DNA from: Gloeomargaritales cyanobacterium VI4D9
Lineage (GTDB): Bacteria; Cyanobacteriota; Cyanobacteriia; Gloeomargaritales; Gloeomargaritaceae
Length of the DNA stretch: 64,000 nucleotides
Assembly: GCA_927797885.1 (NCBI GenBank)
Contig: OV696605.1
Coordinates: forward strand, 2,331,157-2,395,156
Direction of reading: 5' to 3'
The notes beneath the pieces are model-generated. The model had not been told where the DNA came from. It searched no databases and saw nothing but the letters and a program-made list of their open reading frames with translations. The position numbers were made by a program, and so were the translations under genes. Numbering within the stretch: the first letter of the stretch is position 1; each line of letters starts with the position of its first letter. Of this stretch, positions 1 through 64,000 are shown piece by piece.

Positions 1-119
1 CGAAAAATGGATAATTGGACGCTTTCTCCGTATCCTTTTAACAACTTGAATGCTTTCCGCCATCGTTTTGGATCACGAATATCATAACAGATGAGATACC
101 AGTGTTTGGTTTCAGCCAT
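1..119 (-). CDS. cas2: CRISPR-associated Cas2, 5' part only (cut by window edge)
   Basis: The first 39 codons of a Cas2 protein start at the ATG at 119 and run off the left edge. The reading is [20 protein letters not shown] followed by a basic helix and GYGE.VQLSIFR, the beta-alpha-beta ferredoxin-like opening of Cas2, with the YDI aspartate of the metal site. It lies 4 bp downstream of the cas4-cas1 stop on the same strand, so it is the last visible gene of the adaptation module. Cas2 dimers bridge two Cas1 dimers in the spacer integrase. The associated type I array is presumably just left of the window. Confidence 0.9.
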
Positions 120-123
120 GATT

Positions 124-1767
124 TTACCTCAAAACGAGTTGAGCAAATAACCCACCTTCACCATTCCATTCTTTCTCCAACAGACGTACTTCTAGTTCAA
201 TTAAACGCCGATAGGTCAGCGAATAATTTGTGACTGGATGTTTCCAGCTTTCTCCTTTGCGCCGCTCATAGATTTCGATAAATTTTTTGCGTCCCGCATC
301 CGTAAGCCATACCTGTTGACCTCGTTTTTCAAAATCTTCTCGTACTTGCCACTGCCCCCGATTGATAGACGCAACCACAATCATATCCACCAAAGGTACT
401 CGAAAAATCTCCATCAAGTCCAGCCCCAAAGGATATGCCTGACTTCTCGGTTGATGATAAAAGCCCAAAGCTGGCTCCAATCCCACGGTCAAAATTGCAT
501 GATTGACATCCTTCAAAAGCAAAGCATAACCAAACCCCAATAAACAATTAAAACAATCCTGGGGAGGACGGCGATTACGACCAGAAAATTGCAACTCCGG
601 GTGAGCATTTGGCGAAATCAAATGGGGCAAACCCTGGAAATATAAAGCCGCTAAATTGCCTTCAACACCCAACAAAGATGCAATCGAATCCACAGATTCT
701 ACTTGTTTCAACAAAATCTTCATTTGGTCAATAATTTGCTGTAATTCCGCTGGTCGCTCCCCCCGCATCAAAAACCGCCGCTGTCCTTGCCCCCGACATT
801 GCACCAGTTGCCGTGCCAATCGTAAGCATAATTCCGGGTCAGTTAGGGCTTTATATTGCTGAATGCGTCTTTGAATACTCCCTTGGCGAGTGTCCAAACT
901 ACCTATGTACCGCCCGCCGCTAGAAACAAAATGCACCCCGATTTGTTGATAAGCACAGAGATAAAGTGCCTGGGTAGATATTTGCGCAAAACCATGCAAA
1001 ACTAACTGATCTACCATCCGGGCTGGTATTTTTTTGATTGGCTCATCGAGGGGGGAAATTTTTATTTCTTCACCACTTTTGCCCACTTTGGTTCCCGGTT
1101 CCATCACATGAATAATTTGCCGCTCTTCGTCCTTGGGAAATAAGCGCAAAGGTGCCCGCTCTGGGTCTTGAGCCAATCGTGCTTCTTCGGGCAAACAAAC
1201 CGGGGCAAGGGAACAGCGCACACATAATTTTTCATTTGTTGTTACCGGTGGTCTTTGGGGTGATTTTCGTAAATTTCTAGCCTGTTCAACCGCAGATCGA
1301 ACTTTCTGACGACCCGCATCATCCACCGGAATTTTTACCAAAACATTATCCCGGTGGTAGCGAATTCTTCCCTCTAAAACCGTTGTATTTAGTGCCGATT
1401 CAATTAAACAGGCATAGGCTAAAATTTGCAGAAGGTCACTCTCCCACGCCTGGGGTTGATAATTCTCACCCCGCCGACAACGACCCCGTTTATGTTCATA
1501 GGGAATGATCTGCCCATCCCGTTCCCGTATCGCATCAACTTTACCTCGTAAACCCAGTTCCACACTTTCTAAAACGAGTTCTTCCGTATCCTCATTTTTT
1601 TCTAGTTCAACGTGCAATCTCCGACCTGCAAATACCGCTTCATCCTGGGTATAAAGTTCCTCAACCTCTTCCAGATAAAACAAACGTGGGCAATAAGCCA
1701 GGGCATGGAGTGCAGAAACCCGGATGGTTTCCTGTTCTAAGGCGGGCAGGTCAGTGGTGAGTAGCAT
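124..1767 (-). CDS. cas4-cas1: Cas4-Cas1 fusion protein (spacer acquisition)
   Basis: A single frame joins Cas4 (about residues 1-200) to Cas1 (about 215-547). The Cas4 half has the iron-sulfur cysteines in the N-terminal [10 protein letters not shown] motif and the C-terminal [10 protein letters not shown] cluster, plus a nuclease core with the YEHKRG lysine region. The Cas1 half has the acidic residue of [10 protein letters not shown], the histidine of [20 protein letters not shown] and the downstream acidic site of the metal-dependent integrase. Such fusions are known in Myxan/Dev-like and I-G type systems; Cas4 trims prespacers and selects PAM before Cas1-Cas2 integration. I place the start at the ATG at 1767; an in-frame TTG at 1806 would add 13 residues. 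It follows cas5 after a 160-bp gap and may have its own promoter. Confidence 0.92.
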
Positions 1768-1968
1768 GGGGTACCCTTTAGAAAGTTTTAAGCTTTGGTC
1801 ACTCAAATTAAGTCATAGCACTCTTGACAAGTAATCAGTAAGTTCTATGATTTTGAGAACCAAAGCGGCGATTGGCTTCCACAGGGGAACCACCTTATGA
1901 CATTGGAGGTTGGGGGTACGGTCGGTCAGGTTCGTATTCAGTGGTCAAGGTTCAACGCTCAAACAAGG

Positions 1969-2646
1969 CTAAGCTTTAGGCTTGCGGGAGGATTTCTTAG
2001 CTTTGCCTGCCTTGGGGGCTGACTCCGCAGGTTTGGGAATCGTCACCCAACAATGCTCATGCCAGTCCGTACTCCAGCTAAACCGTTGGAAAGTGCCCTG
2101 TCCGGTTGCCCGGTTGATCCAAATGGGCAAGCTAATCAGCCCCCGATTGTCTTTGATCAGCCAACGAATGGCACCATCCTCTTCTCGATAGGCTCTAATC
2201 CCGTTCACCATTGCCCAAGATTCGCCCAAGCTCAAACCACCAAAACGAGTGATCTGTTCTGGAGTAGAGAGGGCGATCGCCACTCGTTCTGTTAATTTGA
2301 CCGTTGCAGACTCTTCGCTAGAATCTAGTCGCACGGCTATCTGCAAGTCGGTTAAAAGCTCTTGGAAGTTGGGCTTAGAAAACTTGCCAGTGGGGTAAGT
2401 TCCCATGTGGGTCTTGCTGAATTTGTGATGGCGCTGCTTCCGCACAATCCGAGAAATGGGCGGATCATCGCCAATAATGCCAATCGCAAGCTTGACTCCT
2501 AGATGAGCGGACATATCGGTTTCGCCCACCAGCGATAACAGGAAGCCGTAGATGGTTGAAGGGGGTGGATAACGATAGGTTTCTTTGTAGTCCCGTGCGA
2601 AGCTTCGAGGAAAGCTAGTGCAGGGACAATCGAGATACAACTGCAT
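1969..2646 (-). CDS. cas5: Type I Cascade subunit Cas5 (Myxan/DevS-like)
   Basis: This 225-residue protein opens MQLYLDCPCTSFPRSFARDY and continues with YPPPSTIYGFLLSLVG, the typical Cas5 N-terminal RAMP signature in which the conserved aromatic-proline-S/T segment caps the crRNA 5' handle. A glycine-rich FGGLSLGESW region follows. The C-terminal tail is very basic (KAGKAKKSSRKPKA). It lies 6 bp downstream of the RelE-like toxin and is the last gene of the interference operon. In related operons cas7 and cas5 are direct neighbours (devR-devS); here a toxin-antitoxin pair separates them. One HIP1 octamer (2273-2280) lies inside. Cas5 identity is firm; the exact subtype is from memory of the family. 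Confidence 0.85.
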   Translation of the reverse strand: MQLYLDCPCTSFPRSFARDYKETYRYPPPSTIYGFLLSLVGETDMSAHLGVKLAIGIIGDDPPISRIVRKQRHHKFSKTHMGTYPTGKFSKPNFQELLTDLQIAVRLDSSEESATVKLTERVAIALSTPEQITRFGGLSLGESWAMVNGIRAYREEDGAIRWLIKDNRGLISLPIWINRATGQGTFQRFSWSTDWHEHCWVTIPKPAESAPKAGKAKKSSRKPKA

Positions 2647-2652
2647 AGGGTT

Positions 2653-4024
<1,372 letters not shown>

Positions 4025-4078
4025 GGTGATGTCTCCAAGATTAAGATTGAGGAAAGAACAATTGGGGTTGAGAAAGAA

Positions 4079-5602
4079 TTACAGAACGTTGGCAGTTTCC
4101 TCAGCAGGCTCCTGTTCTATAACTGCTTCTTCTTCCTTGGTTTTGCCCTTATAGGTGGCGATCGCCAACAGCGCTAAATCCCGCGCTTTTCGCCAGTTCG
4201 ACTCCTGATGAATCCACCAAAAAATCTGTGGTCCCGCTGCACGGGCTGCTTTACTGCGAAACTGGCTGAGAAAATCGACCAAAGCCGTCGCAAATTCCTG
4301 TTGAGTATTCGGACGCTGTAAACGGTAAATGACCTTATCGGTCACCTGACCATAATCGAGTGGTCGTCCCTGCTTATTTGCTTGCTGAATCTGGTCGCGC
4401 AGAAACGCACTAAACGCCCCCTGCACCGCATCAAACAATATCTGCTCATCTGCATTTAAGTGTTCCGTCATAACAACAAGTCCCCTCCGATCTTCTGGAT
4501 AAATTGGGTTAGCTTTACGAAATTCAAAAAATCCGCTGTACCAAACTTTGTTGGCGATCAGGTTATCGCTGATCCAAGCCAGCACCTTGGATTCTGCTAA
4601 CCAAACTCCTTCCCCATCCTGTTTGGGACGGAGCCTTGGTTTTAGATTCTGATAGGCAATTCGATATAAACTCAGGGCTTCATCCTTTAGTGGAACTCGA
4701 TATACTGCCTGTTTAATGAAAGATTGCTGTTTATTCCATGGCTGACTACCCAATTGATAAACTTCGCAATAGTTCACCTTGAATAGAAGTGAATCATCTA
4801 GCTGTCTTTCATCAAGGAGAAATCTCAAAGCAGCTTCTCCAGCACTACTAGCTCGAAATTTGCCATAGGGAGATCCAAAATTGGCATAAATTTTGCTAGG
4901 TAACTTTTGACGAAGCTTTACCCATACTTTTAAGTTTTGTACCTCAGGAATCACGATTGCAGATCTACTTTTTCCGTTAAGTGTAGGCAATTGGTAGTAT
5001 CCGCAAGCAAGCGGCAAAAAAAGCAATGCTAGAAAATTACTAGATGATTCCTTGTAGGAGCCATTGACAAAGCATTCCTCCAAGCCAGGTAGTATTTGGG
5101 TCTTGACTTCTGGCTTTCCAGAGCTAAAGTCTTTTGCCAGTTTTGCTACTTCGGTGTAATAACAGGAATTCAGCAACGTATAGCTTACAGAAATTTCGGG
5201 GCTGTCTGGTTCAATCATGAAATTCAGCGTTTGCGTTTTGTAAAATTTCTTTTTACCTTCTTTAGGCTTATTAGGATCCTCTACAAAACTTTTCTGCTGA
5301 CTATGCTGTAGAAACGAAGACAACATCCCTTGATTGAAGGTAAACCATCCCTGCTCATCAAGATTTAGGGCTGGAGCAATCAATAGCCCACGTTGAATCT
5401 GGTAAGTCTGCTCCAACAGCCATTGAATTGCTTCTAAATCGCTCCCGTCCCACGATAATTTCACGGCATCTTCTGTCACCTCCCACTGGATTGGGGCAGA
5501 GGCGGGATCAAGCGCAGACAACGCCAGTGCTAACCCCGCTATCCCCGCTCGATGGGGTAACAACGTGTTTGGGTCGAAAATTGACAACACCAGTTCAGTC
5601 AA
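4079..5602 (-). CDS. cas8: Type I large subunit Cas8 (Cmx8/Csx13-like)
   Basis: A 507-residue protein opening with LSIFDPNTLLPHRAGIAGLA, the pattern of the Myxan-subtype large subunit (Cmx8/Csx13, Cas8a1-like), which recognises the PAM and anchors the target in Cascade. Its position between cas3 and cas7 fits. No nuclease motif is evident. The start is a TTG at 5602: an AGGAGGTGA ribosome binding site lies 8 bp upstream inside the end of cas3, there is an in-frame stop just before it, and the next ATG is far downstream. The C-terminus is rich in Glu/Ala (IEQEPAEETANVL). A HIP1 octamer lies at 4158-4165. Cas8 proteins diverge fast, so the call rests on the N-terminal motif plus context. Confidence 0.78.
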   Translation of the reverse strand: MTELVLSIFDPNTLLPHRAGIAGLALALSALDPASAPIQWEVTEDAVKLSWDGSDLEAIQWLLEQTYQIQRGLLIAPALNLDEQGWFTFNQGMLSSFLQHSQQKSFVEDPNKPKEGKKKFYKTQTLNFMIEPDSPEISVSYTLLNSCYYTEVAKLAKDFSSGKPEVKTQILPGLEECFVNGSYKESSSNFLALLFLPLACGYYQLPTLNGKSRSAIVIPEVQNLKVWVKLRQKLPSKIYANFGSPYGKFRASSAGEAALRFLLDERQLDDSLLFKVNYCEVYQLGSQPWNKQQSFIKQAVYRVPLKDEALSLYRIAYQNLKPRLRPKQDGEGVWLAESKVLAWISDNLIANKVWYSGFFEFRKANPIYPEDRRGLVVMTEHLNADEQILFDAVQGAFSAFLRDQIQQANKQGRPLDYGQVTDKVIYRLQRPNTQQEFATALVDFLSQFRSKAARAAGPQIFWWIHQESNWRKARDLALLAIATYKGKTKEEEAVIEQEPAEETANVL

Positions 5603-5608
5603 GATTAA

Positions 5609-7834
5609 TCACCTCCTGCTCAGTTCATAAGCGCCAATCTCTGATGAGTAGCCCCAGGCATCTGCCGGAGCTACCGGATACCGCCGACATTTTTTCCAAC
5701 CTTTGGTTTGTTTGCCACTGACTACCAGCGGCACCGTATAGCGAGGCAACAGCTTGGCAGGTAATGTCTCTACCGTTTTCACATCCTGCTCCAGCAGGAC
5801 GGTTGTGGTGTATCCAGCTTCTCGTAGTGAGGCTGGGTAGGTGCGCCATTCGCCATCGAGCCACACCGAATCTCGATCCGGGTTACCCTGCACAGCGGCT
5901 TGCTCCAGCCACGAGGCTAGATCCGCTTGACAAACTTCCTCTCCAAAGCTTTGGAGCAGGGCAGCGCCCATGTCTAGCTCGTCTTGTCCATAGGGAAAGC
6001 CTACTTTTTCATCGGGATAGAACAGGGCATCGAGGGCATGGCCGCAGTAGCGACGGTTCAGCCGTCCTAGCCGTTGAATCAGTCCGGCGGGGTCAGCAAT
6101 TTGAGACACTAGCAACGTGGCAGATAAATCCAGCGACATTTCGGCTACCTGGGTGGTAACGGCCATCACCGCTCCATCCCCCTTAAACCGATCCACGACC
6201 TCCCGGTGGTGATTGACGCGATCGCCATACTTGTAGCGGCTGTGGTAGAGCAATGGGTCTAGACCCCGCTGCTGGGCTTCCTTAAACACAGCGATCGCCG
6301 TATTCACCTGATTACACACCCACAAAATCTTGCCGCCTTGGTCAAATTCAGCTTGCACCCGTTCCCAGTTCGGTGCATCTGCTAAATGAAACCGATAACG
6401 CGGCTGGGTTTCCAAGTCTTGTGGTCCCTGGATAATGTTGACCGACTCGCCCACCGCCTGCTCGATCGCCTGTATTTGCCACGGCAAAAACGAGGCTGAC
6501 ATTAGCAGCATCGGAGCCTTCACGACTTCCAAAAACCGCAGCAATGCCCCAAATAGCTTGTCGTCGTAGCAGTGGACTTCATCAAACACAAAAGCTGCCT
6601 GGGCGATCGCGGGAAAGCAGTACATCGGGCGACGATTGCATTGCAACAGCCCCAACACGGTATCCACCGTACAGACGTTGACCTTTGTACTCCATGCTTT
6701 GAAGGACTCTAACTTGGTTTCCAGGTCATCATCATCCCCAGTGGACTGTAAATCTAAATGCTCCAGATCAACCGCAGCCCGACCATGCAGCAACGTGGAG
6801 TCTACTTTTTCATGGGCATAATCTAGAAAACCCTCAGTGCTGGTACCTGTGGTGGGATAGCAGAAAAACAGCTTGCGACCCACAGCATGGCGTTTTGCCC
6901 AGTTATAGGCTCCTAAGGTTTTACCCGTGCCACAACCGGCCCTGGCCAGCGTGACTCGTGAGGTGGCATTGCCCAACTGTTCTTGGAAGGGGCGTAATGG
7001 TTTGCCTTCCAGGCGTTCATTGACAACATGCTGGAGTTCAGGCTCGGTCAGCGTGTACCGAATTTGCGTCTGAATCCACGGTCGGATTTTGACATCGTTT
7101 GCTGGGAGGGCTGAGCCGCTGGTATCCCCTGCTACAAGCAATGCTTTCACCACAGCCGTGAAAACGGGATCGGCATTCCAAGTGGACAATTGCTGTAAAA
7201 GCAGTTGTCTACGCTGTTTGATCTCTGCAATTGTCCAAGTAGTTGGTAAACCTTGAGGAAGGTCTGAGGCAAGTCCGCAAGCCTTCTGTCCATACCGCAG
7301 CAATCCCTGGAAGTGTTGGTGATTGGTATAGAGAAGGATGCGATCGCCCCTTGTCCACTCATCCACACCCGATTCTCGAATCTCTCCCACTTCATCGGTT
7401 TGTTTGCCTGATGTACCGCCTAGTTTGAGATGATGACCACCCGCAGCGGCGATCGCCACCATCACATCACCCTCCCCGGTTGATAACCAATCTCTCAATT
7501 CCCAGGCCAACAAGACCGATAGCGCCTCATGCCGCATCAGTTGTGGATTGTCTATTGGGTTCTTGAGCTTACGAACCACTGCTTGAAAATGGTCATTCGC
7601 TTTACCCAAGTCATGAAGAAACGCCGCCAGCCGAGCCGTAGCACGCCAGGTTTTAAAGTCCTGAGACAGCCCAAACTGCTTGATTAATCCATCGCCTAAT
7701 TCATCAAGTAGCGTAGTCACCGCTTCGACCACAGCCGCCGTATGTCCAGTCAGGGTATAGGCCCCTTTCCACGGCGTTTCCTTTGATTTAGCTAATAGCA
7801 GTTTGGGGGGTAAAGGCTGGTTTTTAGCTGGCAT
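5609..7834 (-). CDS. cas3: Cas3 HD nuclease-helicase
   Basis: A 741-residue Cas3 with an N-terminal HD domain and a C-terminal superfamily 2 helicase. Visible motifs are TGHTAAVV and AAFLHDLGKANDHFQ (HD metal ligands), GGHH further on, Walker A AGCGTGKT, the DEVH box in VFDEVHCYDD, LLMSASF (motif III), and QVAEMSLDLSA with QRLGRLNRR (motifs V-VI). Cas3 is recruited by Cascade on target DNA and degrades it. Cas3 here is one polypeptide rather than split Cas3'/Cas3''. I start at the ATG at 7834, overlapping the cas6 stop by 11 bp; an upstream in-frame start at 7873 is less likely. It is followed 6 bp later by cas8. Five HIP1 octamers fall in this gene. Confidence 0.93.
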   Translation of the reverse strand: MPAKNQPLPPKLLLAKSKETPWKGAYTLTGHTAAVVEAVTTLLDELGDGLIKQFGLSQDFKTWRATARLAAFLHDLGKANDHFQAVVRKLKNPIDNPQLMRHEALSVLLAWELRDWLSTGEGDVMVAIAAAGGHHLKLGGTSGKQTDEVGEIRESGVDEWTRGDRILLYTNHQHFQGLLRYGQKACGLASDLPQGLPTTWTIAEIKQRRQLLLQQLSTWNADPVFTAVVKALLVAGDTSGSALPANDVKIRPWIQTQIRYTLTEPELQHVVNERLEGKPLRPFQEQLGNATSRVTLARAGCGTGKTLGAYNWAKRHAVGRKLFFCYPTTGTSTEGFLDYAHEKVDSTLLHGRAAVDLEHLDLQSTGDDDDLETKLESFKAWSTKVNVCTVDTVLGLLQCNRRPMYCFPAIAQAAFVFDEVHCYDDKLFGALLRFLEVVKAPMLLMSASFLPWQIQAIEQAVGESVNIIQGPQDLETQPRYRFHLADAPNWERVQAEFDQGGKILWVCNQVNTAIAVFKEAQQRGLDPLLYHSRYKYGDRVNHHREVVDRFKGDGAVMAVTTQVAEMSLDLSATLLVSQIADPAGLIQRLGRLNRRYCGHALDALFYPDEKVGFPYGQDELDMGAALLQSFGEEVCQADLASWLEQAAVQGNPDRDSVWLDGEWRTYPASLREAGYTTTVLLEQDVKTVETLPAKLLPRYTVPLVVSGKQTKGWKKCRRYPVAPADAWGYSSEIGAYELSRR

Positions 7835-8483
7835 TTGCTTCCTCCTTTGCTGGATAAAACCAACCACAGCCAAAATGTTGGCGACCGCCTAATCCATACC
7901 ATTGCAGCTTTAGAGAATCCTCTTGACTCAACCCTTCGACGACCACGCTATAACCCACAACTTTCTTATTTCTTATCTGTAAGGTGCGTCGTGCCAAGTC
8001 TCCATCATGATCGCTGGGAATAAACGCCTTGCCTTTGATGTTTAGGCGTTCCAATCCCTTCTGGCATGACTCTAGAAAATATCGCGGCACATCCGCATGA
8101 TCGATGGCTTCTAGCTTAAACGTCACCAGCCTGGATGCCAACGTATCACTGGCTTCGGGCAATGTGATTCTTGGTTGAACCAAGCGAATCAGATGCCCTC
8201 GAATATCCAAAACCTGATTTTGCAACAATCGATACCAGGTCTGCATTTGGTCTGATGGGCATCGCAACCTAAAGCGAGAGCCTCGATTCAGATAAATCAT
8301 CCCCGCTCGATCTGGAATACCCGAAATAGTGCAGAGGTGAACCTCGGCAGGTAAGTCACCAGGAAGTGATTCATTTTCTTGTTCTTGAAGCCGCTTTTTC
8401 ACGGCAGAGTAAAGTGCATAGCCATGATCCGCAGGCAATGTTTTACCCTGAAGTGAATATTGCATCTCTAAAAAATTCACCAT
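7824..8483 (-). CDS. cas6: Cas6 crRNA-processing endoribonuclease (Cmx6-like)
   Basis: A 219-residue RAMP protein that heads the operon. The N-terminal YSLQGKTLPADHGYALYSAV, the central HLCTISGIPDRAGMIYLNRG segment and the C-terminal GLGGRQHFGCGWF glycine-rich loop are typical of the Cmx6 form of Cas6, which cuts the repeat RNA to release crRNAs. The histidine in DHGYALYSAV is a candidate general acid/base. It is translated just ahead of cas3 with an 11-bp overlap. This is the only cas6 in the window, so it might also serve the type III-B array at 50-60 kb, but the repeat used by this operon's own array is not visible here. Confidence 0.83.
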   Translation of the reverse strand: MVNFLEMQYSLQGKTLPADHGYALYSAVKKRLQEQENESLPGDLPAEVHLCTISGIPDRAGMIYLNRGSRFRLRCPSDQMQTWYRLLQNQVLDIRGHLIRLVQPRITLPEASDTLASRLVTFKLEAIDHADVPRYFLESCQKGLERLNIKGKAFIPSDHDGDLARRTLQIRNKKVVGYSVVVEGLSQEDSLKLQWYGLGGRQHFGCGWFYPAKEEANAS

Positions 8484-8732
8484 ATTGTTCTCAGGCTAAT
8501 TTTTTGTCCTACAGGGATATGGGCTAAAATTGTTTCTATAAAGAGCAGGGAAAATTGTTGCGGATGAGACATTTTATTCCACCGATTGCTGTCAATTATT
8601 TTAACATAACTTTTTTTGCGGGTCTTCATCTTTAACCTGTCGCTAATCTAGCCAGTCCAGGTTGCCGACAAACATTCGCAAATTTTATTATGCCCCAATT
8701 CCCCCTGAGCGCAAAACCTATGGGACTGCGGC
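8484..8732. promoter_or_regulatory. Upstream region of the type I cas operon
   Basis: This 249-bp AT-rich stretch separates the cas6 start from the aroA remnant and must hold the operon promoter. A TTGACA hexamer on the minus strand at 8590-8595 is a candidate -35, but no TATAAT-like box sits at a good 16-18 bp distance, so the promoter cannot be fixed. No gene or RNA was recognised. Confidence 0.4.
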
Positions 8733-9402
8733 CTAGGGGTTGGGTTGGCACAGACTTTGCAGGGTTTCCCAAAACTGGGGATAGGAAATCTGCACACAAC
8801 CCCCCGGGGAAAGGTGGGACACCCCCTGGGCATTGAGGGCGGCAATCGCCAGCGCCATCGCAATCCGGTGGTCATCGTAGGTCTGCAATTCCGTGCCGAC
8901 GAGGGGGTGTTGACTGCCATGAATTGTCAGACCCTCCGGGTATTCGTCCACTGTTACCCCCAGCCGGGTGAGTTGGGTCACCATCGCCGTCAGCCGGTCG
9001 CTCTCTTTTACCCGCAGTTCAGCGGATCCCGGATCACAGTTTTCCCCTGGGCAAAAGCCGCCGCCATGGTGAGGATGGAAATCTCATCAATCAAGCGGGG
9101 AATCAACGCTCCCCCACTGCCACCCCCTCTAGGGTGCTGTACTGCACCTGAATATCCGCCAGGGGTTCCCCCGCCACCAGGCGTTGGTTGTGGCAGGTGA
9201 TCCGGGCACCCATCGCTTCGAGGACTTCTAAAATGCCCGTGCGACTGGGATTGACCCCCGCATTGGTCAGGAGAATATCCGCCCCCGCCACCAGCCAAAA
9301 GGCCGCCGAACTCATATCCCCCGGCACCACCACCGTCTGTCCCCGCAGGACGGCACCCCCCTGTAACGTGACCCGCCCATTCTCCCAGGCGATTTCGGCA
9401 CC
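8733..9402 (-). pseudogene. aroA: aroA 3' half, frameshifted remnant (EPSP synthase)
   Basis: The C-terminal half of 3-phosphoshikimate 1-carboxyvinyltransferase is readable in three frames. From 9402: EIAWENGRV, then [46 protein letters not shown]; a frameshift near 9110; [20 protein letters not shown]; a second frameshift near 9023; AELRVKESDRLTAM, DDHRIAMALAIAAL and the stop at 8733. RVKESDR and DDHR are conserved EPSP synthase motifs. The N-terminal half (roughly 240 residues) is absent and is replaced upstream by a piece of ffh. A functional aroA must exist elsewhere for aromatic amino acid synthesis. This is a decayed, transplanted fragment. Confidence 0.9.
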
Positions 9403-9542
9403 ACCTGCACATTCACATCCGCATCAATCAGGGCACGGCGGACAACCTTCAGGGCTTCTTGGATGTTACTAGGGCTGAGTTTGTCCTGACCTCAGAGTTT
9501 TTTCCAAGCGGCTTCGAGTTGTTCAGAGAGGGCTTCAAACAT
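9402..9542 (-). pseudogene. ffh: ffh (SRP54) 5' remnant joined to aroA
   Basis: From an ATG at 9542 the minus strand reads MFEALSEQLEAAWKKL, a TGA stop at 9492-9494, then in the same frame GQDKLSPSNIQEALKVV and [14 protein letters not shown]. This is the N-domain start of the signal recognition particle GTPase Ffh (usual form ends ...WKKLRGQDK), with an Arg codon turned into a stop. After about 46 codons it runs out of frame straight into aroA. No GTPase domain is present, so this is a non-functional chimera rather than a working gene. Confidence 0.85.
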
Positions 9543-9589
9543 GGGGCAGGGGTTAGATGAACCTGTTGGGTGAATTTTATAGGTTTTAA

Positions 9590-9706
9590 TACAGTCTATT
9601 TATCAATTAAAGGATACAAAAAGCCTCGATTATCCTAAGGGCTTACCACAATTGACCTACGGCAAGTGGGGTTCAACTGTATCCCATAACCACTCAAAAG
9701 ACTGTA
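9590..9706 (+). repeat. Miniature inverted-repeat element, family 1, copy 1
   Basis: A 117-bp element bounded by TACAGTCTAT and AAAAGACTGTA (terminal inverted repeat TACAGTCT/AGACTGTA). An almost identical copy lies inverted at 22532-22649 and a diverged one at 41484-41598. It has no coding capacity and sits just upstream of the ffh-aroA chimera. Confidence 0.85.
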
Positions 9707-9786
9707 ATTTACCACGCTGGGGAGGAACCTGGCTGGTATAGCAGACCGCACAGTGGTTCTAGGGAATTTCTGTTTATGTTTATAAA

Positions 9787-9865
9787 TATAGCAATCCTAA
9801 ATAAGAATAGAACAGGGGTCGCAGGGGCACCGCCGCCCTATCTGGTTTTTCAGAATCTTAGTTCG
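9787..9865 (+). repeat. Family 2 miniature element, left part (truncated)
   Basis: Starts TATAGCAATCCTAAAT and continues through the AACAGGGGTCGCAGGGGCACCGCC core shared (in pieces) with the full copies at 15175-15296 and 44527-44648. The right terminal repeat is degenerate or missing. It lies directly upstream of purU and shows why upstream in-frame start codons of purU should not be used. Confidence 0.7.
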
Positions 9866-9916
9866 CTAATGAAATGGGATAATTTTCTGCTAGTACCCAA
9901 ACATAGAGGTGTCCTT

Positions 9917-10750
9917 ATGCACGGAATTTTACAGGTGTGTTGCCCGGATCAGCGGGGGTTGGTTGCTAAAATCAGCCAGTTTGTCCACCAGTGGGGTGGC
10001 AATATTGTCCATGCGGATCACCACTTGGATGAGGGTTTATTTCTCAGTCGATTGGAATGGGAATTGGCGGGGTTTGAACTCTCTCCAGCGGCGACCCGTG
10101 CGGAATTTGCCCCGCTTGCCCAAACCATTCATGCCCAGTGGTCCTACCACACCCAGGATGAACGCCCCAAGGTCGCAGTTTTTGTGGGAAAACAAAGCCA
10201 TTGTCTGTGGGATTTGCTCTGGCGATACCGGACGGGAGAATTGCCGGGAGAAATTACGCTCATTATGAGCAATCACTGGGAATGCGCCCCCATTGCGGAG
10301 CAATTTCATATCCCTTTTTATTGCATCAAAATAGAAGATAAATTCCAGGCAGAAATGGAGCAATTAACCCTGATTAAAGCCCATAATATTGAGTTAATTA
10401 TTCTGGCAAAATATATGCAAATTTTGAGTCAAAATTTTATTGATCAATGCCCGCCAGTGATTAACATTCACCATTCGTTTTTACCCGCTTTTCCCGGTGC
10501 CAATCCCTACCAACGGGCGCACCAACGGGGGGTGAAAATTATTGGTGCCACCGCCCACTACGTCACCCCGGAACTGGATGCCGGACCGATTATCGAACAG
10601 GATGTGGTGCGGGTCAGTCATCGGGACACGGTGGCAGATTTGGTCCGCCAAGGGCGGGATGTGGAACGGCGGGTGTTGGCGCAGGCGGTGCGTTGGCATC
10701 TGGAACGCCGGGTGCTGGTGTATCACAACAAAACCGTCGTATTTACTTAA
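9917..10750 (+). CDS. purU: Formyltetrahydrofolate deformylase PurU
   Basis: A 277-residue PurU. The N-terminal ACT domain (about 1-80) opens MHGILQVCCPDQRGLVAKIS and is followed by the formyl-transferase/hydrolase core with IIMSNH-like, HNIELIILAKYMQIL, NIHHSFLPAFPGANPY and GATAHYVTPELDAGPIIEQ motifs. The Asn, His and Asp of the formyltransferase active site are visible in INIHHS, GATAHYV and LDAGPI. It hydrolyses 10-formyl-THF to THF plus formate, balancing one-carbon pools and photorespiration. The ATG at 9917 has a GAGGT site 5-6 bp ahead and gives the usual family length; longer frames reach into a repeat element. Transcribed alone. Confidence 0.93.
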   Translation: MHGILQVCCPDQRGLVAKISQFVHQWGGNIVHADHHLDEGLFLSRLEWELAGFELSPAATRAEFAPLAQTIHAQWSYHTQDERPKVAVFVGKQSHCLWDLLWRYRTGELPGEITLIMSNHWECAPIAEQFHIPFYCIKIEDKFQAEMEQLTLIKAHNIELIILAKYMQILSQNFIDQCPPVINIHHSFLPAFPGANPYQRAHQRGVKIIGATAHYVTPELDAGPIIEQDVVRVSHRDTVADLVRQGRDVERRVLAQAVRWHLERRVLVYHNKTVVFT

Positions 10751-10827
10751 TCTGAACTTAAATCTGCACTTAAACGGGTAGCCGGGTGCAGATGTGATAG
10801 GGTGGGGGTACGTCTTGGAGGTTAGCC

Positions 10828-11337
10828 ATGAGCGAACTGATTGCCATCGCCTACGACGATATGTTCAAAGCTGAAGAAGTGCGTTTGACCCTGGCGAAAT
10901 TGCAAAAGGAACATTTGATTGAACTGGGGGATGCCGCCGTGGTGATCAAGGATACGGAAGGCAAGGTGCAACTCAAACAGGCGGTGAATTTGACGGCTAT
11001 GGGCGCAGTGAGCGGCGGTTTTTGGGGTTTGCTCATTGGTACGTTGTTCTTCATGCCCTTGGCGGGGTTGGCGATTGGGGCGACCACGGGAGCGATTAGC
11101 GGTGCCTTGACCGATATTGGGGTGGATGATGATTTTATGCGGGAGTTGGCGGAAACCATGCGCCCCGGCACGTCAGCCCTGTTTATCCTGGTGCGGAAAT
11201 TCACGCCGGACAAGGTGTTGGAGGAAATTGCCCCCTACGGCGGTAAGGTGTTACGCACCTCCCTGACCAAGGATAAAGAGGCGGAACTTCAGGAAGTCCT
11301 GACCAATCGGGGCGTGAAACCCGCCGCCCAAGAATAG
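10828..11337 (+). CDS. DUF1269 family membrane protein
   Basis: A 169-residue protein of the DUF1269 family. The N-terminal part (MSELIAIAYDDMFKAEEVR, LQKEHLIELGDAAVV) is a ferredoxin-like soluble domain. A glycine-rich hairpin in the middle (GAVSGGFWGLLIGTLFFMP and LAGLAIGATTGAISGAL) looks like two membrane-inserting helices, followed by DIGVDDDFMRELAETMRPG and TSALFILVRK, the family hallmark. Function is unknown; homologues are often linked with stress or envelope roles. A GGAGG site precedes the ATG. The neighbour downstream is convergent, only 4 bp away. Confidence 0.88.
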   Translation: MSELIAIAYDDMFKAEEVRLTLAKLQKEHLIELGDAAVVIKDTEGKVQLKQAVNLTAMGAVSGGFWGLLIGTLFFMPLAGLAIGATTGAISGALTDIGVDDDFMRELAETMRPGTSALFILVRKFTPDKVLEEIAPYGGKVLRTSLTKDKEAELQEVLTNRGVKPAAQE

Positions 11338-11341
11338 TTAA

Positions 11342-13048
11342 TTAAATTTCGCCGCACTGGTGAATGCTGTAGGGGAGAACTCGGCGCAGTTCCGGCAAGG
11401 TGGTTAACCCTTGGCTAATTTTGCGAATGCCATCCTTGCGAAAGGAATCAAAATCAATCTCCATGAGATACCGGCGCAATTCCCCAATGGTGCCCCCATA
11501 GACCAATTGGCGAATCCGGTCGTCCGCATTCAGCACTTCCACCACCGCCAACCGCCCCAGATAACCAGTGCCCAAGCATTGGTCACAGCCCTTGCCAATC
11601 TGCCAATTCTGCGCCCAGGGATGTTCGGGGGTGAGTCCCAACCAGGTCAATTCCTGCGAAGTCGGGGTGTAGGGAGCCGCACAGTGGGGGCAAATTTTGC
11701 GTACCAACCGTTGCCCCACCACCCCCAGCAGGGCATCGCTGATCAAGCCGGGGTCGGGTCCCAAATCCCGCAGGCGGGGAATCGCCGTCGCCGCATCAAT
11801 GGTGTGCATGGTCGTCAGCACCAAATGTCCGGTCAAAGCCGCTCGCACCACGGTTTCCGCCGTTTCCCCATCCCGGATTTCCCCCACCATGATGATGTCC
11901 GGGTCCTGGCGTAAAATCGAGCGCAGACCAGCCGCAAAGGTCATCCCCGCCCGCCCGTGCACCTGGGTCTGGGTAATATGGGGCAAAACGTACTCCACTG
12001 GGTCTTCCACCGTGGTCACATTCACTTCCGGGGTGGCAATCCGTTGCAAACTGGTGTACAAAGTACTTGTTTTGCCGGAACCGGTCGGACCGGTGAGGAT
12101 AATTAATCCCTGGGGTTGTTGGAGCCAACGGGTGTAGGTGGCCAGGGTGGAGCCGCTGAACCCCAAATCTTCCAAACAGGTGAAGGGGTTTTCCTGGGGC
12201 AGGAGCCGAATCACCACCTTTTCCCCGCCGACACAGGGCAGGGTACTCACCCGCAGGTCTAAATGTTGCGCCCCACCCCCATCCTTGAGATATTTTTTGC
12301 CAATCCGACCATCGTGGGGACGGCGGCTGTCGGCAATGTCCATCTCCGCCATCACCTTGGTGGCCACTACGGTGGGACGGCTCAAGTGGGGAGGCAGGGT
12401 GGTAATCGGGCGCATGATCCCGTCAATCCGAAACCGCACCCGCAGTCCCTCACGGCTGGGTTCCAGGTGAATGTCGCTGGCTCGGTGTTTGAGGGCAACC
12501 GCCAACATGGCATTAATGCGGTGGATAGAATTATCGGCTTTACCCAAATAGAGTTCCGCATCCTCGGTCACATCGGCTCGGTCCGGTTCCCCCGTCCAAG
12601 GGTTGACCAGCGGGGCAAGGGTAATCTGATGGGGGGTGGTGGCGTGCCGTTGCCGGTACCATTGCCGATAACTTTCCGGGCGAATGGGGATGGTTTCAAT
12701 GCCCGTGCGGGTGCGATTGCTGATAAATTCCACCTGCTCCGGGGTCAGGGGTTCACAGATGCCTAGGTAATAACAATTGCGCCACAGCAGGAGGGGCAAT
12801 ACCTTAGGTACTTGGGGGCTGGGGGGGACTTTTTGGAAAAAGCGGCGGCTGACATCCGGGTTGAGTAGCGGTAAGTTCACCGTCCCATCCGGTTGCACAA
12901 GTAAGGCTAGGGCGGCGGTGGGGGTCAAATCACCGCTTTTGAGTTTCTGCCAGACCAGGTTAGGCTCCGCCGGTAGCACCATCACGCCAGGGGGTGGGTT
13001 TGCTCCTAGTTTAGCGTTGCCTTTTGGGGTAGCCCTAGCCCGTATCAC
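11342..13048 (-). CDS. GspE/PilB-family secretion or pilus ATPase
   Basis: A 568-residue type II secretion/type IV pilus extension ATPase. After an N-terminal linker (about 1-170) come RASDIHLEPSREGLRVRFRI, Walker A TGPTGSGKTST, the Asp box TTVEDPVEY, Walker B IIMVGEIRDGETA and the His box LTTMHTIDAA, plus the zinc-binding CPHCAAPY...CDQCLGTGY cysteines typical of GspE/PilB rather than PilT. It is about 100 residues shorter than the main cyanobacterial PilB, so it is more like the second GspE/PilB2 paralogue. It would energise pilus or pseudopilus assembly at the inner membrane. The start used is GTG at 13048; an ATG at 12982 would drop 22 residues. It is divergent from the Ca2+/H+ antiporter. 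Confidence 0.88.
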   Translation of the reverse strand: MIRARATPKGNAKLGANPPPGVMVLPAEPNLVWQKLKSGDLTPTAALALLVQPDGTVNLPLLNPDVSRRFFQKVPPSPQVPKVLPLLLWRNCYYLGICEPLTPEQVEFISNRTRTGIETIPIRPESYRQWYRQRHATTPHQITLAPLVNPWTGEPDRADVTEDAELYLGKADNSIHRINAMLAVALKHRASDIHLEPSREGLRVRFRIDGIMRPITTLPPHLSRPTVVATKVMAEMDIADSRRPHDGRIGKKYLKDGGGAQHLDLRVSTLPCVGGEKVVIRLLPQENPFTCLEDLGFSGSTLATYTRWLQQPQGLIILTGPTGSGKTSTLYTSLQRIATPEVNVTTVEDPVEYVLPHITQTQVHGRAGMTFAAGLRSILRQDPDIIMVGEIRDGETAETVVRAALTGHLVLTTMHTIDAATAIPRLRDLGPDPGLISDALLGVVGQRLVRKICPHCAAPYTPTSQELTWLGLTPEHPWAQNWQIGKGCDQCLGTGYLGRLAVVEVLNADDRIRQLVYGGTIGELRRYLMEIDFDSFRKDGIRKISQGLTTLPELRRVLPYSIHQCGEI

Positions 13049-13095
13049 AACCTGCTATCATGAGAAAATTCTTTGAGCACAAGCCCCCTTTTCCC

Positions 13096-14169
13096 ATGAC
13101 ATTCAAGCAAGTGATTGCCTTTGGTTTACTGGTCTTTCTGCCCATTTCCTGGGTGGCGGAGTGGCTCCACTGGGATGAATTGGTCGTTTGCGTGACGGCG
13201 GGGTTGGCGATTGTGCCCTTGGCGATTTGGCTGAGTACGGCGACGGAGGAAATTGCCCTGGTCACGGGACCGGGGGTGGGGGGTCTGCTGAATGCGGTTT
13301 TTGGGAATGCCACCGAGTTAATTATCGCCATTGTGGCTCTGCGGGCGGGGTTGGTGGAGGTGGTCAAGGCGAGCATTACTGGCACAGTGGTGGCAAATTT
13401 ATTATTAGTGTTGGGATTGGCGATGTTTTTGGGGGGAATTAAGCATAAGGAACAAAATTTCCAAGCCATTGTCCCCCAGGTGAATGCACCGGCGATGACC
13501 TTAGCAGTAATTGCCATCTTTTTACCCACCTTATTAGGGAGTACCACTGAAGGAGCCACCATTGCCCCCCGTGCCATTCAAAACCTATCGGAAATTGTTG
13601 CTTTAGTGCTCATTACTGTCTATGCTTTGACCCTATTTTTCTCCCTCAAAACCCATAGTTATCTCTACGATGTGGGGGTAGCGGAGTTGGGCGAAGAACA
13701 CGAAAAACCCAATCTCTGGCTTTGGTTAGGGGTTTTAGGGGTGGTGACGGTTGGCATTGCGGTGGAGTCGGAAATTTTTGTGGGGGTGATTGAATCCGCT
13801 ACCGATAAAATTGGTCTCACGCCCCTATTTACCGGGGTGATTGTTCTGCCCTTGTTGGGTGGGGCGGCGGAGTATGTCACGGCGGTGAATGTGGCGTTGA
13901 AAAACAATATGGATTTGTCCGTATCGGTGGCGATGGGTTCGAGTTCCTTGGTGGCTTTATTCGTGGCACCCGTATTGGTGATTGCCGGGGAATTTTTGGG
14001 GCAACCGATGGATTTGAATTTCAATTTATTCGAGGTCGTGGCGGTGGCGGTGGCGGTAACGGTGGCAAATCTCATTAGTTTGGACGGGCGTTCCAATTGG
14101 TTAGAAGGAAGTTTGCTCTTAGCCAGCTATGTGGTGATCGCCTCGGCGTTTTACTACCATCCTGCTTAA
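13096..14169 (+). CDS. cax: Ca2+/H+ antiporter (Cax family)
   Basis: A 357-residue protein with about eleven membrane helices and the two Cax signature repeats: GNATELIIAIVALRAG in the first half and GGAAEYVTAVNVALKNN in the second, whose acidic residues carry Ca2+ and H+. Between the halves is an acidic stretch (VAELGEEHEKPN). It exports calcium in exchange for protons. I prefer the ATG at 13096 (MTFKQVIAFGLLVFLPIS), which matches family N-termini; the ATG at 13060 lies immediately after a TATCAT box that may be its -10. It is monocistronic and divergent from the GspE-like gene. Confidence 0.9.
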   Translation: MTFKQVIAFGLLVFLPISWVAEWLHWDELVVCVTAGLAIVPLAIWLSTATEEIALVTGPGVGGLLNAVFGNATELIIAIVALRAGLVEVVKASITGTVVANLLLVLGLAMFLGGIKHKEQNFQAIVPQVNAPAMTLAVIAIFLPTLLGSTTEGATIAPRAIQNLSEIVALVLITVYALTLFFSLKTHSYLYDVGVAELGEEHEKPNLWLWLGVLGVVTVGIAVESEIFVGVIESATDKIGLTPLFTGVIVLPLLGGAAEYVTAVNVALKNNMDLSVSVAMGSSSLVALFVAPVLVIAGEFLGQPMDLNFNLFEVVAVAVAVTVANLISLDGRSNWLEGSLLLASYVVIASAFYYHPA

Positions 14170-14250
14170 AGGTTCAACAGTAGTTGCCTTGTTCCCATAT
14201 CTCTGGGTAACATAGATTAAATATCCAGAACTTGTTTACATTTAATCCCC

Positions 14251-14697
14251 ATGACCAACACTCCTGTCACTAATCTTTACGAGCAGGATTTTTATCTGTG
14301 GTTAGAAGAGACTGCGGAACTATTGAAAACAGGAAAATTTGAGAAGCTAGATATAGAAAATCTAATTGAAGAAATCGAATCCATGGGCAGGAGTGAAAAG
14401 CAAGCCTTGCGAAGCAATTTAGAAGTGATTTTAATGCACTTACTAAAGTATAAATATCAACCGGAAAAGCGTTCAAACAGTTGGCGTTACACCCTGCTCG
14501 AACATCGGCGTAGGTTACAGGACATATTTCAATTTAGCCCCAGCCTCAGACGCTATTTTTTAGAAACCTTTCCCTACTGCTATCAAGGGGCAAGAAAACT
14601 GGCTAGCGTGGAAACAGAGATGGCAATTACCACTTTTCCCCTAGCATCCCCATTCACCCCTGAGCAAGTTTTGGATGAGGATTTTTTACCAGAGTAA
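14251..14697 (+). CDS. DUF29 family protein (tandem copy 1)
   Basis: A 148-residue DUF29 protein: YEQDFYLWLEETAELLKTG, FEKLDIENLIEEIESMGRSEK, LMHLLKYKYQPEKRSNSWR, ending FTPEQVLDEDFLPE. DUF29 is very common in cyanobacteria and of unknown function. It is followed 6 bp later by a close paralogue that is about 80 percent alike by eye, a recent tandem duplication. A third member lies at 21232 on the far side of the recombinase element. Confidence 0.9.
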   Translation: MTNTPVTNLYEQDFYLWLEETAELLKTGKFEKLDIENLIEEIESMGRSEKQALRSNLEVILMHLLKYKYQPEKRSNSWRYTLLEHRRRLQDIFQFSPSLRRYFLETFPYCYQGARKLASVETEMAITTFPLASPFTPEQVLDEDFLPE

Positions 14698-14703
14698 CCG
14701 CCG

Positions 14704-15150
14704 ATGACCAACACTCCCAAACCTACCCTCTATGATCAGGATTTTTATCTGTGGTTGGAAGAGACTGCGGCGCTATTGAAAGCAGGAACATTTGAGAAGC
14801 TAGATGTGGAAAATCTTGTGGAAGAAATTGAATGTATGGGTAGGAGTGAAAAAAAGAGTGTTGAAAGTAATTTAGAAGTGATTTTAGTACATTTATTAAA
14901 ATATAAGTATCAACCCAAAAAACGTTCAAATAGTTGGCGGGTGACTCTTTTGGAGCATCGCCGGAGACTGAAAAGAGACTTTAGAATCAGTCCCAGTTTG
15001 AAACGATATTTTTTAGAAATCTTTGCCGAGTGTTACCAAGGGGCAAGAAAACTGGCTAGCGTGGCAAAAGCGATGGCAATTACCACTTTTCCCCTAGCAT
15101 CTCCATTCACTCCTGAGCAAGTCTTGGATGAGGATTTTTTGCCAGAGTAA
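14704..15150 (+). CDS. DUF29 family protein (tandem copy 2)
   Basis: The second copy of the tandem pair, also 148 residues: YDQDFYLWLEETAALLKAG, NLVEEIECMGRSEKKSV, VHLLKYKYQPKKRSNSWR, LASPFTPEQVLDEDFLPE. The last 35 codons are almost identical in DNA to copy 1. The bases after its stop (AAATTTCTACGGGATAAATA) resemble those after the remnant at 21804, so the 3' end of another DUF29 gene was once linked there. A family 2 miniature element begins 24 bp downstream. Confidence 0.9.
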   Translation: MTNTPKPTLYDQDFYLWLEETAALLKAGTFEKLDVENLVEEIECMGRSEKKSVESNLEVILVHLLKYKYQPKKRSNSWRVTLLEHRRRLKRDFRISPSLKRYFLEIFAECYQGARKLASVAKAMAITTFPLASPFTPEQVLDEDFLPE

Positions 15151-15174
15151 ATTTCTACGGGATAAATACACCGA

Positions 15175-15296
15175 TATAGCAGTCCTAAATGAGAATGGAA
15201 CAGGGGTTGCCGGGGCATTGCCCCCGTCCTTGGTTCTGGAGAATTCTTGTATGCCTACGGCACGCAAGCTAATGTAAATCAAGTAGGATTGCTATA
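15175..15296 (+). repeat. Family 2 miniature inverted-repeat element, full copy
   Basis: A 122-bp element that begins TATAGCAGTCCTAAATGAGA and ends AAGTAGGATTGCTATA, forming a terminal inverted repeat of about 15 bp. The core has a GC-rich GGGGCATTGCCCCCGTCC hairpin and the module TATGCCTACGGCACGCAAGC. It is nearly identical to 44527-44648. No coding capacity. Confidence 0.88.
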
Positions 15297-15313
15297 TGTG
15301 TTAGCATAAAACT

Positions 15314-15694
15314 ATGCTAATTCTGGAGTCCAAACTAAGAGGGAAAGGAAGCCAGTTCGCCTTAGGGGACGAGGCGATTAGAACCGTACAGTTTGTGCGG
15401 AATAAATTCCTGCGGTTTTGGGTGGATGGATATGGCAAATCGCAATACGACTTGAACAAATACTGTGCAGTTTTGGCAAAACGGTTCTTGAAGTTTCAAG
15501 CACAGAAGAAAGGTGTGACCGTGGTGGATGTTATGGCTACGCCACGCAAGCTATCAGAAGCCTATACTAGCCGGACTTGTACCAAGTGCGGGCATATCCA
15601 TTCTGGTTTAGGCGGTCATCGGGTGTTCCGATGCCCAGTATGTAAACATCGTCTGCCACGGGATGGGAACGGTTATGTATACTCCATATCGTAA
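15314..15694 (+). pseudogene. tnpB: IS605-family TnpB, internally deleted
   Basis: The 126-residue frame joins an N-terminal-side piece (KLRGKGSQFALGDEAIRTVQ, VRNKFLRFWVDGYGKSQYDLN) to the C-terminal zinc ribbon TSRTCTKCGHIH...VFRCPVCKHRLPRD. The middle of TnpB, including most of the RuvC-like nuclease, is missing; normal TnpB has about 350-400 residues. At the joint lies the 21-bp dispersed module ATGGCTACGCCACGCAAGCT (15533-15553). No TnpA and no clear omega-RNA region were recognised. It is a dead relic. Confidence 0.85.
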
Positions 15695-15722
15695 AAGTCT
15701 TGTATAGCCTAAAGAATAGTCT

Positions 15723-16643
15723 CTATCTTCCACGACGTAGCCCCTTTTGATGCTCTCTAGCCTCCCTCCAGGGCATGACTTGATAGCCCTCAGAACGGCT
15801 CTTATCCACGACCTTGACCAAAGGCTCCGTTCCCATCGTGCTTAGGTAGCGGCGGGGGATGTCAAGGCAGAATCCCTGAGCAATGGCCTCAGCGTACCAG
15901 CGGTCAAACTCATCCATCTCAGGTACGGGTGCCTCCAAGGGTACATTCGGTTCCGCCCCATCTCGAATCATCTGTAGGAGGCAACCCGCAGGGTTCTCCA
16001 CCACATGTTGCGAGCGGTACTGTTCAAAGGCTGCAATCGCCAGCATGACCTTTTCGGGCTTGTGTTGTTTAATCTCACACTGGAGGCGCACACCTAGCTT
16101 TACACCCAAAGTTTCCAGCTTCTGTACAATGTCTGGATCAATGTCTGAGGCGGTGCTGGGGGCTACCGCTTGGAGTGCCACAACCTTGGAGGTGGGGCGA
16201 GGTTCAGTGAACTGCCGCAACAACTCCCGCAAGCGTTCTATCTCATCGCGTAACTCGAAGACCTCAGCGACATGCCCTCGGTACTGTTCGTTCTGGCGTT
16301 TTAGCTCTTGAATCTCAGCCTCTAGCTCCTTGATGCGCTTACGGGCAACCTCATGCAGGGTCTTGAGGCTGTAAGACCCAGGCTCAGGCTCTGGTGGTAA
16401 AGGCGCAAGCTGCCGGGATTGTTCCTCGCGGAGGGACTGAATGTAGTCCTTGACCTCCGGCCATTTGTAGAGATAGCTGATAGAGACTTGCGCCACACGA
16501 GCAACCGCTGTAAAGGTGATAGGTTTACCCTGTTGTTGGAGCGCCCGTACCGCCGCAAACACCTGCTGCTGCTTCTGCTCTTTGCGGTGCTGTTGTGCCT
16601 GGCGGAGCGTTTCCGTCTGCTTCTCACGATTGGCTCTAACCAT
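15723..16643 (-). CDS. TnpC/DUF6262-like accessory protein of the recombinase element
   Basis: A 306-residue protein. Residues 1-75 are basic and hold a helix-turn-helix-like segment (FTAVARVAQVSISYLYKWPE), followed by a long coiled coil (about 90-150: ARKRIKELEAEIQELKRQ, ELRDEIERLRELLRQF). The opening MVRANREKQTETLRQAQQHR is typical of proteins that accompany two or three tyrosine recombinases (TnpC of Tn554, DUF6262). The second half is unrecognised. It overlaps the upstream recombinase by 8 bp. It probably helps orient or regulate recombination; this role is inferred from Tn554. Confidence 0.7.
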   Translation of the reverse strand: MVRANREKQTETLRQAQQHRKEQKQQQVFAAVRALQQQGKPITFTAVARVAQVSISYLYKWPEVKDYIQSLREEQSRQLAPLPPEPEPGSYSLKTLHEVARKRIKELEAEIQELKRQNEQYRGHVAEVFELRDEIERLRELLRQFTEPRPTSKVVALQAVAPSTASDIDPDIVQKLETLGVKLGVRLQCEIKQHKPEKVMLAIAAFEQYRSQHVVENPAGCLLQMIRDGAEPNVPLEAPVPEMDEFDRWYAEAIAQGFCLDIPRRYLSTMGTEPLVKVVDKSRSEGYQVMPWREAREHQKGLRRGR

Positions 16644-18447
16644 TGGCCACCTCCCTGAGTTGTGGTAGCCACTGCTTCATCGCTTCCACAGTCGCTTTAG
16701 CCTCCTCGTAGGCCAGCTCCGCGCCTGCCATCTGTGCTTGTTCCATACGCTGTACTTCGTTTTGGTACTGCCGCTCGTAAAGGGACAGCTTGCCAGTGCT
16801 GGGTCGGAAACTACTACAGCCGTAGCACTTGGGGTAAAGGTTGTGAGGGCAGGGGGTCTTGGGGTCAAGGGCGCAATGGCCGTAGACCGTAAGACGCGGG
16901 TTTATCTCAATGTCTAACTCGTGGGCTTTAGGGTTTTTCAGCAGGCTCTCGGGCAGGGATTGCCAGGGCAGGAACTTGTTGTCGGGGTTAAGAAGTAGCT
17001 CTTGGAAGGGGAGGTCAGCCGTTGCAACCTGCTCACGAGTGGGTGGGGCGTAGTGCTGAAAGGTTGTTGTGCTGGAAACGTGGTCGGCGTAGAGCTGAGC
17101 TGCTTCTATCCCGTGCTTGACCCGTATCTCTTGGAGGCGACTAGGGCGGGTGATTCGACCCGTGAAGTGGGGCTGTTGTCCGTTGCTGTCGCGGATGTCC
17201 TCTGCTTCAATGAGGTAGCGAATCGCTCGTACCATTGGGTTATCATCAGCGTCCGGCTTAGGTGGTTCTGGGAGAGGTTTAATGCTTATGAATTTGGGGT
17301 AAGAGTCCTTTCTGAAAGACCTGAAGTGGCAGAACAAGTAATTGTAGTTTGTGCCTAGAGTCTCCTGTATCCAGGTTTGTTGGGCTTCGATTGTGCGCCG
17401 GATTTCCCGTGTAGCAGGTAACCGATGCCAACGCTTGGTTTTCTGCTGAAAGAAACGGATGTACCACTTACCGTTTTCCTCAACGAGGCAGTCGAATTGC
17501 ATCTGGCAGACATCACCAGGCCGAGCAGCCGTATACTCCTGTATTAAGTAATGCCTTGCTAGTGGCTCAGGTAGTTTGTGCAGGTGTGTCTTGATAGCAG
17601 AACGAGTGGGTTCATCCAACCATACGGGGTCATCATGGCGGATTTTAGGTAAGTCTCTTCGTTTGACTAAGGTTTCAGCCTCAAGTCCAGCCCAACTCAA
17701 AAACTCCTTCAGTAAATAGAGTTTTGTGTATACTGTCTGCCCCTTCATGCCTTTCCAAACATCAATCAGGCTCAGAATATCACTACGCTTGATGTCTTGC
17801 AGTGATGAACATTTTCTTTGCTTAAGCACTTCGCCCAACTGTCCCAGCACAGCACGGATGGCACGGATTTGGGATGTTGAAGAATACACTTGAGCTTTGA
17901 GTAGGTAGTGTAAATACTGTTTTGCCTGCAAGCAGAACCAATCAGGTTCAATGCCATCGAAGGTAAGGAGTCGGTTGTAGGGTCTGTCGTAGAAGTGCCG
18001 TAAGTCCCAGGTACTAGCGTCAAAGTCAAAAGGAAGCAGTTCTTGCGACTTCTGCCTACCCTGCCAGCTTGTTTGAGCGTTACATGAAGGCTTAAAAATT
18101 GTATTGCAATAGCGACATCTGCCGTACCCTAAATCGTTACATTTGTAAATCCATCCCCTTTGACCTCTTGGACCAATGCCAGTACAAAGAGGGTTAGGGC
18201 ATTCCAAGTCTGCTTGATAGTTGTAGATGTAAGTAGGATTTTCACATGAAAGGAAAGTGTGCTGACTGCAGGAGTCGCATCCAAGACGGACACCATTACT
18301 ATGAACTGAGAAATAAGCCTTAGTAAGTCTTCCTTGATTGCACTGTGGGCAGGTAAACTCGCCTTTGTAGTCTTGAAGCCAATTCACTTCAAGAATCCCG
18401 TTGAGTGTTTGATGCCTTGAAATTGGTAGGTGTTTACGCTGACTCAT
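16636..18447 (-). CDS. Tyrosine recombinase with zinc fingers (third of trio)
   Basis: A 603-residue protein. The N-terminal 140 residues contain at least four Cys pairs (CPQCNQGRL, GCDSCSQ, CPNPLCTG, CRYCNTIF) that look like zinc ribbons. The integrase catalytic part follows: the first Arg in YTAARPGDVCQMQFDC, the Arg of ITRPSRLQEIRVKHG in place of the usual HxxR, and DHVSSTTTFQHYAPP supplying the second His and the Tyr nucleophile. A second Cys cluster (CALDPKTPCPHN, KCYGCSSF) ends the protein. It corresponds to the large recombinase of Tn554-like elements. The non-standard HxxR box may mean reduced or partner-dependent activity. It overlaps both neighbours. Confidence 0.78.
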   Translation of the reverse strand: MSQRKHLPISRHQTLNGILEVNWLQDYKGEFTCPQCNQGRLTKAYFSVHSNGVRLGCDSCSQHTFLSCENPTYIYNYQADLECPNPLCTGIGPRGQRGWIYKCNDLGYGRCRYCNTIFKPSCNAQTSWQGRQKSQELLPFDFDASTWDLRHFYDRPYNRLLTFDGIEPDWFCLQAKQYLHYLLKAQVYSSTSQIRAIRAVLGQLGEVLKQRKCSSLQDIKRSDILSLIDVWKGMKGQTVYTKLYLLKEFLSWAGLEAETLVKRRDLPKIRHDDPVWLDEPTRSAIKTHLHKLPEPLARHYLIQEYTAARPGDVCQMQFDCLVEENGKWYIRFFQQKTKRWHRLPATREIRRTIEAQQTWIQETLGTNYNYLFCHFRSFRKDSYPKFISIKPLPEPPKPDADDNPMVRAIRYLIEAEDIRDSNGQQPHFTGRITRPSRLQEIRVKHGIEAAQLYADHVSSTTTFQHYAPPTREQVATADLPFQELLLNPDNKFLPWQSLPESLLKNPKAHELDIEINPRLTVYGHCALDPKTPCPHNLYPKCYGCSSFRPSTGKLSLYERQYQNEVQRMEQAQMAGAELAYEEAKATVEAMKQWLPQLREVANG

Positions 18448-19873
18448 GCTGATTTTCCTCCCGCATTTTTTGTAGCTCAGCCAATCCCCGCAGACGATTG
18501 TTCACATGAATCTCGGTTACGCGCCGCTCTTGTTGAGCTATTTGGGCACGTTCAAGGTCAAGCTCCATTTGTTGCTTATCTGCCTCTAGTTGTGGAATGT
18601 CTGCTTCTGTAACTCGGTGATGGGTGCAACTTAGGCAGGCGTAGCGGTACTGGCAATCGCCCAACATACTGGGGCGATGGCACTCACCAAGGGGAGTCGT
18701 AACCTTCATCAGGTCAGCTAACTTTTCGTAGCGTTGCTTGCGGGGCTGCCCGTACATATCCACGTAGCCCTTGGTTTCTGCCTGTTTCTCTAGCCGCTCC
18801 AACGACCGCTTACGGTAGTGAGGCAACATGTCGAGAGAGCCATGCCCTAAAACCGCAGCAATGTACTCGTCTTTAACTTCGCAGTACGCCATCACACTAG
18901 CCTTGGTACGACGAAACATGTGGCTGGTGAGAGGAAAAGGCTTGCCCTGCTTGTCCTTGAGATTGGCAACTTCCCTGAACGCTTTGAGCCATAAGTGAAT
19001 TACCGTAAACGACAAGGGGCTAGGCTCATAAACAGGCTCAACTTGAAAACGCCCTCCCACGACTGCCCCGTCCCTAAGTGCTGTGGATGCTTTACAGAAA
19101 AGTCTGTTGAACTTAGAGTCCTTGCCAAACTGTTCGTCCAAAAAACGTTGTTGCTCTTGCACTAACTCGGCAACCAGAGGATGCACCTGGAAATAACGCC
19201 AGTGTTTACGTTTGGCTACCCAGCGTAGTAAAAACCAGTGCTCTCCTTCCTGCTTGAGGCAATGGCGTGGCATGAGTAGCATTTCGTTGATGCGGCACCC
19301 TAAAGCAGTTTGTAACCGAAACAAGCGTTCCAAGGGCGCAGGAAAAAGGTCAAGTTGCTCGTAGATTTGGTGCAACACCTCTTCAGGAATAGTCTCAACC
19401 TTGGGTGTCGGCTTCCTCATTCGCATAGGAGTGAATGGCAGCGTCAACCAGCCCTCCTCTGTCCAAAGGCGTGTTGCAAATACCAAGGTGCTGTGCCGAT
19501 GCCCCTTGTTAGCCTCTGAGATGAACGTTTTCAGGAGACTGTCTGTGATGCCTATGGGTTGGCTGTAACCATGAGCTAGCAAAAACTCATTGAGGTGGGC
19601 TAAGCAGAGGGTATCGGTAATGATTCGGCTGGCTGAACACTTCTCTCGCACCCGCGCCTTCGCCGTAAGTTTGGCTAAATAATTCAGCCAAGGAAGCGTA
19701 ATGCGCGTGAAATGGACGTTCTTTGCGCCGTGAACACAACACTGTTCCTCGTCAAATCCCAAGGCTGTGAGCGGCCAAACATCTTGTTGCATCAGCGGGT
19801 CATTGCACCACTGACTACCTAGCTCTGATTGCTTAACTCGCTCATGCAGGTCAGCTAAGGGTAAAGCACTCAC
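18434..19873 (-). CDS. Tyrosine recombinase (second of trio)
   Basis: A 479-residue integrase-type recombinase. Catalytic residues are visible as the Arg of LQTALGCRINEMLLMPRHC, HMFRRTKASVMAY (H-x-x-R), AAVLGHGSLDMLPHYRKRS (second His and the Tyr). An SAM-like N-terminal domain covers about residues 60-170. After the catalytic domain there is a Cys/His cluster (CQYRYACLSCTHHR) and a coiled coil (QLEADKQQMELDLERAQ). It overlaps the first recombinase by 4 bp and the third by 14 bp. It resembles TnpB-type proteins of Tn554-like elements and should act with its two partners in insertion and excision. Confidence 0.85.
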   Translation of the reverse strand: MSALPLADLHERVKQSELGSQWCNDPLMQQDVWPLTALGFDEEQCCVHGAKNVHFTRITLPWLNYLAKLTAKARVREKCSASRIITDTLCLAHLNEFLLAHGYSQPIGITDSLLKTFISEANKGHRHSTLVFATRLWTEEGWLTLPFTPMRMRKPTPKVETIPEEVLHQIYEQLDLFPAPLERLFRLQTALGCRINEMLLMPRHCLKQEGEHWFLLRWVAKRKHWRYFQVHPLVAELVQEQQRFLDEQFGKDSKFNRLFCKASTALRDGAVVGGRFQVEPVYEPSPLSFTVIHLWLKAFREVANLKDKQGKPFPLTSHMFRRTKASVMAYCEVKDEYIAAVLGHGSLDMLPHYRKRSLERLEKQAETKGYVDMYGQPRKQRYEKLADLMKVTTPLGECHRPSMLGDCQYRYACLSCTHHRVTEADIPQLEADKQQMELDLERAQIAQQERRVTEIHVNNRLRGLAELQKMREENQHESA

Positions 19874-20982
19874 TGGTCTTCCTCCTCATCCATAAAACTT
19901 TCTAAACTCATCTCATCGAGAACATGGCTGTAGATGTCTTTGGTGGTGCTGATGGAACGATGGCCAAGCAATTGCTGCACATACTGGTCGGGGTAGCCTT
20001 TCTGGAGCATTCGTGTGGCAAAAGTGTGGCGGAACAGATGTGGGTGCGCTTTGATGCCAGTACGACTGTGCAATTCTTCAAAGAGCTTGTTCAGTCGCAC
20101 AAGGCTCATGGGCTGGCCGCGTTGCTCCCCCTCTAAGGAGACAAACAGCATGCCATGACCAAGCTGTTCTGCTTCGGGCGGATACTCCTCTAGCAGGTAA
20201 GAACGCAACACCTCTTGCACAGTGCGACGGTTGTGCAGGATAGGCACAACTCGCTCAGTTCCTTTCGCCCAAGCACCGTTGGGATTATCACGCCGGACAA
20301 CACGCAACCGCCCTGTCACATCCACATCCTGAACATCAATCAGATGCAACCCCAGTAGCTCTCCACGGCGCAGACCCGTCTCACGTAAGAGCATCACAAT
20401 CAGCTTGTCGCGGTAGCAGAGGCAACCTTCAACCAGGCGCACGACATCCGCATCACTGAGGCAACCAGGAAAGACCTTGGGTTCTTTGAGCTTGAGCCGC
20501 TTACGACGCTCCGGCCCGCTCTTGACGATGCCCCGCAGAAAACCACCACGTTTGCCCCAGCCGTGAGCTAGCTTGATAAATCGCTTATCATCAATCCGCC
20601 CCTCCGCCGCATGAAACTCATACAACCCTTGAATGGCGGTCATCGCCTGGTTGACTGTCTTGGGGCTACGCTTGGAAACTCGCTCCCTTGAGGACTCGTG
20701 GATAACCTCTACATCACCCCCGAGCAAATACCAGTTTACGAAGTCGGCCAACTCATCTAGTCCAACACCATCCCAGCTCAAGGCTTTGTACTCCAGCCAC
20801 CGCCAGTAATCCACCAAGCGGTAAGCGTAGGTTTCGACCGTGTTGGCCGCTAACCCTCGCTTCCGGCAGTAGTTCAGAAATCTCTGAATTGGTTCAACGG
20901 GCAAACAGGTCTTGGAGTCAAACACGCAACGAAAGTGCTCACCTGTGGCGGGGTCAATCGCTGTCTCTACGGTCACACTCAT
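19870..20982 (-). CDS. XerC/D-like tyrosine recombinase (first of trio)
   Basis: A 370-residue recombinase with the standard arrangement: SAM-like DNA-binding domain (FLNYCRKRGLAANTVETYAY, about residues 30-120) and catalytic domain with the Arg of LRETGLRRGELLGLHLID, HPHLFRHTFATRML (HxLRH-type box), QLLGHRSISTTKDIYSHV (second His and Tyr nucleophile). All five catalytic residues are present, so it should be active. It is the first gene of the four-gene unit; the 249-bp region ahead of it (20983-21231) must contain the promoter and perhaps one end of the element. It may equally be called TnpA of a Tn554-like transposon. Confidence 0.9.
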   Translation of the reverse strand: MSVTVETAIDPATGEHFRCVFDSKTCLPVEPIQRFLNYCRKRGLAANTVETYAYRLVDYWRWLEYKALSWDGVGLDELADFVNWYLLGGDVEVIHESSRERVSKRSPKTVNQAMTAIQGLYEFHAAEGRIDDKRFIKLAHGWGKRGGFLRGIVKSGPERRKRLKLKEPKVFPGCLSDADVVRLVEGCLCYRDKLIVMLLRETGLRRGELLGLHLIDVQDVDVTGRLRVVRRDNPNGAWAKGTERVVPILHNRRTVQEVLRSYLLEEYPPEAEQLGHGMLFVSLEGEQRGQPMSLVRLNKLFEELHSRTGIKAHPHLFRHTFATRMLQKGYPDQYVQQLLGHRSISTTKDIYSHVLDEMSLESFMDEEEDQ

Positions 20983-21231
20983 TACACGTCAAAGAATCTA
21001 AGACACATATAACTTAGCACATAAAACCCCGTTGTTGTTGTTCTTTTTTCTTTGTTGTGGAGTAAGATATAGGGGTCTATAGAAGAACGGAGTTCTGGGA
21101 ATTTTTCTCAGAGCATTGCGGGATACCGCCGTTCTGTTCAGAAATCAACAGAATGCTATCGCTTCAGTGCGGAGGAGCAATATTCAGCAGTGTTCAGCGT
21201 AAATGTATCAGTCAAGCGACCGGAGGACACA

Positions 21232-21678
21232 ATGCCATCCAATCTTTATGATACCGACTTTTACGCCTGGACACTGGAGCAGTCCAAGTTACTGAAGGAA
21301 GGCGATTTCGAGCATCTTGACATCACTAATTTAGTGGAGGAAATTGAGTCATTGGGGAAGCAACAGCGTCAGGAACTAAGAAACCGACTCGGTATTTTAA
21401 TTGGGCACTTGCTGAAGTGGGACTACCAACCCGAAAAGCGAAGCAAAAGCTGGCGAGTGACCATTCGAGAGCAGCGACGAGAAATTTTGCAAATATTAGA
21501 AGAAAATCCTAGCCTCAAACCCTATTTGGCGGAGGTGATCGCTAAAGCTCACCTATCCGGCTTAGATTTAGTGGTCAAGGAAACCCCTTTAGACTATGAG
21601 GATTTACCCCAAAGCTGTCCCTATACACCTGAACAACTCTTTGACCCTAACTTTCCCACTGATTTGAACCCTGCTTGA
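21232..21678 (+). CDS. DUF29 family protein (third copy)
   Basis: A 148-residue DUF29 protein, more diverged from the tandem pair at 14.2-15.1 kb: YDTDFYAWTLEQSKLLKEGD, ITNLVEEIESLGKQQRQEL, GHLLKWDYQPEKRSKSWRV, ending YTPEQLFDPNFPTDLNPA. The ATG at 21232 follows a GGAGGAC ribosome site. Its position means that the recombinase element splits a DUF29 cluster. Function unknown. Confidence 0.9.
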   Translation: MPSNLYDTDFYAWTLEQSKLLKEGDFEHLDITNLVEEIESLGKQQRQELRNRLGILIGHLLKWDYQPEKRSKSWRVTIREQRREILQILEENPSLKPYLAEVIAKAHLSGLDLVVKETPLDYEDLPQSCPYTPEQLFDPNFPTDLNPA

Positions 21679-21691
21679 GTTGACCTAAGAT

Positions 21692-21804
21692 GAAGCTCGG
21701 ATCGCCAACGCGCCCAAAAGTATCTCCAGACGTTTGATTTTGAGTCCCTATTCATTGAAGAACTGGGCTGGGATACGGTCGAGCGCATCATTTTACCGGA
21801 GTAA
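21692..21804 (+). pseudogene. Remnant: methylase N-terminus fused to a DUF29 tail
   Basis: After a TGA the plus strand reads AQKYLQTFDFESLFIEELGW then DTVERIILPE and a stop. The FDFESLFIEELGWD motif is the usual start of Eco57I-like restriction-modification methylases. The last bases TTTTACCGGAGTAAATTCCTA match the 3' end of the DUF29 gene at 15150. So a methylase start has been joined to a DUF29 end by deletion or recombination. No start codon is obvious and the rest of both genes is missing. Confidence 0.6.
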
Positions 21805-21828
21805 ATTCCTATAGGACACAATGATAAA

Positions 21829-21915
21829 TGTGAATCATTAACGAACAGCAATTCCTTAGAACCAAATACGGGGGCGGTGCCCTGCGACCTTGTTCTAAAC
21901 TCAATTAAGATTGCC
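21829..21915 (-). repeat. Family 2 miniature element, inverted degraded copy
   Basis: Read on the minus strand this resembles the family 2 core: ATTGAGTTTAGAACAAGGTC, then the GGGCACCGCCCCCGT hairpin and a GGTTCT segment. Terminal repeats are poorly preserved. It lies between the methylase-DUF29 remnant and the putative IS5-derived element. Confidence 0.55.
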
Positions 21916-22189
21916 ATGTGTGCGAACAACTGCGAATAAAAGAGAGAGTCTCAAGTAAATAATGATGGGCACCTCCATTAGTTCATGACTATTGAAAATG
22001 ATACCCCCATTATTGATAATTGCTAACGGGAGAATAGGGCTTCCAAGCCTGCCCTGTAAGTACAAAAATCAATCGGTGGGGGTGCCTGATATTGTACTGC
22101 GATAAACGCTTAAAATTCTCTTACAGGGAGAGGTTTGCTAAAATTATGTCCCATGCCATCATTAGTAAATTGAAACTCTCTAAAATTTA

Positions 22190-22446
22190 TTTATTGGGTT
22201 TTGTGCTTACATAGAAGGTCTAATAACCTAGCCATAAACCCCATTGTTTCATTAATAACTATCAATTGACCATGAATTTATGGCAGTCACATACAATTTA
22301 TAAGAATTACCATGTGGTTAAAAGATGGTATCAAAGCTAAAATCTGTTGATAAAAGAAGTCGCCTTTTATCAGCTTTTATGCTTACATAAACGGTCTATA
22401 GTAACCTAAGCCCAACCCTATCTTGGGTTAATAATTATTAGTCATC
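22190..22446 (+). repeat. Pair of imperfect direct repeats in non-coding DNA
   Basis: About 75 bp at 22190-22265 recurs at 22370-22446. Shared blocks are GTGCTTACATAGAAGGTCTA versus ATGCTTACATAAACGGTCTA, then TAACCTA, and TTAATAACTATCA versus TTAATAATTATTA. No frame is conserved between them. They may be old duplicated ends, an RNA or regulatory sites ahead of the MFS gene; I cannot decide. Confidence 0.5.
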
Positions 22447-22531
22447 TGGGAGGATTCTCAATAGTTTCGAGTTGATCATGTTGCCCGTATAAATGTTTAT
22501 TCACTAGTCAAGTTTGGGAGCACCGTAATTT

Positions 22532-22649
22532 TACAGTCTTTTGAGTGGTTGCGGGATACAGTTGAACCCCACTCGCCGTAGGTCAATCATGATTAAGCCT
22601 TGAGGATAATCGAGGCCTTTGGTATCCTTTAATTGATAAATAGACTGTA
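22532..22649 (-). repeat. Miniature inverted-repeat element, family 1, copy 2
   Basis: This 118-bp stretch is the inverse of 9590-9706 with only about a dozen differences by eye. The ends are TACAGTCTTTTGAG and ATAAATAGACTGTA. It lies inside the putative IS5-derived element. Confidence 0.88.
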
Positions 22650-22679
22650 ACTTGATTTATTTTAATTTATAGGCACTTC

Positions 22680-22745
22680 TAAAAATAGGTCGCAGGGGTC
22701 TAGTCCCCGTCTCTGGTTTTCGATAGCCTGCGTGGCGTAGCCATT
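22680..22745 (+). repeat. Family 2 core plus dispersed 22-bp module
   Basis: AAAAATAGGTCGCAGGGGTC and CCCCGTCTCTGGTTTT match the family 2 core. It is followed by the inverse of ATGGCTACGCCACGC.AGCTAT at 22723-22744, a module also seen at 15533, 32864 and, shortened, near 41673. Confidence 0.6.
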
Positions 22746-22907
22746 AATATGGGAATTTCAGCGAGATAAACTTCAATGGGTGTAAATAAATAGAGGTACC
22801 CTTATCTTAATCCTGATTTAATTATTTATTATTTATACAGAAATGTCTTCTGGACAGCAACCGGTGTTTTCCATAGGATTGAGGTGCGGTATTTACCTAG
22901 ATTATTT

Positions 22908-24362
22908 ATGGATTCTCTACCTACGGCTAAATCCTTACAGGCACACATTGACGATGCCCCTAATCTCAGTCCTATCCAATGGCGGATTTGGGGTCTGGTG
23001 GCAATGGGCAAACTGTTTGAAGGGGCGGTGGTCTTTTTGACCGGGGTCGCCATTCCCCTGGTGGAAAAAGATTTCAATTTGTCCACAACGCTCAAAGGTT
23101 CTGTGGCGGCTGCTACCCTATTTGGCATTTTGGTGGGAGCTTCTCTATTTGGCAATATTGCTGACCGCTTGGGTCGGCGGTTTGTTTTTTGTCTGGAAAT
23201 ATTACTTTTCACGGTGTTTATTGCCCTGGCTGCGCTCGCTTGGAATCCCGGTTCCTTAGTTCTCTTTTTATTCCTAGCTGGGGTGGCTCTGGGTGCGGAT
23301 TATCCCACAGCGCACTTGATCATTAGCGAGTCTATGCCTAGTCGGTTGCGGGGACGCCTGGTATTGGGTGCCTTTACCTTTCAATCCGTTGGGGCTTTAC
23401 TTGGGGTATTTACAGGACTGTTATTACTCCGGTTAGACCCCCGGATAAGCACCTGGCGCTGGATGTATGCTGTGATGATTATTCCTGGGTTGATCGTATT
23501 TTGGTTGCGGACAAGTTTGCCCGAAAGTGCCCACTGGCTATTGGCACAGCAACGCCATGAACAAGCCCACATTGCGGCTCGTAAACTTTTCGGTCACCCA
23601 GTGCAATTGTTGCCCCATAGGGTGACCAATTCAGGCTCATCCGGGTCAGCAAAACTTAATTTTGTCGCTCTATTTTCACCTACTTATATCCGCGCAACCA
23701 TCCTAAGTGCGGTTCCTTGGTTTCTCCAAGATTTGTCCACCTATGGCATTGGTATCTTCACGCCCACAATTTTAGCCACGCTGTTTACTAAAACTGAACC
23801 CACTTTTATCCTTAAAGAGATGGTTGCAGTGCAAGGTTCAGGAGCAATTGATTCATTTCTCCTCATTGGGTTCATTACCTCTGTCTGCTTAGTGGATCGG
23901 GTGGGGCGGATTCCCTTGCAAATTTTTGGCTTTATTGGTTGTGCTTTGGGGTTGGCCATTGCGGCACTATCTTATGGGGTGGTTCCCGCCGAGCATGAGC
24001 TAAAAATCTTCTTGATCTTTGGTGGTTTTATGCTTTTTAATTTCATGACCAATTTGGGACCCAATGCCATGACCTATGTGTTGGCAGGGGAGGTATTTCC
24101 AGTTGAAATTCGAGGAGCAGGGGCTGGATTTGCGGCTTCTTTCGCCAAAATCGGAGCCGTATGTACCGCATTGTGCTTCCCGGTCTTGCATCAATCGCTT
24201 GGTACGGAAAATCTCTTGTATCTCCTCGCCCTGGCTTCTCTCGTCGGTGCTTTGGTGACCTACCTATGCCGCATTGAAACGAGGGGTAAAAACTTGGAAG
24301 CAACGTTTTCCCAAGCCCCCACGCCGCCAGGGGTAGGCACTCCTGAGGTTTCTCCATCCTAA
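22908..24362 (+). CDS. MFS transporter (sugar/metabolite:H+ symporter-like)
   Basis: A 484-residue major facilitator with twelve predicted membrane helices. The loop 2-3 signature reads NIADRLGRRF, the second-half equivalent is LVDRVGRIPL, and RLRGRLVLGAF plus ESMPS lie in the loop 4-5 region typical of the sugar porter/MucK-like branch. EVFPVEIRGAGAGFAAS (about residue 410) matches the PETKG/RG-type motif of this branch. The substrate cannot be read from sequence. I use the ATG at 22908; a GTG at 22884 would add eight residues. More than 1.2 kb of repeat-filled non-coding DNA lies upstream. Confidence 0.85.
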   Translation: MDSLPTAKSLQAHIDDAPNLSPIQWRIWGLVAMGKLFEGAVVFLTGVAIPLVEKDFNLSTTLKGSVAAATLFGILVGASLFGNIADRLGRRFVFCLEILLFTVFIALAALAWNPGSLVLFLFLAGVALGADYPTAHLIISESMPSRLRGRLVLGAFTFQSVGALLGVFTGLLLLRLDPRISTWRWMYAVMIIPGLIVFWLRTSLPESAHWLLAQQRHEQAHIAARKLFGHPVQLLPHRVTNSGSSGSAKLNFVALFSPTYIRATILSAVPWFLQDLSTYGIGIFTPTILATLFTKTEPTFILKEMVAVQGSGAIDSFLLIGFITSVCLVDRVGRIPLQIFGFIGCALGLAIAALSYGVVPAEHELKIFLIFGGFMLFNFMTNLGPNAMTYVLAGEVFPVEIRGAGAGFAASFAKIGAVCTALCFPVLHQSLGTENLLYLLALASLVGALVTYLCRIETRGKNLEATFSQAPTPPGVGTPEVSPS

Positions 24363-24485
24363 CTGGCGGCGAATCAATGGCTGGGACGACCCGGTTCAGG
24401 GTAGATGGATAAAGCGGTGATATGGGTCGCATTGAAAACACATTTTTCATATTTATTTACTAACTAGCAAACCAGGTGGGATGGT

Positions 24486-26402
24486 CTAGGTCGCCAACAG
24501 CCCCCGGGGATGCACGGAATAGAGGGGACGGCGTTGCAATCCCTCCTGGCTGATAATTTCGTTGGCCGCCAAAAAACCACTGCTCACCGCCCGCTCCATC
24601 AACGCACAGGGGAAGGGCATTTTCACCCAATCCCCCGCTAGGAACAGATTAGGTACCGCAGTGGCACTGGTGGGACGCTGGTCATAACTGTGGGGGGGAA
24701 ACCCGGAAAAATTCTTCTGGTTGACCAACTCCCGATGCAGAATCGTCGCCCCCCGCAAAGCCGGTACCACCTCGTACAATTCCTGCTCAAACGTGGTCAG
24801 CAGAGCCTCCTGGTTGGGAAATTCCTTTTCCTTGTAACAATAGGCATGCAACTCCACCACACTGCCCCCCGTGGCCTCGGCCCAGGCTTTGTAATCGTCC
24901 TGGATACGGTGGTACAAAGTAATGCTATCGGTCAAGCGATAACCGGACAGAGAAGTAAAGTCACTGTACTGCCATTCAAAATCCCGGTCAAACCAGAACC
25001 GAGCTACAGCAAAGGGGTCAGCGACGGTCAACCCCTCAATTTTTGCCACCACCTCCGGGTTGGCTTCCCCCCGACTCAAACGGATGATTTGTTGCACGCC
25101 GGGGACATCAGCGGCCAGGACATAGTAATCGGATTCGATCCGCTCTATACCTTCATTCGTGCCGTTTTGCGCCACCAACTGCAACCGCTTCGGGGACTCG
25201 GCCAGGATGGTAAATGTGCTCAAATTGCGGGTGGCCGGGCCTTTGACCACCTCCCCTTGTGCCGTAAATTCCGCCCCGTGACAGGGACAGCGATAACTGC
25301 CATTACTTTGCACTTGCACCGTACAGCCCTGGTGGGGACAGGTGAGGCAAAGGGCTTGGTTTCCCTTGATTTGATAGACCGCATCCCCGGCGCCATAGAA
25401 CCCCCTTGGTAACACGGGATTGGCTGCCACCCAAAACGGCGCGGCACTCACCTGACCGGCGGCTTGCACCTCCAACCCAGCGATTTTGCCCCCCTGCCAG
25501 TCCACCCCGGTGACCGTGACCCCCGTCCGCACCAGCCCCCCATTGGCACGGATGCTGGCGGCAATTGGTTCTACCAGGGAGCGGCGCATATCCTGGCGGG
25601 TGCCCCGGAAGGCCAGCCCCTCGGGATTGCCAAAGAAATAAAAGTGGAAAAACTGCATCAATTCCCCGGCACTGAGGACATCCGGGGCATTCAAACTGGA
25701 TTTGGCAAAGGGTAAAAAGTACAGATCAAATAACCCCTGGGGAAAATCATTGCCCACCCATTCCAGCACAGACAGGTGATCCAGCCGTTGATAGCTTTGC
25801 ACCGGGTCAAAACCCGTGATTTCGCGGAATACGCCCCAGTGCGCCGGACTGGTGAGATTCAACCCCCAACGCCAACGATTCTCCGAAGCGACAGCCAAAT
25901 CCACGATATTCCAGGGAAACGCCGAATGGCTGGGCCGAAACACCTCCACCGCATAGCCATTTTTGTAGGCCACCGCATAGGAATTAAGGGAGACGAAATT
26001 CCCATCACAATCCAATTCCCGCACCAGACGGTTGAGGTTGTAGTATTGAGGGAAAAACCCATGAAACCCATGCTCCATTTGCAGGGGCACCCCATTCACC
26101 TCAATCGGCCACCCGGCGATCTTGCCCCCCAACTGCGGCGCCCGTTCTAATAAGGTGACCTGAAACCCCCGTTGGCTCAGTTCGTAGGCACAGGCCAGCC
26201 CCGCCAAACCACCTCCCACCACCGTCACCCGGCTCGGTTTTTCCAAACGCCAGGGCAACGCCAGGGTATCCGGTTGCCACACCGCCGGTTCAGGTTTCAC
26301 AAAACGGGAATAGCCGATAGCCGCCCCCACACCTCCTACCCCAAACAGCTTAAGCAATTGGCGGCGGGACAAATGGCCGTTGGGTTCAAAATTTTGATTC
26401 AT
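24486..26402 (-). CDS. Tat-exported FAD oxidoreductase with inserted Rieske domain
   Basis: A 638-residue protein. It starts with a twin-arginine signal (SRRQLLKLFGVGGVGAAIGY). Residues 58-95 form the dinucleotide fold VTVVGGGLAGLACAYELSQR, then QLGGKIAGW of the carotenoid desaturase/amine oxidase family. Around residues 325-400 a Rieske [2Fe-2S] domain is inserted, with CPHQGC and CPCHGAEF supplying the Cys/His ligands. The C-terminal NLFLAGDWVKMPFPCALMER is the second FAD contact of phytoene/zeta-carotene desaturase-like enzymes. The role is likely redox chemistry on an isoprenoid outside the cytoplasm or in the thylakoid lumen; the substrate is unknown. It is divergent from the ABC permease across 159 bp. 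Confidence 0.85.
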   Translation of the reverse strand: MNQNFEPNGHLSRRQLLKLFGVGGVGAAIGYSRFVKPEPAVWQPDTLALPWRLEKPSRVTVVGGGLAGLACAYELSQRGFQVTLLERAPQLGGKIAGWPIEVNGVPLQMEHGFHGFFPQYYNLNRLVRELDCDGNFVSLNSYAVAYKNGYAVEVFRPSHSAFPWNIVDLAVASENRWRWGLNLTSPAHWGVFREITGFDPVQSYQRLDHLSVLEWVGNDFPQGLFDLYFLPFAKSSLNAPDVLSAGELMQFFHFYFFGNPEGLAFRGTRQDMRRSLVEPIAASIRANGGLVRTGVTVTGVDWQGGKIAGLEVQAAGQVSAAPFWVAANPVLPRGFYGAGDAVYQIKGNQALCLTCPHQGCTVQVQSNGSYRCPCHGAEFTAQGEVVKGPATRNLSTFTILAESPKRLQLVAQNGTNEGIERIESDYYVLAADVPGVQQIIRLSRGEANPEVVAKIEGLTVADPFAVARFWFDRDFEWQYSDFTSLSGYRLTDSITLYHRIQDDYKAWAEATGGSVVELHAYCYKEKEFPNQEALLTTFEQELYEVVPALRGATILHRELVNQKNFSGFPPHSYDQRPTSATAVPNLFLAGDWVKMPFPCALMERAVSSGFLAANEIISQEGLQRRPLYSVHPRGLLAT

Positions 26403-26561
26403 GATTCGGGAACAAACGAACTCCTCACAAGGTTATGGTCAGTACCATAGACTAGGATTGTACTGTGCTAGCCTGGCAGACTACCTTTGTTATCTAGCCA
26501 CAAAATATGAAGAAATGTCAAGAAAGCGGTACGATTCCTCAGAAATGGGGATGAAACGGGC

Positions 26562-27338
26562 ATGAAGCAGGTGGGACGGGAAACCTGGGCGGTGGCGCAG
26601 AGGATTCTTACGGAATTGCTCCGCCGTCAGCGCAGTTTGGCGTTTTGGGGGGTTTTCCCGGTGTCAATCCTTTTATTAATTGGCATGATCCTGACCGGGC
26701 GCACAGATTTGACTATCCCGGAAGCCTTTGAGCAGGCGGCTGTATCCGCTTTAGTAGGTTCTGGGTTTTTCTTCAGTGGGGTAGGGGGCACGGTTTCGAC
26801 CATCGTGGCAGAGCGGGAGCAGGGCACCCTGAAACGGTTATTTCTCTCACCCATGAGCGGGTTGTCCTATTTTTTAGGAATTTTTCTGGCTTATATGTTG
26901 GTGGCGACGGCGCAGGTGATTTTGGTAACCGGGGTGGCGGCCTACCTGGGGGCAAGGTATCACGGCAATGTGCTATTGGGTCTGCTGTTGTTTGGGTTGA
27001 CTGTGGCCGGCTATGTGGGGGCGGGGTTTATTTTGGGCACCCAGTTGGCACGACGTACAGATGATGTCAATGCGTTGGTAGCGGCTGTGGGTCTGCCGTT
27101 TGTGATTATTGGGGGGACATTTTTGCCCACCACCCTCTTCCCGGAAAATCTTTTGGAAGTGGCGAAATATACGCCGGTTTATCACATGAATGAGGGGTTA
27201 TTGGGAGTGGCAATCCAGGGGTATTCCTGGCAAGAAATTGGGGAAAACTTGGGTTATTTAGCGGTATTTACGGGGGTGATGGTGGTAGGGGGTTGGTTGT
27301 CCTATTTGCAAATGGTGCAAAGAGAACGGCAACTTTAG
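26562..27338 (+). CDS. ABC-2 type transporter permease
   Basis: A 258-residue membrane protein with six predicted helices and the ABC-2 pattern: EREQGTLKRLFLSPMSGLSY (the cytoplasmic coupling segment), then GGTFLPTTLFPENLLEVAKY and TPVYHMNEGL near the end. Such permeases export drugs, lipids or polysaccharides with a separate ATPase. No ATP-binding subunit is adjacent, so its partner must be encoded elsewhere. The ATG at 26562 follows a GGGGATGAAACGGGC stretch with a weak ribosome site. Alone in its transcription unit. Confidence 0.85.
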   Translation: MKQVGRETWAVAQRILTELLRRQRSLAFWGVFPVSILLLIGMILTGRTDLTIPEAFEQAAVSALVGSGFFFSGVGGTVSTIVAEREQGTLKRLFLSPMSGLSYFLGIFLAYMLVATAQVILVTGVAAYLGARYHGNVLLGLLLFGLTVAGYVGAGFILGTQLARRTDDVNALVAAVGLPFVIIGGTFLPTTLFPENLLEVAKYTPVYHMNEGLLGVAIQGYSWQEIGENLGYLAVFTGVMVVGGWLSYLQMVQRERQL

Positions 27339-27388
27339 CAGTGACCACCCCCAAACCATGCCATCAATTAAGGCAATAGAACCATCCC

Positions 27389-27532
27389 CTAGGACTCAAT
27401 GGCTCCAAAACAAGCCGCCGCTAACAACAACAAGGGGGTGCCAGGAACAAAGGGTAAAATGAATGCAACTACCCCCACGACAGTTAAAATGCCACCCAGA
27501 ACGGATAGGACGGTATTCTTGACCGCTTTCAT
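27389..27532 (-). CDS. Small membrane protein, DUF454/YbaN-like, possibly truncated
   Basis: A 47-residue protein: MKAVKNTVLSVLGGILTVVG then VVAFILPFVPGTPLLLLAAA and CFGAIES. The lLPxxPxTPFLLLAAACF pattern is that of the N-terminal half of DUF454 (YbaN-like) inner membrane proteins, which normally run to about 120 residues, so this may be a truncated member or a short relative. It has a convincing promoter (TATAAT at 27562-27567) and lies 100 bp from an IS5 element. Plus-strand frames over the same bases have no family resemblance. Confidence 0.65.
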   Translation of the reverse strand: MKAVKNTVLSVLGGILTVVGVVAFILPFVPGTPLLLLAAACFGAIES

Positions 27533-27561
27533 GGACAAAACCCTGAGAAACGCCAGTTATG

Positions 27562-27590
27562 ATTATACTGTTTGGCTGGCAGGCTGTCCT
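27562..27590 (-). promoter_or_regulatory. Promoter of the small DUF454-like gene
   Basis: On the minus strand AGGACA (27585-27590), a 17-bp spacer and a perfect TATAAT (27562-27567). The start codon at 27532 lies 30 bp downstream of the -10 box. Confidence 0.6.
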
Positions 27591-27632
27591 GGGGCGGGGG
27601 GGATAGGGAACAACATAGCCATCTCATCTAAA

Positions 27633-28875
27633 GGGCACCTCTATTTATTCAAAATATGAGAACGAAACACAAAAACAGCATAGCATTGCTCAGTACTTTT
27701 TTGTACTAAGATGACTGGGTTTTATAGATTGCTGTAGATATGATTGAAAAGAGACTTAGTAGGGGGTCAAAACTCACAGATTATCGGCCAGGGACTGCCG
27801 CTCCCAAAACGCATAACGGCGGAAATTATAAGCCAGATTTTTCAACCCAATTGCCGCTTCTACTCTGGTTTTACCAATCAGACGCATGAACTTACCCCCA
27901 AGACACATCACCCACTGACCAAATACGTGTTCCACCTTGGCTCTCACTTTAGATTTGATGCGATTCTTTTCATTTTGCTCTGCGGTTAGGGGCTGATTTC
28001 GGTAGCCTTTTTCATGGATGTGACTGGTAAATCCAATCCTGGCTAACGTCCATTCTAAATCCGTGCTGTGATAGGCACTATCTCCCCAGATTTCCGACCC
28101 ATCAATATCCACCAGTTGACTGAATACTTGTGAGTCATGCACGGAGGCATCCGTGACCACATAATGACGCACAAAACCATATTTTACATCCACACTGATA
28201 TGATTTTTATAGCCAAAATAGCTGACACCATTTTTCTTTACCCAACGGGCATCTCTATCCTTTTGCCGTAAAACCTGGAGTTTTTCCTCCCATTGCTTAG
28301 GAATTTTCCCTTCCTTTACTTCTTGATTTTCTTGCCGAGTATTTCGTTGGACTGGCACGGGAATGAGAGTGGCATCCACAATCTGACCAACTTCGACAAT
28401 ATATCCTTTTTCTCTCAGGTAATTATCAAAGTGAGCAAATACTTCTTTGACTAGATCGTGCTTGGCGAGATTATCCCGAAATAGCCAGACCGTTTTGGCA
28501 TCAGGGATAGCGTCTTCGATACCCAATCCTAGGAATTCCATGAACGAGATACGGTCATTCACTTGAAACTCGAGTTCATCGTCACTAAGGGCATACATTT
28601 GTTGGAGAATCAACAATTTAAACATCACAATGACGTCGGTGGGTTTTCGACCCGCATTACTCTTTCTTTCCTTGTCATATATGGTTTCTAATATGGGTCG
28701 GAAATCTTCCCAGTTAATATTTTCATTGAGCCACTTCAGCATGGGCTTTTTCTGATTGAGTTTTTCCCGCCGCTCTTGCTCATCCCAAAATCCTTTTTGA
28801 CCCATTTTCCCTCTCCACGTCGTTAATACTAATTATCTCACAAATCCCTCCCAAAATCAATTAATAGAGGTGCCC
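27633..28875 (-). mobile_element. Complete IS5-family insertion sequence
   Basis: A 1243-bp element with inverted ends GGGCACCTCTATTTATTC (left) and GGGCACCTCTATTAATTG (right, inverted), flanked by the direct repeat TAAA at 27629-27632 and 28876-28879, the 4-bp duplication typical of IS5. It holds one intact transposase on the minus strand, so it is probably a recent and possibly active insertion. The region to its right begins with a truncated family 2 miniature element. Confidence 0.9.
27774..28805 (-). CDS. IS5-family DDE transposase
   Basis: A 343-residue transposase. The N-terminal part (AGRKPTDVIVMFKLLILQQM, YALSDDELEFQVNDRISFME, FLGLGIEDAIPDAKTVWLFR) is the IS5-type DUF772 domain. The DDE core shows VDATLIPVP (first Asp), VTDASVHDSQVF with WGDSAYHS (second Asp) and the KSKVRAKVEHVFGQW Glu. 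It is full length with no frameshift. It inserts the surrounding IS. Confidence 0.95.
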   Translation of the reverse strand: MGQKGFWDEQERREKLNQKKPMLKWLNENINWEDFRPILETIYDKERKSNAGRKPTDVIVMFKLLILQQMYALSDDELEFQVNDRISFMEFLGLGIEDAIPDAKTVWLFRDNLAKHDLVKEVFAHFDNYLREKGYIVEVGQIVDATLIPVPVQRNTRQENQEVKEGKIPKQWEEKLQVLRQKDRDARWVKKNGVSYFGYKNHISVDVKYGFVRHYVVTDASVHDSQVFSQLVDIDGSEIWGDSAYHSTDLEWTLARIGFTSHIHEKGYRNQPLTAEQNEKNRIKSKVRAKVEHVFGQWVMCLGGKFMRLIGKTRVEAAIGLKNLAYNFRRYAFWERQSLADNL

Positions 28876-28889
28876 TAAATTGTGAGTAG

Positions 28890-28981
28890 AAATTTTATAT
28901 TGAGAAAGCCAGGGGTCGCAGGGCAATGCTCGGTTCTGGTTCTGCGGAATTTTTGTTTGTTAATCAAGTAGGATTGCTATA
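28890..28981 (+). repeat. Family 2 miniature element, left end truncated
   Basis: From about 28902 the sequence AAGCCAGGGGTCGCAGGGCA and GGTTCTGCGGAATTTTTGTT follows the family core and ends with the intact right terminal repeat TCAAGTAGGATTGCTATA at 28981. Its left end is replaced by sequence next to the IS5 element. Confidence 0.7.
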
Positions 28982-29038
28982 TTTTTGTACAATAGGAATT
29001 AAAGTGCCAAATCTATTATTTCAGGTCAAAGTCTCCCG

Positions 29039-29659
29039 ATGAAACCACTTAAAACAGAAATTCAACGGCTTACCTTTGCCGAGTTTATCGAATGGAAACC
29101 CGAGGGCAGTCACTACGAATTGTATGATGGAGTACCCATTGAGATGCCTCAACCCTTAGGTCAACATGAGGATATTGCCAGCTTCCTCGCTGAGCAGGTG
29201 ACGGCTGAGTATCTGCGTTTGAACTTGCCCTATCGAATACCCAAACACGCTTTAGTTAAAAAGCCGGATGCAGAATCTGCCTATTTGCCTGATGTTTTAG
29301 TATTAAATCGTCCCAATTTAATCCATGAGCCGCTCTGGGCAAAAGCCTCCACCGTGACCTTGGGAGCGTCTATTCCCTTAATCATTGAAGTGGTGAGTAG
29401 TAATTGGCGGGTTGATTATCTAACGAAAGTGAAAGACTACGAGGAGATGGGGATTCGGGAATACTGGTTGGTGGATTATTTGGGGTTGGGGGGACGGCGT
29501 TTCCTGGGGAATCCGAAGCAACCAACGATCTTTATTCACGAATTTATTGATGGTGAATATCAAGTGAATGCGTTTCGGGAACAGGAGCGGCTGATTTCTC
29601 CCACCTTTCCCGAACTTGTGCTGACAGTGGCGCAGGTTTTTCAGGCAGGCTCCGGTTAA
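29039..29659 (+). CDS. Uma2 (DUF820) family putative nuclease
   Basis: A 206-residue Uma2 protein: LTFAEFIEWKPEGSHYELYD, GQHEDIASFLAEQV, AYLPDVLVLNRPNL, LIIEVVSSNWRVDYLTKVKDYEEMG and REYWLVDY. The spaced E...D...EVxS...K...Y pattern is a PD-(D/E)XK nuclease core. These proteins are strongly expanded in cyanobacteria; their role is unproven. It lies 24 bp upstream of sfsA. Confidence 0.9.
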   Translation: MKPLKTEIQRLTFAEFIEWKPEGSHYELYDGVPIEMPQPLGQHEDIASFLAEQVTAEYLRLNLPYRIPKHALVKKPDAESAYLPDVLVLNRPNLIHEPLWAKASTVTLGASIPLIIEVVSSNWRVDYLTKVKDYEEMGIREYWLVDYLGLGGRRFLGNPKQPTIFIHEFIDGEYQVNAFREQERLISPTFPELVLTVAQVFQAGSG

Positions 29660-29682
29660 ATTGCCCCGCTTTTTTAGGAATA

Positions 29683-30408
29683 ATGTTATCCCCGATGCTC
29701 CTCTACACCTACCCGCCCCTGTACCCAGGCACATTACAAAAACGGTACAAACGCTTTTTCGCAGATATTCTTTTGGACACGGGGGAGGTGGTCACTGCCC
29801 ATTGTGCGAATACGGGCCCCATGACGGGGGTGGCGGTTCCGGGTCGCCCGGTGCAGGTGTCCCATCACCCCGACCCCAAGCGTAAATTAGCCTACACCTG
29901 GGAATTGATCCATCTGGAGGACACGACCCCCACCTGGGTGAATATCAATACCAGCCGCCCCAACCCGGTACTGCGGGAATTATTAACGGTTCACGGTTTA
30001 CCCGAAGTGCAGGATTACCACCAGGTCAACCCGGAAGTCCCCTATGGAACCGAGGGGAGCCGGATTGATTTTTGTTTGACCGGGGGGGCACGACCGATTT
30101 ATATCGAGGTGAAAAATACCACTTGGGTGCAGGGGAATTTAGCTCTTTTTCCCGATACGGTCACGGTGCGGGGGCAAAAACACCTGCGGGAATTGATGCG
30201 TTTGGTGCCGGAGTCCCGGGCGGTGATTGTCTATTTTATTGGGCGGGAAGACTGTACCCACTTTGCCCCTGGGGATGCGGCGGACCCGGCGTATGGCAGG
30301 TTGTTGCGCCAAGCGGTTCAGGCGGGGGTGGAGGTGTTGCCCTGTCAGTTTCAGGTGAACCCCACTGGGATTAGCTATGCGGGGCGGTTGCCGCTGGTTT
30401 TGGATTGA
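29683..30408 (+). CDS. sfsA: SfsA family DNA/RNA nuclease
   Basis: A 241-residue SfsA. It shows PLYPGTLQKRYKRFFADILL, VTAHCANTGPMTGV, RKLAYTWELI, GTEGSRIDFCLTG, IYIEVKNTTW and FPDTVTVRGQKHL, all hallmark motifs. The D...EVK of SRIDF and IYIEVKN is the nuclease catalytic core. First described as a sugar fermentation stimulation protein, it is now viewed as a nuclease. A second ATG (MLLYTYPPL) five codons in is an equally good start. Confidence 0.93.
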   Translation: MLSPMLLYTYPPLYPGTLQKRYKRFFADILLDTGEVVTAHCANTGPMTGVAVPGRPVQVSHHPDPKRKLAYTWELIHLEDTTPTWVNINTSRPNPVLRELLTVHGLPEVQDYHQVNPEVPYGTEGSRIDFCLTGGARPIYIEVKNTTWVQGNLALFPDTVTVRGQKHLRELMRLVPESRAVIVYFIGREDCTHFAPGDAADPAYGRLLRQAVQAGVEVLPCQFQVNPTGISYAGRLPLVLD

Positions 30409-30515
30409 AATCGGCGAGATGGCACCATGATTTGGGTACAATAGTTGTGAAACTTAGACAAGTTTCCCTGGGGCACTGAGCTACAATGACGTTGAAATTT
30501 GGGAGGTGATTACAG

Positions 30516-30707
30516 GTCAAAGTTCGTGATGTACTCAAACGATTAGAAGCCGATGGTTGGTATCAAATTAGAATGCGTGGTAGCCATCGTATCTTTGCCC
30601 ATGACATCAAGGCAGGAATTGTCATTGTTCCCGGCAAACCTGGAGATGATATTCCCAAAGGAACATTAGCGTCAATTTGGAAACAAGCCCAATTAGAGGA
30701 TAGATGA
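30516..30707 (+). CDS. hicA: HicA toxin, start codon not standard (possibly broken)
   Basis: A 63-codon frame reads VKVRDVLKRLEADGWYQIRM, RGSHRIFAHDIKAGIV and IVPGKPGDDIPKGTLASIWK, a clear HicA mRNA interferase with its GSH histidine. Where the usual MKVRD start is expected the codon is GTC, and an in-frame TGA lies two codons upstream; the next ATG (30567) would remove 17 residues. A GGGAGG site at 30501-30506 is correctly placed for a start near 30516. The ATG or GTG has probably mutated, which would silence the toxin, or an unusual start is used. hicB follows after 9 bp. Confidence 0.8.
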   Translation, partial: VKVRDVLKRLEADGWYQIRMRGSHRIFAHDIKAGIVIVPGKPGDDIPKGTLASIWKQAQLEDR

Positions 30708-30716
30708 AGATAGATT

Positions 30717-30932
30717 ATGAAACACTATGCGGTCATTTATGAAAAAGGCGAAACCAACTGGGGCGCAATGGTTCCCGACTTACCTGGTTGTGTGAGTATT
30801 GGCGATACTTTTGAAGAAGTTCAAGAAAATATCAAGGAGGCAATTCAACTTTACCTGGAAGTTTTGCAAGAACGCAGAGAAGTTATTCCAGAACCGGTAA
30901 CCAAAGTTGGATTGGTTGCAGTTGCGGTTTAA
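30717..30932 (+). CDS. hicB: HicB antitoxin
   Basis: A 71-residue HicB: MKHYAVIYEKGETNWGAMVP, DLPGCVSIGDTFEEVQENIK and EAIQLYLEVLQERREVIPEP, the partial RNase H-like fold that masks HicA. It is complete, without the extra C-terminal DNA-binding domain found in longer HicBs. Located 9 bp after hicA in the same orientation, the canonical hicAB order. Confidence 0.93.
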   Translation: MKHYAVIYEKGETNWGAMVPDLPGCVSIGDTFEEVQENIKEAIQLYLEVLQERREVIPEPVTKVGLVAVAV

Positions 30933-30954
30933 GTTTCTGGAAATAAAGGACACC

Positions 30955-31026
30955 TTCAGATTGTAGGGGCACCCCCCGCCCTTGGTTTTGGGGAATTTTT
31001 GTCCATTAATCAAGTAGGATTGCTAT
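30955..31026 (+). repeat. Family 2 miniature element, partial
   Basis: GTAGGGGCACCCCCCGCCC and GGTTTTGGGGAATTTTTGTC match the core, and TCAAGTAGGATTGCTATA (ending 31026) is the intact right terminal repeat. The left terminal repeat is missing. It follows hicB. Confidence 0.7.
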
Positions 31027-31166
31027 AGCATTATAAAGTTGAAACCCTCTGTATCTTTACTCATAACCAATGCGATGCTTGGCCGCTCAAAATCCCATGG
31101 GGGATGAACCCAAGCAGGCCAGTTCAAAGTCTCTGCTACCGCTACACGTCAGCCTTCTGCCCACAA

Positions 31167-31757
31167 TTAACTGTGCCAGCTACCGCTACTGATTCGCTCC
31201 GCCACCATCTTGCGGGTTTCTGGGTCAAGGTTGGCCTTGCTCAATTCCAGGATGTCAATAATGGCATTTTCCAAATTTACCCCACAGAATTTGGCCTGTC
31301 GGAGCTGGGCTTCGGTTAAATCTGCACCATTGAAATTGGTGCGATAGAGGTTGGCCTGCCGCAGGTCGGCTTGGCGGAGATTGGCCTGAAATAGGGTAGT
31401 GCGGCTGAGGTTGGCTTCCACCAGACTGGCGCGTACCAGGGCGGCACGACTGAGGTTGGTGCGAACCAGCACAGAACCGTACACCAGACGACCCGTTTCC
31501 TGGTCGGGGAGGATGACGCTCCCGAGATATGCTCCGTCGAGGTTGGCATCGGTAAGGTTCACCTCGTAGAGGTTGGCGCCGCTCAGGTTAGTGTAGCTGA
31601 GATTGGCACCGCTCAGATTGGCTCCCGTCAGGTTCACCCGGCTCAGGTTCAAGCCCTGCAGATTGATGCCGCTGAAATCCCTTTGCCCCTGTTGGTAGGC
31701 TTCCAGTAGCCGATTCAGATTCGACTCAAAAGTAAGGATTTGTTCAGGCAGAGCCAT
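31167..31757 (-). CDS. Pentapeptide repeat protein
   Basis: A 196-residue protein made mostly of A(N/D)LxG pentapeptides from about residue 28 to 170 (LQGLNLSRVNLTGANLSGAN, then YLGSVIL... and TNLSRAALVRASLVEANLSR). These fold as a right-handed quadrilateral beta-helix. Cyanobacteria carry many; functions are mostly unknown. A short alpha-helical N-terminal segment (MALPEQILTFESNLNRLLEA) precedes the repeats. No signal peptide is evident, so a cytoplasmic location is likely. Confidence 0.9.
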   Translation of the reverse strand: MALPEQILTFESNLNRLLEAYQQGQRDFSGINLQGLNLSRVNLTGANLSGANLSYTNLSGANLYEVNLTDANLDGAYLGSVILPDQETGRLVYGSVLVRTNLSRAALVRASLVEANLSRTTLFQANLRQADLRQANLYRTNFNGADLTEAQLRQAKFCGVNLENAIIDILELSKANLDPETRKMVAERISSGSWHS

Positions 31758-32107
31758 GCGGATTGGGGCAAAGATAGGAAACGCAGGAAATGGACGAACA
31801 CGTTACTGTAGAGGGCAACATGGGGTGTAGATTTCTTTATTATAATAACTCAGTAGTGTTGAACCCTGCAACAAAAGTTCATAAATTCGAGCCAGGCAAA
31901 ACACTTAATGAGAAAATTTTTTGTTATAAATGAGAATCTAGCCCCTAAATGACAATGTTTTGTATCATCAGGTTAGATGCACATTTTGGCACAAACCCTC
32001 AAAATCTTAAGATTCAACACTTCTGATAATAACTATTTTCACCCCCTCAGGCAATTGGCTCGTTCCGGGGTGAGGCTGACTCCCCATCTGGAGCTTCTGG
32101 GGTGCTC
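31758..32107. other. Non-coding stretch upstream of the pentapeptide gene
   Basis: About 350 bp with no convincing gene. It holds the promoter region of the pentapeptide gene on the left and ends in the decayed 3' boundary of a transposase pseudogene on the right. A plus-strand frame from 31977 overlaps the pseudogene and has no family resemblance. Confidence 0.5.
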
Positions 32108-32824
32108 CAGACTCTTGCACCGCTCCATCCAAGCAGGCGACCGCTCAATCACCCACCTGGCTGTCACAGGCACAAAGCCTGATTTCTTTTGACGGCTTCG
32201 TTGACAATTCAAAGCGGATTTTGGTCATAATTTGTGGATAAATCTGCTCCAATTTTTTGATTAAAAAGTTAATATGATACCCCCGGTCTAACAAAATCGT
32301 AATTTTGGGAATCGTCACCGGCTTAGCCCTGAAATAATCCCTATTTAGGGTCAACATTTCCACTAATCCCACATCATCCGGTACATTGGCAGGCGTACCA
32401 TGAGTGAAAAAAGGAAACCCAAGGGTATCGACAGCCAGATGTCGCTTGATACCATTTGTGGCTTTGTAAAAACAATATCCTTGAGAATCAATACTCGCAT
32501 TACAAGTATTTTTTACCGCTTGGGAGTCAATGATGATTAGGGTTGTCCATGGGGATTTTTTTTACCTGTTCTCGTACCTGTTGGTGCCATCTGTGCATCA
32601 ACTCGGTCAATACGGCAGCGGCTCGCCATTGTTTATCGTGCCAGTAAACGGTTGCATAAGGGGGTAAGTCTCTAGGTAGGTCGCACCAATTACAACCATT
32701 GTTGATACAAGATGCCATTCGTGATTTGCCTATTTGTCCATTTGGGGGGACAAGTTTTTTTCTTCTTAGGTAGTAATTCAACAATCTCCCATTCTGCATC
32801 ACTAAGGTCGCTGGAATACGCCAT
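32108..32824 (-). pseudogene. IS5-type transposase, multiply frameshifted remnant
   Basis: From the ATG at 32824 the minus strand reads MAYSSDLSDAEWEIVEL; after a frameshift LVPPNGQIGKSRMASC, CNWCDLPRDLPPYATVYWH, KQWRAAAVLTELMHR; after another, IIIDSQAVKNTCNAS, YCFYKATNGIKRHLAVDTLG; ILLDRGYHINFLIKKLEQIY, IMTKIRFELSTKPSK; and in a third frame KSGFVPVTARWVIERSPAWM up to about 32108. This is the common cyanobacterial IS5-group transposase, truncated before its C-terminus and missing a stretch after STKPSK. It is not related closely to the intact IS at 27633. Confidence 0.88.
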
Positions 32825-33004
32825 ACTATAGCTAGGTAGGTTAAGGTTGTCGCCTTAAGATTCATGGCTACGCCACGCAAGCTATGGGAAACCAATGTGG
32901 GGCTACGCCCAGCGACCCATATCATGTCAACCTTTGTATGCTTAGCTATATCTCCACTGAGTCCATGCAATTTCTCTATCTTCTATAAGATGTCAAATGG
33001 GTTC

Positions 33005-33118
33005 TATAACAATCCTAAATGGGAATAGAAGTCGCAGGGGCACTGCCCTCGTACTGGGTTCTGGGGAATTTCGGTATGCCTACGACACGCAGGCTAACGT
33101 TGATCAAGGATTGCTACA
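33005..33118 (+). repeat. Family 2 miniature element, diverged full copy
   Basis: Begins TATAACAATCCTAAATGGGA and ends AAGGATTGCTACA, with the core CGCAGGGGCACTGCCCTCGT and the module TATGCCTACGACACGCAGGC. Roughly 85 percent like the copies at 15175 and 44527 by eye. Confidence 0.8.
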
Positions 33119-33205
33119 TGGGGTTTCCCTTATGCTTCACGTACCTATATAGCCAAGATTTTGATATACCTGTAGTCCGAGATATGGCGGCAATTGAAAC
33201 TCGTT

Positions 33206-33379
33206 TTAATAACATTTCATCCACGGATTTTTTTGCTCATCAGAAATGTATTTCTTTTGGGCATCTGGGGTAAATTGACGGTGGCAATCATAACAAATAT
33301 ACCGTTTTTTCCCATTGTGAATATGCCCATACTTGACAACGTTCTCTGACTGGCAATAACGGCAAACAATTGAGTTCAT
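33206..33379 (-). pseudogene. IS1-type InsA fragment (zinc finger N-terminus)
   Basis: A 57-codon frame reads MNSIVCRYCQSENVVKYGHI, HNGKKRYICYDCHRQFTPDA and ends WMKCY. The C-x2-C...C-x2-C finger with the KYG...KKRYIC pattern is the N-terminal domain of IS1-family transposases. The catalytic part is absent. It sits between a family 2 repeat and the glycosyltransferase gene. Confidence 0.75.
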
Positions 33380-33425
33380 AATCTCCTCCCGTTCTTCATG
33401 ATGCCCATTGTAACAATTATCATCC

Positions 33426-34301
33426 CTAAGTATTGGTATAAATACCGAACTGCTCTAGGGTCAAGCACTCTACCGCCCCTGCCAATTCACAATTTTTCGG
33501 CAGTTGATACAGGGGCGCACAACCATAAAAAGCCGCCCATAAACTGTACGTACTTGGTGGCCCGATCAAATAATCACACTGCGCTAGGCTGTATAAATCT
33601 TCAATCATGTTCCCGGTGCCAAAATACACCGAAAATCCGGTAAATAATTCTACTTTAGAACGATAATTTTCATCAGAACAAATCAGAAATGCTACCTTTT
33701 TTTGGGGGAGTAAACTGGCCATTTTTTGCATGAGCAAATGCCACTGTTCTAAAGGATAGATATAAGCACCATTTAGTAATAAATGATAGTCTCCTGCCCG
33801 GATATGCAGACCCACTAAAATCTCATATTTTTCTCGTAAAGGTTGTATCAATCGCTCGATATTAGTTTGATATTTGGGCAAAGGGGTAAAGTATTCTCGT
33901 ACCACTTGTTCATGTTTTCGCATACTTTGACTCGCCCGCACAAACCACCCCTGGATCAGCACAATTTTGGTTTCCGGCTGAACAACTTCCTCCAACATCA
34001 CACAGCCACTATTGATTGGTTCATGCCCCGAAATAATCTGCCAACCGGGGGGCGGTGATGGCAGGCGGTTTAACCATCTGCGAGCATAGTTCCAGGGCAG
34101 GGGTACATAGCTCAATAGGTCTTTGCGCGCCGGGAAACGGACGAGGTAGGGGTTCATCACGGTGCCGGTGAAATGGGCGGCATATTCCCCAAAGGCTAAA
34201 TCTACTACGGGTCGCCCGGTTTCTTGCCCGTAGGCAATCAAATGGCTGAGTAAGGCTAGACGGTTACACAGTTGCCCATAACGGCAGGTGGAAATGAGCA
34301 T
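33426..34301 (-). CDS. Glycosyltransferase, fucosyltransferase GT11-like
   Basis: A 291-residue protein. It starts LISTCRYGQLCNRLALLSHL, a nucleotide-sugar binding glycine/asparagine loop (G-x-x-x-N-R-L), and has GLHIRAGDYHLLLNG (the HxRxGDY motif of alpha-1,2 and alpha-1,6 fucosyltransferases) and CDYLIGPPSTYSLWAAFY near the C-terminus (the SSFSWW-like motif). It probably adds fucose or a similar sugar to a surface glycan. No signal peptide or membrane helix. It starts directly after pgi on the same strand with no gap, so the two are likely co-transcribed. Confidence 0.75.
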   Translation of the reverse strand: MLISTCRYGQLCNRLALLSHLIAYGQETGRPVVDLAFGEYAAHFTGTVMNPYLVRFPARKDLLSYVPLPWNYARRWLNRLPSPPPGWQIISGHEPINSGCVMLEEVVQPETKIVLIQGWFVRASQSMRKHEQVVREYFTPLPKYQTNIERLIQPLREKYEILVGLHIRAGDYHLLLNGAYIYPLEQWHLLMQKMASLLPQKKVAFLICSDENYRSKVELFTGFSVYFGTGNMIEDLYSLAQCDYLIGPPSTYSLWAAFYGCAPLYQLPKNCELAGAVECLTLEQFGIYTNT

Positions 34302-35894
34302 TTATGAACCCCTAGGACGAATGAGCAAGGCGGTCAGCTTGTCCCGCTCCCCGATAAATTCCACCCCCCGCTGGTTGGCTTCCAGGTGGCGCAAAATTTT
34401 GTAAATCGTTTCCACTTCCGCCGGTGCCTGTACCTGTTGCGCTATTTCTTCTAAAGTTAACCCATGAGGATGCTCCCGTAACGTTTTCAACAATTGGCGT
34501 TGCAGTTGCAAGATCGCACTGGCGGCTTTTTTCCCCGCTTCGACCCCCGGCTGATGGTAGGCGTTGATATTAATTAACGAAGCGTACAAACCCACCGCCC
34601 GTTCGTACAAAGCAATCAAGGCGGCAACGGTTTTGGGGGTGACTTCCCGGAGGGTGATGGTAATGGATTCCCGTCCGTTTTCGTATAAAGCCTGCCGGGT
34701 GCCCTGCAAAAAGCCGGAGAGGTAATCCCCGGTGGTGATCCCCGGTTCGATTTCCCAATCCCCACTGTCTCGATCCTTCAGCACTTCAATAAAGGTGGCA
34801 AAAAAGTTATTCAACCCCTCCCGCAACTGTTGCACATAGGCGTGTTGGTCGGTGGAACCCTTGTTGCCATAGACGGCAATGCCCTGATTCACCACGTTGC
34901 CATCCAAATCCTTTTCTTTGCCCAGGGATTCCATCACCAACTGTTGCAGATAACGGCTGAGTAAACCCAGGCTGTCTTTGTAGGGCAGGATCACCATGTC
35001 TTTGCGCCCCTGTCCCTGCCCCGCCGCATACCAAGCCAGGGCGAGGAGTGCCGCCGGGTTTTGCCGCACATCAGCAATGCGGGTCGCCTGATCCATTTCC
35101 CGTGCCCCCCGCAGTAACTCCCGGATGGGAATCCCCTGCAAAGCCGCCGGTACCAAGCCCACCGTCGCCAATTCCGAGGTGCGCCCCCCCACCCAGTCAA
35201 ACATGGGAAAACGCGCCAGCCACCGCTCCTGTTGGGCGGTTTGATCCAACTCACTGCCGGGCATGGTCACCGCCACCGCCTGGGGCGCAAACAGCCAGTC
35301 CCGCTGGCGAAAGACTCGCTGTAATTCCCACATCCCGTTGCGGGGTTCGGGGGTGCCGCCGGATTTGGACGTGACCAAAATTAAACTGGTGCGTAAACGG
35401 TCGCCCAGGGCTTCCACGAGTCGGTCCATCCCCGCCGGGTCGGTATTGTCAATAAAATGAATCGCCAGGGGCGGATGCACCGGAGCCACCGCCTGCGCCA
35501 CAAACTGAGGACCAAGGGCTGAGCCACCAATGCCCACAGAAACCACATCCGTAAAGGGTTCCCCGTTCCCCGCCCGGATTTCTCCCCGATGCACCTGCTG
35601 GGCGAACTGCTCCACCCGGTCAATGGACTCCCGAATGTCCCGCTGAATTTCCGGGGTGGGGGCTAAATCCGGGTCCCGCAACCAATAATGCCCCACCATG
35701 CGTTGCTCGTCCGGGTTGGCGATGCTACCACTTTCTAAAGCCGCCATATCCTGAAACGCCCGCACAAATCGGGGCTGGAGTTCTTGATATAGTTCCTGCG
35801 TCAAACTGTCAACCCGGCTCACGTCCAGATACAGTTCTAAGCCGCTGTGGTAATACAACCAGTCCTGATACCGTTGCCAGAGCGTCGGTGCCAT
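34302..35894 (-). CDS. pgi: Glucose-6-phosphate isomerase
   Basis: A 530-residue phosphoglucose isomerase. The start [20 protein letters not shown] at 35894 matches the cyanobacterial type. Visible motifs are [18 protein letters not shown] (phosphate loop), [35 protein letters not shown] and [14 protein letters not shown] (catalytic His/Lys region). It interconverts glucose-6-P and fructose-6-P for glycogen synthesis, glycolysis and the oxidative pentose phosphate route. An alternative ATG at 35939 would almost overlap the larB stop. Likely operon order: methyltransferase, larB, pgi, glycosyltransferase. Confidence 0.95.
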
Positions 35895-35940
35895 GTTCCG
35901 TCCCCCAAGTAATTCAGCAAGCAACCCAGGCGGCTTCATC

Positions 35941-36630
35941 TTAACATCCCTCCCCCCGCCGAGCCAGCAAACGCAGAATTTTCCCCGCCAGCACCGCCGC
36001 CCCAAACCCATTGTCAATGTTCACCACCGCCAGCCCCGGCGCACAGCTATTCAGCATGGTTAATAAAGGTGCCAATCCCTGCCACTGCGCTCCGTAGCCA
36101 ATACTGGTGGGCACCCCAATCACCGGCACAGCGCTCAACCCCGCCACCACTGAAGGCAAGGCTCCTTCCATCCCCGCCACCACGATCAGCACATCGCAGG
36201 GCTGTATCTCCGCCCACCGCTGGAGCAACCGCTGAATCCCCGCCACCCCCACATCCCGAAAGGACTGGCTTTGAAACCCCAGATAGTGCAGGGTCACGAC
36301 GGCTTCCTGCGCCACCTTCTGATCCGCCGTCCCCGCCGTAATCACCCCCACCAACCCCGGATGGCGTACCGTTGGGGTGCCCAACACCAGGGTTTCCCCC
36401 AGGGGGTCATAAGCCAGATCACGACTATTCAACTGACCTTCGATAACCTGCGCCACTGCTGGGCTGATCCGGGTTGCCATCGCCAGACCATTGCGTTCAT
36501 ACATTTGCTGTAAAATTATAGCAATTTGTTCTGGCGTTTTTCCCAACCCCCACACCACTTCGGGAATGCCGGTGCGGGCAGTACGTTCCCAGTCCAAATG
36601 GGCAAAATCCCCCAGATTAGACGGGTACAT
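35941..36630 (-). CDS. larB: LarB, pyridinium biscarboxylate synthase (nickel pincer cofactor)
   Basis: A 229-residue LarB. The start ATG at 36630 gives [20 protein letters not shown], then [16 protein letters not shown] as in the family. The PurE-like C-terminal domain shows [50 protein letters not shown] and [20 protein letters not shown]. LarB carboxylates and hydrolyses nicotinic acid adenine dinucleotide in the first step of the NPN cofactor; cyanobacteria often have larB without lactate racemase. It overlaps the methyltransferase end by 14 bp. Confidence 0.9.
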
Positions 36631-37312
36631 AGCCACCAAAGATTGCCACGCCAAACCATTGCCAGACCACATCCACCCCCACAAAGCCAGCGGTTTTGAG
36701 TAAATCCAATTGGGTTGCCAGGGTCGCCAACTGGTCTTGGCTGGAGGTGCCGCAGGTTTGCACGATGCCCCGCTCCGGGATGGGTTCGGCAGCGGTAAAT
36801 GCCTGACGCACCCGTTGGTACAAAGCGGCACTGTGGGGATGGGGTGCCAGCACCGGGTCCGCATTCCAAAAGCAACCGCCGGGGCGCAGGTGGGCAAAAA
36901 TCTGCCGAAACAGTTGCCCTTTCATGGCATCGCTCAGGTGGTGAATCGCCAGGGAGGACACGCAGGCATCCACCGGCTCAATCGGGGGAACATCCTGGGG
37001 GTTGACCGCCCACGCCCCAAAATCGGCGGTGATGAAGGTGGTTTGGTTCGGGGGTAATTTCGCCTGCGCCTGCTCAAGCATCGCCGGGGAATAGTCCATC
37101 GCCATGATCTGCACCTGGGGCAACCGTTGCAGGATACGGGCACTGAGATTACCCGTGCCGCACCCCAAGTCCAACACCCGCTGAGCCTCTGGGGGGATAC
37201 ACCAACTCAAGGCGGTCAAAAGCTGGTCATAATGGGGAAGCAACCGGCGGATGCCCCGGTCAAACTCCGTAGCGTGGGCAAAAACTTCCCCTGGTCGAAT
37301 CGTAACAGACAC
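36617..37312 (-). CDS. Class I SAM-dependent methyltransferase
   Basis: A 231-residue methyltransferase. Motif I is VLDLGCGTGNLSARI, the acidic end of strand 2 MAMDYSPAMLEQAQ, then FITADFGAW and ACVSSLAIHHLSDAMKGQLF, typical of the Methyltransf_25/11 group. The substrate is not predictable. It overlaps larB and may share its transcript. It is divergent from the rhomboid gene with only 10 bp between starts, so promoters must overlap the coding regions. Confidence 0.85.
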   Translation of the reverse strand: MSVTIRPGEVFAHATEFDRGIRRLLPHYDQLLTALSWCIPPEAQRVLDLGCGTGNLSARILQRLPQVQIMAMDYSPAMLEQAQAKLPPNQTTFITADFGAWAVNPQDVPPIEPVDACVSSLAIHHLSDAMKGQLFRQIFAHLRPGGCFWNADPVLAPHPHSAALYQRVRQAFTAAEPIPERGIVQTCGTSSQDQLATLATQLDLLKTAGFVGVDVVWQWFGVAIFGGYVPV

Positions 37313-37322
37313 GGTTATTCCT

Positions 37323-37970
37323 ATGTTTCCCCTCTATGACGATAACCCAACCGGGCGTACTCCGGTGATGACCTACGGGTTGATTACGGTGTGTGTGGTG
37401 GTTTTTTTCTACCAGGTGGGGTTGGATGCCCCCCAGTTAAAACTGTTTATCCAAACCTGGGCGGTGATTCCCCGGGAATTGTTCACCGATTTTGACCGGG
37501 AGTGGTTTACCCTGGTGAGTTCCCAATTTCTGCACGGCGGGCTGTGGCATCTGGCGGGGAATATGTGGTTTTTGTGGCTATTTGGCAATAATTTGGAAGA
37601 TGTGTTGGGACGCGGGCCGTTTTTATGTTTTTACCTGCTGTGCGGGATGGTTGCCGCCTTTGTCCAAGCGGGGGTTACGGCTAATTCCGGCATACCTCTG
37701 ATCGGTGCCAGTGGGGCAATTGCCGGGGTGATGGGGGGCTATATCGTGCGGTTTCCCCAGGCGCAGATTCATACCCTGCTGATTTTGGTAATTTTTATCA
37801 CGGTGATTCGCATTCCGGCGGTGGTCTATCTGGGATTCTGGATTGTTTTTGAGACCCTGCGGGCGGCGGCGACGGAACCGGGAATGCCGGGGATTGCCTA
37901 TCTTGCCCATGTGGCGGGGTTTTTGGCGGGGGCGGTGCTGTTGCCCCTGTGGTCAGAACGGCGGGATTGA
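37323..37970 (+). CDS. Rhomboid-family intramembrane serine protease
   Basis: A 215-residue protein with about six membrane helices. Catalytic motifs: HLAGNMWFLWLFGNNLEDVL (His/Asn of helix 2), IGASGAIAGVMGGY (GxSG serine) and AHVAGFLAGAVL (catalytic His). It cleaves transmembrane helices of unknown substrates. I use the ATG at 37323 (MFPLYDDNPTGRTPVMTYGL), a standard family start; longer frames would reach into the divergent methyltransferase gene. Confidence 0.9.
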   Translation: MFPLYDDNPTGRTPVMTYGLITVCVVVFFYQVGLDAPQLKLFIQTWAVIPRELFTDFDREWFTLVSSQFLHGGLWHLAGNMWFLWLFGNNLEDVLGRGPFLCFYLLCGMVAAFVQAGVTANSGIPLIGASGAIAGVMGGYIVRFPQAQIHTLLILVIFITVIRIPAVVYLGFWIVFETLRAAATEPGMPGIAYLAHVAGFLAGAVLLPLWSERRD

Positions 37971-38023
37971 TCGAGAGAAATTGGGGGTAAGATGGAAGGG
38001 CACGTTTTTTCCCACAATTTCCC

Positions 38024-38776
38024 ATGCAGGCCGTGGAACTGACGGATGCGCCCGCACCGGTGGCATTAACTGAAGCCAACCGGATTTTGGTGGTGGAAGA
38101 TGAGGACTTGATTCGGGAAATGCTCCAGCTTTCCCTGACGGAGGAAGGCTATTGTGTGACGGCGGTAGCGGATGGGCGGGCGGCTTTGGGGTTATTGCTC
38201 CAGACGGAACCCACCCAGGCATTGCCCCCCTTTGATTTGGTGGTTTTGGATTTGATGTTGCCCCAGGTGAATGGCTTGGATTTGTGCCGTCTCCTGCGCC
38301 GCCAGGGGAATGCCACGCCAATTTTGATCCTCAGTGCCCGGGGGAGCGAAACCGACCGGGTGTTGGGGTTGGAGGTGGGGGCGGATGATTATTTGGTCAA
38401 ACCCTTTAGTACCCGGGAATTGATCGCCCGGTGTCGTGCCCTCCTACGGCGGCAAAAGCAAAACTACCTGCCCCAACCCACCGTTTTACATTATAAAGAC
38501 ATTTACTGCTACCCTCAACAGTGCCGGGTGACGGTGCGGGGGGAGGTGGTGAATTTGTCCCCCAAGGAATTTCGCCTGCTGGAACTGTTTATGAACTATC
38601 CCCGCCGGGTCTGGTCCCGGGAAAGTTTGCTGGACCGGGTGTGGGGGTCGGACTTTGTGGGGGATAGCAAAACGGTAGATGTGCATATCCGCTGGTTGCG
38701 CCAAAAACTGGAGCGGGACCCCAGCCACCCGGAATACATCCTGACGGTGCGGGGCTTTGGCTACCGCTTTGGGTGA
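38024..38776 (+). CDS. sphR: OmpR/PhoB-family response regulator, SphR-like
   Basis: A 250-residue regulator. Receiver domain: ILVVEDEDLIREMLQL (acidic pair), LVVLDLMLPQVNGLDL (phospho-Asp), ILSARGSETDRV (Thr/Ser) and GADDYLVKPFSTRELIAR (Lys). Winged helix output: SPKEFRLLELFMNYPRRVWS, VDVHIRWLRQKLERDP, TVRGFGYRFG. It overlaps the kinase ATG by 4 bp. The pairing with a PAS-containing PhoR-like kinase points to the SphR/SphS phosphate-sensing system; this assignment is by resemblance and arrangement. Confidence 0.8.
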   Translation: MQAVELTDAPAPVALTEANRILVVEDEDLIREMLQLSLTEEGYCVTAVADGRAALGLLLQTEPTQALPPFDLVVLDLMLPQVNGLDLCRLLRRQGNATPILILSARGSETDRVLGLEVGADDYLVKPFSTRELIARCRALLRRQKQNYLPQPTVLHYKDIYCYPQQCRVTVRGEVVNLSPKEFRLLELFMNYPRRVWSRESLLDRVWGSDFVGDSKTVDVHIRWLRQKLERDPSHPEYILTVRGFGYRFG

Positions 38777-39927
38777 TGGAATGGAGCCTGCTGTTGCTCG
38801 GGCTGGGGCTGGGCGGTGCGGTGGGGTGGGGGTTGAGCCGCTGGCGGTTGCCTCCCCCGTCCTTAGCTTGGGCGGAAATGATCCAGGGTTTGCCCTGGGG
38901 TTGTCTGGTGGTGGATGAGGAAAATCAACTGATCCTGTGTAACCCGGCGGCGAGGGAGCTACTGAGCTTACACCGTTGGCAACCGGAACAACCCCGTCTC
39001 CTGCTGGAATTGGTGCGCTCCTACGAACTGGATCAACTGATTGAACGCACCCGCAGTCACACCACCCCCTGTACGGAGGAATGGGCATTTTATCCACCGG
39101 CGGGGGAATCCGCTCCCCTCCCCATTGCCCTGCGCGCCACGGCGCAACGGTTGACCCAGGGGCAGGTGGTGGTGTTTTTGGAAAACCGGCAAACCCTGGT
39201 GGAACTCAGCCAAGCCCGGGAACGGTGGGTGACGGACTTGACCCACGAACTGAAAACCCCCTTGACCGCCATGCGGTTGGTCGCCGAAGCCCTGCATCAA
39301 CGGCTGGAACCGCCCCTGCAAACCTGGGTTAGCCGCCTGCTGGGGGAATTGGACCGCCTGATTCACCTGGTACACAATTGGCTGGAAGTGGCGCAGGGAC
39401 GCAGTCCGGTTCGCAACCCCACCCCGGTGGATGTGGTCGCCCTGGTGCAGACGGTTTGGCAAGCTCTGGAACCCCTCGCCCAACGCAAACATCTCACCCT
39501 GGACTACCTTGGTCCAGCCTGTCTCTGGCTGAAGGGGGACGAACTACGCCTGTACCGGATGTTCTGCAATGTGCTGGACAACAGCATTAAATACAGTCCG
39601 CCAGGGGGCACGATTCATGTGCGGATCACCCCCCAAACCGTTCACCAACGGGTAGAAATTGATGTCATTGACGAGGGAGCGGGGTTTCCCGCCGCTGACT
39701 TGCCCCATCTGTTTGAGCGGTTTTACCAAGGGCAACGGGATGCCCCATGGCAGGAAAGCGGCACGGGTCTGGGGCTGGCCATCGTCCGCCAAATTGTCGT
39801 GGCGCATGGGGGGGACGTGCAGGCGAGCAACCATCCCCAATGGGGCGGGGCATGGCTACACATTCAACTGCCCTGGACCGCAGAGCCTTTGCCTGGGGCA
39901 GAACCCCCGCCGGTCAAGGAGCGGTAG
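38773..39927 (+). CDS. sphS: Sensor histidine kinase, SphS/PhoR-like
   Basis: A 384-residue kinase with a short N-terminal hydrophobic segment (LLLLGLGLGGAVGWGLS) rather than a large periplasmic sensor, then a PAS-like region (WGCLVVDEENQLILCNPAAR). H box: WVTDLTHELKTPLTAMRLVA; N box: MFCNVLDNSIKYSPPGG; G1 DVIDEGAGFP; F box LFERFYQG; G2 GTGLGLAIVRQI. This is the layout of PhoR and cyanobacterial SphS, which sense phosphate limitation through the Pst system. The 3' end overlaps the convergent FTR1 gene by 64 bp. Confidence 0.82.
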   Translation: MMEWSLLLLGLGLGGAVGWGLSRWRLPPPSLAWAEMIQGLPWGCLVVDEENQLILCNPAARELLSLHRWQPEQPRLLLELVRSYELDQLIERTRSHTTPCTEEWAFYPPAGESAPLPIALRATAQRLTQGQVVVFLENRQTLVELSQARERWVTDLTHELKTPLTAMRLVAEALHQRLEPPLQTWVSRLLGELDRLIHLVHNWLEVAQGRSPVRNPTPVDVVALVQTVWQALEPLAQRKHLTLDYLGPACLWLKGDELRLYRMFCNVLDNSIKYSPPGGTIHVRITPQTVHQRVEIDVIDEGAGFPAADLPHLFERFYQGQRDAPWQESGTGLGLAIVRQIVVAHGGDVQASNHPQWGGAWLHIQLPWTAEPLPGAEPPPVKER

Positions 39928-40724
39928 TACAGAAACCCGACTCCACCCACAAATAATCCATAAATGAGAGCTTGGAGCAGATACAGGTGATCCCGGTAGC
40001 CCAACAGCACCTTGAGCAAGAGTCCCGGCCATTCCCCATCCGGCAACCAACGGGAGGTATCCCAGACCAGCATTCCCAGCCCCGTCCCCGCCTCCGCCAG
40101 GGCTTTACTCAGGTGCAGGAGGGCACTGACCAACAAGCCCCCCACGATCAGCAATAAACCACTGCCCATGACCAGGAAAAACGTCCGCAGGGGCAACCGC
40201 ATCCCCAGCCCAAACAGCAGATAGCCCACCAGCACCGCTCCCGCCACCCCCGCCAACGCCCCCAACAAGGGCAGTCCCCCTTGGCGGAACTGGGCAGTGA
40301 TGAAAATTACCGTTTCGACCCCCTCCCGTCCCACGGCGGCTAGTACCAGAAGGGCAATTCCCCAGCCCTGCCGTTGTTCGGACACCTGTTGCCGGATCAG
40401 CCCCGCCATCCCCCGTCCCTGCCGGGTCATCCACAGCAACATCCAGGTCAACAAGCCAGCGGCAACCAATTCCAAACCCGCCTCCACCCCGTACTGCAAC
40501 CGAGGACGCATCTGGGTCAGGCGTTGTAACCCCACCACGAGCAACCCCCCGCCCGCCAGACTTAATCCGACTCCCGCCGCCACCCCCGCTCCCACCCAGG
40601 GGTAAAGGTCTTTGCGTTGGGTTTGTCCTAAAACTGTTAATACAATGCCCACGACTAACGCCGCCTCTACCCCCTCTCTCAGGGTGATCACAAAACTGGG
40701 AATGGCTAAAGCCCAATTGCCCAT
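39864..40724 (-). CDS. FTR1-family iron permease
   Basis: A 286-residue membrane protein with seven predicted helices. Two REGVE motifs are present: FVITLREGVEAALVVG in helix 1 and AVGREGVETVIFITAQF in helix 4, the Fe-binding sites of FTR1/EfeU permeases. It imports iron, usually with an oxidase or EfeO/B partner; none is adjacent. It is convergent with the sphS-like kinase and their coding regions overlap by 64 bp, so antisense interaction of the transcripts is possible. Confidence 0.9.
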   Translation of the reverse strand: MGNWALAIPSFVITLREGVEAALVVGIVLTVLGQTQRKDLYPWVGAGVAAGVGLSLAGGGLLVVGLQRLTQMRPRLQYGVEAGLELVAAGLLTWMLLWMTRQGRGMAGLIRQQVSEQRQGWGIALLVLAAVGREGVETVIFITAQFRQGGLPLLGALAGVAGAVLVGYLLFGLGMRLPLRTFFLVMGSGLLLIVGGLLVSALLHLSKALAEAGTGLGMLVWDTSRWLPDGEWPGLLLKVLLGYRDHLYLLQALIYGLFVGGVGFLYYRSLTGGGSAPGKGSAVQGS

Positions 40725-40983
40725 AGAGACACCGTAGCGTAAACGCCTCTTTCAGCTTAGCTAAACCTAACAGTCCAATTGAGCGGTGGCTTATACAGTC
40801 ATTTCAAATAGATTTGAGACATTCACCTTCACCCTGAACACCTGTCCCGGAAGACTAAGGAAGTGTTAAGAATGCCTAAAAATGGCTCGTTTCTATCTGA
40901 AATGACCATAGTTTTGACATCATAAACAGCCCCCATCAATCTGAGCTAACTATCTAATTCCTGATCTAATTTAGCTGTAATAA

Positions 40984-41460
40984 TCATCGTGGATTGATGC
41001 GAAAGAAAACGATAGGGATGCGGTTAATGGGTTGCTCCGTCTTCGGATCAAGGAGTGTTTCTTCCAGCGTTTGCGTTCTCGGCTCATAGGTATAACGAAC
41101 TTTGAATGACCTGTCACCCGTTTCAGCGGTTTCTCTTGCTTGACAATCTAGCTTCCAAGTACCCTTGAGAGACCCCTGATCTACATCTAGCTGAGCTAGG
41201 ACAACAGCAGGATCGCCATAACCGCAGGAGCCATGCCATGTATCACGCCCCACCACTCTGAATCCAGATTTAGTCGGAAAAATCGAACGGAGAGAATTGC
41301 CCCCATCCACTTGATCCACACCTTCCCACAAACCAATATATGTACTTTCAGGCGTCCTTGTTTCCTGTGCAAATAGCGAGTGTGAGTAATATCCAAACAG
41401 TATCATTGTCATAACCGTAGTGATAACAGTGATAACGGCAATGCTTAACTTGTGTTTCAC
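40984..41460 (-). CDS. Hypothetical secreted or membrane-anchored protein
   Basis: A 158-residue protein I do not recognise. The start GTG at 41460 has a GGAGG site 7 bp upstream. Residues 1-30 form a signal-anchor (KHKLSIAVITVITTVMTMIL, then AQE as a possible cleavage site). The rest is a soluble domain with YIGLWEGVDQVDGGN, GRDTWHGSCGYGDPAV, LDVDQGSLKGTWKLDCQARE and YTYEPRTQTLEETL; the beta-rich pattern and LxGxWxxxC motif recall small lipocalin-like or META-like folds, but that is a guess. Alone between repeat elements and the FTR1 gene. Confidence 0.65.
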   Translation of the reverse strand: MKHKLSIAVITVITTVMTMILFGYYSHSLFAQETRTPESTYIGLWEGVDQVDGGNSLRSIFPTKSGFRVVGRDTWHGSCGYGDPAVVLAQLDVDQGSLKGTWKLDCQARETAETGDRSFKVRYTYEPRTQTLEETLLDPKTEQPINRIPIVFFRINPR

Positions 41461-41483
41461 TGGCAAACCTCCGAGTAGCAACC

Positions 41484-41598
41484 TACAGCCTGTTCACAAA
41501 TTAGAGGATACAAAAAATTGTGTTTCCAAGGCTTAGCCCCTATGGGGTTAGAGCAAGTGGGTTTACAACTGTATTCCGTAACCCCCGAATAGGCTGTA
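41484..41598 (+). repeat. Miniature inverted-repeat element, family 1, diverged copy 3
   Basis: 115 bp bounded by TACAGCCTGTTC and GAATAGGCTGTA, with inner blocks TTAGAGGATACAAAAA and CAACTGTATTCCGTAACC that match the other two copies. Terminal repeats have co-varied (TACAGCCT/AGGCTGTA), which preserves the inverted match. In the 308-bp gap between the secreted protein and ftsH. Confidence 0.75.
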
Positions 41599-41689
41599 AA
41601 TTTTTTAACTTTACCAAAACTATGATAATTCAATGAAATGAGCTATGATTTTTTTACAATTTGCAGTGAGGATGGCTACGCCACACTAT

Positions 41690-41775
41690 CTCCATGAAAG
41701 GGTTGCAGGGATACCGCTCCCACACTTGGTTCTGGGAAATTGCTGTTCGTTCGTTGAGTCAGATTGTTACATAAC
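41690..41775 (+). repeat. Family 2 miniature element, degraded
   Basis: GGTTGCAGGGATACCGCTCC, TTGGTTCTGGGAAATT and TCAGATTGTTACATA follow the family 2 core and right end. A shortened GGCTACGCCACAC module lies just left (41673). The left terminal repeat is not recognisable. Confidence 0.55.
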
Positions 41776-41789
41776 TATTCCTGTGTGAT

Positions 41790-43637
41790 TCACCCCACCG
41801 GTAGGGTTTGATTGGTATAGCTACGCACTAGGGCATAAAACTCTTCCCCTTCGATGGTTTCCTGTTCTAATAAACGTTCCACCAACTGATCCATCAGGGG
41901 GCGGTGGGCACGGAGCAGACGGCGGGCTTCCTGATAGGCTCGCTCAGTCATGGTACGCACCAAATGATCCACCTGATTTGCCAGTTCATCGGAATAAGTG
42001 GGGCGTTGCCACCACTCGGTTGTCTCCTCCAAACTCACCAATCCCAACTCGGACATCCCGTAACGGGTGACCATTTCCCGCGCCAGTTCCGTGACCATTT
42101 GTAGGTCGTTACTCGCTCCCACGGTGATTTCACTGTCCCCAAACACCTCTGCTTCGGCGGCACGCCCCCCCAAGGTGGCAATGATCTGGTTCGCCATCCA
42201 ACTGCGGGTGTAGAGACCGCTGTCCACCCGTTCCTCATTAAAAATCTGCTGGCTAAAACCGCCAATCCCCCCGGAGCGGGGAATAATCGTCACTTTATTG
42301 AGCGGGTCGGTGTCCGGCAGGAGGGCAATCAGCAGGGCATGGCCGATTTCGTGGTAGGCGATCAAACGCTTTTTTTTGCTATCCAGTAGGGGATTGAGGG
42401 TCAATCCAATCGTCACCCGGTCAATGGCATCTTCAATTTCCGCTGGCGTCATGGCTTCCTTACGGCGACGGGCCGTGAGAATGGCCGCTTCGTTGAGCAA
42501 ATTCGCTAAAGCTGCCCCGGAAAACCCCGGCGTGCGGCGAGCCACCGTTTCCAGCGAAACCTCCGGTGCCAATTTTTTATCTCGGGCGTGTACCCGCAAA
42601 ATCCCCAACCGCCCCTGAAACGTGGGCAAATCCACCATCACCTGCCGGTCAAACCGCCCTGGCCGCAGGAGTGCCCCATCCAACACATCCGGGCGATTGG
42701 TGGCCGCAATCACGATCACCCCCGTATTTCCCTCAAACCCGTCCATTTCCGTCAAGAGTTGGTTGAGGGTTTGCTCCCGCTCATCATTGCCGCCGCCGAT
42801 GCCCACCCCCCGCTGGCGACCCACCGCATCAATTTCATCAATAAACACGATGCAGGGTGCCTGTTCCTTGGCCTTGCGGAACAAATCCCGCACCCGGGAC
42901 GCCCCCACCCCCACAAACAACTCCACAAACTCCGAACCGGAAATACTCAAAAACGGCACCCCCGCCTCGCCCGCAATCGCTTTTGCCAGCAGGGTTTTCC
43001 CCGTCCCCGGCGGCCCCACCAACAGCACCCCCCGGGGAATCCGTGCCCCAATCGCCGTAAACCGTTCTGGATACTTGAGGAAGGTCACCACCTCCTGCAA
43101 CTCTTCCTTCGCTTCCTCAATCCCCGCCACATCGTCAAACTTGACCCCGGTTTTGGCGGCCACCTGGAACCGCGCCCGGGACTGTCCAAAACTCAGGGCT
43201 TGCCCCGGCCCCCCCGGCGCATTACTCAACCGCCGCAACAGGGCAATCAGTAAGAGCAACAGCACCAAACCCAACAGAACATTGGCCAACAGCCCCATCA
43301 CCGCCTGATTGTTGGGCTGATCCAGCACGGTTAATTTGACCTTAGCCTGACGAATCTGGCGCAGGAGTTCCGGGTTTTGCTCAAACAACTGCACCTCCAG
43401 GGGCGGCTCATTGGCGGGACGGTCTTTCAAGCGCACCCGTGCCACCTGGTTTTGCCGGTTGATGGCAATTTCCGATACCTGGTTCTGCTGAATTTTTTGT
43501 AGCAATTCCGTATAGCTCAAGCTCAAATCCGCCGGTTGCCGCACCTGTGCCAGCCCCGGTGTCGCCGTCGTCAGTGCCAGACTGAGTACCGCCGCCGAGA
43601 ACCAACGGTGGGGTCGGACGCTGTCTTTTGCCCTCAT
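41790..43637 (-). CDS. ftsH: ATP-dependent zinc metalloprotease FtsH
   Basis: A 615-residue FtsH. N-terminal signal/anchor ([20 protein letters not shown]), a short luminal domain, a second helix ([20 protein letters not shown]), then the AAA+ module: Walker [19 protein letters not shown], pore [20 protein letters not shown], Walker [39 protein letters not shown], and the protease site AYHEIGHAL with downstream acidic ligand. Thylakoid FtsH hexamers degrade damaged D1 and other membrane proteins. Cyanobacteria have four FtsHs; which one this is cannot be settled by eye. Divergent or downstream neighbours are a Crp-like regulator on the same strand. Confidence 0.96.
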
Positions 43638-43668
43638 ATCGCCTCGAATGCCAGACCTTTATCCTATC

Positions 43669-44349
43669 CTAGCTTGGGAGCCGCTCCTCCCTGGCACTGG
43701 GCATGGCATGGGTGACCAACAGATGCCGGTCGGTGCCCCAGTCCACCCAACCCCAGGATTGAAACCGCCCCAACAACCGGGTACAGGTTACCCGACTGGT
43801 GCCAATCGCATTCGCCAAACTCTGGTGGGTCAGCCGCACCTGCAAGCGCACCCCCCGGGGCACCGGTTCCCCCACCTCCTGCGCCAACAGCAACAGCAAA
43901 TGCCGCAATCGATCCTCCACCCGTCGTTGCCCCGCCGTAATTGCCAACAACGCCTCAGTTTGCCGCAACCGCCGCATCAATGGGAAAAACAACGCCTGTG
44001 CCAATGCACTCGAACGCTCCAACTCCGTCAAACTCAGCCACAGGCAGTACACATCCGTCAACGCCCGTGCTTGGTAGGACACCAACCCGGTCAAGGGCAT
44101 TCCCAAAGGCATCCCCGGCCCCGCCAACCCCACCAACACCTCATCCCCATTGCTCTGAGCGGTACTCAACTGCACCACCCCCTGGCTCACCTGCCACAAC
44201 CCATCCCCCTCCAGGGGCAACAGCTCATTGCGGGGAAAAAAACGCCCATGTCGCATCCTGCCGGTCAGTTCCAACGCAGAACCTACCAGCTCCCGCCAAC
44301 CCGTCTCTAGGGCAAAAACGCCGGAGTCTCCCCGCATGGTCACGGTCAT
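43669..44349 (-). CDS. Crp/Fnr-family transcription regulator (NtcA-related)
   Basis: A 226-residue regulator with an N-terminal cyclic-nucleotide-binding-like beta barrel (FFPRNELLPLEGDGLWQVSQ, VVQLSTAQSNGDEVLVGLAG) and a dimer helix leading to an HTH of the Crp type: RLTHQSLANAIGTSRVTCTR LLGRF. The LTHQ.LA.AIG..RVT.TRLL pattern is the one in NtcA-like proteins, but the barrel lacks the usual cAMP phosphate-binding signature. The ligand is unknown. It lies 31 bp upstream of ftsH on the same strand. Confidence 0.8.
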   Translation of the reverse strand: MTVTMRGDSGVFALETGWRELVGSALELTGRMRHGRFFPRNELLPLEGDGLWQVSQGVVQLSTAQSNGDEVLVGLAGPGMPLGMPLTGLVSYQARALTDVYCLWLSLTELERSSALAQALFFPLMRRLRQTEALLAITAGQRRVEDRLRHLLLLLAQEVGEPVPRGVRLQVRLTHQSLANAIGTSRVTCTRLLGRFQSWGWVDWGTDRHLLVTHAMPSAREERLPS

Positions 44350-44895
44350 GGCGTACCCCCTACCGAGGCTCGATACCTGTCACTTTACCCCCCTAAAATC
44401 AACAATATGTAATCAAAAGGTTAGGATTTGGTTAAGGGCACCCCTGTTCATTGACAGCTACGGCAATCCCAAATGAATTTGGAACAGGGATCACCCATCT
44501 TCGATCCTACCGAATTTCGGTAGTGCTATAGCAATCCTAAATGAAAATAGAATAGGGGTCGCAGGGGCACCGCCCCCGTCCTTGGTTCTGGAAAATTCTT
44601 GTATGCCTACGGCACGCAAGCTAATGTAAATCAAGTAGGATTGCTATATCTTTGTAATGTTCCAGAAAGGGTAACAAGGATTCCGATAGCATAATGTGGC
44701 TTTACTTGCTCCAGGGCGAAGCGTCACGGGGTAGGGTTAGACATTGCTCAAATATCTATGAGATAGGGCTTTGCAGGAATTTAGCACCCAGAAGTTAGAA
44801 AGCCTACCGTCTGCAATGGCATCCACTCCGTTGGGAAAGTATGGTGTTGATTGTGGTAAGGTTGTAATAACAAAAAATTGCTTGGATAACACTAC
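44350..44895. other. Gene-free region with miniature elements
   Basis: This 546-bp gap holds a degraded family 2 element (about 44455-44526: CGGCAATCCCAAATGAATTT), a full family 2 element (44527-44648) directly abutting it, a solo IS5-like end (GGGCACCCCTGTTCATT at about 44437) and roughly 240 bp in which I see nothing. It separates the Crp-like gene from murI. Confidence 0.6.
44527..44648 (+). repeat. Family 2 miniature inverted-repeat element, full copy
   Basis: 122 bp from TATAGCAATCCTAAATGAAA to AAGTAGGATTGCTATA; the inverted ends match perfectly over TATAGCAATCCTA. Same length and over 90 percent like the copy at 15175-15296 by eye. Confidence 0.9.
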
Positions 44896-45702
44896 CTAAT
44901 CTACTACGGGTAATTCCTGCAACATGGGCAAAACCACGGCTTCCACCGGGGGAATGGTTCCGAGCCACCGTTGCGCCATCCGGGCGAAGGTCTGGGGGGA
45001 ACCGCTGACCCCAAAGCGCACCCCACCGTTACCATGATGTTTTAGCCCCAACACATCCAATTCCTGCGCCGCCGCCCGCACCAGGGCTGTGGCTGGGTCA
45101 ATCCGCCGCACCTGAGGGGGCAACAATTCCGCCATCACGTCATCCAACAGCGGGTAATGGGTGCATCCGTAAATCACCGTGTCCACGCCCACACTCCGCA
45201 AGGCAGCTAAATAACTGTTGAGCAGGAGGCGGGTTTCCGGGGTATGACTGCGCCCCTGTTCGATCAAGGGCACTAAGGCGGGACAGGGCACCTGCCACAC
45301 CCCCGCCTGGGGACAAGCCTCCCGAATCGCCCGGGGATAGGCACCACTTTGGACAGTCGCTGGGGTTGCCAATACGCCAATTCGCCGTCCCATCTGTACG
45401 GCAGCCCGGGCACCCGGGAGAATTAAGCCCAACATCGGCCAGGGAAATTCCCGCTGGAGTTGCTCCAACACCAGGGCAGAACTGGTATTGCAAGCCACCA
45501 GTACCATTTTCACCCCCTGTTCCCCCATCCAGGTGAGGATTTCCCGCCCAAAGGTCAATAGTTCCGCCGCTGAGCGAGTGCCGTAGGGCACCCGAGCCGT
45601 ATCGCCAAAGTACAGCACTGGCTCCTGGGGTAATTGCTTTTGCAAGGCTCGCAGGACGGTCAACCCCCCCAAGCCACTGTCGTAGATGCCAATCCAGTTC
45701 AT
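44896..45702 (-). CDS. murI: Glutamate racemase
   Basis: A 268-residue MurI. IGIYDSGLGGLTVLRALQKQ, YFGDTARVPYG, LVACNTSSALVLEQLQ (first catalytic Cys) and VIYGCTHYPLLDDVMAELLP (second catalytic Cys) are all present. It makes D-glutamate for peptidoglycan. Its start overlaps the end of the amidase gene by 4 bp, so two cell-wall genes are translationally coupled. Confidence 0.95.
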   Translation of the reverse strand: MNWIGIYDSGLGGLTVLRALQKQLPQEPVLYFGDTARVPYGTRSAAELLTFGREILTWMGEQGVKMVLVACNTSSALVLEQLQREFPWPMLGLILPGARAAVQMGRRIGVLATPATVQSGAYPRAIREACPQAGVWQVPCPALVPLIEQGRSHTPETRLLLNSYLAALRSVGVDTVIYGCTHYPLLDDVMAELLPPQVRRIDPATALVRAAAQELDVLGLKHHGNGGVRFGVSGSPQTFARMAQRWLGTIPPVEAVVLPMLQELPVVD

Positions 45703-47543
45703 CGCCGCACCTGGAGATAGCGCCCAATCCCCTGGGCAATCGCCTGCGCCAGTACCCGCCGTCCCTCCGCACTCGCCAAGCGGGGCGCATCCGTCGCCCC
45801 CGTCACAAACCCGACTTCCAACAACACCGCAGGCATATCGGGCGGGGTATTGCGGATTACATAAAACCGGGCTTGGCGTACCCCCCGATCCGGTGCCCCA
45901 CTCGCCCGTACCATCGCCCGGTGCAATTCCTGCGCCAACCCATAACTCGCCGCATGGAAATAATAGGTTTCAATGCCGTTTACGTCGGGGCGGCTCATAC
46001 TGATGGCGTTGGCATGGATGCTGACAAAAACCGCAGCATTGACCTGGCGAGCCATCGCTACCCGGGGTTCCAACCCCAAATCCACATCGGCATTGCGGGT
46101 GATCACCACCTGCACCCCCTGCTGTTCCAACAAGGCCACCACCTGCCGGGAAATATCCATGACAATATCTTTTTCCCGCAGGCCGCCAATGCCAATCGCG
46201 CCGGGGTCGGGGCCACCATGACCAGGGTCAATCACCACCACCGGTCGTCCGGGGACAGGCCGGGGCAGGTTCAGATTTGGATTCACCGGGCGGGGCGGGG
46301 GAACGGGATTGGTCGCTCCAGTCCGACGATTCAGCCACCGGGCTAAGGGGGATAGGGTTGGGGTTTGCGCCGCCGCCGGGAGCAACTGCACCGCCACCAA
46401 TTGGGGGTTAACCTCTTGCAGACCAATCACCCGCATTTCCTGGGAAGGTCGCCAAATCAAATGCACCTGATTGCCTACGGATTCCACCGCCACTTCCACG
46501 CCAGGGATATTTTTCAGGGCTTGCTCCGCCTGGGGGGACAACCGCACGGATTCCAGGATGAGCCGCAGGGAGGCAAAACTCAACCCCGGTTCCCGTTCCC
46601 AACTCTGGCTGTAGGTGAAGGGACGGTTGGTGCGGATCAGTACCTGCTGGTTGGTCCCATCCCATTCCACCCGCTCCACCAGGGGCGTTAAGGAGGGCAG
46701 TAAAGGACGGGGGCGGGTTGAGGGTAGAGTCGGGGTTGTGGCTGTTTCTGGACCATAGCGGGGCTTCTTCGGCAACAGCAAAATATCATTCCCCAGGGTG
46801 GCGACCTGCCAATCCGGGCTATTGCCATCCACCTGCAAGGTCAACCGGGTCAACGGGGGTTGGTTCTGGAGTTGTTGCGCCTGCACCCGCAGTACCCCCA
46901 GGTGGGATAAATTCAACGTCTCAGTCTGGAATTGGGACGCTAGGGTGGCGGGAATGTCCACCCAAATTTCCTGCCGATCCGGGGAACGCCGTACCTGCGC
47001 CGCCGCCGGATTACCCCGCACCCGTAGGGCAAATCCCACTTCCGTCACCCGCACCCCTTCAATGACAGTAGCCTGGGTGACCGCTTCCGGCTGGGGCGGC
47101 TGGGGGACATTGGGAACCGGGGGGGGAACGCTTGTCCGGGCTAGGTTGGTGGGCAAGGTAATCACCCATTGATTCATCCCCACCGAGCGGGGCTGGATTT
47201 GTTCTGGAGTGAGGGCATAATCCGGGTAAAGCTCCACCACTAGGCGAGCGGTCTGGGGGTCAAATTGCCCAAGACGTACCTGCCGCACCGGGGATTCCCG
47301 CCCCATCATTGGAGTAATATCCCGACTTTCCGGGGGGCGACCCAACACCGTGCCCGGTAAATCCACCACAATCCGGGGGGGGTCGCTGAGAATTTGTACC
47401 TGGGGCTGGGTCGGCAAGGCGGTGCGAAATTCCAAACGGTTCCCGGCAAACCGCCAGTTCATCAGGGTATTTGCCTGGGCGGGCGCCGCCAATAAACAGC
47501 ATCCCACTGCCCCCATCACCCACGCTGACCGCACTGCTGTCAT
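45699..47543 (-). CDS. amiC: N-acetylmuramoyl-L-alanine amidase with AMIN domain
   Basis: A 614-residue exported amidase. Signal peptide at residues 1-24 (CCLLAAPAQA), an AMIN domain (about 30-120: LEFRTALPTQPQVQILSDPP, RIVVDLPGTVLG), a further AMIN-like segment near 160-260, a Pro-rich linker (about 385-435) and a C-terminal Amidase_3 domain: VVVIDPGHGGPDPGAIG (first zinc His), GGLREKDIVMDISRQV (Glu), VFVSIHANAISM (His) and AVLLEVGFVTG (catalytic Glu). It splits septal peptidoglycan; in filamentous relatives AmiC drills cell-cell channels. Followed by murI with 4-bp overlap. Confidence 0.93.
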   Translation of the reverse strand: MTAVRSAWVMGAVGCCLLAAPAQANTLMNWRFAGNRLEFRTALPTQPQVQILSDPPRIVVDLPGTVLGRPPESRDITPMMGRESPVRQVRLGQFDPQTARLVVELYPDYALTPEQIQPRSVGMNQWVITLPTNLARTSVPPPVPNVPQPPQPEAVTQATVIEGVRVTEVGFALRVRGNPAAAQVRRSPDRQEIWVDIPATLASQFQTETLNLSHLGVLRVQAQQLQNQPPLTRLTLQVDGNSPDWQVATLGNDILLLPKKPRYGPETATTPTLPSTRPRPLLPSLTPLVERVEWDGTNQQVLIRTNRPFTYSQSWEREPGLSFASLRLILESVRLSPQAEQALKNIPGVEVAVESVGNQVHLIWRPSQEMRVIGLQEVNPQLVAVQLLPAAAQTPTLSPLARWLNRRTGATNPVPPPRPVNPNLNLPRPVPGRPVVVIDPGHGGPDPGAIGIGGLREKDIVMDISRQVVALLEQQGVQVVITRNADVDLGLEPRVAMARQVNAAVFVSIHANAISMSRPDVNGIETYYFHAASYGLAQELHRAMVRASGAPDRGVRQARFYVIRNTPPDMPAVLLEVGFVTGATDAPRLASAEGRRVLAQAIAQGIGRYLQVRR

Positions 47544-47622
47544 ACCTCACACCCCCGGGTAATTCCCCCAAATTTTAACTAAAAATTCCCCATTTGCCAG
47601 CCATTGCCCTCAAAAAACGGGA

Positions 47623-48930
47623 TCAAGCCCCGGTTTGCACCACCCAGGGGAGCGATTGGGGAATAAACCGTTGCCAAAATTGCATGGCGGTAGCGCTGGC
47701 TTGCACCCGTGTTCCCAAGGACTGCCACAGCCCTGGGTTCAGTTCCCGCTCCGGGTATTGGAGGGTTTCCAAAAAAGTATGCCCCGCCAGATGGGTGAGG
47801 TAGGCGGCACTGATCGCCTGAATCGCTCCCCCCAATCCGTAGGTGACCACCTGGGTTTTGAGCCAGACCGCCGCCAGTCGGGTGATTGCTTCGACCACCC
47901 CCATTTGTAATAACATCGGTGCCAGGGCACTGACCATATCCTTGGCTTGGCTGAGGGTGAGGGGTCGCCGGTACACCTGCGCCAAATCCACCAACATCTG
48001 GGCATTGATCGCCCCCGTCGCCAACAGGTCAAGACTAGCCACCGGATTCACCCCCGCCCAGACCCCCGCCCACACCTGATAGCGGTGGATCACCCGTTCG
48101 GCTTCTTGGGCACGATGGGACTGCTGGCGTTGCTGAATGGTGGTTTGCAATCCCCGCCCCCGCCGCAAAATCGCCTGGTACTGCCAGTGGAGTTCCTGGC
48201 TCCGTTGGGTCAGCCAATGGTTGAGTTCATCTAGGACAGGTGGTGGGATTTCCCATGAATCTTCCCATGACCCATCCGGTTGCATCCGCCGCACCAGAAT
48301 CGGGGCAGGCTGGGGGGTAATGGTGAGCAGGGGTTGGGCATACCCCAAATCCTGTAATTGTTGCGCCACCGCTGATTTTAATTCCGTTTCCTGCCAAGAA
48401 GAGCCGCACCAGACGACCTGGACGGGCTGGTTCTGGGTTTGATAGCCCATCAATTCCTGTATCTGCGCTGGGGTTAAACGACCCTGCACCCCGTAGAGTA
48501 CCCAGGCGGGATGCTCCGGGTGGGTGGGAAATGACCCCTGGGGAATGGGAATCTTGGTCAATGTCCCCCTCCAAGCCACAGAAAGGGGCAATTCCAGATC
48601 GGCGATGCAACTTTGCCAATCCCTGTGTAAATCCGGTTGGGGACTCCCCAATTCCTGTTCGAGGTCAGCGAGTTGCTGGGCGATTTGTTGCAAGTAGGCA
48701 GTGACTTCCCCCCGGCGGAGTTGGGAACCATTTGGGGGTGGGGTCGGGGCGGGATCGGTTCTCAACCAGCGTTGCCGTCCCACCAACACAATGACCAAGG
48801 CACCACTGACGACCCCCAAGCCAAGACCCAAGTCGTGCCCCAGTCCTTGCCACACCAGCAGTAGGCTACAACCGACCAATCCTATTGCCAAAAGTGGATA
48901 ACGCCCCAGTTGCCGTCCCCACCCAACCAT
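47623..48930 (-). CDS. DUF697-containing membrane protein
   Basis: A 435-residue protein with two N-terminal membrane helices (YPLLAIGLVGCSLLLVWQGL and LGVVSGALVIVLVG), a middle domain without GTPase motifs, and a C-terminal DUF697 domain: VNPVASLDLLATGAINAQML, VDLAQVYRRPLTLSQAKDM, GLGGAIQAISAAYLTHLAGH. DUF697 often accompanies GTPase domains; here the P-loop is absent (no GxxxxGKS), so it resembles cyanobacterial relatives that have lost or never had the G domain. Function unknown. It ends about 80 bp upstream of the amidase and may belong to the same transcript. Confidence 0.8.
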   Translation of the reverse strand: MVGWGRQLGRYPLLAIGLVGCSLLLVWQGLGHDLGLGLGVVSGALVIVLVGRQRWLRTDPAPTPPPNGSQLRRGEVTAYLQQIAQQLADLEQELGSPQPDLHRDWQSCIADLELPLSVAWRGTLTKIPIPQGSFPTHPEHPAWVLYGVQGRLTPAQIQELMGYQTQNQPVQVVWCGSSWQETELKSAVAQQLQDLGYAQPLLTITPQPAPILVRRMQPDGSWEDSWEIPPPVLDELNHWLTQRSQELHWQYQAILRRGRGLQTTIQQRQQSHRAQEAERVIHRYQVWAGVWAGVNPVASLDLLATGAINAQMLVDLAQVYRRPLTLSQAKDMVSALAPMLLQMGVVEAITRLAAVWLKTQVVTYGLGGAIQAISAAYLTHLAGHTFLETLQYPERELNPGLWQSLGTRVQASATAMQFWQRFIPQSLPWVVQTGA

Positions 48931-48989
48931 AACCCAGGGAGATGTTACTTTTGTTACCTTAATGTACCATCAAGTGGGCGGCGGCCTGT

Positions 48990-50144
48990 TCAGTTGAGGG
49001 AGTCTAAATAACCCCGCATCCGATTGCGCCGTTTCGGTTGCCGTAGTTTTTGCATCGCTTTGGATTCAATTTGCCGCACCCGCTCCCGGGATAAATTCAA
49101 GGCACGACCAATTTCCGCCAGGGAATACACATGACCATCACTCAGACCGTAGCGCATGGTGATGACATCCCGCTCCCGCAGGGTTAAATCATTCATCAAT
49201 TCCAATAGGTCCTGGTGCAGGGATTCGCTGATCAATTGTTCTTCCGGGGATACCTCGGCGGCTTCTAGTAATTCCCCCAACTCCGTATCCCGTTCCCGTC
49301 CCACCCGGGTTTCCAGGGACACTGCCCGGGGAATGCAGGCCAGCAATTCCCGTACCTGTTCCGGGGTCATGTCCATCTCCTGGGCAATTTCCCGCAGGCT
49401 GGGGGTGTGCCCCTGGGCTTGGGCGGCTTGCCGTTGGGCTTTCTTTAATTTATTTAACTTTTCAATCACGTGTACCGGCAGACGGATGGTGCGGGACTGG
49501 GTGGCAATGGCACGGGTAATCCCCTGGCGTATCCACCAATACGCATAGGTGCTAAAACGATACCCTTTGGTCGGGTCAAACTTATCCACCGCCCGCTCTA
49601 GCCCTAGGGTGCCTTCCTGCACCAAATCCAACAGTTCTAAGCCCCGGTTTTGGTATTTTTTCGCCACTGAGACCACTAGGCGCAAATTGGCCTCAATCAT
49701 GTGGGCTTTTGCCCGTAACCCTTCCTGTTCAATTCGTCCCAAGGCTTCGGGGGTCAAGCCCGCCAACTGCGCCCACAGACTGCGCGCCTGGGTCAGGGTT
49801 TGCTTGAGGGTAGCCGCAGTCATTCCCGCCGCCTGTGCCCATTGTTGCGGGGTGGGACGATGGCCGTACTGGGCGGTGAGTTGATCCCGCAGTTGGCAGA
49901 GTTGCAAATACTCCTGCATGAGTGCCTGTTGCGCTGGGGTAGCGGTATGGTTGCCCTGTGCCACCCTCTGGGCAAATTCCAGCAATTGCACATATCGTTG
50001 CACCCGCTGGGCTTCGGCGACTTCCTGATCCCGACTCAGGAGTTCGACCCGGCCAATTTCTTGTAGATACAGCCGGACTAAATCCTGCGTTTCGCCGCGG
50101 GAAACGGATTGCACTTCACTGAGTTCTACCTGGTCTAGGCTCAT
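48990..50144 (-). CDS. sigC: RNA polymerase sigma factor, group 2 (SigC-like)
   Basis: A 384-residue sigma-70 protein with region 1.2 (DLVRLYLQEIGRVELLSRDQ), a non-conserved insert, region 2 (NLRLVVSVAKKYQNRGLELL, YAYWWIRQGITRAIATQSRT), region 3 (SLREIAQEMDMTPEQVREL) and region 4 (YSLAEIGRALNLSRERVRQI). It lacks the long acidic region 1.1 of the primary factor, so it is group 2. The C-terminus RRNRMRGYLDSLN and the insert length suggest SigC, but SigB/D/E cannot be fully ruled out. Divergent to nothing: the CRISPR array begins 230 bp upstream, so the promoter must lie in 50145-50374. Confidence 0.85.
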   Translation of the reverse strand: MSLDQVELSEVQSVSRGETQDLVRLYLQEIGRVELLSRDQEVAEAQRVQRYVQLLEFAQRVAQGNHTATPAQQALMQEYLQLCQLRDQLTAQYGHRPTPQQWAQAAGMTAATLKQTLTQARSLWAQLAGLTPEALGRIEQEGLRAKAHMIEANLRLVVSVAKKYQNRGLELLDLVQEGTLGLERAVDKFDPTKGYRFSTYAYWWIRQGITRAIATQSRTIRLPVHVIEKLNKLKKAQRQAAQAQGHTPSLREIAQEMDMTPEQVRELLACIPRAVSLETRVGRERDTELGELLEAAEVSPEEQLISESLHQDLLELMNDLTLRERDVITMRYGLSDGHVYSLAEIGRALNLSRERVRQIESKAMQKLRQPKRRNRMRGYLDSLN

Positions 50145-51197
50145 GGGCGGAGAATGTAACCGATGACATCAGGCTACCCTGGTTTTAGCAAAAATCCAGT
50201 GCCGCAGGTTACAAGAACAGGGTAATTTCGGGGGGTAATAGTAATTTTTAATAAAATCCTTAGACTTGACTGGGGAGCGATGCCCCTGGCGCCTAGAAGG
50301 GAATTGGGAAATTTAGGGAATGGTTAAGCCACTCCCCATGTCTCTATTTCCCGCTTGGTCGTGTTGATCCTCTGGTTTCCAACAAATCCAATTAACGCAT
50401 TGGAAGCGAGTCACCTTCGATTTCGATATGGTGATTATGCCGGGGTTTCCAACAAATCCAATTAACGCATTGGAAGCGAGAAAGAGGAACGGGGAGTATG
50501 GACTACTCTTCCTCCGGTTTCCAACAAATCCAATTAACGCATTGGAAGCGAGATAAAACACACAACGACAAATAGGAGCAAAATAATGTTTCCAACAAAT
50601 CCAATTAACGCATTGGAAGCGAGACTCAATACCACGTGGGAAGACGTGGACGCCGCAAAGTTTCCAACAAATCCAATTAACGCATTGGAAGCGAGTTGGT
50701 GGCAAAGGTGGCGGCTGCCTTGAAGCCGCTGTTTCCAACAAATCCAATTAACGCATTGGAAGCGAGACAGCACCATCCGCCAGGCGGTGGGTACCACCCG
50801 GGTTTCCAACAAATCCAATTAACGCATTGGAAGCGAGAAAGCAATAATCGTTCTTGACCCCCATGCCATTGCGGTTTCCAACAAATCCAATTAACGCATT
50901 GGAAGCGAGACAGAAAAGAAGAAAAGAAAAAAAGCCCGACCTCACCGTTTCCAACAAATCCAATTAACGCATTGGAAGCGAGATTCGACAACCATCCAAG
51001 TTCGCCCTTACAGCCGTCGTTTCCAACAAATCCAATTAACGCATTGGAAGCGAGTGTAGTAACTGTGGGCATCGGGTGCAAAAAACTTTGTTTCCAACAA
51101 ATCCAATTAACGCATTGGAAGCGAGCCCGGCAGGCTGGACGGCGCAAAACCGGTATCCACCGTTTCCAACAAATCCAATTAACGCATTGGAAGCGAG

Positions 51198-51252
51198 TAT
51201 AATGATTTTACGCCAGGGATTGTTGATTTGATTGAGGCACTTCGCAATGGAT
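51198..51252 (+). CDS. C-terminal end of an upstream phage gene (partial)
   Basis: The first frame of the insert is open from its first base: YNDFTPGIVDLIEALRNG and TGA at 51250-51252. The stop overlaps the ATG of the next gene by a few bases, a common phage arrangement. Only the last 18 codons exist, so the protein cannot be named; in Mu-like phages a portal or minor head gene would lie here. Confidence 0.5.
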
Positions 51253-51480
51253 GATTACAATTGGTTTTGTCCTTTGTTGGACGAAGTTATTGAAGATGGT
51301 GACTGTACGGACATCAATTTTCAGCGTCTTGGTATATTTCCCGAAGATTTTGTTTTGTTGGAAGCGAAAGAAAAAACCAGCAAGACGACTGCTGAAATTT
51401 CCCAAGTGTGTGAAAAATGCCCCAATCGTTTCAAAGTTCTCTATTACGATGAAAGTGAAAAGGCAAGTTTAAGAGTGTAA
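51247..51480 (+). CDS. Small phage-like protein with CxxC, complete
   Basis: A 77-residue protein: MDDYNWFCPLLDEVIEDGDC, TDINFQRLGIFPEDFVLLEA, ISQVCEKCPNRFKVLYYDES. Four cysteines (FCPL, DGDC, CEKC) could bind a metal. I do not recognise a named family, though CPL...I..G.C.DI is a pattern of small phage/prophage proteins. The ATG at 51247 overlaps the previous stop; a TTG at 51232 is less likely. The next gene starts 4 bp after its stop. Confidence 0.65.
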   Translation: MDDYNWFCPLLDEVIEDGDCTDINFQRLGIFPEDFVLLEAKEKTSKTTAEISQVCEKCPNRFKVLYYDESEKASLRV

Positions 51481-51483
51481 GCA

Positions 51484-51756
51484 ATGGCTAACGTGCGTTT
51501 GGACGGGCTGGAATCCCTGGAGCAACGGCTCAGGAAGCCAGCACTATTTCGGGCGTGGGTGCAATACCTGGAGAGAAGGATGGTCACGGCGTTTCGCACA
51601 GAGACCTCCCCGACGGGGCGCAAATGGGCTGACCTGCAACCGAAAACGAAACTAGCCAAACGCACTCGCAAGCGTCCAAAGTCCCGTTATCCGAACAGAA
51701 TCTTGCGGGAGTTTCCAACAAATCCAATTAACGCATTGGAAGCGAGAGGTGCCTGA
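51484..51756 (+). CDS. Phage virion morphogenesis protein (Mu gpG-like), truncated by the array
   Basis: The 75 phage codons read MANVRLDGLESLEQRLRKPA, FRAWVQYLERRMVTAFRTET, SPTGRKWADLQPKTKLAKRT and NRILRE. The F..E..P.G..W..L...T...K.........IL pattern is the phage virion morphogenesis (gpG of Mu) family, where ILR is normally followed by DTG.L. Exactly there the frame enters the CRISPR repeat and ends after FPTNPINALEARGA in the next spacer, so the C-terminal half is absent. Confidence 0.7.
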   Translation: MANVRLDGLESLEQRLRKPALFRAWVQYLERRMVTAFRTETSPTGRKWADLQPKTKLAKRTRKRPKSRYPNRILREFPTNPINALEARGA

Positions 51757-52756
51757 GGAGTGGAGGGTGCCCCCACCACCTGTTTCCAACAAATCCAATT
51801 AACGCATTGGAAGCGAGAGAGTGGCAGCCCGTTGCACAAGGCGAAGAGAAAATGGTTTCCAACAAATCCAATTAACGCATTGGAAGCGAGAATCCACATA
51901 GCAGACGGATATACATTAGAAAAACAGTTTCCAACAAATCCAATTAACGCATTGGAAGCGAGCGAAAGTCCGGCGCTGTCTTAGTACCAAAACCAAAGTT
52001 TCCAACAAATCCAATTAACGCATTGGAAGCGAGTGGAGTGTAGGTGATATGGCAACTGTACTCGCTTAGGTTTCCAACAAATCCAATTAACGCATTGGAA
52101 GCGAGCCAGATGAAGTTACGGGAGCACTTATTTTGAACCGTTTCCAACAAATCCAATTAACGCATTGGAAGCGAGCCTCAAAGGCTGACGGTTCTTGAGG
52201 TCAGAACGACAAAGGTTTCCAACAAATCCAATTAACGCATTGGAAGCGAGACGCTCCATGCCCCGGTAATGCTGAGGGTTCATGAAGTTTCCAACAAATC
52301 CAATTAACGCATTGGAAGCGAGGCGTCTTGTATTTCGGGACGGACTTTCTCCCCATGTTTCCAACAAATCCAATTAACGCATTGGAAGCGAGAACACCAA
52401 CATCAACACCCATTCCATTGTTAAGTTCGGTTTCCAACAAATCCAATTAACGCATTGGAAGCGAGCCTACTTCTTCTTTGCTGATTGCTTGGAAAAGGCA
52501 CAGTTTCCAACAAATCCAATTAACGCATTGGAAGCGAGGTCAAACTAGAACCCTACGCGGGTTACTTCGTATTGTTTCCAACAAATCCAATTAACGCATT
52601 GGAAGCGAGCCTGGTTTTTTCTGTTTCCCACAGTCACTTTCTCTACAGTTTCCAACAAATCCAATTAACGCATTGGAAGCGAGCCCGGTAAATGGCAAAG
52701 TCCTCCAACTGGAGGACAGCGTTTCCAACAAATCCAATTAACGCATTGGAAGCGAG

Positions 52757-52862
52757 TCCAGTGTGACGTTCAGGGACTGAAGCGCCTTGTGTTTCCAACA
52801 AATCCAATTAACGCATTGGAAGCGAGTGATATATTCCGGCTGGGGGGGGAATCCCATGTCGT
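52757..52862. repeat. Two-spacer block duplicated at 54414-54519
   Basis: The spacers at 52757-52790 (starting TCCAGTGTGACGTTCAGG) and 52827-52862 (starting TGATATATTCCGGCTGGG) with the repeat between them recur unchanged at 54414-54447 and 54484-54519. The spacers on either side of the two blocks differ. The copies are 1657 bp apart. Confidence 0.93.
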
Positions 52863-53479
52863 GTTTCCAACAAATCCAATTAACGCATTGGAAGCGAGGT
52901 GGTGCCTTTGGGACGCAGTCGGGACAAATCAACGGTTTCCAACAAATCCAATTAACGCATTGGAAGCGAGTCCGATTTAGGTACCGGGTGCCCGCCCTCT
53001 AGCAGGGTTTCCAACAAATCCAATTAACGCATTGGAAGCGAGTATGGACTTGTACCGGGCGACCGGCTCCTATGCGTCTGGTTTCCAACAAATCCAATTA
53101 ACGCATTGGAAGCGAGAACTATTCATCAGCAAGGGTGGCGCAGTTGGAAGTGGTTTCCAACAAATCCAATTAACGCATTGGAAGCGAGAGCTAGTTACGC
53201 CCTTCACCCAACAGTCGGAAATTTGTTTCCAACAAATCCAATTAACGCATTGGAAGCGAGTGGTTCGGAGGCAATGTACCCAGGAGTTCAAAATCAAGGT
53301 TTCCAACAAATCCAATTAACGCATTGGAAGCGAGACTTGCCAAGAGACTCCGTGATGGGCAGTAAACCGCGTTTCCAACAAATCCAATTAACGCATTGGA
53401 AGCGAGATAACCAAAAAGCATCAACATTCCTTTTAGGTTTTATGTTTCCAACAAATCCAATTAACGCATTGGAAGCGAG

Positions 53480-53656
53480 CTAGCCTAAATACGGCCATGC
53501 TTAATGCCGGTTTTGTTTCCAACAAATCCAATTAACGCATTGGAAGCGAGCTAGCCTAAATACGGCCATGCTTAATGCCGGTTTTGTTTCCAACAAATCC
53601 AATTAACGCATTGGAAGCGAGCTAGCCTAAATACGGCCATGCTTAATGCCGGTTTT
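53480..53656. repeat. Same spacer three times in a row
   Basis: Spacers 53480-53514, 53551-53585 and 53622-53656 are identical (CTAGCCTAAATACGGCCATG...). This is a tandem triplication of a spacer-repeat unit, most likely from slippage or recombination between repeats. Confidence 0.95.
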
Positions 53657-56600
53657 GTTTCCAACAAATCCAATTAACGCATTGGAAGCGAGCGCCAATT
53701 AAAGTATCTGGTAGTGGGGGCGGCAATTCGGTTTCCAACAAATCCAATTAACGCATTGGAAGCGAGTTTTGGTTAAGTAAGGTTGAACGTATAACGGGAC
53801 GGTTTCCAACAAATCCAATTAACGCATTGGAAGCGAGTTGTAAGACGTGACCAGGCACCGCACCAGTTGATTGTTTCCAACAAATCCAATTAACGCATTG
53901 GAAGCGAGGAATTTATTATCGGTTTCCGGGGTATGCGCTGGTTTGTTTCCAACAAATCCAATTAACGCATTGGAAGCGAGAGTATCCGGTGGATTATCTC
54001 CGGCGGGTGTTGCCAGTTTCCAACAAATCCAATTAACGCATTGGAAGCGAGTACGGCTTTTGGGGCTTTTACGTTTCAGCTTGCGCTGTTTCCAACAAAT
54101 CCAATTAACGCATTGGAAGCGAGGTAGGACGGTGGGAGAGGAGCAAGAACCCTACACCCAAGTTTCCAACAAATCCAATTAACGCATTGGAAGCGAGACT
54201 ATCAGGCAAAAACTTCATGGTTTAGTCCCCTTTGTTTCCAACAAATCCAATTAACGCATTGGAAGCGAGAGGAATACGTTGAGGCTTTAGGTAAAAAGAC
54301 AAAACGTTTCCAACAAATCCAATTAACGCATTGGAAGCGAGGGGGTGGTCTGCCCCTCACTGGCAAAATTTTGCGAAGTTTCCAACAAATCCAATTAACG
54401 CATTGGAAGCGAGTCCAGTGTGACGTTCAGGGACTGAAGCGCCTTGTGTTTCCAACAAATCCAATTAACGCATTGGAAGCGAGTGATATATTCCGGCTGG
54501 GGGGGGAATCCCATGTCGTGTTTCCAACAAATCCAATTAACGCATTGGAAGCGAGAAGGGCATCATTTGGACGGGTCGCCCCCGTCAATAGTTTCCAACA
54601 AATCCAATTAACGCATTGGAAGCGAGTCTGGGTTTGAATCCGGCATTTAACAAAGACATTGGTTTCCAACAAATCCAATTAACGCATTGGAAGCGAGTCG
54701 ACGGCACCTTCTCGTAAAATGCGGGTACAAATTCGTTTCCAACAAATCCAATTAACGCATTGGAAGCGAGCCCGCACCACCACCTGGCACGGTTGCCCCG
54801 CCAATTGTTTCCAACAAATCCAATTAACGCATTGGAAGCGAGATTGGTCCCAAACCGGAAAGCGAGAGCCAAGTCCGGTTTCCAACAAATCCAATTAACG
54901 CATTGGAAGCGAGGTACAACTTACGCATACTCCCCTCCAACGTACCAACTGTTTCCAACAAATCCAATTAACGCATTGGAAGCGAGAGTGTTTGTAGGGG
55001 CTGGCATTTTTGCAGAATTGCATCGTTTCCAACAAATCCAATTAACGCATTGGAAGCGAGCTTTGTAAATACAGATAGGCGGCTACCCCAAATCTGATAG
55101 TTTCCAACAAATCCAATTAACGCATTGGAAGCGAGATTCTGCTGGTTGAATCGGCCGTTGTTGAGGGTCACAGTTTCCAACAAATCCAATTAACGCATTG
55201 GAAGCGAGTGTCTAAAGCAATCAGCAGACAGGGATGGCGTAGGGTTTCCAACAAATCCAATTAACGCATTGGAAGCGAGACACAGGTAGCAAGCCTAACC
55301 TCTCGCTTGGAGTAACCCGTTTCCAACAAATCCAATTAACGCATTGGAAGCGAGGTTTTACTAGGACTAGCACACAGTGCGTTCACAAAGGTTTCCAACA
55401 AATCCAATTAACGCATTGGAAGCGAGTCGAAATCGGGCAGTTCGTTGCCATCCCTCCCTCCTGTTTCCAACAAATCCAATTAACGCATTGGAAGCGAGGA
55501 GAGGAGTTGGTAAGGAAGTCGAGTCTTGGGACGGTTTCCAACAAATCCAATTAACGCATTGGAAGCGAGCTGACCAGTGACGGCAAGGGGTCTTGGTGTG
55601 CGCGTTTCCAACAAATCCAATTAACGCATTGGAAGCGAGCATTTGGTAATTAAGGACGTTCTCAAGATGAACGAGTTTCCAACAAATCCAATTAACGCAT
55701 TGGAAGCGAGCAGACAATGGCAGAGGCAAATAACGTTGCTGCTCAGAAGTTTCCAACAAATCCAATTAACGCATTGGAAGCGAGGGGAGAAAAAAGACGT
55801 CAAGTCATTTGGTTAATTTTGTTTCCAACAAATCCAATTAACGCATTGGAAGCGAGTAAACGTCGGACTCTTCTTCGCCCGGTAATCAAATAGTTTCCAA
55901 CAAATCCAATTAACGCATTGGAAGCGAGAACACTTGCCCCTACCGTCGAATGACTGAAGGTCGAGAGAGTGTTTCCAACAAATCCAATTAACGCATTGGA
56001 AGCGAGACCTGTTCAGCGCTGCTGGACAAACCTTTGATTTGCAGTTTCCAACAAATCCAATTAACGCATTGGAAGCGAGTGGCGTAAGTTTAAGGACCAG
56101 CCAAGGGTCACGGGGTTTCCAACAAATCCAATTAACGCATTGGAAGCGAGCGATATGTGCCCCAATATCTAACACAACACCATCTAGTTTCCAACAAATC
56201 CAATTAACGCATTGGAAGCGAGTGTAATTTCTAAATCCAACCTGTCCGGTGACCACAGTTTCCAACAAATCCAATTAACGCATTGGAAGCGAGCTCGATG
56301 CGCGCCATATTAGCCGGCGCCCCCTGAAAGGTTTCCAACAAATCCAATTAACGCATTGGAAGCGAGAGCCTGATTCGTGCGTTTACCGGCCCGGCATCGC
56401 CCGTTTCCAACAAATCCAATTAACGCATTGGAAGCGAGCCGATTATTTCTCATTTGAAACATCTTTACGAGCTCGTTTCCAACAAATCCAATTAACGCAT
56501 TGGAAGCGAGGGTGAAATTAGGCTGTTGGTGTGCCCCGCTTCCCTGCCCGTTTCCAACAAATCCAATTAACGCATTGGAAGCGAGTCTTTTCAGGTGACT

Positions 56601-57013
56601 TTCTCGCCTTTGGCTCCTCGTTTCCAACAAATCCAATTAACGCATTGGAAGCGAGTCCAAAGGGGCGGCGGAAGCCCTCCTGCGGGCAATGGTTTCCAAC
56701 AAATCCAATTAACGCATTGGAAGCGAGAAACTCCGGGTGGCATTAGCCGCTCGGCGGCTTTGTTTCCAACAAATCCAATTAACGCATTGGAAGCGAGCTG
56801 GCGGAATGGTTTGCCCATTCCATCCCTTGGATGGTTTCCAACAAATCCAATTAACGCATTGGAAGCGAGACGTTACCGAGCCCAAACCCAATCCCACCAT
56901 TATTCGTTTCCAACAAATCCAATTAACGCATTGGAAGCGAGTCTAGTGCAAGAAGTGATCCTCGAGTCCTTAGAAGTGTTTCCAACAAATCCAATTAACG
57001 CATTGGAAGCGAG

Positions 57014-57121
57014 GTGCATGCCTACTTCTTGAAGAAGATCCCGCTTCCTGTTTCCAACAAATCCAATTAACGCATTGGAAGCGAGGTGCATGCCTACTTC
57101 TTGAAGAAGATCCCGCTTCCT
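57014..57121. repeat. Same spacer twice in a row
   Basis: Spacers 57014-57049 and 57086-57121 are identical (GTGCATGCCTACTTCTTGAA...), a tandem duplication of one spacer-repeat unit. Confidence 0.95.
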
Positions 57122-60059
57122 GTTTCCAACAAATCCAATTAACGCATTGGAAGCGAGACGCCAAAGCAAACCCGTCCCGCAATTGCAGGCTGGGTTTCCA
57201 ACAAATCCAATTAACGCATTGGAAGCGAGATGAAGCTGGAGTGGCGAGCCCCGTTAGTGCATGAAAGTTTCCAACAAATCCAATTAACGCATTGGAAGCG
57301 AGAAGTGTTGACTTTGAATTTCAAGACCGAGAAATAGTGTTTCCAACAAATCCAATTAACGCATTGGAAGCGAGTAAATATGTATTATAACCAGCAGAAA
57401 GCCCTCTTGTGGGTTTCCAACAAATCCAATTAACGCATTGGAAGCGAGAATTAATTTATTATTTATCAAAAAGCTTGGGTCTAAAATGTTTCCAACAAAT
57501 CCAATTAACGCATTGGAAGCGAGAGTTAAACACCTGAAGAATCTTTACGAGCTTCCCAGCTGTTTCCAACAAATCCAATTAACGCATTGGAAGCGAGAAG
57601 ATAACGGTGCGACCTACTTCCTGCATCGTGCCTTCAGTTTCCAACAAATCCAATTAACGCATTGGAAGCGAGATACATCCTAATAGTGTGATTGCCCAGG
57701 TAGCGGACGGTGTTTCCAACAAATCCAATTAACGCATTGGAAGCGAGGCTTTTCCATATTACCGTTGTGTTTACCAAATGCCGGTTTCCAACAAATCCAA
57801 TTAACGCATTGGAAGCGAGCAAGACGCGGCCAGTGATTGGGATGGAAGACGTCAGTTTCCAACAAATCCAATTAACGCATTGGAAGCGAGCTAGTGAAAG
57901 CTTGGTACGAGTTCCTCCACCAGGAGGAGTTTCCAACAAATCCAATTAACGCATTGGAAGCGAGGGGAAGCAGCGGGAATGGACACGAACTGCCCGATCG
58001 TTTCCAACAAATCCAATTAACGCATTGGAAGCGAGGGGTTGCTGCCCCCGGCGGTGGAACAGGTTGGAGTGGAGTTTCCAACAAATCCAATTAACGCATT
58101 GGAAGCGAGATTCATCCGTTCGGTTGCAGTTCCCTACCCTTGGCTAAGTTTCCAACAAATCCAATTAACGCATTGGAAGCGAGAGATTGCTGCCCGGCTC
58201 CCGAAGGAGCAGGCCAAGTTTCCAACAAATCCAATTAACGCATTGGAAGCGAGTGAACATCGCCCGGCGGATCCCGGACATCATTGCGTTTCCAACAAAT
58301 CCAATTAACGCATTGGAAGCGAGTCCCCGAGTTGCAAGTCGAGATGCCCAACGCCATCGCTGTTTCCAACAAATCCAATTAACGCATTGGAAGCGAGTAT
58401 CTTTGGATAAAATCCCTCAATATTGAGGGTCACGTTTCCAACAAATCCAATTAACGCATTGGAAGCGAGTACTCAAATCCTGTTCACGAATGACAATCAA
58501 TTGCTCGTTTCCAACAAATCCAATTAACGCATTGGAAGCGAGCAGAATTTTACAAAGATAGGTAATGACGTTGTATGAAACGTTTCCAACAAATCCAATT
58601 AACGCATTGGAAGCGAGCTGATTAGCGGGAAGTCCCAAGGCATCCAGTGAAGGTTTCCAACAAATCCAATTAACGCATTGGAAGCGAGAAAATTTCATCA
58701 ATCCCATCAGAGTAACCATCATCGCGTTTCCAACAAATCCAATTAACGCATTGGAAGCGAGATCAAACGAAAATTCGATAAAGTACCCCGGCATGGAGTT
58801 TCCAACAAATCCAATTAACGCATTGGAAGCGAGCAAAGTCTTACGCATGAAGCAGGAGCGAAACAATGGGTTTCCAACAAATCCAATTAACGCATTGGAA
58901 GCGAGTAAACCGTGTTTCGCTCCACTTCTAAGAGGTAGGATAAGTTTCCAACAAATCCAATTAACGCATTGGAAGCGAGCATCATGGATATTGATTTATC
59001 GCAGTATCAGTTTGATGTTTCCAACAAATCCAATTAACGCATTGGAAGCGAGAGGACACCGACATTAGTGTTAGTCCCCATGCCAGAGTTTCCAACAAAT
59101 CCAATTAACGCATTGGAAGCGAGTGTACATCAATTTGATGTCCCTTGGTTAAGTTGAAAAGTTTCCAACAAATCCAATTAACGCATTGGAAGCGAGATTT
59201 AGCAAATGCACCCGCCGCTGTTGTTAAGCCTGTTTCCAACAAATCCAATTAACGCATTGGAAGCGAGATGATGCTTTAGCAGAATTTCCGCACTGCTTGT
59301 TCGTTTCCAACAAATCCAATTAACGCATTGGAAGCGAGGAGGCATCGGAGTTAGAGAAGCGGTTTGAACAGGAGTTTCCAACAAATCCAATTAACGCATT
59401 GGAAGCGAGACATAGACGACATCTTCGCCGGGATAGACCCGCCCGTTTCCAACAAATCCAATTAACGCATTGGAAGCGAGTTAACTGTGTCTCAATGGGC
59501 GGATCAATATCGTATTTGTTTCCAACAAATCCAATTAACGCATTGGAAGCGAGCACCACCACAATCTGCCACTGTGGGGACAAGCTCTCGTTTCCAACAA
59601 ATCCAATTAACGCATTGGAAGCGAGAAATAACAATAAAACCATCAACAATACGTTTAACTTTGCGTTTCCAACAAATCCAATTAACGCATTGGAAGCGAG
59701 AAATATCAGGCTAGAACAACGCATTAAAGAATTAGAAGTTTCCAACAAATCCAATTAACGCATTGGAAGCGAGATATGACGTATTTATTTATGATGTCAG
59801 AGTGGCAGTTTCCAACAAATCCAATTAACGCATTGGAAGCGAGCCTATTTTTCACAGTCTGACAAAACCCGCCGCAAAATGTTTCCAACAAATCCAATTA
59901 ACGCATTGGAAGCGAGAGTCCTGAAGGCGTGTTGTTGCCGTTGGCAGACCTAGTTTCCAACAAATCCAATTAACGCATTGGAAGCGAGGGTGCCCCCAAA
60001 GTGGTTTAGATGCAATGGTGGAAGTTTCCAACAAATCCAATTAACGCATTGGAAGCGAG

Positions 60060-60260
60060 TCCCTTGTTTAGGATTGGCTCCTAGCCTACCATTCCGGGGG
60101 CGTTTCCGCCAACCCCCCACAGGTGTTAGTACATTTCGCCCAAAATCGCCCCCACAAAACCTGTAAACGCCGTCTGGGAGCCACTCCGACGACCTCCACG
60201 ATAAAATCGGCTTTTCCCGGTTTGGCTGACCCCGGCGGTGAACACTGTGAACCATATCCC
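60060..60260 (-). promoter_or_regulatory. Candidate CRISPR leader and array promoter
   Basis: 201 bp between the last repeat and the stop of the J-domain gene. On the minus strand a possible promoter is TTGGCG, 18 bp, TAGGCT ending about 30 bp before the first repeat; it is not strong. The region contains no gene of its own; frames through it have no family resemblance. Placement as leader rests on repeat polarity and on cas1-cas2 lying at this side. Confidence 0.6.
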
Positions 60261-61385
60261 TCAAAAACCACCTCCGCCACCAAATAAAATGCCCAGTAAC
60301 ACGATTGCCCCCGCCGCTCGGAGAAAATTGGCAAATTCCTCATTCTGTTGCTCTTGTTGGGCTTCTTCCGCTTTTTGTTGCAACGCTTTCAGTAGTAATA
60401 ATCGCTCACAACTCGACAGACCAGACACATATTCACTGGTTAAATGGCTCGGACTTAAATTCTTGAAATGTTGAATTTTCTCCTTCCTCTTTCCAGTTAA
60501 TTCCCGGATTTGATTACTCAGCTTTTTCCGTGCTTCTCTCACTTCATTCACATAATCACTAGGATATAGATTAGTAAAAAATTTATAGGCTCTGAAATTG
60601 GCTCCAAAGTCTTCTGTCTGTTGCCAGTAAACATGAATACTCTGGGAAAAAATCGCTTGCGTCTTTTCCCGTTGACGGCGTGTTTCCTCCGTTACCGTAT
60701 CATCCGTGAAAATGCCTGTTAAAATTATCCCGAAATAAACCAGCACTAACAACGGTAAAAACACATAGAAATACAAAAGAATAACCAGATTACCCAAGGG
60801 AAATAGGAAGACATTGATGGCAAAGGCGACAATAAAAGCAACCACTCCAGCCACTACACCAAACAATATCATAGCCAGCGCCATGCCAATCAAACCACTA
60901 AAAATGAGAGAAAATATCCTAAAAAATTTCATGCCTAAATCATCGGGAAAGAGATTCACAGACGGATTAGAGCTTTCTGGAATGCCATATTTCCTGCGAA
61001 TCCGTTTTAATTGCCCAAGAAAATTTTGCCAAAGTGCCTCCTCCTCTTGGATAAATATCTGAAATCCTTCATCCAAAATGGCTGATGCCAGTAAATCATC
61101 TAAAGTCGGGCTGGTCGCCTGATTACCGTGGGATATGCCCTGATCATTGCCAGCTTTTTGAGTCCGCAATTCTTCATCATATTTTGCCCGCAGTTCCTTA
61201 TCTTTGAGGGTTTCATAGGCTTGATTCACTAGCTTGAGTTGTTCCTCGGCTAATTTCCGTAAATTCTCGTTCAAATCCCCCAATTTATCCGGGTGCAAAT
61301 CCTTACATAAAGCGATATATGCAGACCGGATTTCCTCCTCAGTTGCCGTCGGAGCTACCCCGAGAATCTCGTAATAATTCATCAA
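60261..61385 (-). CDS. J-domain (DnaJ-like) membrane protein between cas2 and the array
   Basis: A 374-residue protein. J domain at residues 3-70: YYEILGVAPTATEEEIRSAY, LHPDKLGDLNEN (HPD motif), QLKLVNQAYETLKDKELR. A linker follows, then two or three membrane helices at about 175-240 (IGMALAMILFGVVAGVVAFI, LVILLYFYVFLPLLVLVYFG), a soluble charged part and a C-terminal hydrophobic helix ending GILFGGGGGF. J domains stimulate Hsp70 ATPase. There is no zinc finger or C-terminal client domain of classical DnaJ. It lies between cas2 and the leader, all on one strand; whether it works with the CRISPR system is unknown. Confidence 0.85.
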   Translation of the reverse strand: MMNYYEILGVAPTATEEEIRSAYIALCKDLHPDKLGDLNENLRKLAEEQLKLVNQAYETLKDKELRAKYDEELRTQKAGNDQGISHGNQATSPTLDDLLASAILDEGFQIFIQEEEALWQNFLGQLKRIRRKYGIPESSNPSVNLFPDDLGMKFFRIFSLIFSGLIGMALAMILFGVVAGVVAFIVAFAINVFLFPLGNLVILLYFYVFLPLLVLVYFGIILTGIFTDDTVTEETRRQREKTQAIFSQSIHVYWQQTEDFGANFRAYKFFTNLYPSDYVNEVREARKKLSNQIRELTGKRKEKIQHFKNLSPSHLTSEYVSGLSSCERLLLLKALQQKAEEAQQEQQNEEFANFLRAAGAIVLLGILFGGGGGF

Positions 61386-61526
61386 TACCTACACCCCCGC
61401 ATTACCCACTACACCCATACCCATACTTCAATCTTATATCCCTAGTGGAAGGGTTCGCTTCTAAAACAGTAACATATCTAACCTTTTCAACAAAATTTTA
61501 GGTAGATTCAGCAAACTCTCAAAATT

Positions 61527-61808
61527 TCAAATCACCGTTGAACCTTGTGGTTCTGATAAGGGTCTGCCACCCCAAATGATCATTTGTTCGATTGCATAGG
61601 TAGGAATCGGATAAAATCGCACACTGTCCTCTTCGATTTTTATGCGTCTTTTTAATCTTTTTTGCAATTCGGTTAATTTTTCTGCTGATAACCAGCATTC
61701 AAAGACACTATACTGCACCCTTTGACCATACCCTTCCAATAGTTCTGCCACCTGGCGCCGCCGCCGATTAGAAGGAATATCATAGCTCACAACCATCAGC
61801 CGTTCCAT
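61527..61808 (-). CDS. cas2: Cas2 of the type III-B locus
   Basis: A 93-residue Cas2: MERLMVVSYDIPSNRRRRQV, GYGQRVQYSVFECWLSAEKL, RRIKIEEDSVRFYPIP. The YDIP aspartate and the Q.SVFEC strand are typical. The ATG at 61808 lies 2 bp after the cas1 stop (cas1 stop codon at 61811-61813); a TTG at 61814 would overlap. Its sequence is unlike the Cas2 at the left edge of the window, so the two systems have separate adaptation modules. Confidence 0.93.
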   Translation of the reverse strand: MERLMVVSYDIPSNRRRRQVAELLEGYGQRVQYSVFECWLSAEKLTELQKRLKRRIKIEEDSVRFYPIPTYAIEQMIIWGGRPLSEPQGSTVI

Positions 61809-61810
61809 GA

Positions 61811-62788
61811 TCAATCAATTTGATAGGGCGTATAAACATAATCCATATTCAAAACCGCTTGCCGATATTTTTTTACCTGTTGTGCTAATAATTCCCAACG
61901 CAGACCCTGACCCACTTTGGCTTCCATCCGCCGAATCCAGGCTTGTAAAAAAATACGCTTCCCACCGTCATTCAAAAAACACCCCCCATTGCGATATTCA
62001 AAATCCCGTTCCGCTCGAATTTCTTTCGTATTAATTAAACTTAAAACCAAACTATCAACCAAGGGCGCACGAAACTCCTCAATCAAATCCGAAACCAAAC
62101 CCAAATGCCCATGATGATCCGTGTGCAAAGTTCCCACCCTCGGATCAAGTCCTTGGAACTCCACCAAAAGCAGGACATGATTCCACAGCACCTGATAGCC
62201 AAAACTCAGCAGAGCATTCACCGGATTCGCTGGGGGTTGCCGGGAACGCCCCATCAACACAAACCCCTCCCCCCGCAAACATTCCCCCAACGCCGGGAAA
62301 TAGATAGCCGCCGCCGCCCCCTCGATGCCCCGCACCTGGTCGAGGGTCTGGCATCGCCCCAGCCGTTCCGCCAGCCATTGCAGGGAATCAATCACCCGTT
62401 CTGTCCCCGTGACCCCATAGCGCCGGTAATGACGTAATAATACTGTACGACTATTGCGGATTTTGGCACGTACGATCACTGCCGCCATTCGCACCTGCCA
62501 AGCCTGGGAAGTTTGCCTTTGCGCCAGATAGCAGACCCAAGACCCCCATCCCACTGGCAACGTCCGCCCGTAACACCAACCACTGCGGGACAGATACGCC
62601 AAGGGGATGTGGTGACCTAAACACGCCCGTACCGCCTGGGTGGTGATTTGCACCATACCCAAAAGCATGACCGCTTCCAGCAGAGGCAGTTGCCCGATGC
62701 ACCGCCGTTGTTCGCCCCGCTTCAGGTACAGTTGCTCTGCGGATACTCCCACAACCGCTCCCTGCTCGACCAAGTACAATGTCCGCAT
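61811..62788 (-). CDS. cas1: Cas1 integrase of the type III-B locus
   Basis: A 325-residue Cas1: RTLYLVEQGAVVGVSAEQLY at the N-terminal beta domain, VRGIEGAAAAIYFPALGE with the catalytic Glu, HTDHHGHLGLVSDLIEEFRA with the catalytic His and acidic residue, and AKVGQGLRWELLAQQVKKYR at the end. It is not fused to Cas4 or reverse transcriptase. It starts immediately at the csx18-like stop with no spacer and is followed by cas2. It inserts new spacers at the leader end of the adjacent array. Confidence 0.95.
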   Translation of the reverse strand: MRTLYLVEQGAVVGVSAEQLYLKRGEQRRCIGQLPLLEAVMLLGMVQITTQAVRACLGHHIPLAYLSRSGWCYGRTLPVGWGSWVCYLAQRQTSQAWQVRMAAVIVRAKIRNSRTVLLRHYRRYGVTGTERVIDSLQWLAERLGRCQTLDQVRGIEGAAAAIYFPALGECLRGEGFVLMGRSRQPPANPVNALLSFGYQVLWNHVLLLVEFQGLDPRVGTLHTDHHGHLGLVSDLIEEFRAPLVDSLVLSLINTKEIRAERDFEYRNGGCFLNDGGKRIFLQAWIRRMEAKVGQGLRWELLAQQVKKYRQAVLNMDYVYTPYQID

Positions 62789-63097
62789 CTACAACCAGGG
62801 ATCACGCTGGCGCAGGGATTCCGAAACCCGCTCGATGTCGGAGCTAATGGGTTGCGGTTGTCCTGACGGTATAGCGGAAGAACGTGGCATTAACCAAAAA
62901 CACACCCCATCCATCACTGTTGCTGTCAGCCACGTTGCCCCCGTGACCAGCAATGTATTGGTCAGCACCGCCGCCAACCCCAACGGGGCAATCAGCAAAA
63001 CAATCAGCGTAATCGTGCCGTTGACCACCGCCAATACCAAATTTCGCATCTGCAACTGCCGCACGTGCAGAACCAACCACATCCCCTTGCGAGCCAT
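62789..63097 (-). CDS. csx18: Csx18-like small membrane protein
   Basis: A 102-residue protein: two hydrophobic segments, RNLVLAVVNGTITLIVLLIA with PLGLAAVLTNTLLVTGATWL, then a polar C-terminal tail ending ERVSESLRQRDPWL. The R(N/D)..LA.VNG.ITL..LLIAPLGLAAV.TNT pattern is that of Csx18, a membrane protein found beside cas1 in cyanobacterial type III-B loci. Function unknown; perhaps a membrane effector or adaptation partner. The ATG at 63097 has GAGGTGG 7 bp upstream. Its stop directly touches the cas1 ATG. Assignment is from memory of the family. Confidence 0.75.
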   Translation of the reverse strand: MARKGMWLVLHVRQLQMRNLVLAVVNGTITLIVLLIAPLGLAAVLTNTLLVTGATWLTATVMDGVCFWLMPRSSAIPSGQPQPISSDIERVSESLRQRDPWL

Positions 63098-63323
63098 AGC
63101 CGTCCACCTCAAGCCACTTGCCCCAGTATGACTCGCCCTGGAATCGCTCCCTTCCAAGGGTTGCCCTTACCCAAGGATCAGGACAGCGGAATTGTTTCAC
63201 CATATGAAGGACTAAGTCCCCAAATCTAAAACCTCTCTGAAATTCCTGACCTTTGCCCCGGTCAATGAATTACGCTCTTCCAACAAGTCTTTATACTCAA
63301 AACATTCCCTATCCATCCTGTCT

Positions 63324-64000
63324 ATGACCTTCACGGTGATGACCTTTGCCCCCGTCCAGGGCTTCATCGAGCGTTCCCGCAAACTGCGTGACTTGTACGG
63401 TAGCTCGTTCATTTTGTCCCACCTTGCCCGTGCCCTCTGCGAAGCGGGACAGCAGGCACTGGGGGAAAATGCTCTCGTTTCACCTGCTTTAATCAACGTC
63501 ACCCAGGGGACTCCCAACCAAATCATCCTGGCCGGAGAATTCCCGGAAGCCGAAGGACGGCAGGCACTATTAGACACTTGGAAAGAAATTGTCAATCAAT
63601 GTCGCACCTGGATTGAACAGCAAATCCCCGCCGAATATACCTGGAAACGACACTGGGATTTGTGGGGAAACCACGCCTGGGAATTTTTCTGCGGGCATGG
63701 GGATACCATCACGGAAGCAAGAAAAGCGGTTAACCGAGCGAAACGCAGTCGGGATTGGGTAGGCATCAACTGGCAGGGAGAAAGTTCAACTTTGTCTGGG
63801 GCGGATGCCATTGCCTGGCCGGGGCTAGGGCGCAAACGAGACAGCCGCAATATCCGCATGAGTGATGATGATGCAGAAATCAAAGACTTTTATAAAAAAT
63901 TACAATCCCTAACCGCCTTGGGGGAAGCCTTTGTAGATGAAACGGAACAGTTGAGTATTCCCGAACTAATCAAACGCCTCGTTACCTATCATGTGGTTGC
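63324..64000 (+). CDS. cas10: Cas10/Cmr2, type III-B, N-terminal part (cut by window edge)
   Basis: An open frame of 225 codons from the ATG at 63324 to the end: TFAPVQGFIERSRKLRDLYG, SSFILSHLARALC, then WEFFCGHGDTITEARKAVNR. This is the HD-like/N-terminal opening of Cmr2 (Cas10 of type III-B), where PVQ.FI...RK..DL..GS.ILS is diagnostic. A classical HD pair is not seen in the visible part, and the Palm GGDD lies beyond the window. A second ATG five codons later is possible. A TATACT box at 63292-63297 may be its -10. It is divergent from the csx18-cas1-cas2 unit. Long minus-strand frames over it are shadows. Confidence 0.92.
   Translation, partial: MTFTVMTFAPVQGFIERSRKLRDLYGSSFILSHLARALCEAGQQALGENALVSPALINVTQGTPNQIILAGEFPEAEGRQALLDTWKEIVNQCRTWIEQQIPAEYTWKRHWDLWGNHAWEFFCGHGDTITEARKAVNRAKRSRDWVGINWQGESSTLSGADAIAWPGLGRKRDSRNIRMSDDDAEIKDFYKKLQSLTALGEAFVDETEQLSIPELIKRLVTYHVV

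Follow-up and report, generated by a model that had tools for sequence, protein, structure and literature searches.

How does a piece of phage DNA 513 nt long come to stand where a CRISPR array should have a spacer? In the accepted view, prespacer trimming and the Cas1-Cas2 ruler together set how long a spacer is. The question is raised by an array in the window, by which we mean the whole 64,000 nt stretch of DNA analysed here.

Structure of the array

A scripted scan of the window identified a CRISPR array of 128 copies of a 36 bp repeat (GTTTCCAACAAATCCAATTAACGCATTGGAAGCGAG), none of which carries a mismatch. The spacers in 126 of its 127 units are 34-42 nt long, with a mode of 36, and the remaining unit is about 14 times the length of an ordinary spacer. 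The features around it are as follows.

50375..60059, minus strand (strand inferred from the conserved leader side): CRISPR array of 128 identical 36 bp repeats, 126 normal spacers and the 513 bp unit
51162..51197, minus strand: repeat 12, perfect
51198..51710, plus strand: 513 bp phage fragment replacing a spacer
51711..51746, minus strand: repeat 13, perfect

A whole-genome search gave the same repeat number and the same 513 nt gap, so that the scan and the search agree with the first-pass annotation, which had described repeats 12 and 13 as intact and 513 bp apart. The source genome is a single 3.16 Mb contig (99.9 % complete), and the 513 bp segment is single-copy within it. There is no copy of GTTTCCAACAAATCCAATTAACGCATTGGAAGCGAG inside the segment, where repeat-like strings reach 10 nt at most (TTGGAAGCGA at 51358). 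The string TTTGTTTTGTTGGAAGCGA, at 51349-51367 within the phage fragment, has a 10 nt exact match to each end of the repeat; the probability of this arising by chance is in the order of a few per cent.

Like an ordinary Cas1-Cas2 spacer, the unit is DNA of mobile-element origin (a gpG-like phage gene, with prophage homologues in a genome of the same genus, G004) and lies exactly between two perfect repeats in an array that has its own adjacent cas1 and cas2. It differs from the other 126 spacers in length and in carrying one whole gene and parts of two others. The other units with the same repeat in three genomes (n=182) are all 34-43 nt long, suggesting that the acquisition machinery is normally strict. 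Across the arrays read in the source genome (G000) and its relatives G003 and G004, about 470 spacers in all, this is the sole unit in which phage genes lie between two perfect repeats. We found no report of natural CRISPR units of such size in a literature search that reached few subscription journals.

Some spacers are duplicated within the array: spacers 27-28 are the same as 50-51 (52721-52862 and 54378-54519), spacers 37, 38 and 39 are identical (53444-53656) and spacer 86 is the same as 87 (56978-57121). The base composition at the spacer ends reveals no strong motif, and no known RNA family was matched in the array region.

Gene content of the 513 bp segment

The segment contains three ORFs in one direction, and the end of the first overlaps the second.

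51198..51254, plus strand: 3'-terminal part of an upstream phage gene, which probably encodes a MuF-linked toxin (C-terminus YNDFTPGIVDLIEALRNG, followed by the stop); weak similarity to the gene at the same position in G004 (p 0.02-0.06)
51247..51480, plus strand: complete 77 aa ORF, a probable immunity gene as judged by position only; homologue of the small ORF preceding gpG in G004
51484..51710, plus strand: Mu gpG-like virion morphogenesis (tail completion) gene, first 75 codons, truncated at repeat 13

The gpG-like fragment matches the PHROG 26 profile (E 8e-5) and, short of the curated cut-off, Pfam Phage_tail_S (PF05069; E 1.3e-3). Its longer homologue in G004 gives a Pfam E value of 1e-13 and also matches annotated morphogenesis proteins, for example that of Stenotrophomonas phage StM171. 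By profile match, the fragment is a member of the Mu gpG-like family (PF05069/PHROG 26). The 77 aa protein matched no Pfam family. One promoter-like and one terminator-like site are present in the segment, a frequency expected by chance.

The first-pass annotation had proposed a search of phage and prophage sequences. DNA searches of phage and plasmid collections gave no match to the segment, but prophage homologues were found in G004, the only one of 58 relatives with a DNA-level match. There are six such places in G004, with 82-87 % identity, and they sit in decayed prophage modules made up of Phage_Mu_F fused to a CdiA_C domain, small ORFs and gpG. The truncated gpG protein itself was not found in the viral contigs or genome contigs searched. 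The 77 aa ORF is 30 % identical to the small ORF located just upstream of gpG in G004 (pairwise E 1e-9), and each of the two ORFs begins within the end of the gene before it. The gpG sequence differs from that of G004 at 39 positions, which are distributed 10/7/22 over codon positions 1/2/3, as expected of a once-functional gene. An unrelated viral contig (L119) also has a MuF-like gene followed by gpG.

Homology and gene order thus confirm that the 513 bp are phage-derived. ORF analysis is likewise in agreement with the earlier description of three genes in a single direction with an overlap and a gpG frame cut at the repeat, and the claim of a phage fragment is supported by the PHROG 26 match, the weaker Phage_tail_S match and the same gene order in the prophage remnants of a sister species. 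Taken together, the G004 gene order, the homology of the 77 aa ORF and the shared overlap suggest, as the simplest reading, a segment that runs from the end of a MuF-linked toxin gene, through a probable immunity gene for this toxin, into the start of gpG. The 77 aa ORF directly follows the probable toxin C-terminal domain, and it is from this position that we take it to be probably the immunity gene. In gene order and homology the captured DNA resembles the Mu-like F-toxin/immunity/gpG prophage module (Phage_Mu_F + CdiA_C in G004, L022); the array, however, has only a 513 bp slice of it, in which the toxin and gpG genes are truncated. At L022:6588-9907 and L023:7449-9158, G004 has several copies of toxin and small-ORF cassettes, accompanied by incomplete gpG starts, and these look like recombining MuF-toxin/immunity modules.

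Junctions with the repeats

At the right edge, phage homology extends to the very base that adjoins repeat 13: of the final 30 bases, 25 are identical to G004, in which the gpG gene (83 % identity) continues beyond the junction point. At the left edge no stop codon interrupts the frame of the upstream gene as far as the first base of the unit, and the clearest homology (DLIEAL versus DLLEAL) starts about 27 nt in and is statistically weak (p 0.02-0.06). From these limits of homology the right edge is exact, and at the left edge as much as about 27 nt may be of some other origin.

Neither terminal inverted repeats nor a transposase were found in the unit, as had been noted before, and an origin as a transposon, IS or MITE was rejected on these grounds. 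The further claim that there is no target duplication needs correcting: two perfect flanking repeats are exactly what integration by Cas1-Cas2 would duplicate, so that finding them is not a neutral result. Two CRISPR arrays of G004 (L072:5383 onward and L073:6768 onward) contain a MITE of about 190 bp with inverted ends TGGGACTTT...AAAGTCCCA. This element likewise leaves an abnormally long gap between repeats, but it is bounded by inverted ends and interrupts a repeat or spacer, neither of which is true of the 513 bp unit.

The cas locus and the direction of transcription

The array is followed by adaptation genes, and the features on this side, together with the stretch of the long unit that is predicted to be used as a guide, are listed below.

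60060..60260, minus strand: probable leader, conserved in G003 and G004
61527..61814, minus strand: cas2
61811..62788, minus strand: cas1, 325 aa, with cas4 neither fused nor adjacent
62789..63157, minus strand: csx18
51675..51710, minus strand: predicted crRNA guide stretch, antisense to gpG mRNA, based on array orientation and type III 3'-end trimming

Beyond cas2-cas1-csx18 there is an operon in which PADLOC identified Cas10b, Cmr3, Cmr4, Cmr5 and Cmr6; with Cas10/Cmr2 and Cmr3-Cmr6, the system is of type III-B. Just past the window, beside this operon (L019:6975-12234), three integrase-like genes in a row and a DUF6262 gene form a recombinase-in-trio-like arrangement. A separate type I-B (MYXAN) system with a Cas4-Cas1 fusion and Cas6 is located at 124-8483 of the window.

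From repeat 128 through cas1 the sequence is 94 % identical to that of G003, and it is conserved in G004 as well; the opposite end of the array is not conserved. This, and the GGAAAC end of the repeat, place the leader at about 60.1 kb and suggest that the array is likely to be transcribed on the minus strand. No sigma-70 consensus promoter was found in the probable leader. Counted from the probable leader, the long unit is the 116th. Transcribed on the minus strand, it would give a crRNA antisense to gpG mRNA, as an RNA-targeting type III system would require. In type III systems generally, the complex trims crRNAs at their 3' end. The first-pass annotation had predicted a long stretch antisense to three phage genes; this is retained for the pre-crRNA, but the mature type III-B crRNA would be expected to hold only the first 30-40 nt beside repeat 13.

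Spacer targets and a putative PAM

Two other spacers of the array have perfect matches. Spacer 59 (55025-55135) matches, over 39 of 39 nt, an integrated element with an integrase and a Prim-Pol gene in its own genome (L070:6804-6842). Its crRNA would be in the sense orientation to the target gene and should be harmless to a type III system. Spacer 61 (55209-55243) matches two sites on an 86.9 kb contig of G003 (C2; L041:5003-5037 and L042:5056-5090); the protospacer examined is in a tnpB-like gene, to whose mRNA the crRNA is antisense. The first 3312 nt of the spacer string had no match in phage records.

PAM flanks were taken from the targets of spacer 59 (own genome) and spacer 61 (both G003 C2 sites) and from a homologue of spacer 98 only. 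The putative PAM is AA at -3,-2, found in three flanks, the only ones available. At the right end, the flanks in the G004 relatives of the long unit are GTG and ATA, in sequences that are just 83 % identical to the source.

Origin of the long unit

The reading that we favour, with a probability of roughly 0.52, is that a long untrimmed prespacer was integrated by Cas1-Cas2 and that the crRNA made from it is still an ordinary one, owing to type III 3'-end trimming. In this proposal, where the integration chemistry, the crRNA trimming and the immunity are all steps that we infer, the source DNA would have been a Mu-like phage or prophage related to those of the sister species. Cas1-Cas2 would have inserted a double-stranded fragment of about 513 bp at the leader-proximal repeat, one end of the fragment being ligated to either end of the repeat, with the customary trimming to about 36 bp skipped. 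Gap repair would then have duplicated the repeat, which would leave perfect repeats on both sides and no transposon features, and the unit would have shifted leader-distally as about 115 newer units joined. The pre-crRNA would be cut at the repeats and 3'-trimmed to the length protected by the complex, giving a normal crRNA antisense to gpG mRNA, so that the surplus length would be nearly cost-free.

Several observations argue for the long prespacer. The adaptation genes are adjacent and have no cas4 trimming nuclease; the unit has perfect repeats on either side and no inverted ends; phage homology extends as far as the right edge, and the upstream frame stays open as far as the left; and G004 has the order MuF-toxin/small ORF/gpG. 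Consistent with this, substrates that have not been processed are acquired in vitro by Cas1-Cas2 alone (PMC8034620), and in type I-D the trimming of the non-PAM end of the prespacer falls to a host nuclease of unknown identity (PMC10212523). The in vitro reactions without trimming partners resemble our case in that the substrates were not cut to spacer length, but those substrates were tens of bp long, whereas the unit described here is about 0.5 kb and lies in a natural array. Against the long prespacer, the 182 other units are of strict length, the literature searched has no natural unit this large, the first 27 nt or so are not clearly phage and the right-end flanks in G004, which come from 83 % relatives only, lack AA.

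The main rival, less likely but plausible, is recombination, in which the phage fragment entered by gene conversion or break-induced repair through one or two ordinary spacers from the same phage and replaced the DNA between. Such an event likewise leaves phage DNA flush with the repeats, the internal spacer duplications indicate that the array does recombine and phage origin is less certain for the outermost bases on the left. It requires, however, that one or two spacers came from a single locus of a single phage and stood in the correct order and orientation, and that recombination took place over about 36 bp; the G004 phage modules are matched by none of the array's other spacers, and there is no clear spacer-plus-PAM boundary 34-42 nt inside the left end. 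Both integration of a long prespacer and recombination fit the data, which do not separate the two: the left junction is less sharp than the right, and there are three flanks from which to judge the PAM.

It is quite improbable that a mobile element or prophage inserted into a spacer and that a later deletion left the 513 bp remnant. Array insertions are known in the genus, as the MITE in the two G004 arrays illustrates, but inverted ends and a transposase are absent, the right junction is exactly at the repeat edge and random junctions would leave a partial old spacer or repeat. Identical-repeat arrays are hard to assemble, but an error joining phage reads to the array is very unlikely given a single, nearly complete contig in which the phage piece occurs at no other place. 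A chimera, moreover, would have required repeat-flanked phage DNA, whereas the exact repeat was not found in the viral contigs, giving no sign of a phage-borne copy.

A second long unit and variation in other arrays

The second array of the same genome, of type I-B, contains another long unit, in the region L070:15673-16265 (G000:C1:2327672-2328264). This unit is 521 bp long (L070:15709-16229), lies between a degenerate trailer-end repeat and the remaining array and holds two small minus-strand ORFs. It has no homologue in seven relatives, no Pfam family and at best a very weak PHROG match, and may accordingly be a second, older case or an unrelated insertion. A broader proposal, which we regard as doubtful, is that this Cas1-Cas2, which has no Cas4, occasionally integrates gene-sized DNA, and that arrays can in this way take up and retain not just guides but entire genes (here a probable phage toxin-immunity gene). 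The 521 bp unit, which lies in an array whose own cas1 is fused to cas4, would then be a second, older case in the same cell.

Repeats vary in other arrays. In the third array of the source genome (L068; G000:C1:3094000-3097435) the last two repeat bases differ by copy, as if spacer-derived. In one G003 array (L039:4128-6878) the repeats occur in blocks of two alleles, with A or T at position 10, which suggests array recombination or repeat replacement. At a second G003 locus (L075:11698-12568) a degenerate repeat adjoins a truncated cas1 fragment, and cas2 lies between the repeat and the array.

Implications

The data suggest that the spacer-inserting machinery, or recombination, can occasionally place gene-sized DNA in a CRISPR array. 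If integration of a long prespacer is the true origin, then this stable, natural and clean-edged unit, 14 times the usual length, would mean that full integration in the cell is not strictly tied to a spacer-sized substrate, and a type III array would be seen to tolerate a gene-sized unit. This raises the directly testable question of whether this Cas1-Cas2, which has no Cas4, integrates long fragments. If recombination is true instead, arrays would be open to overwriting by the DNA that they target.
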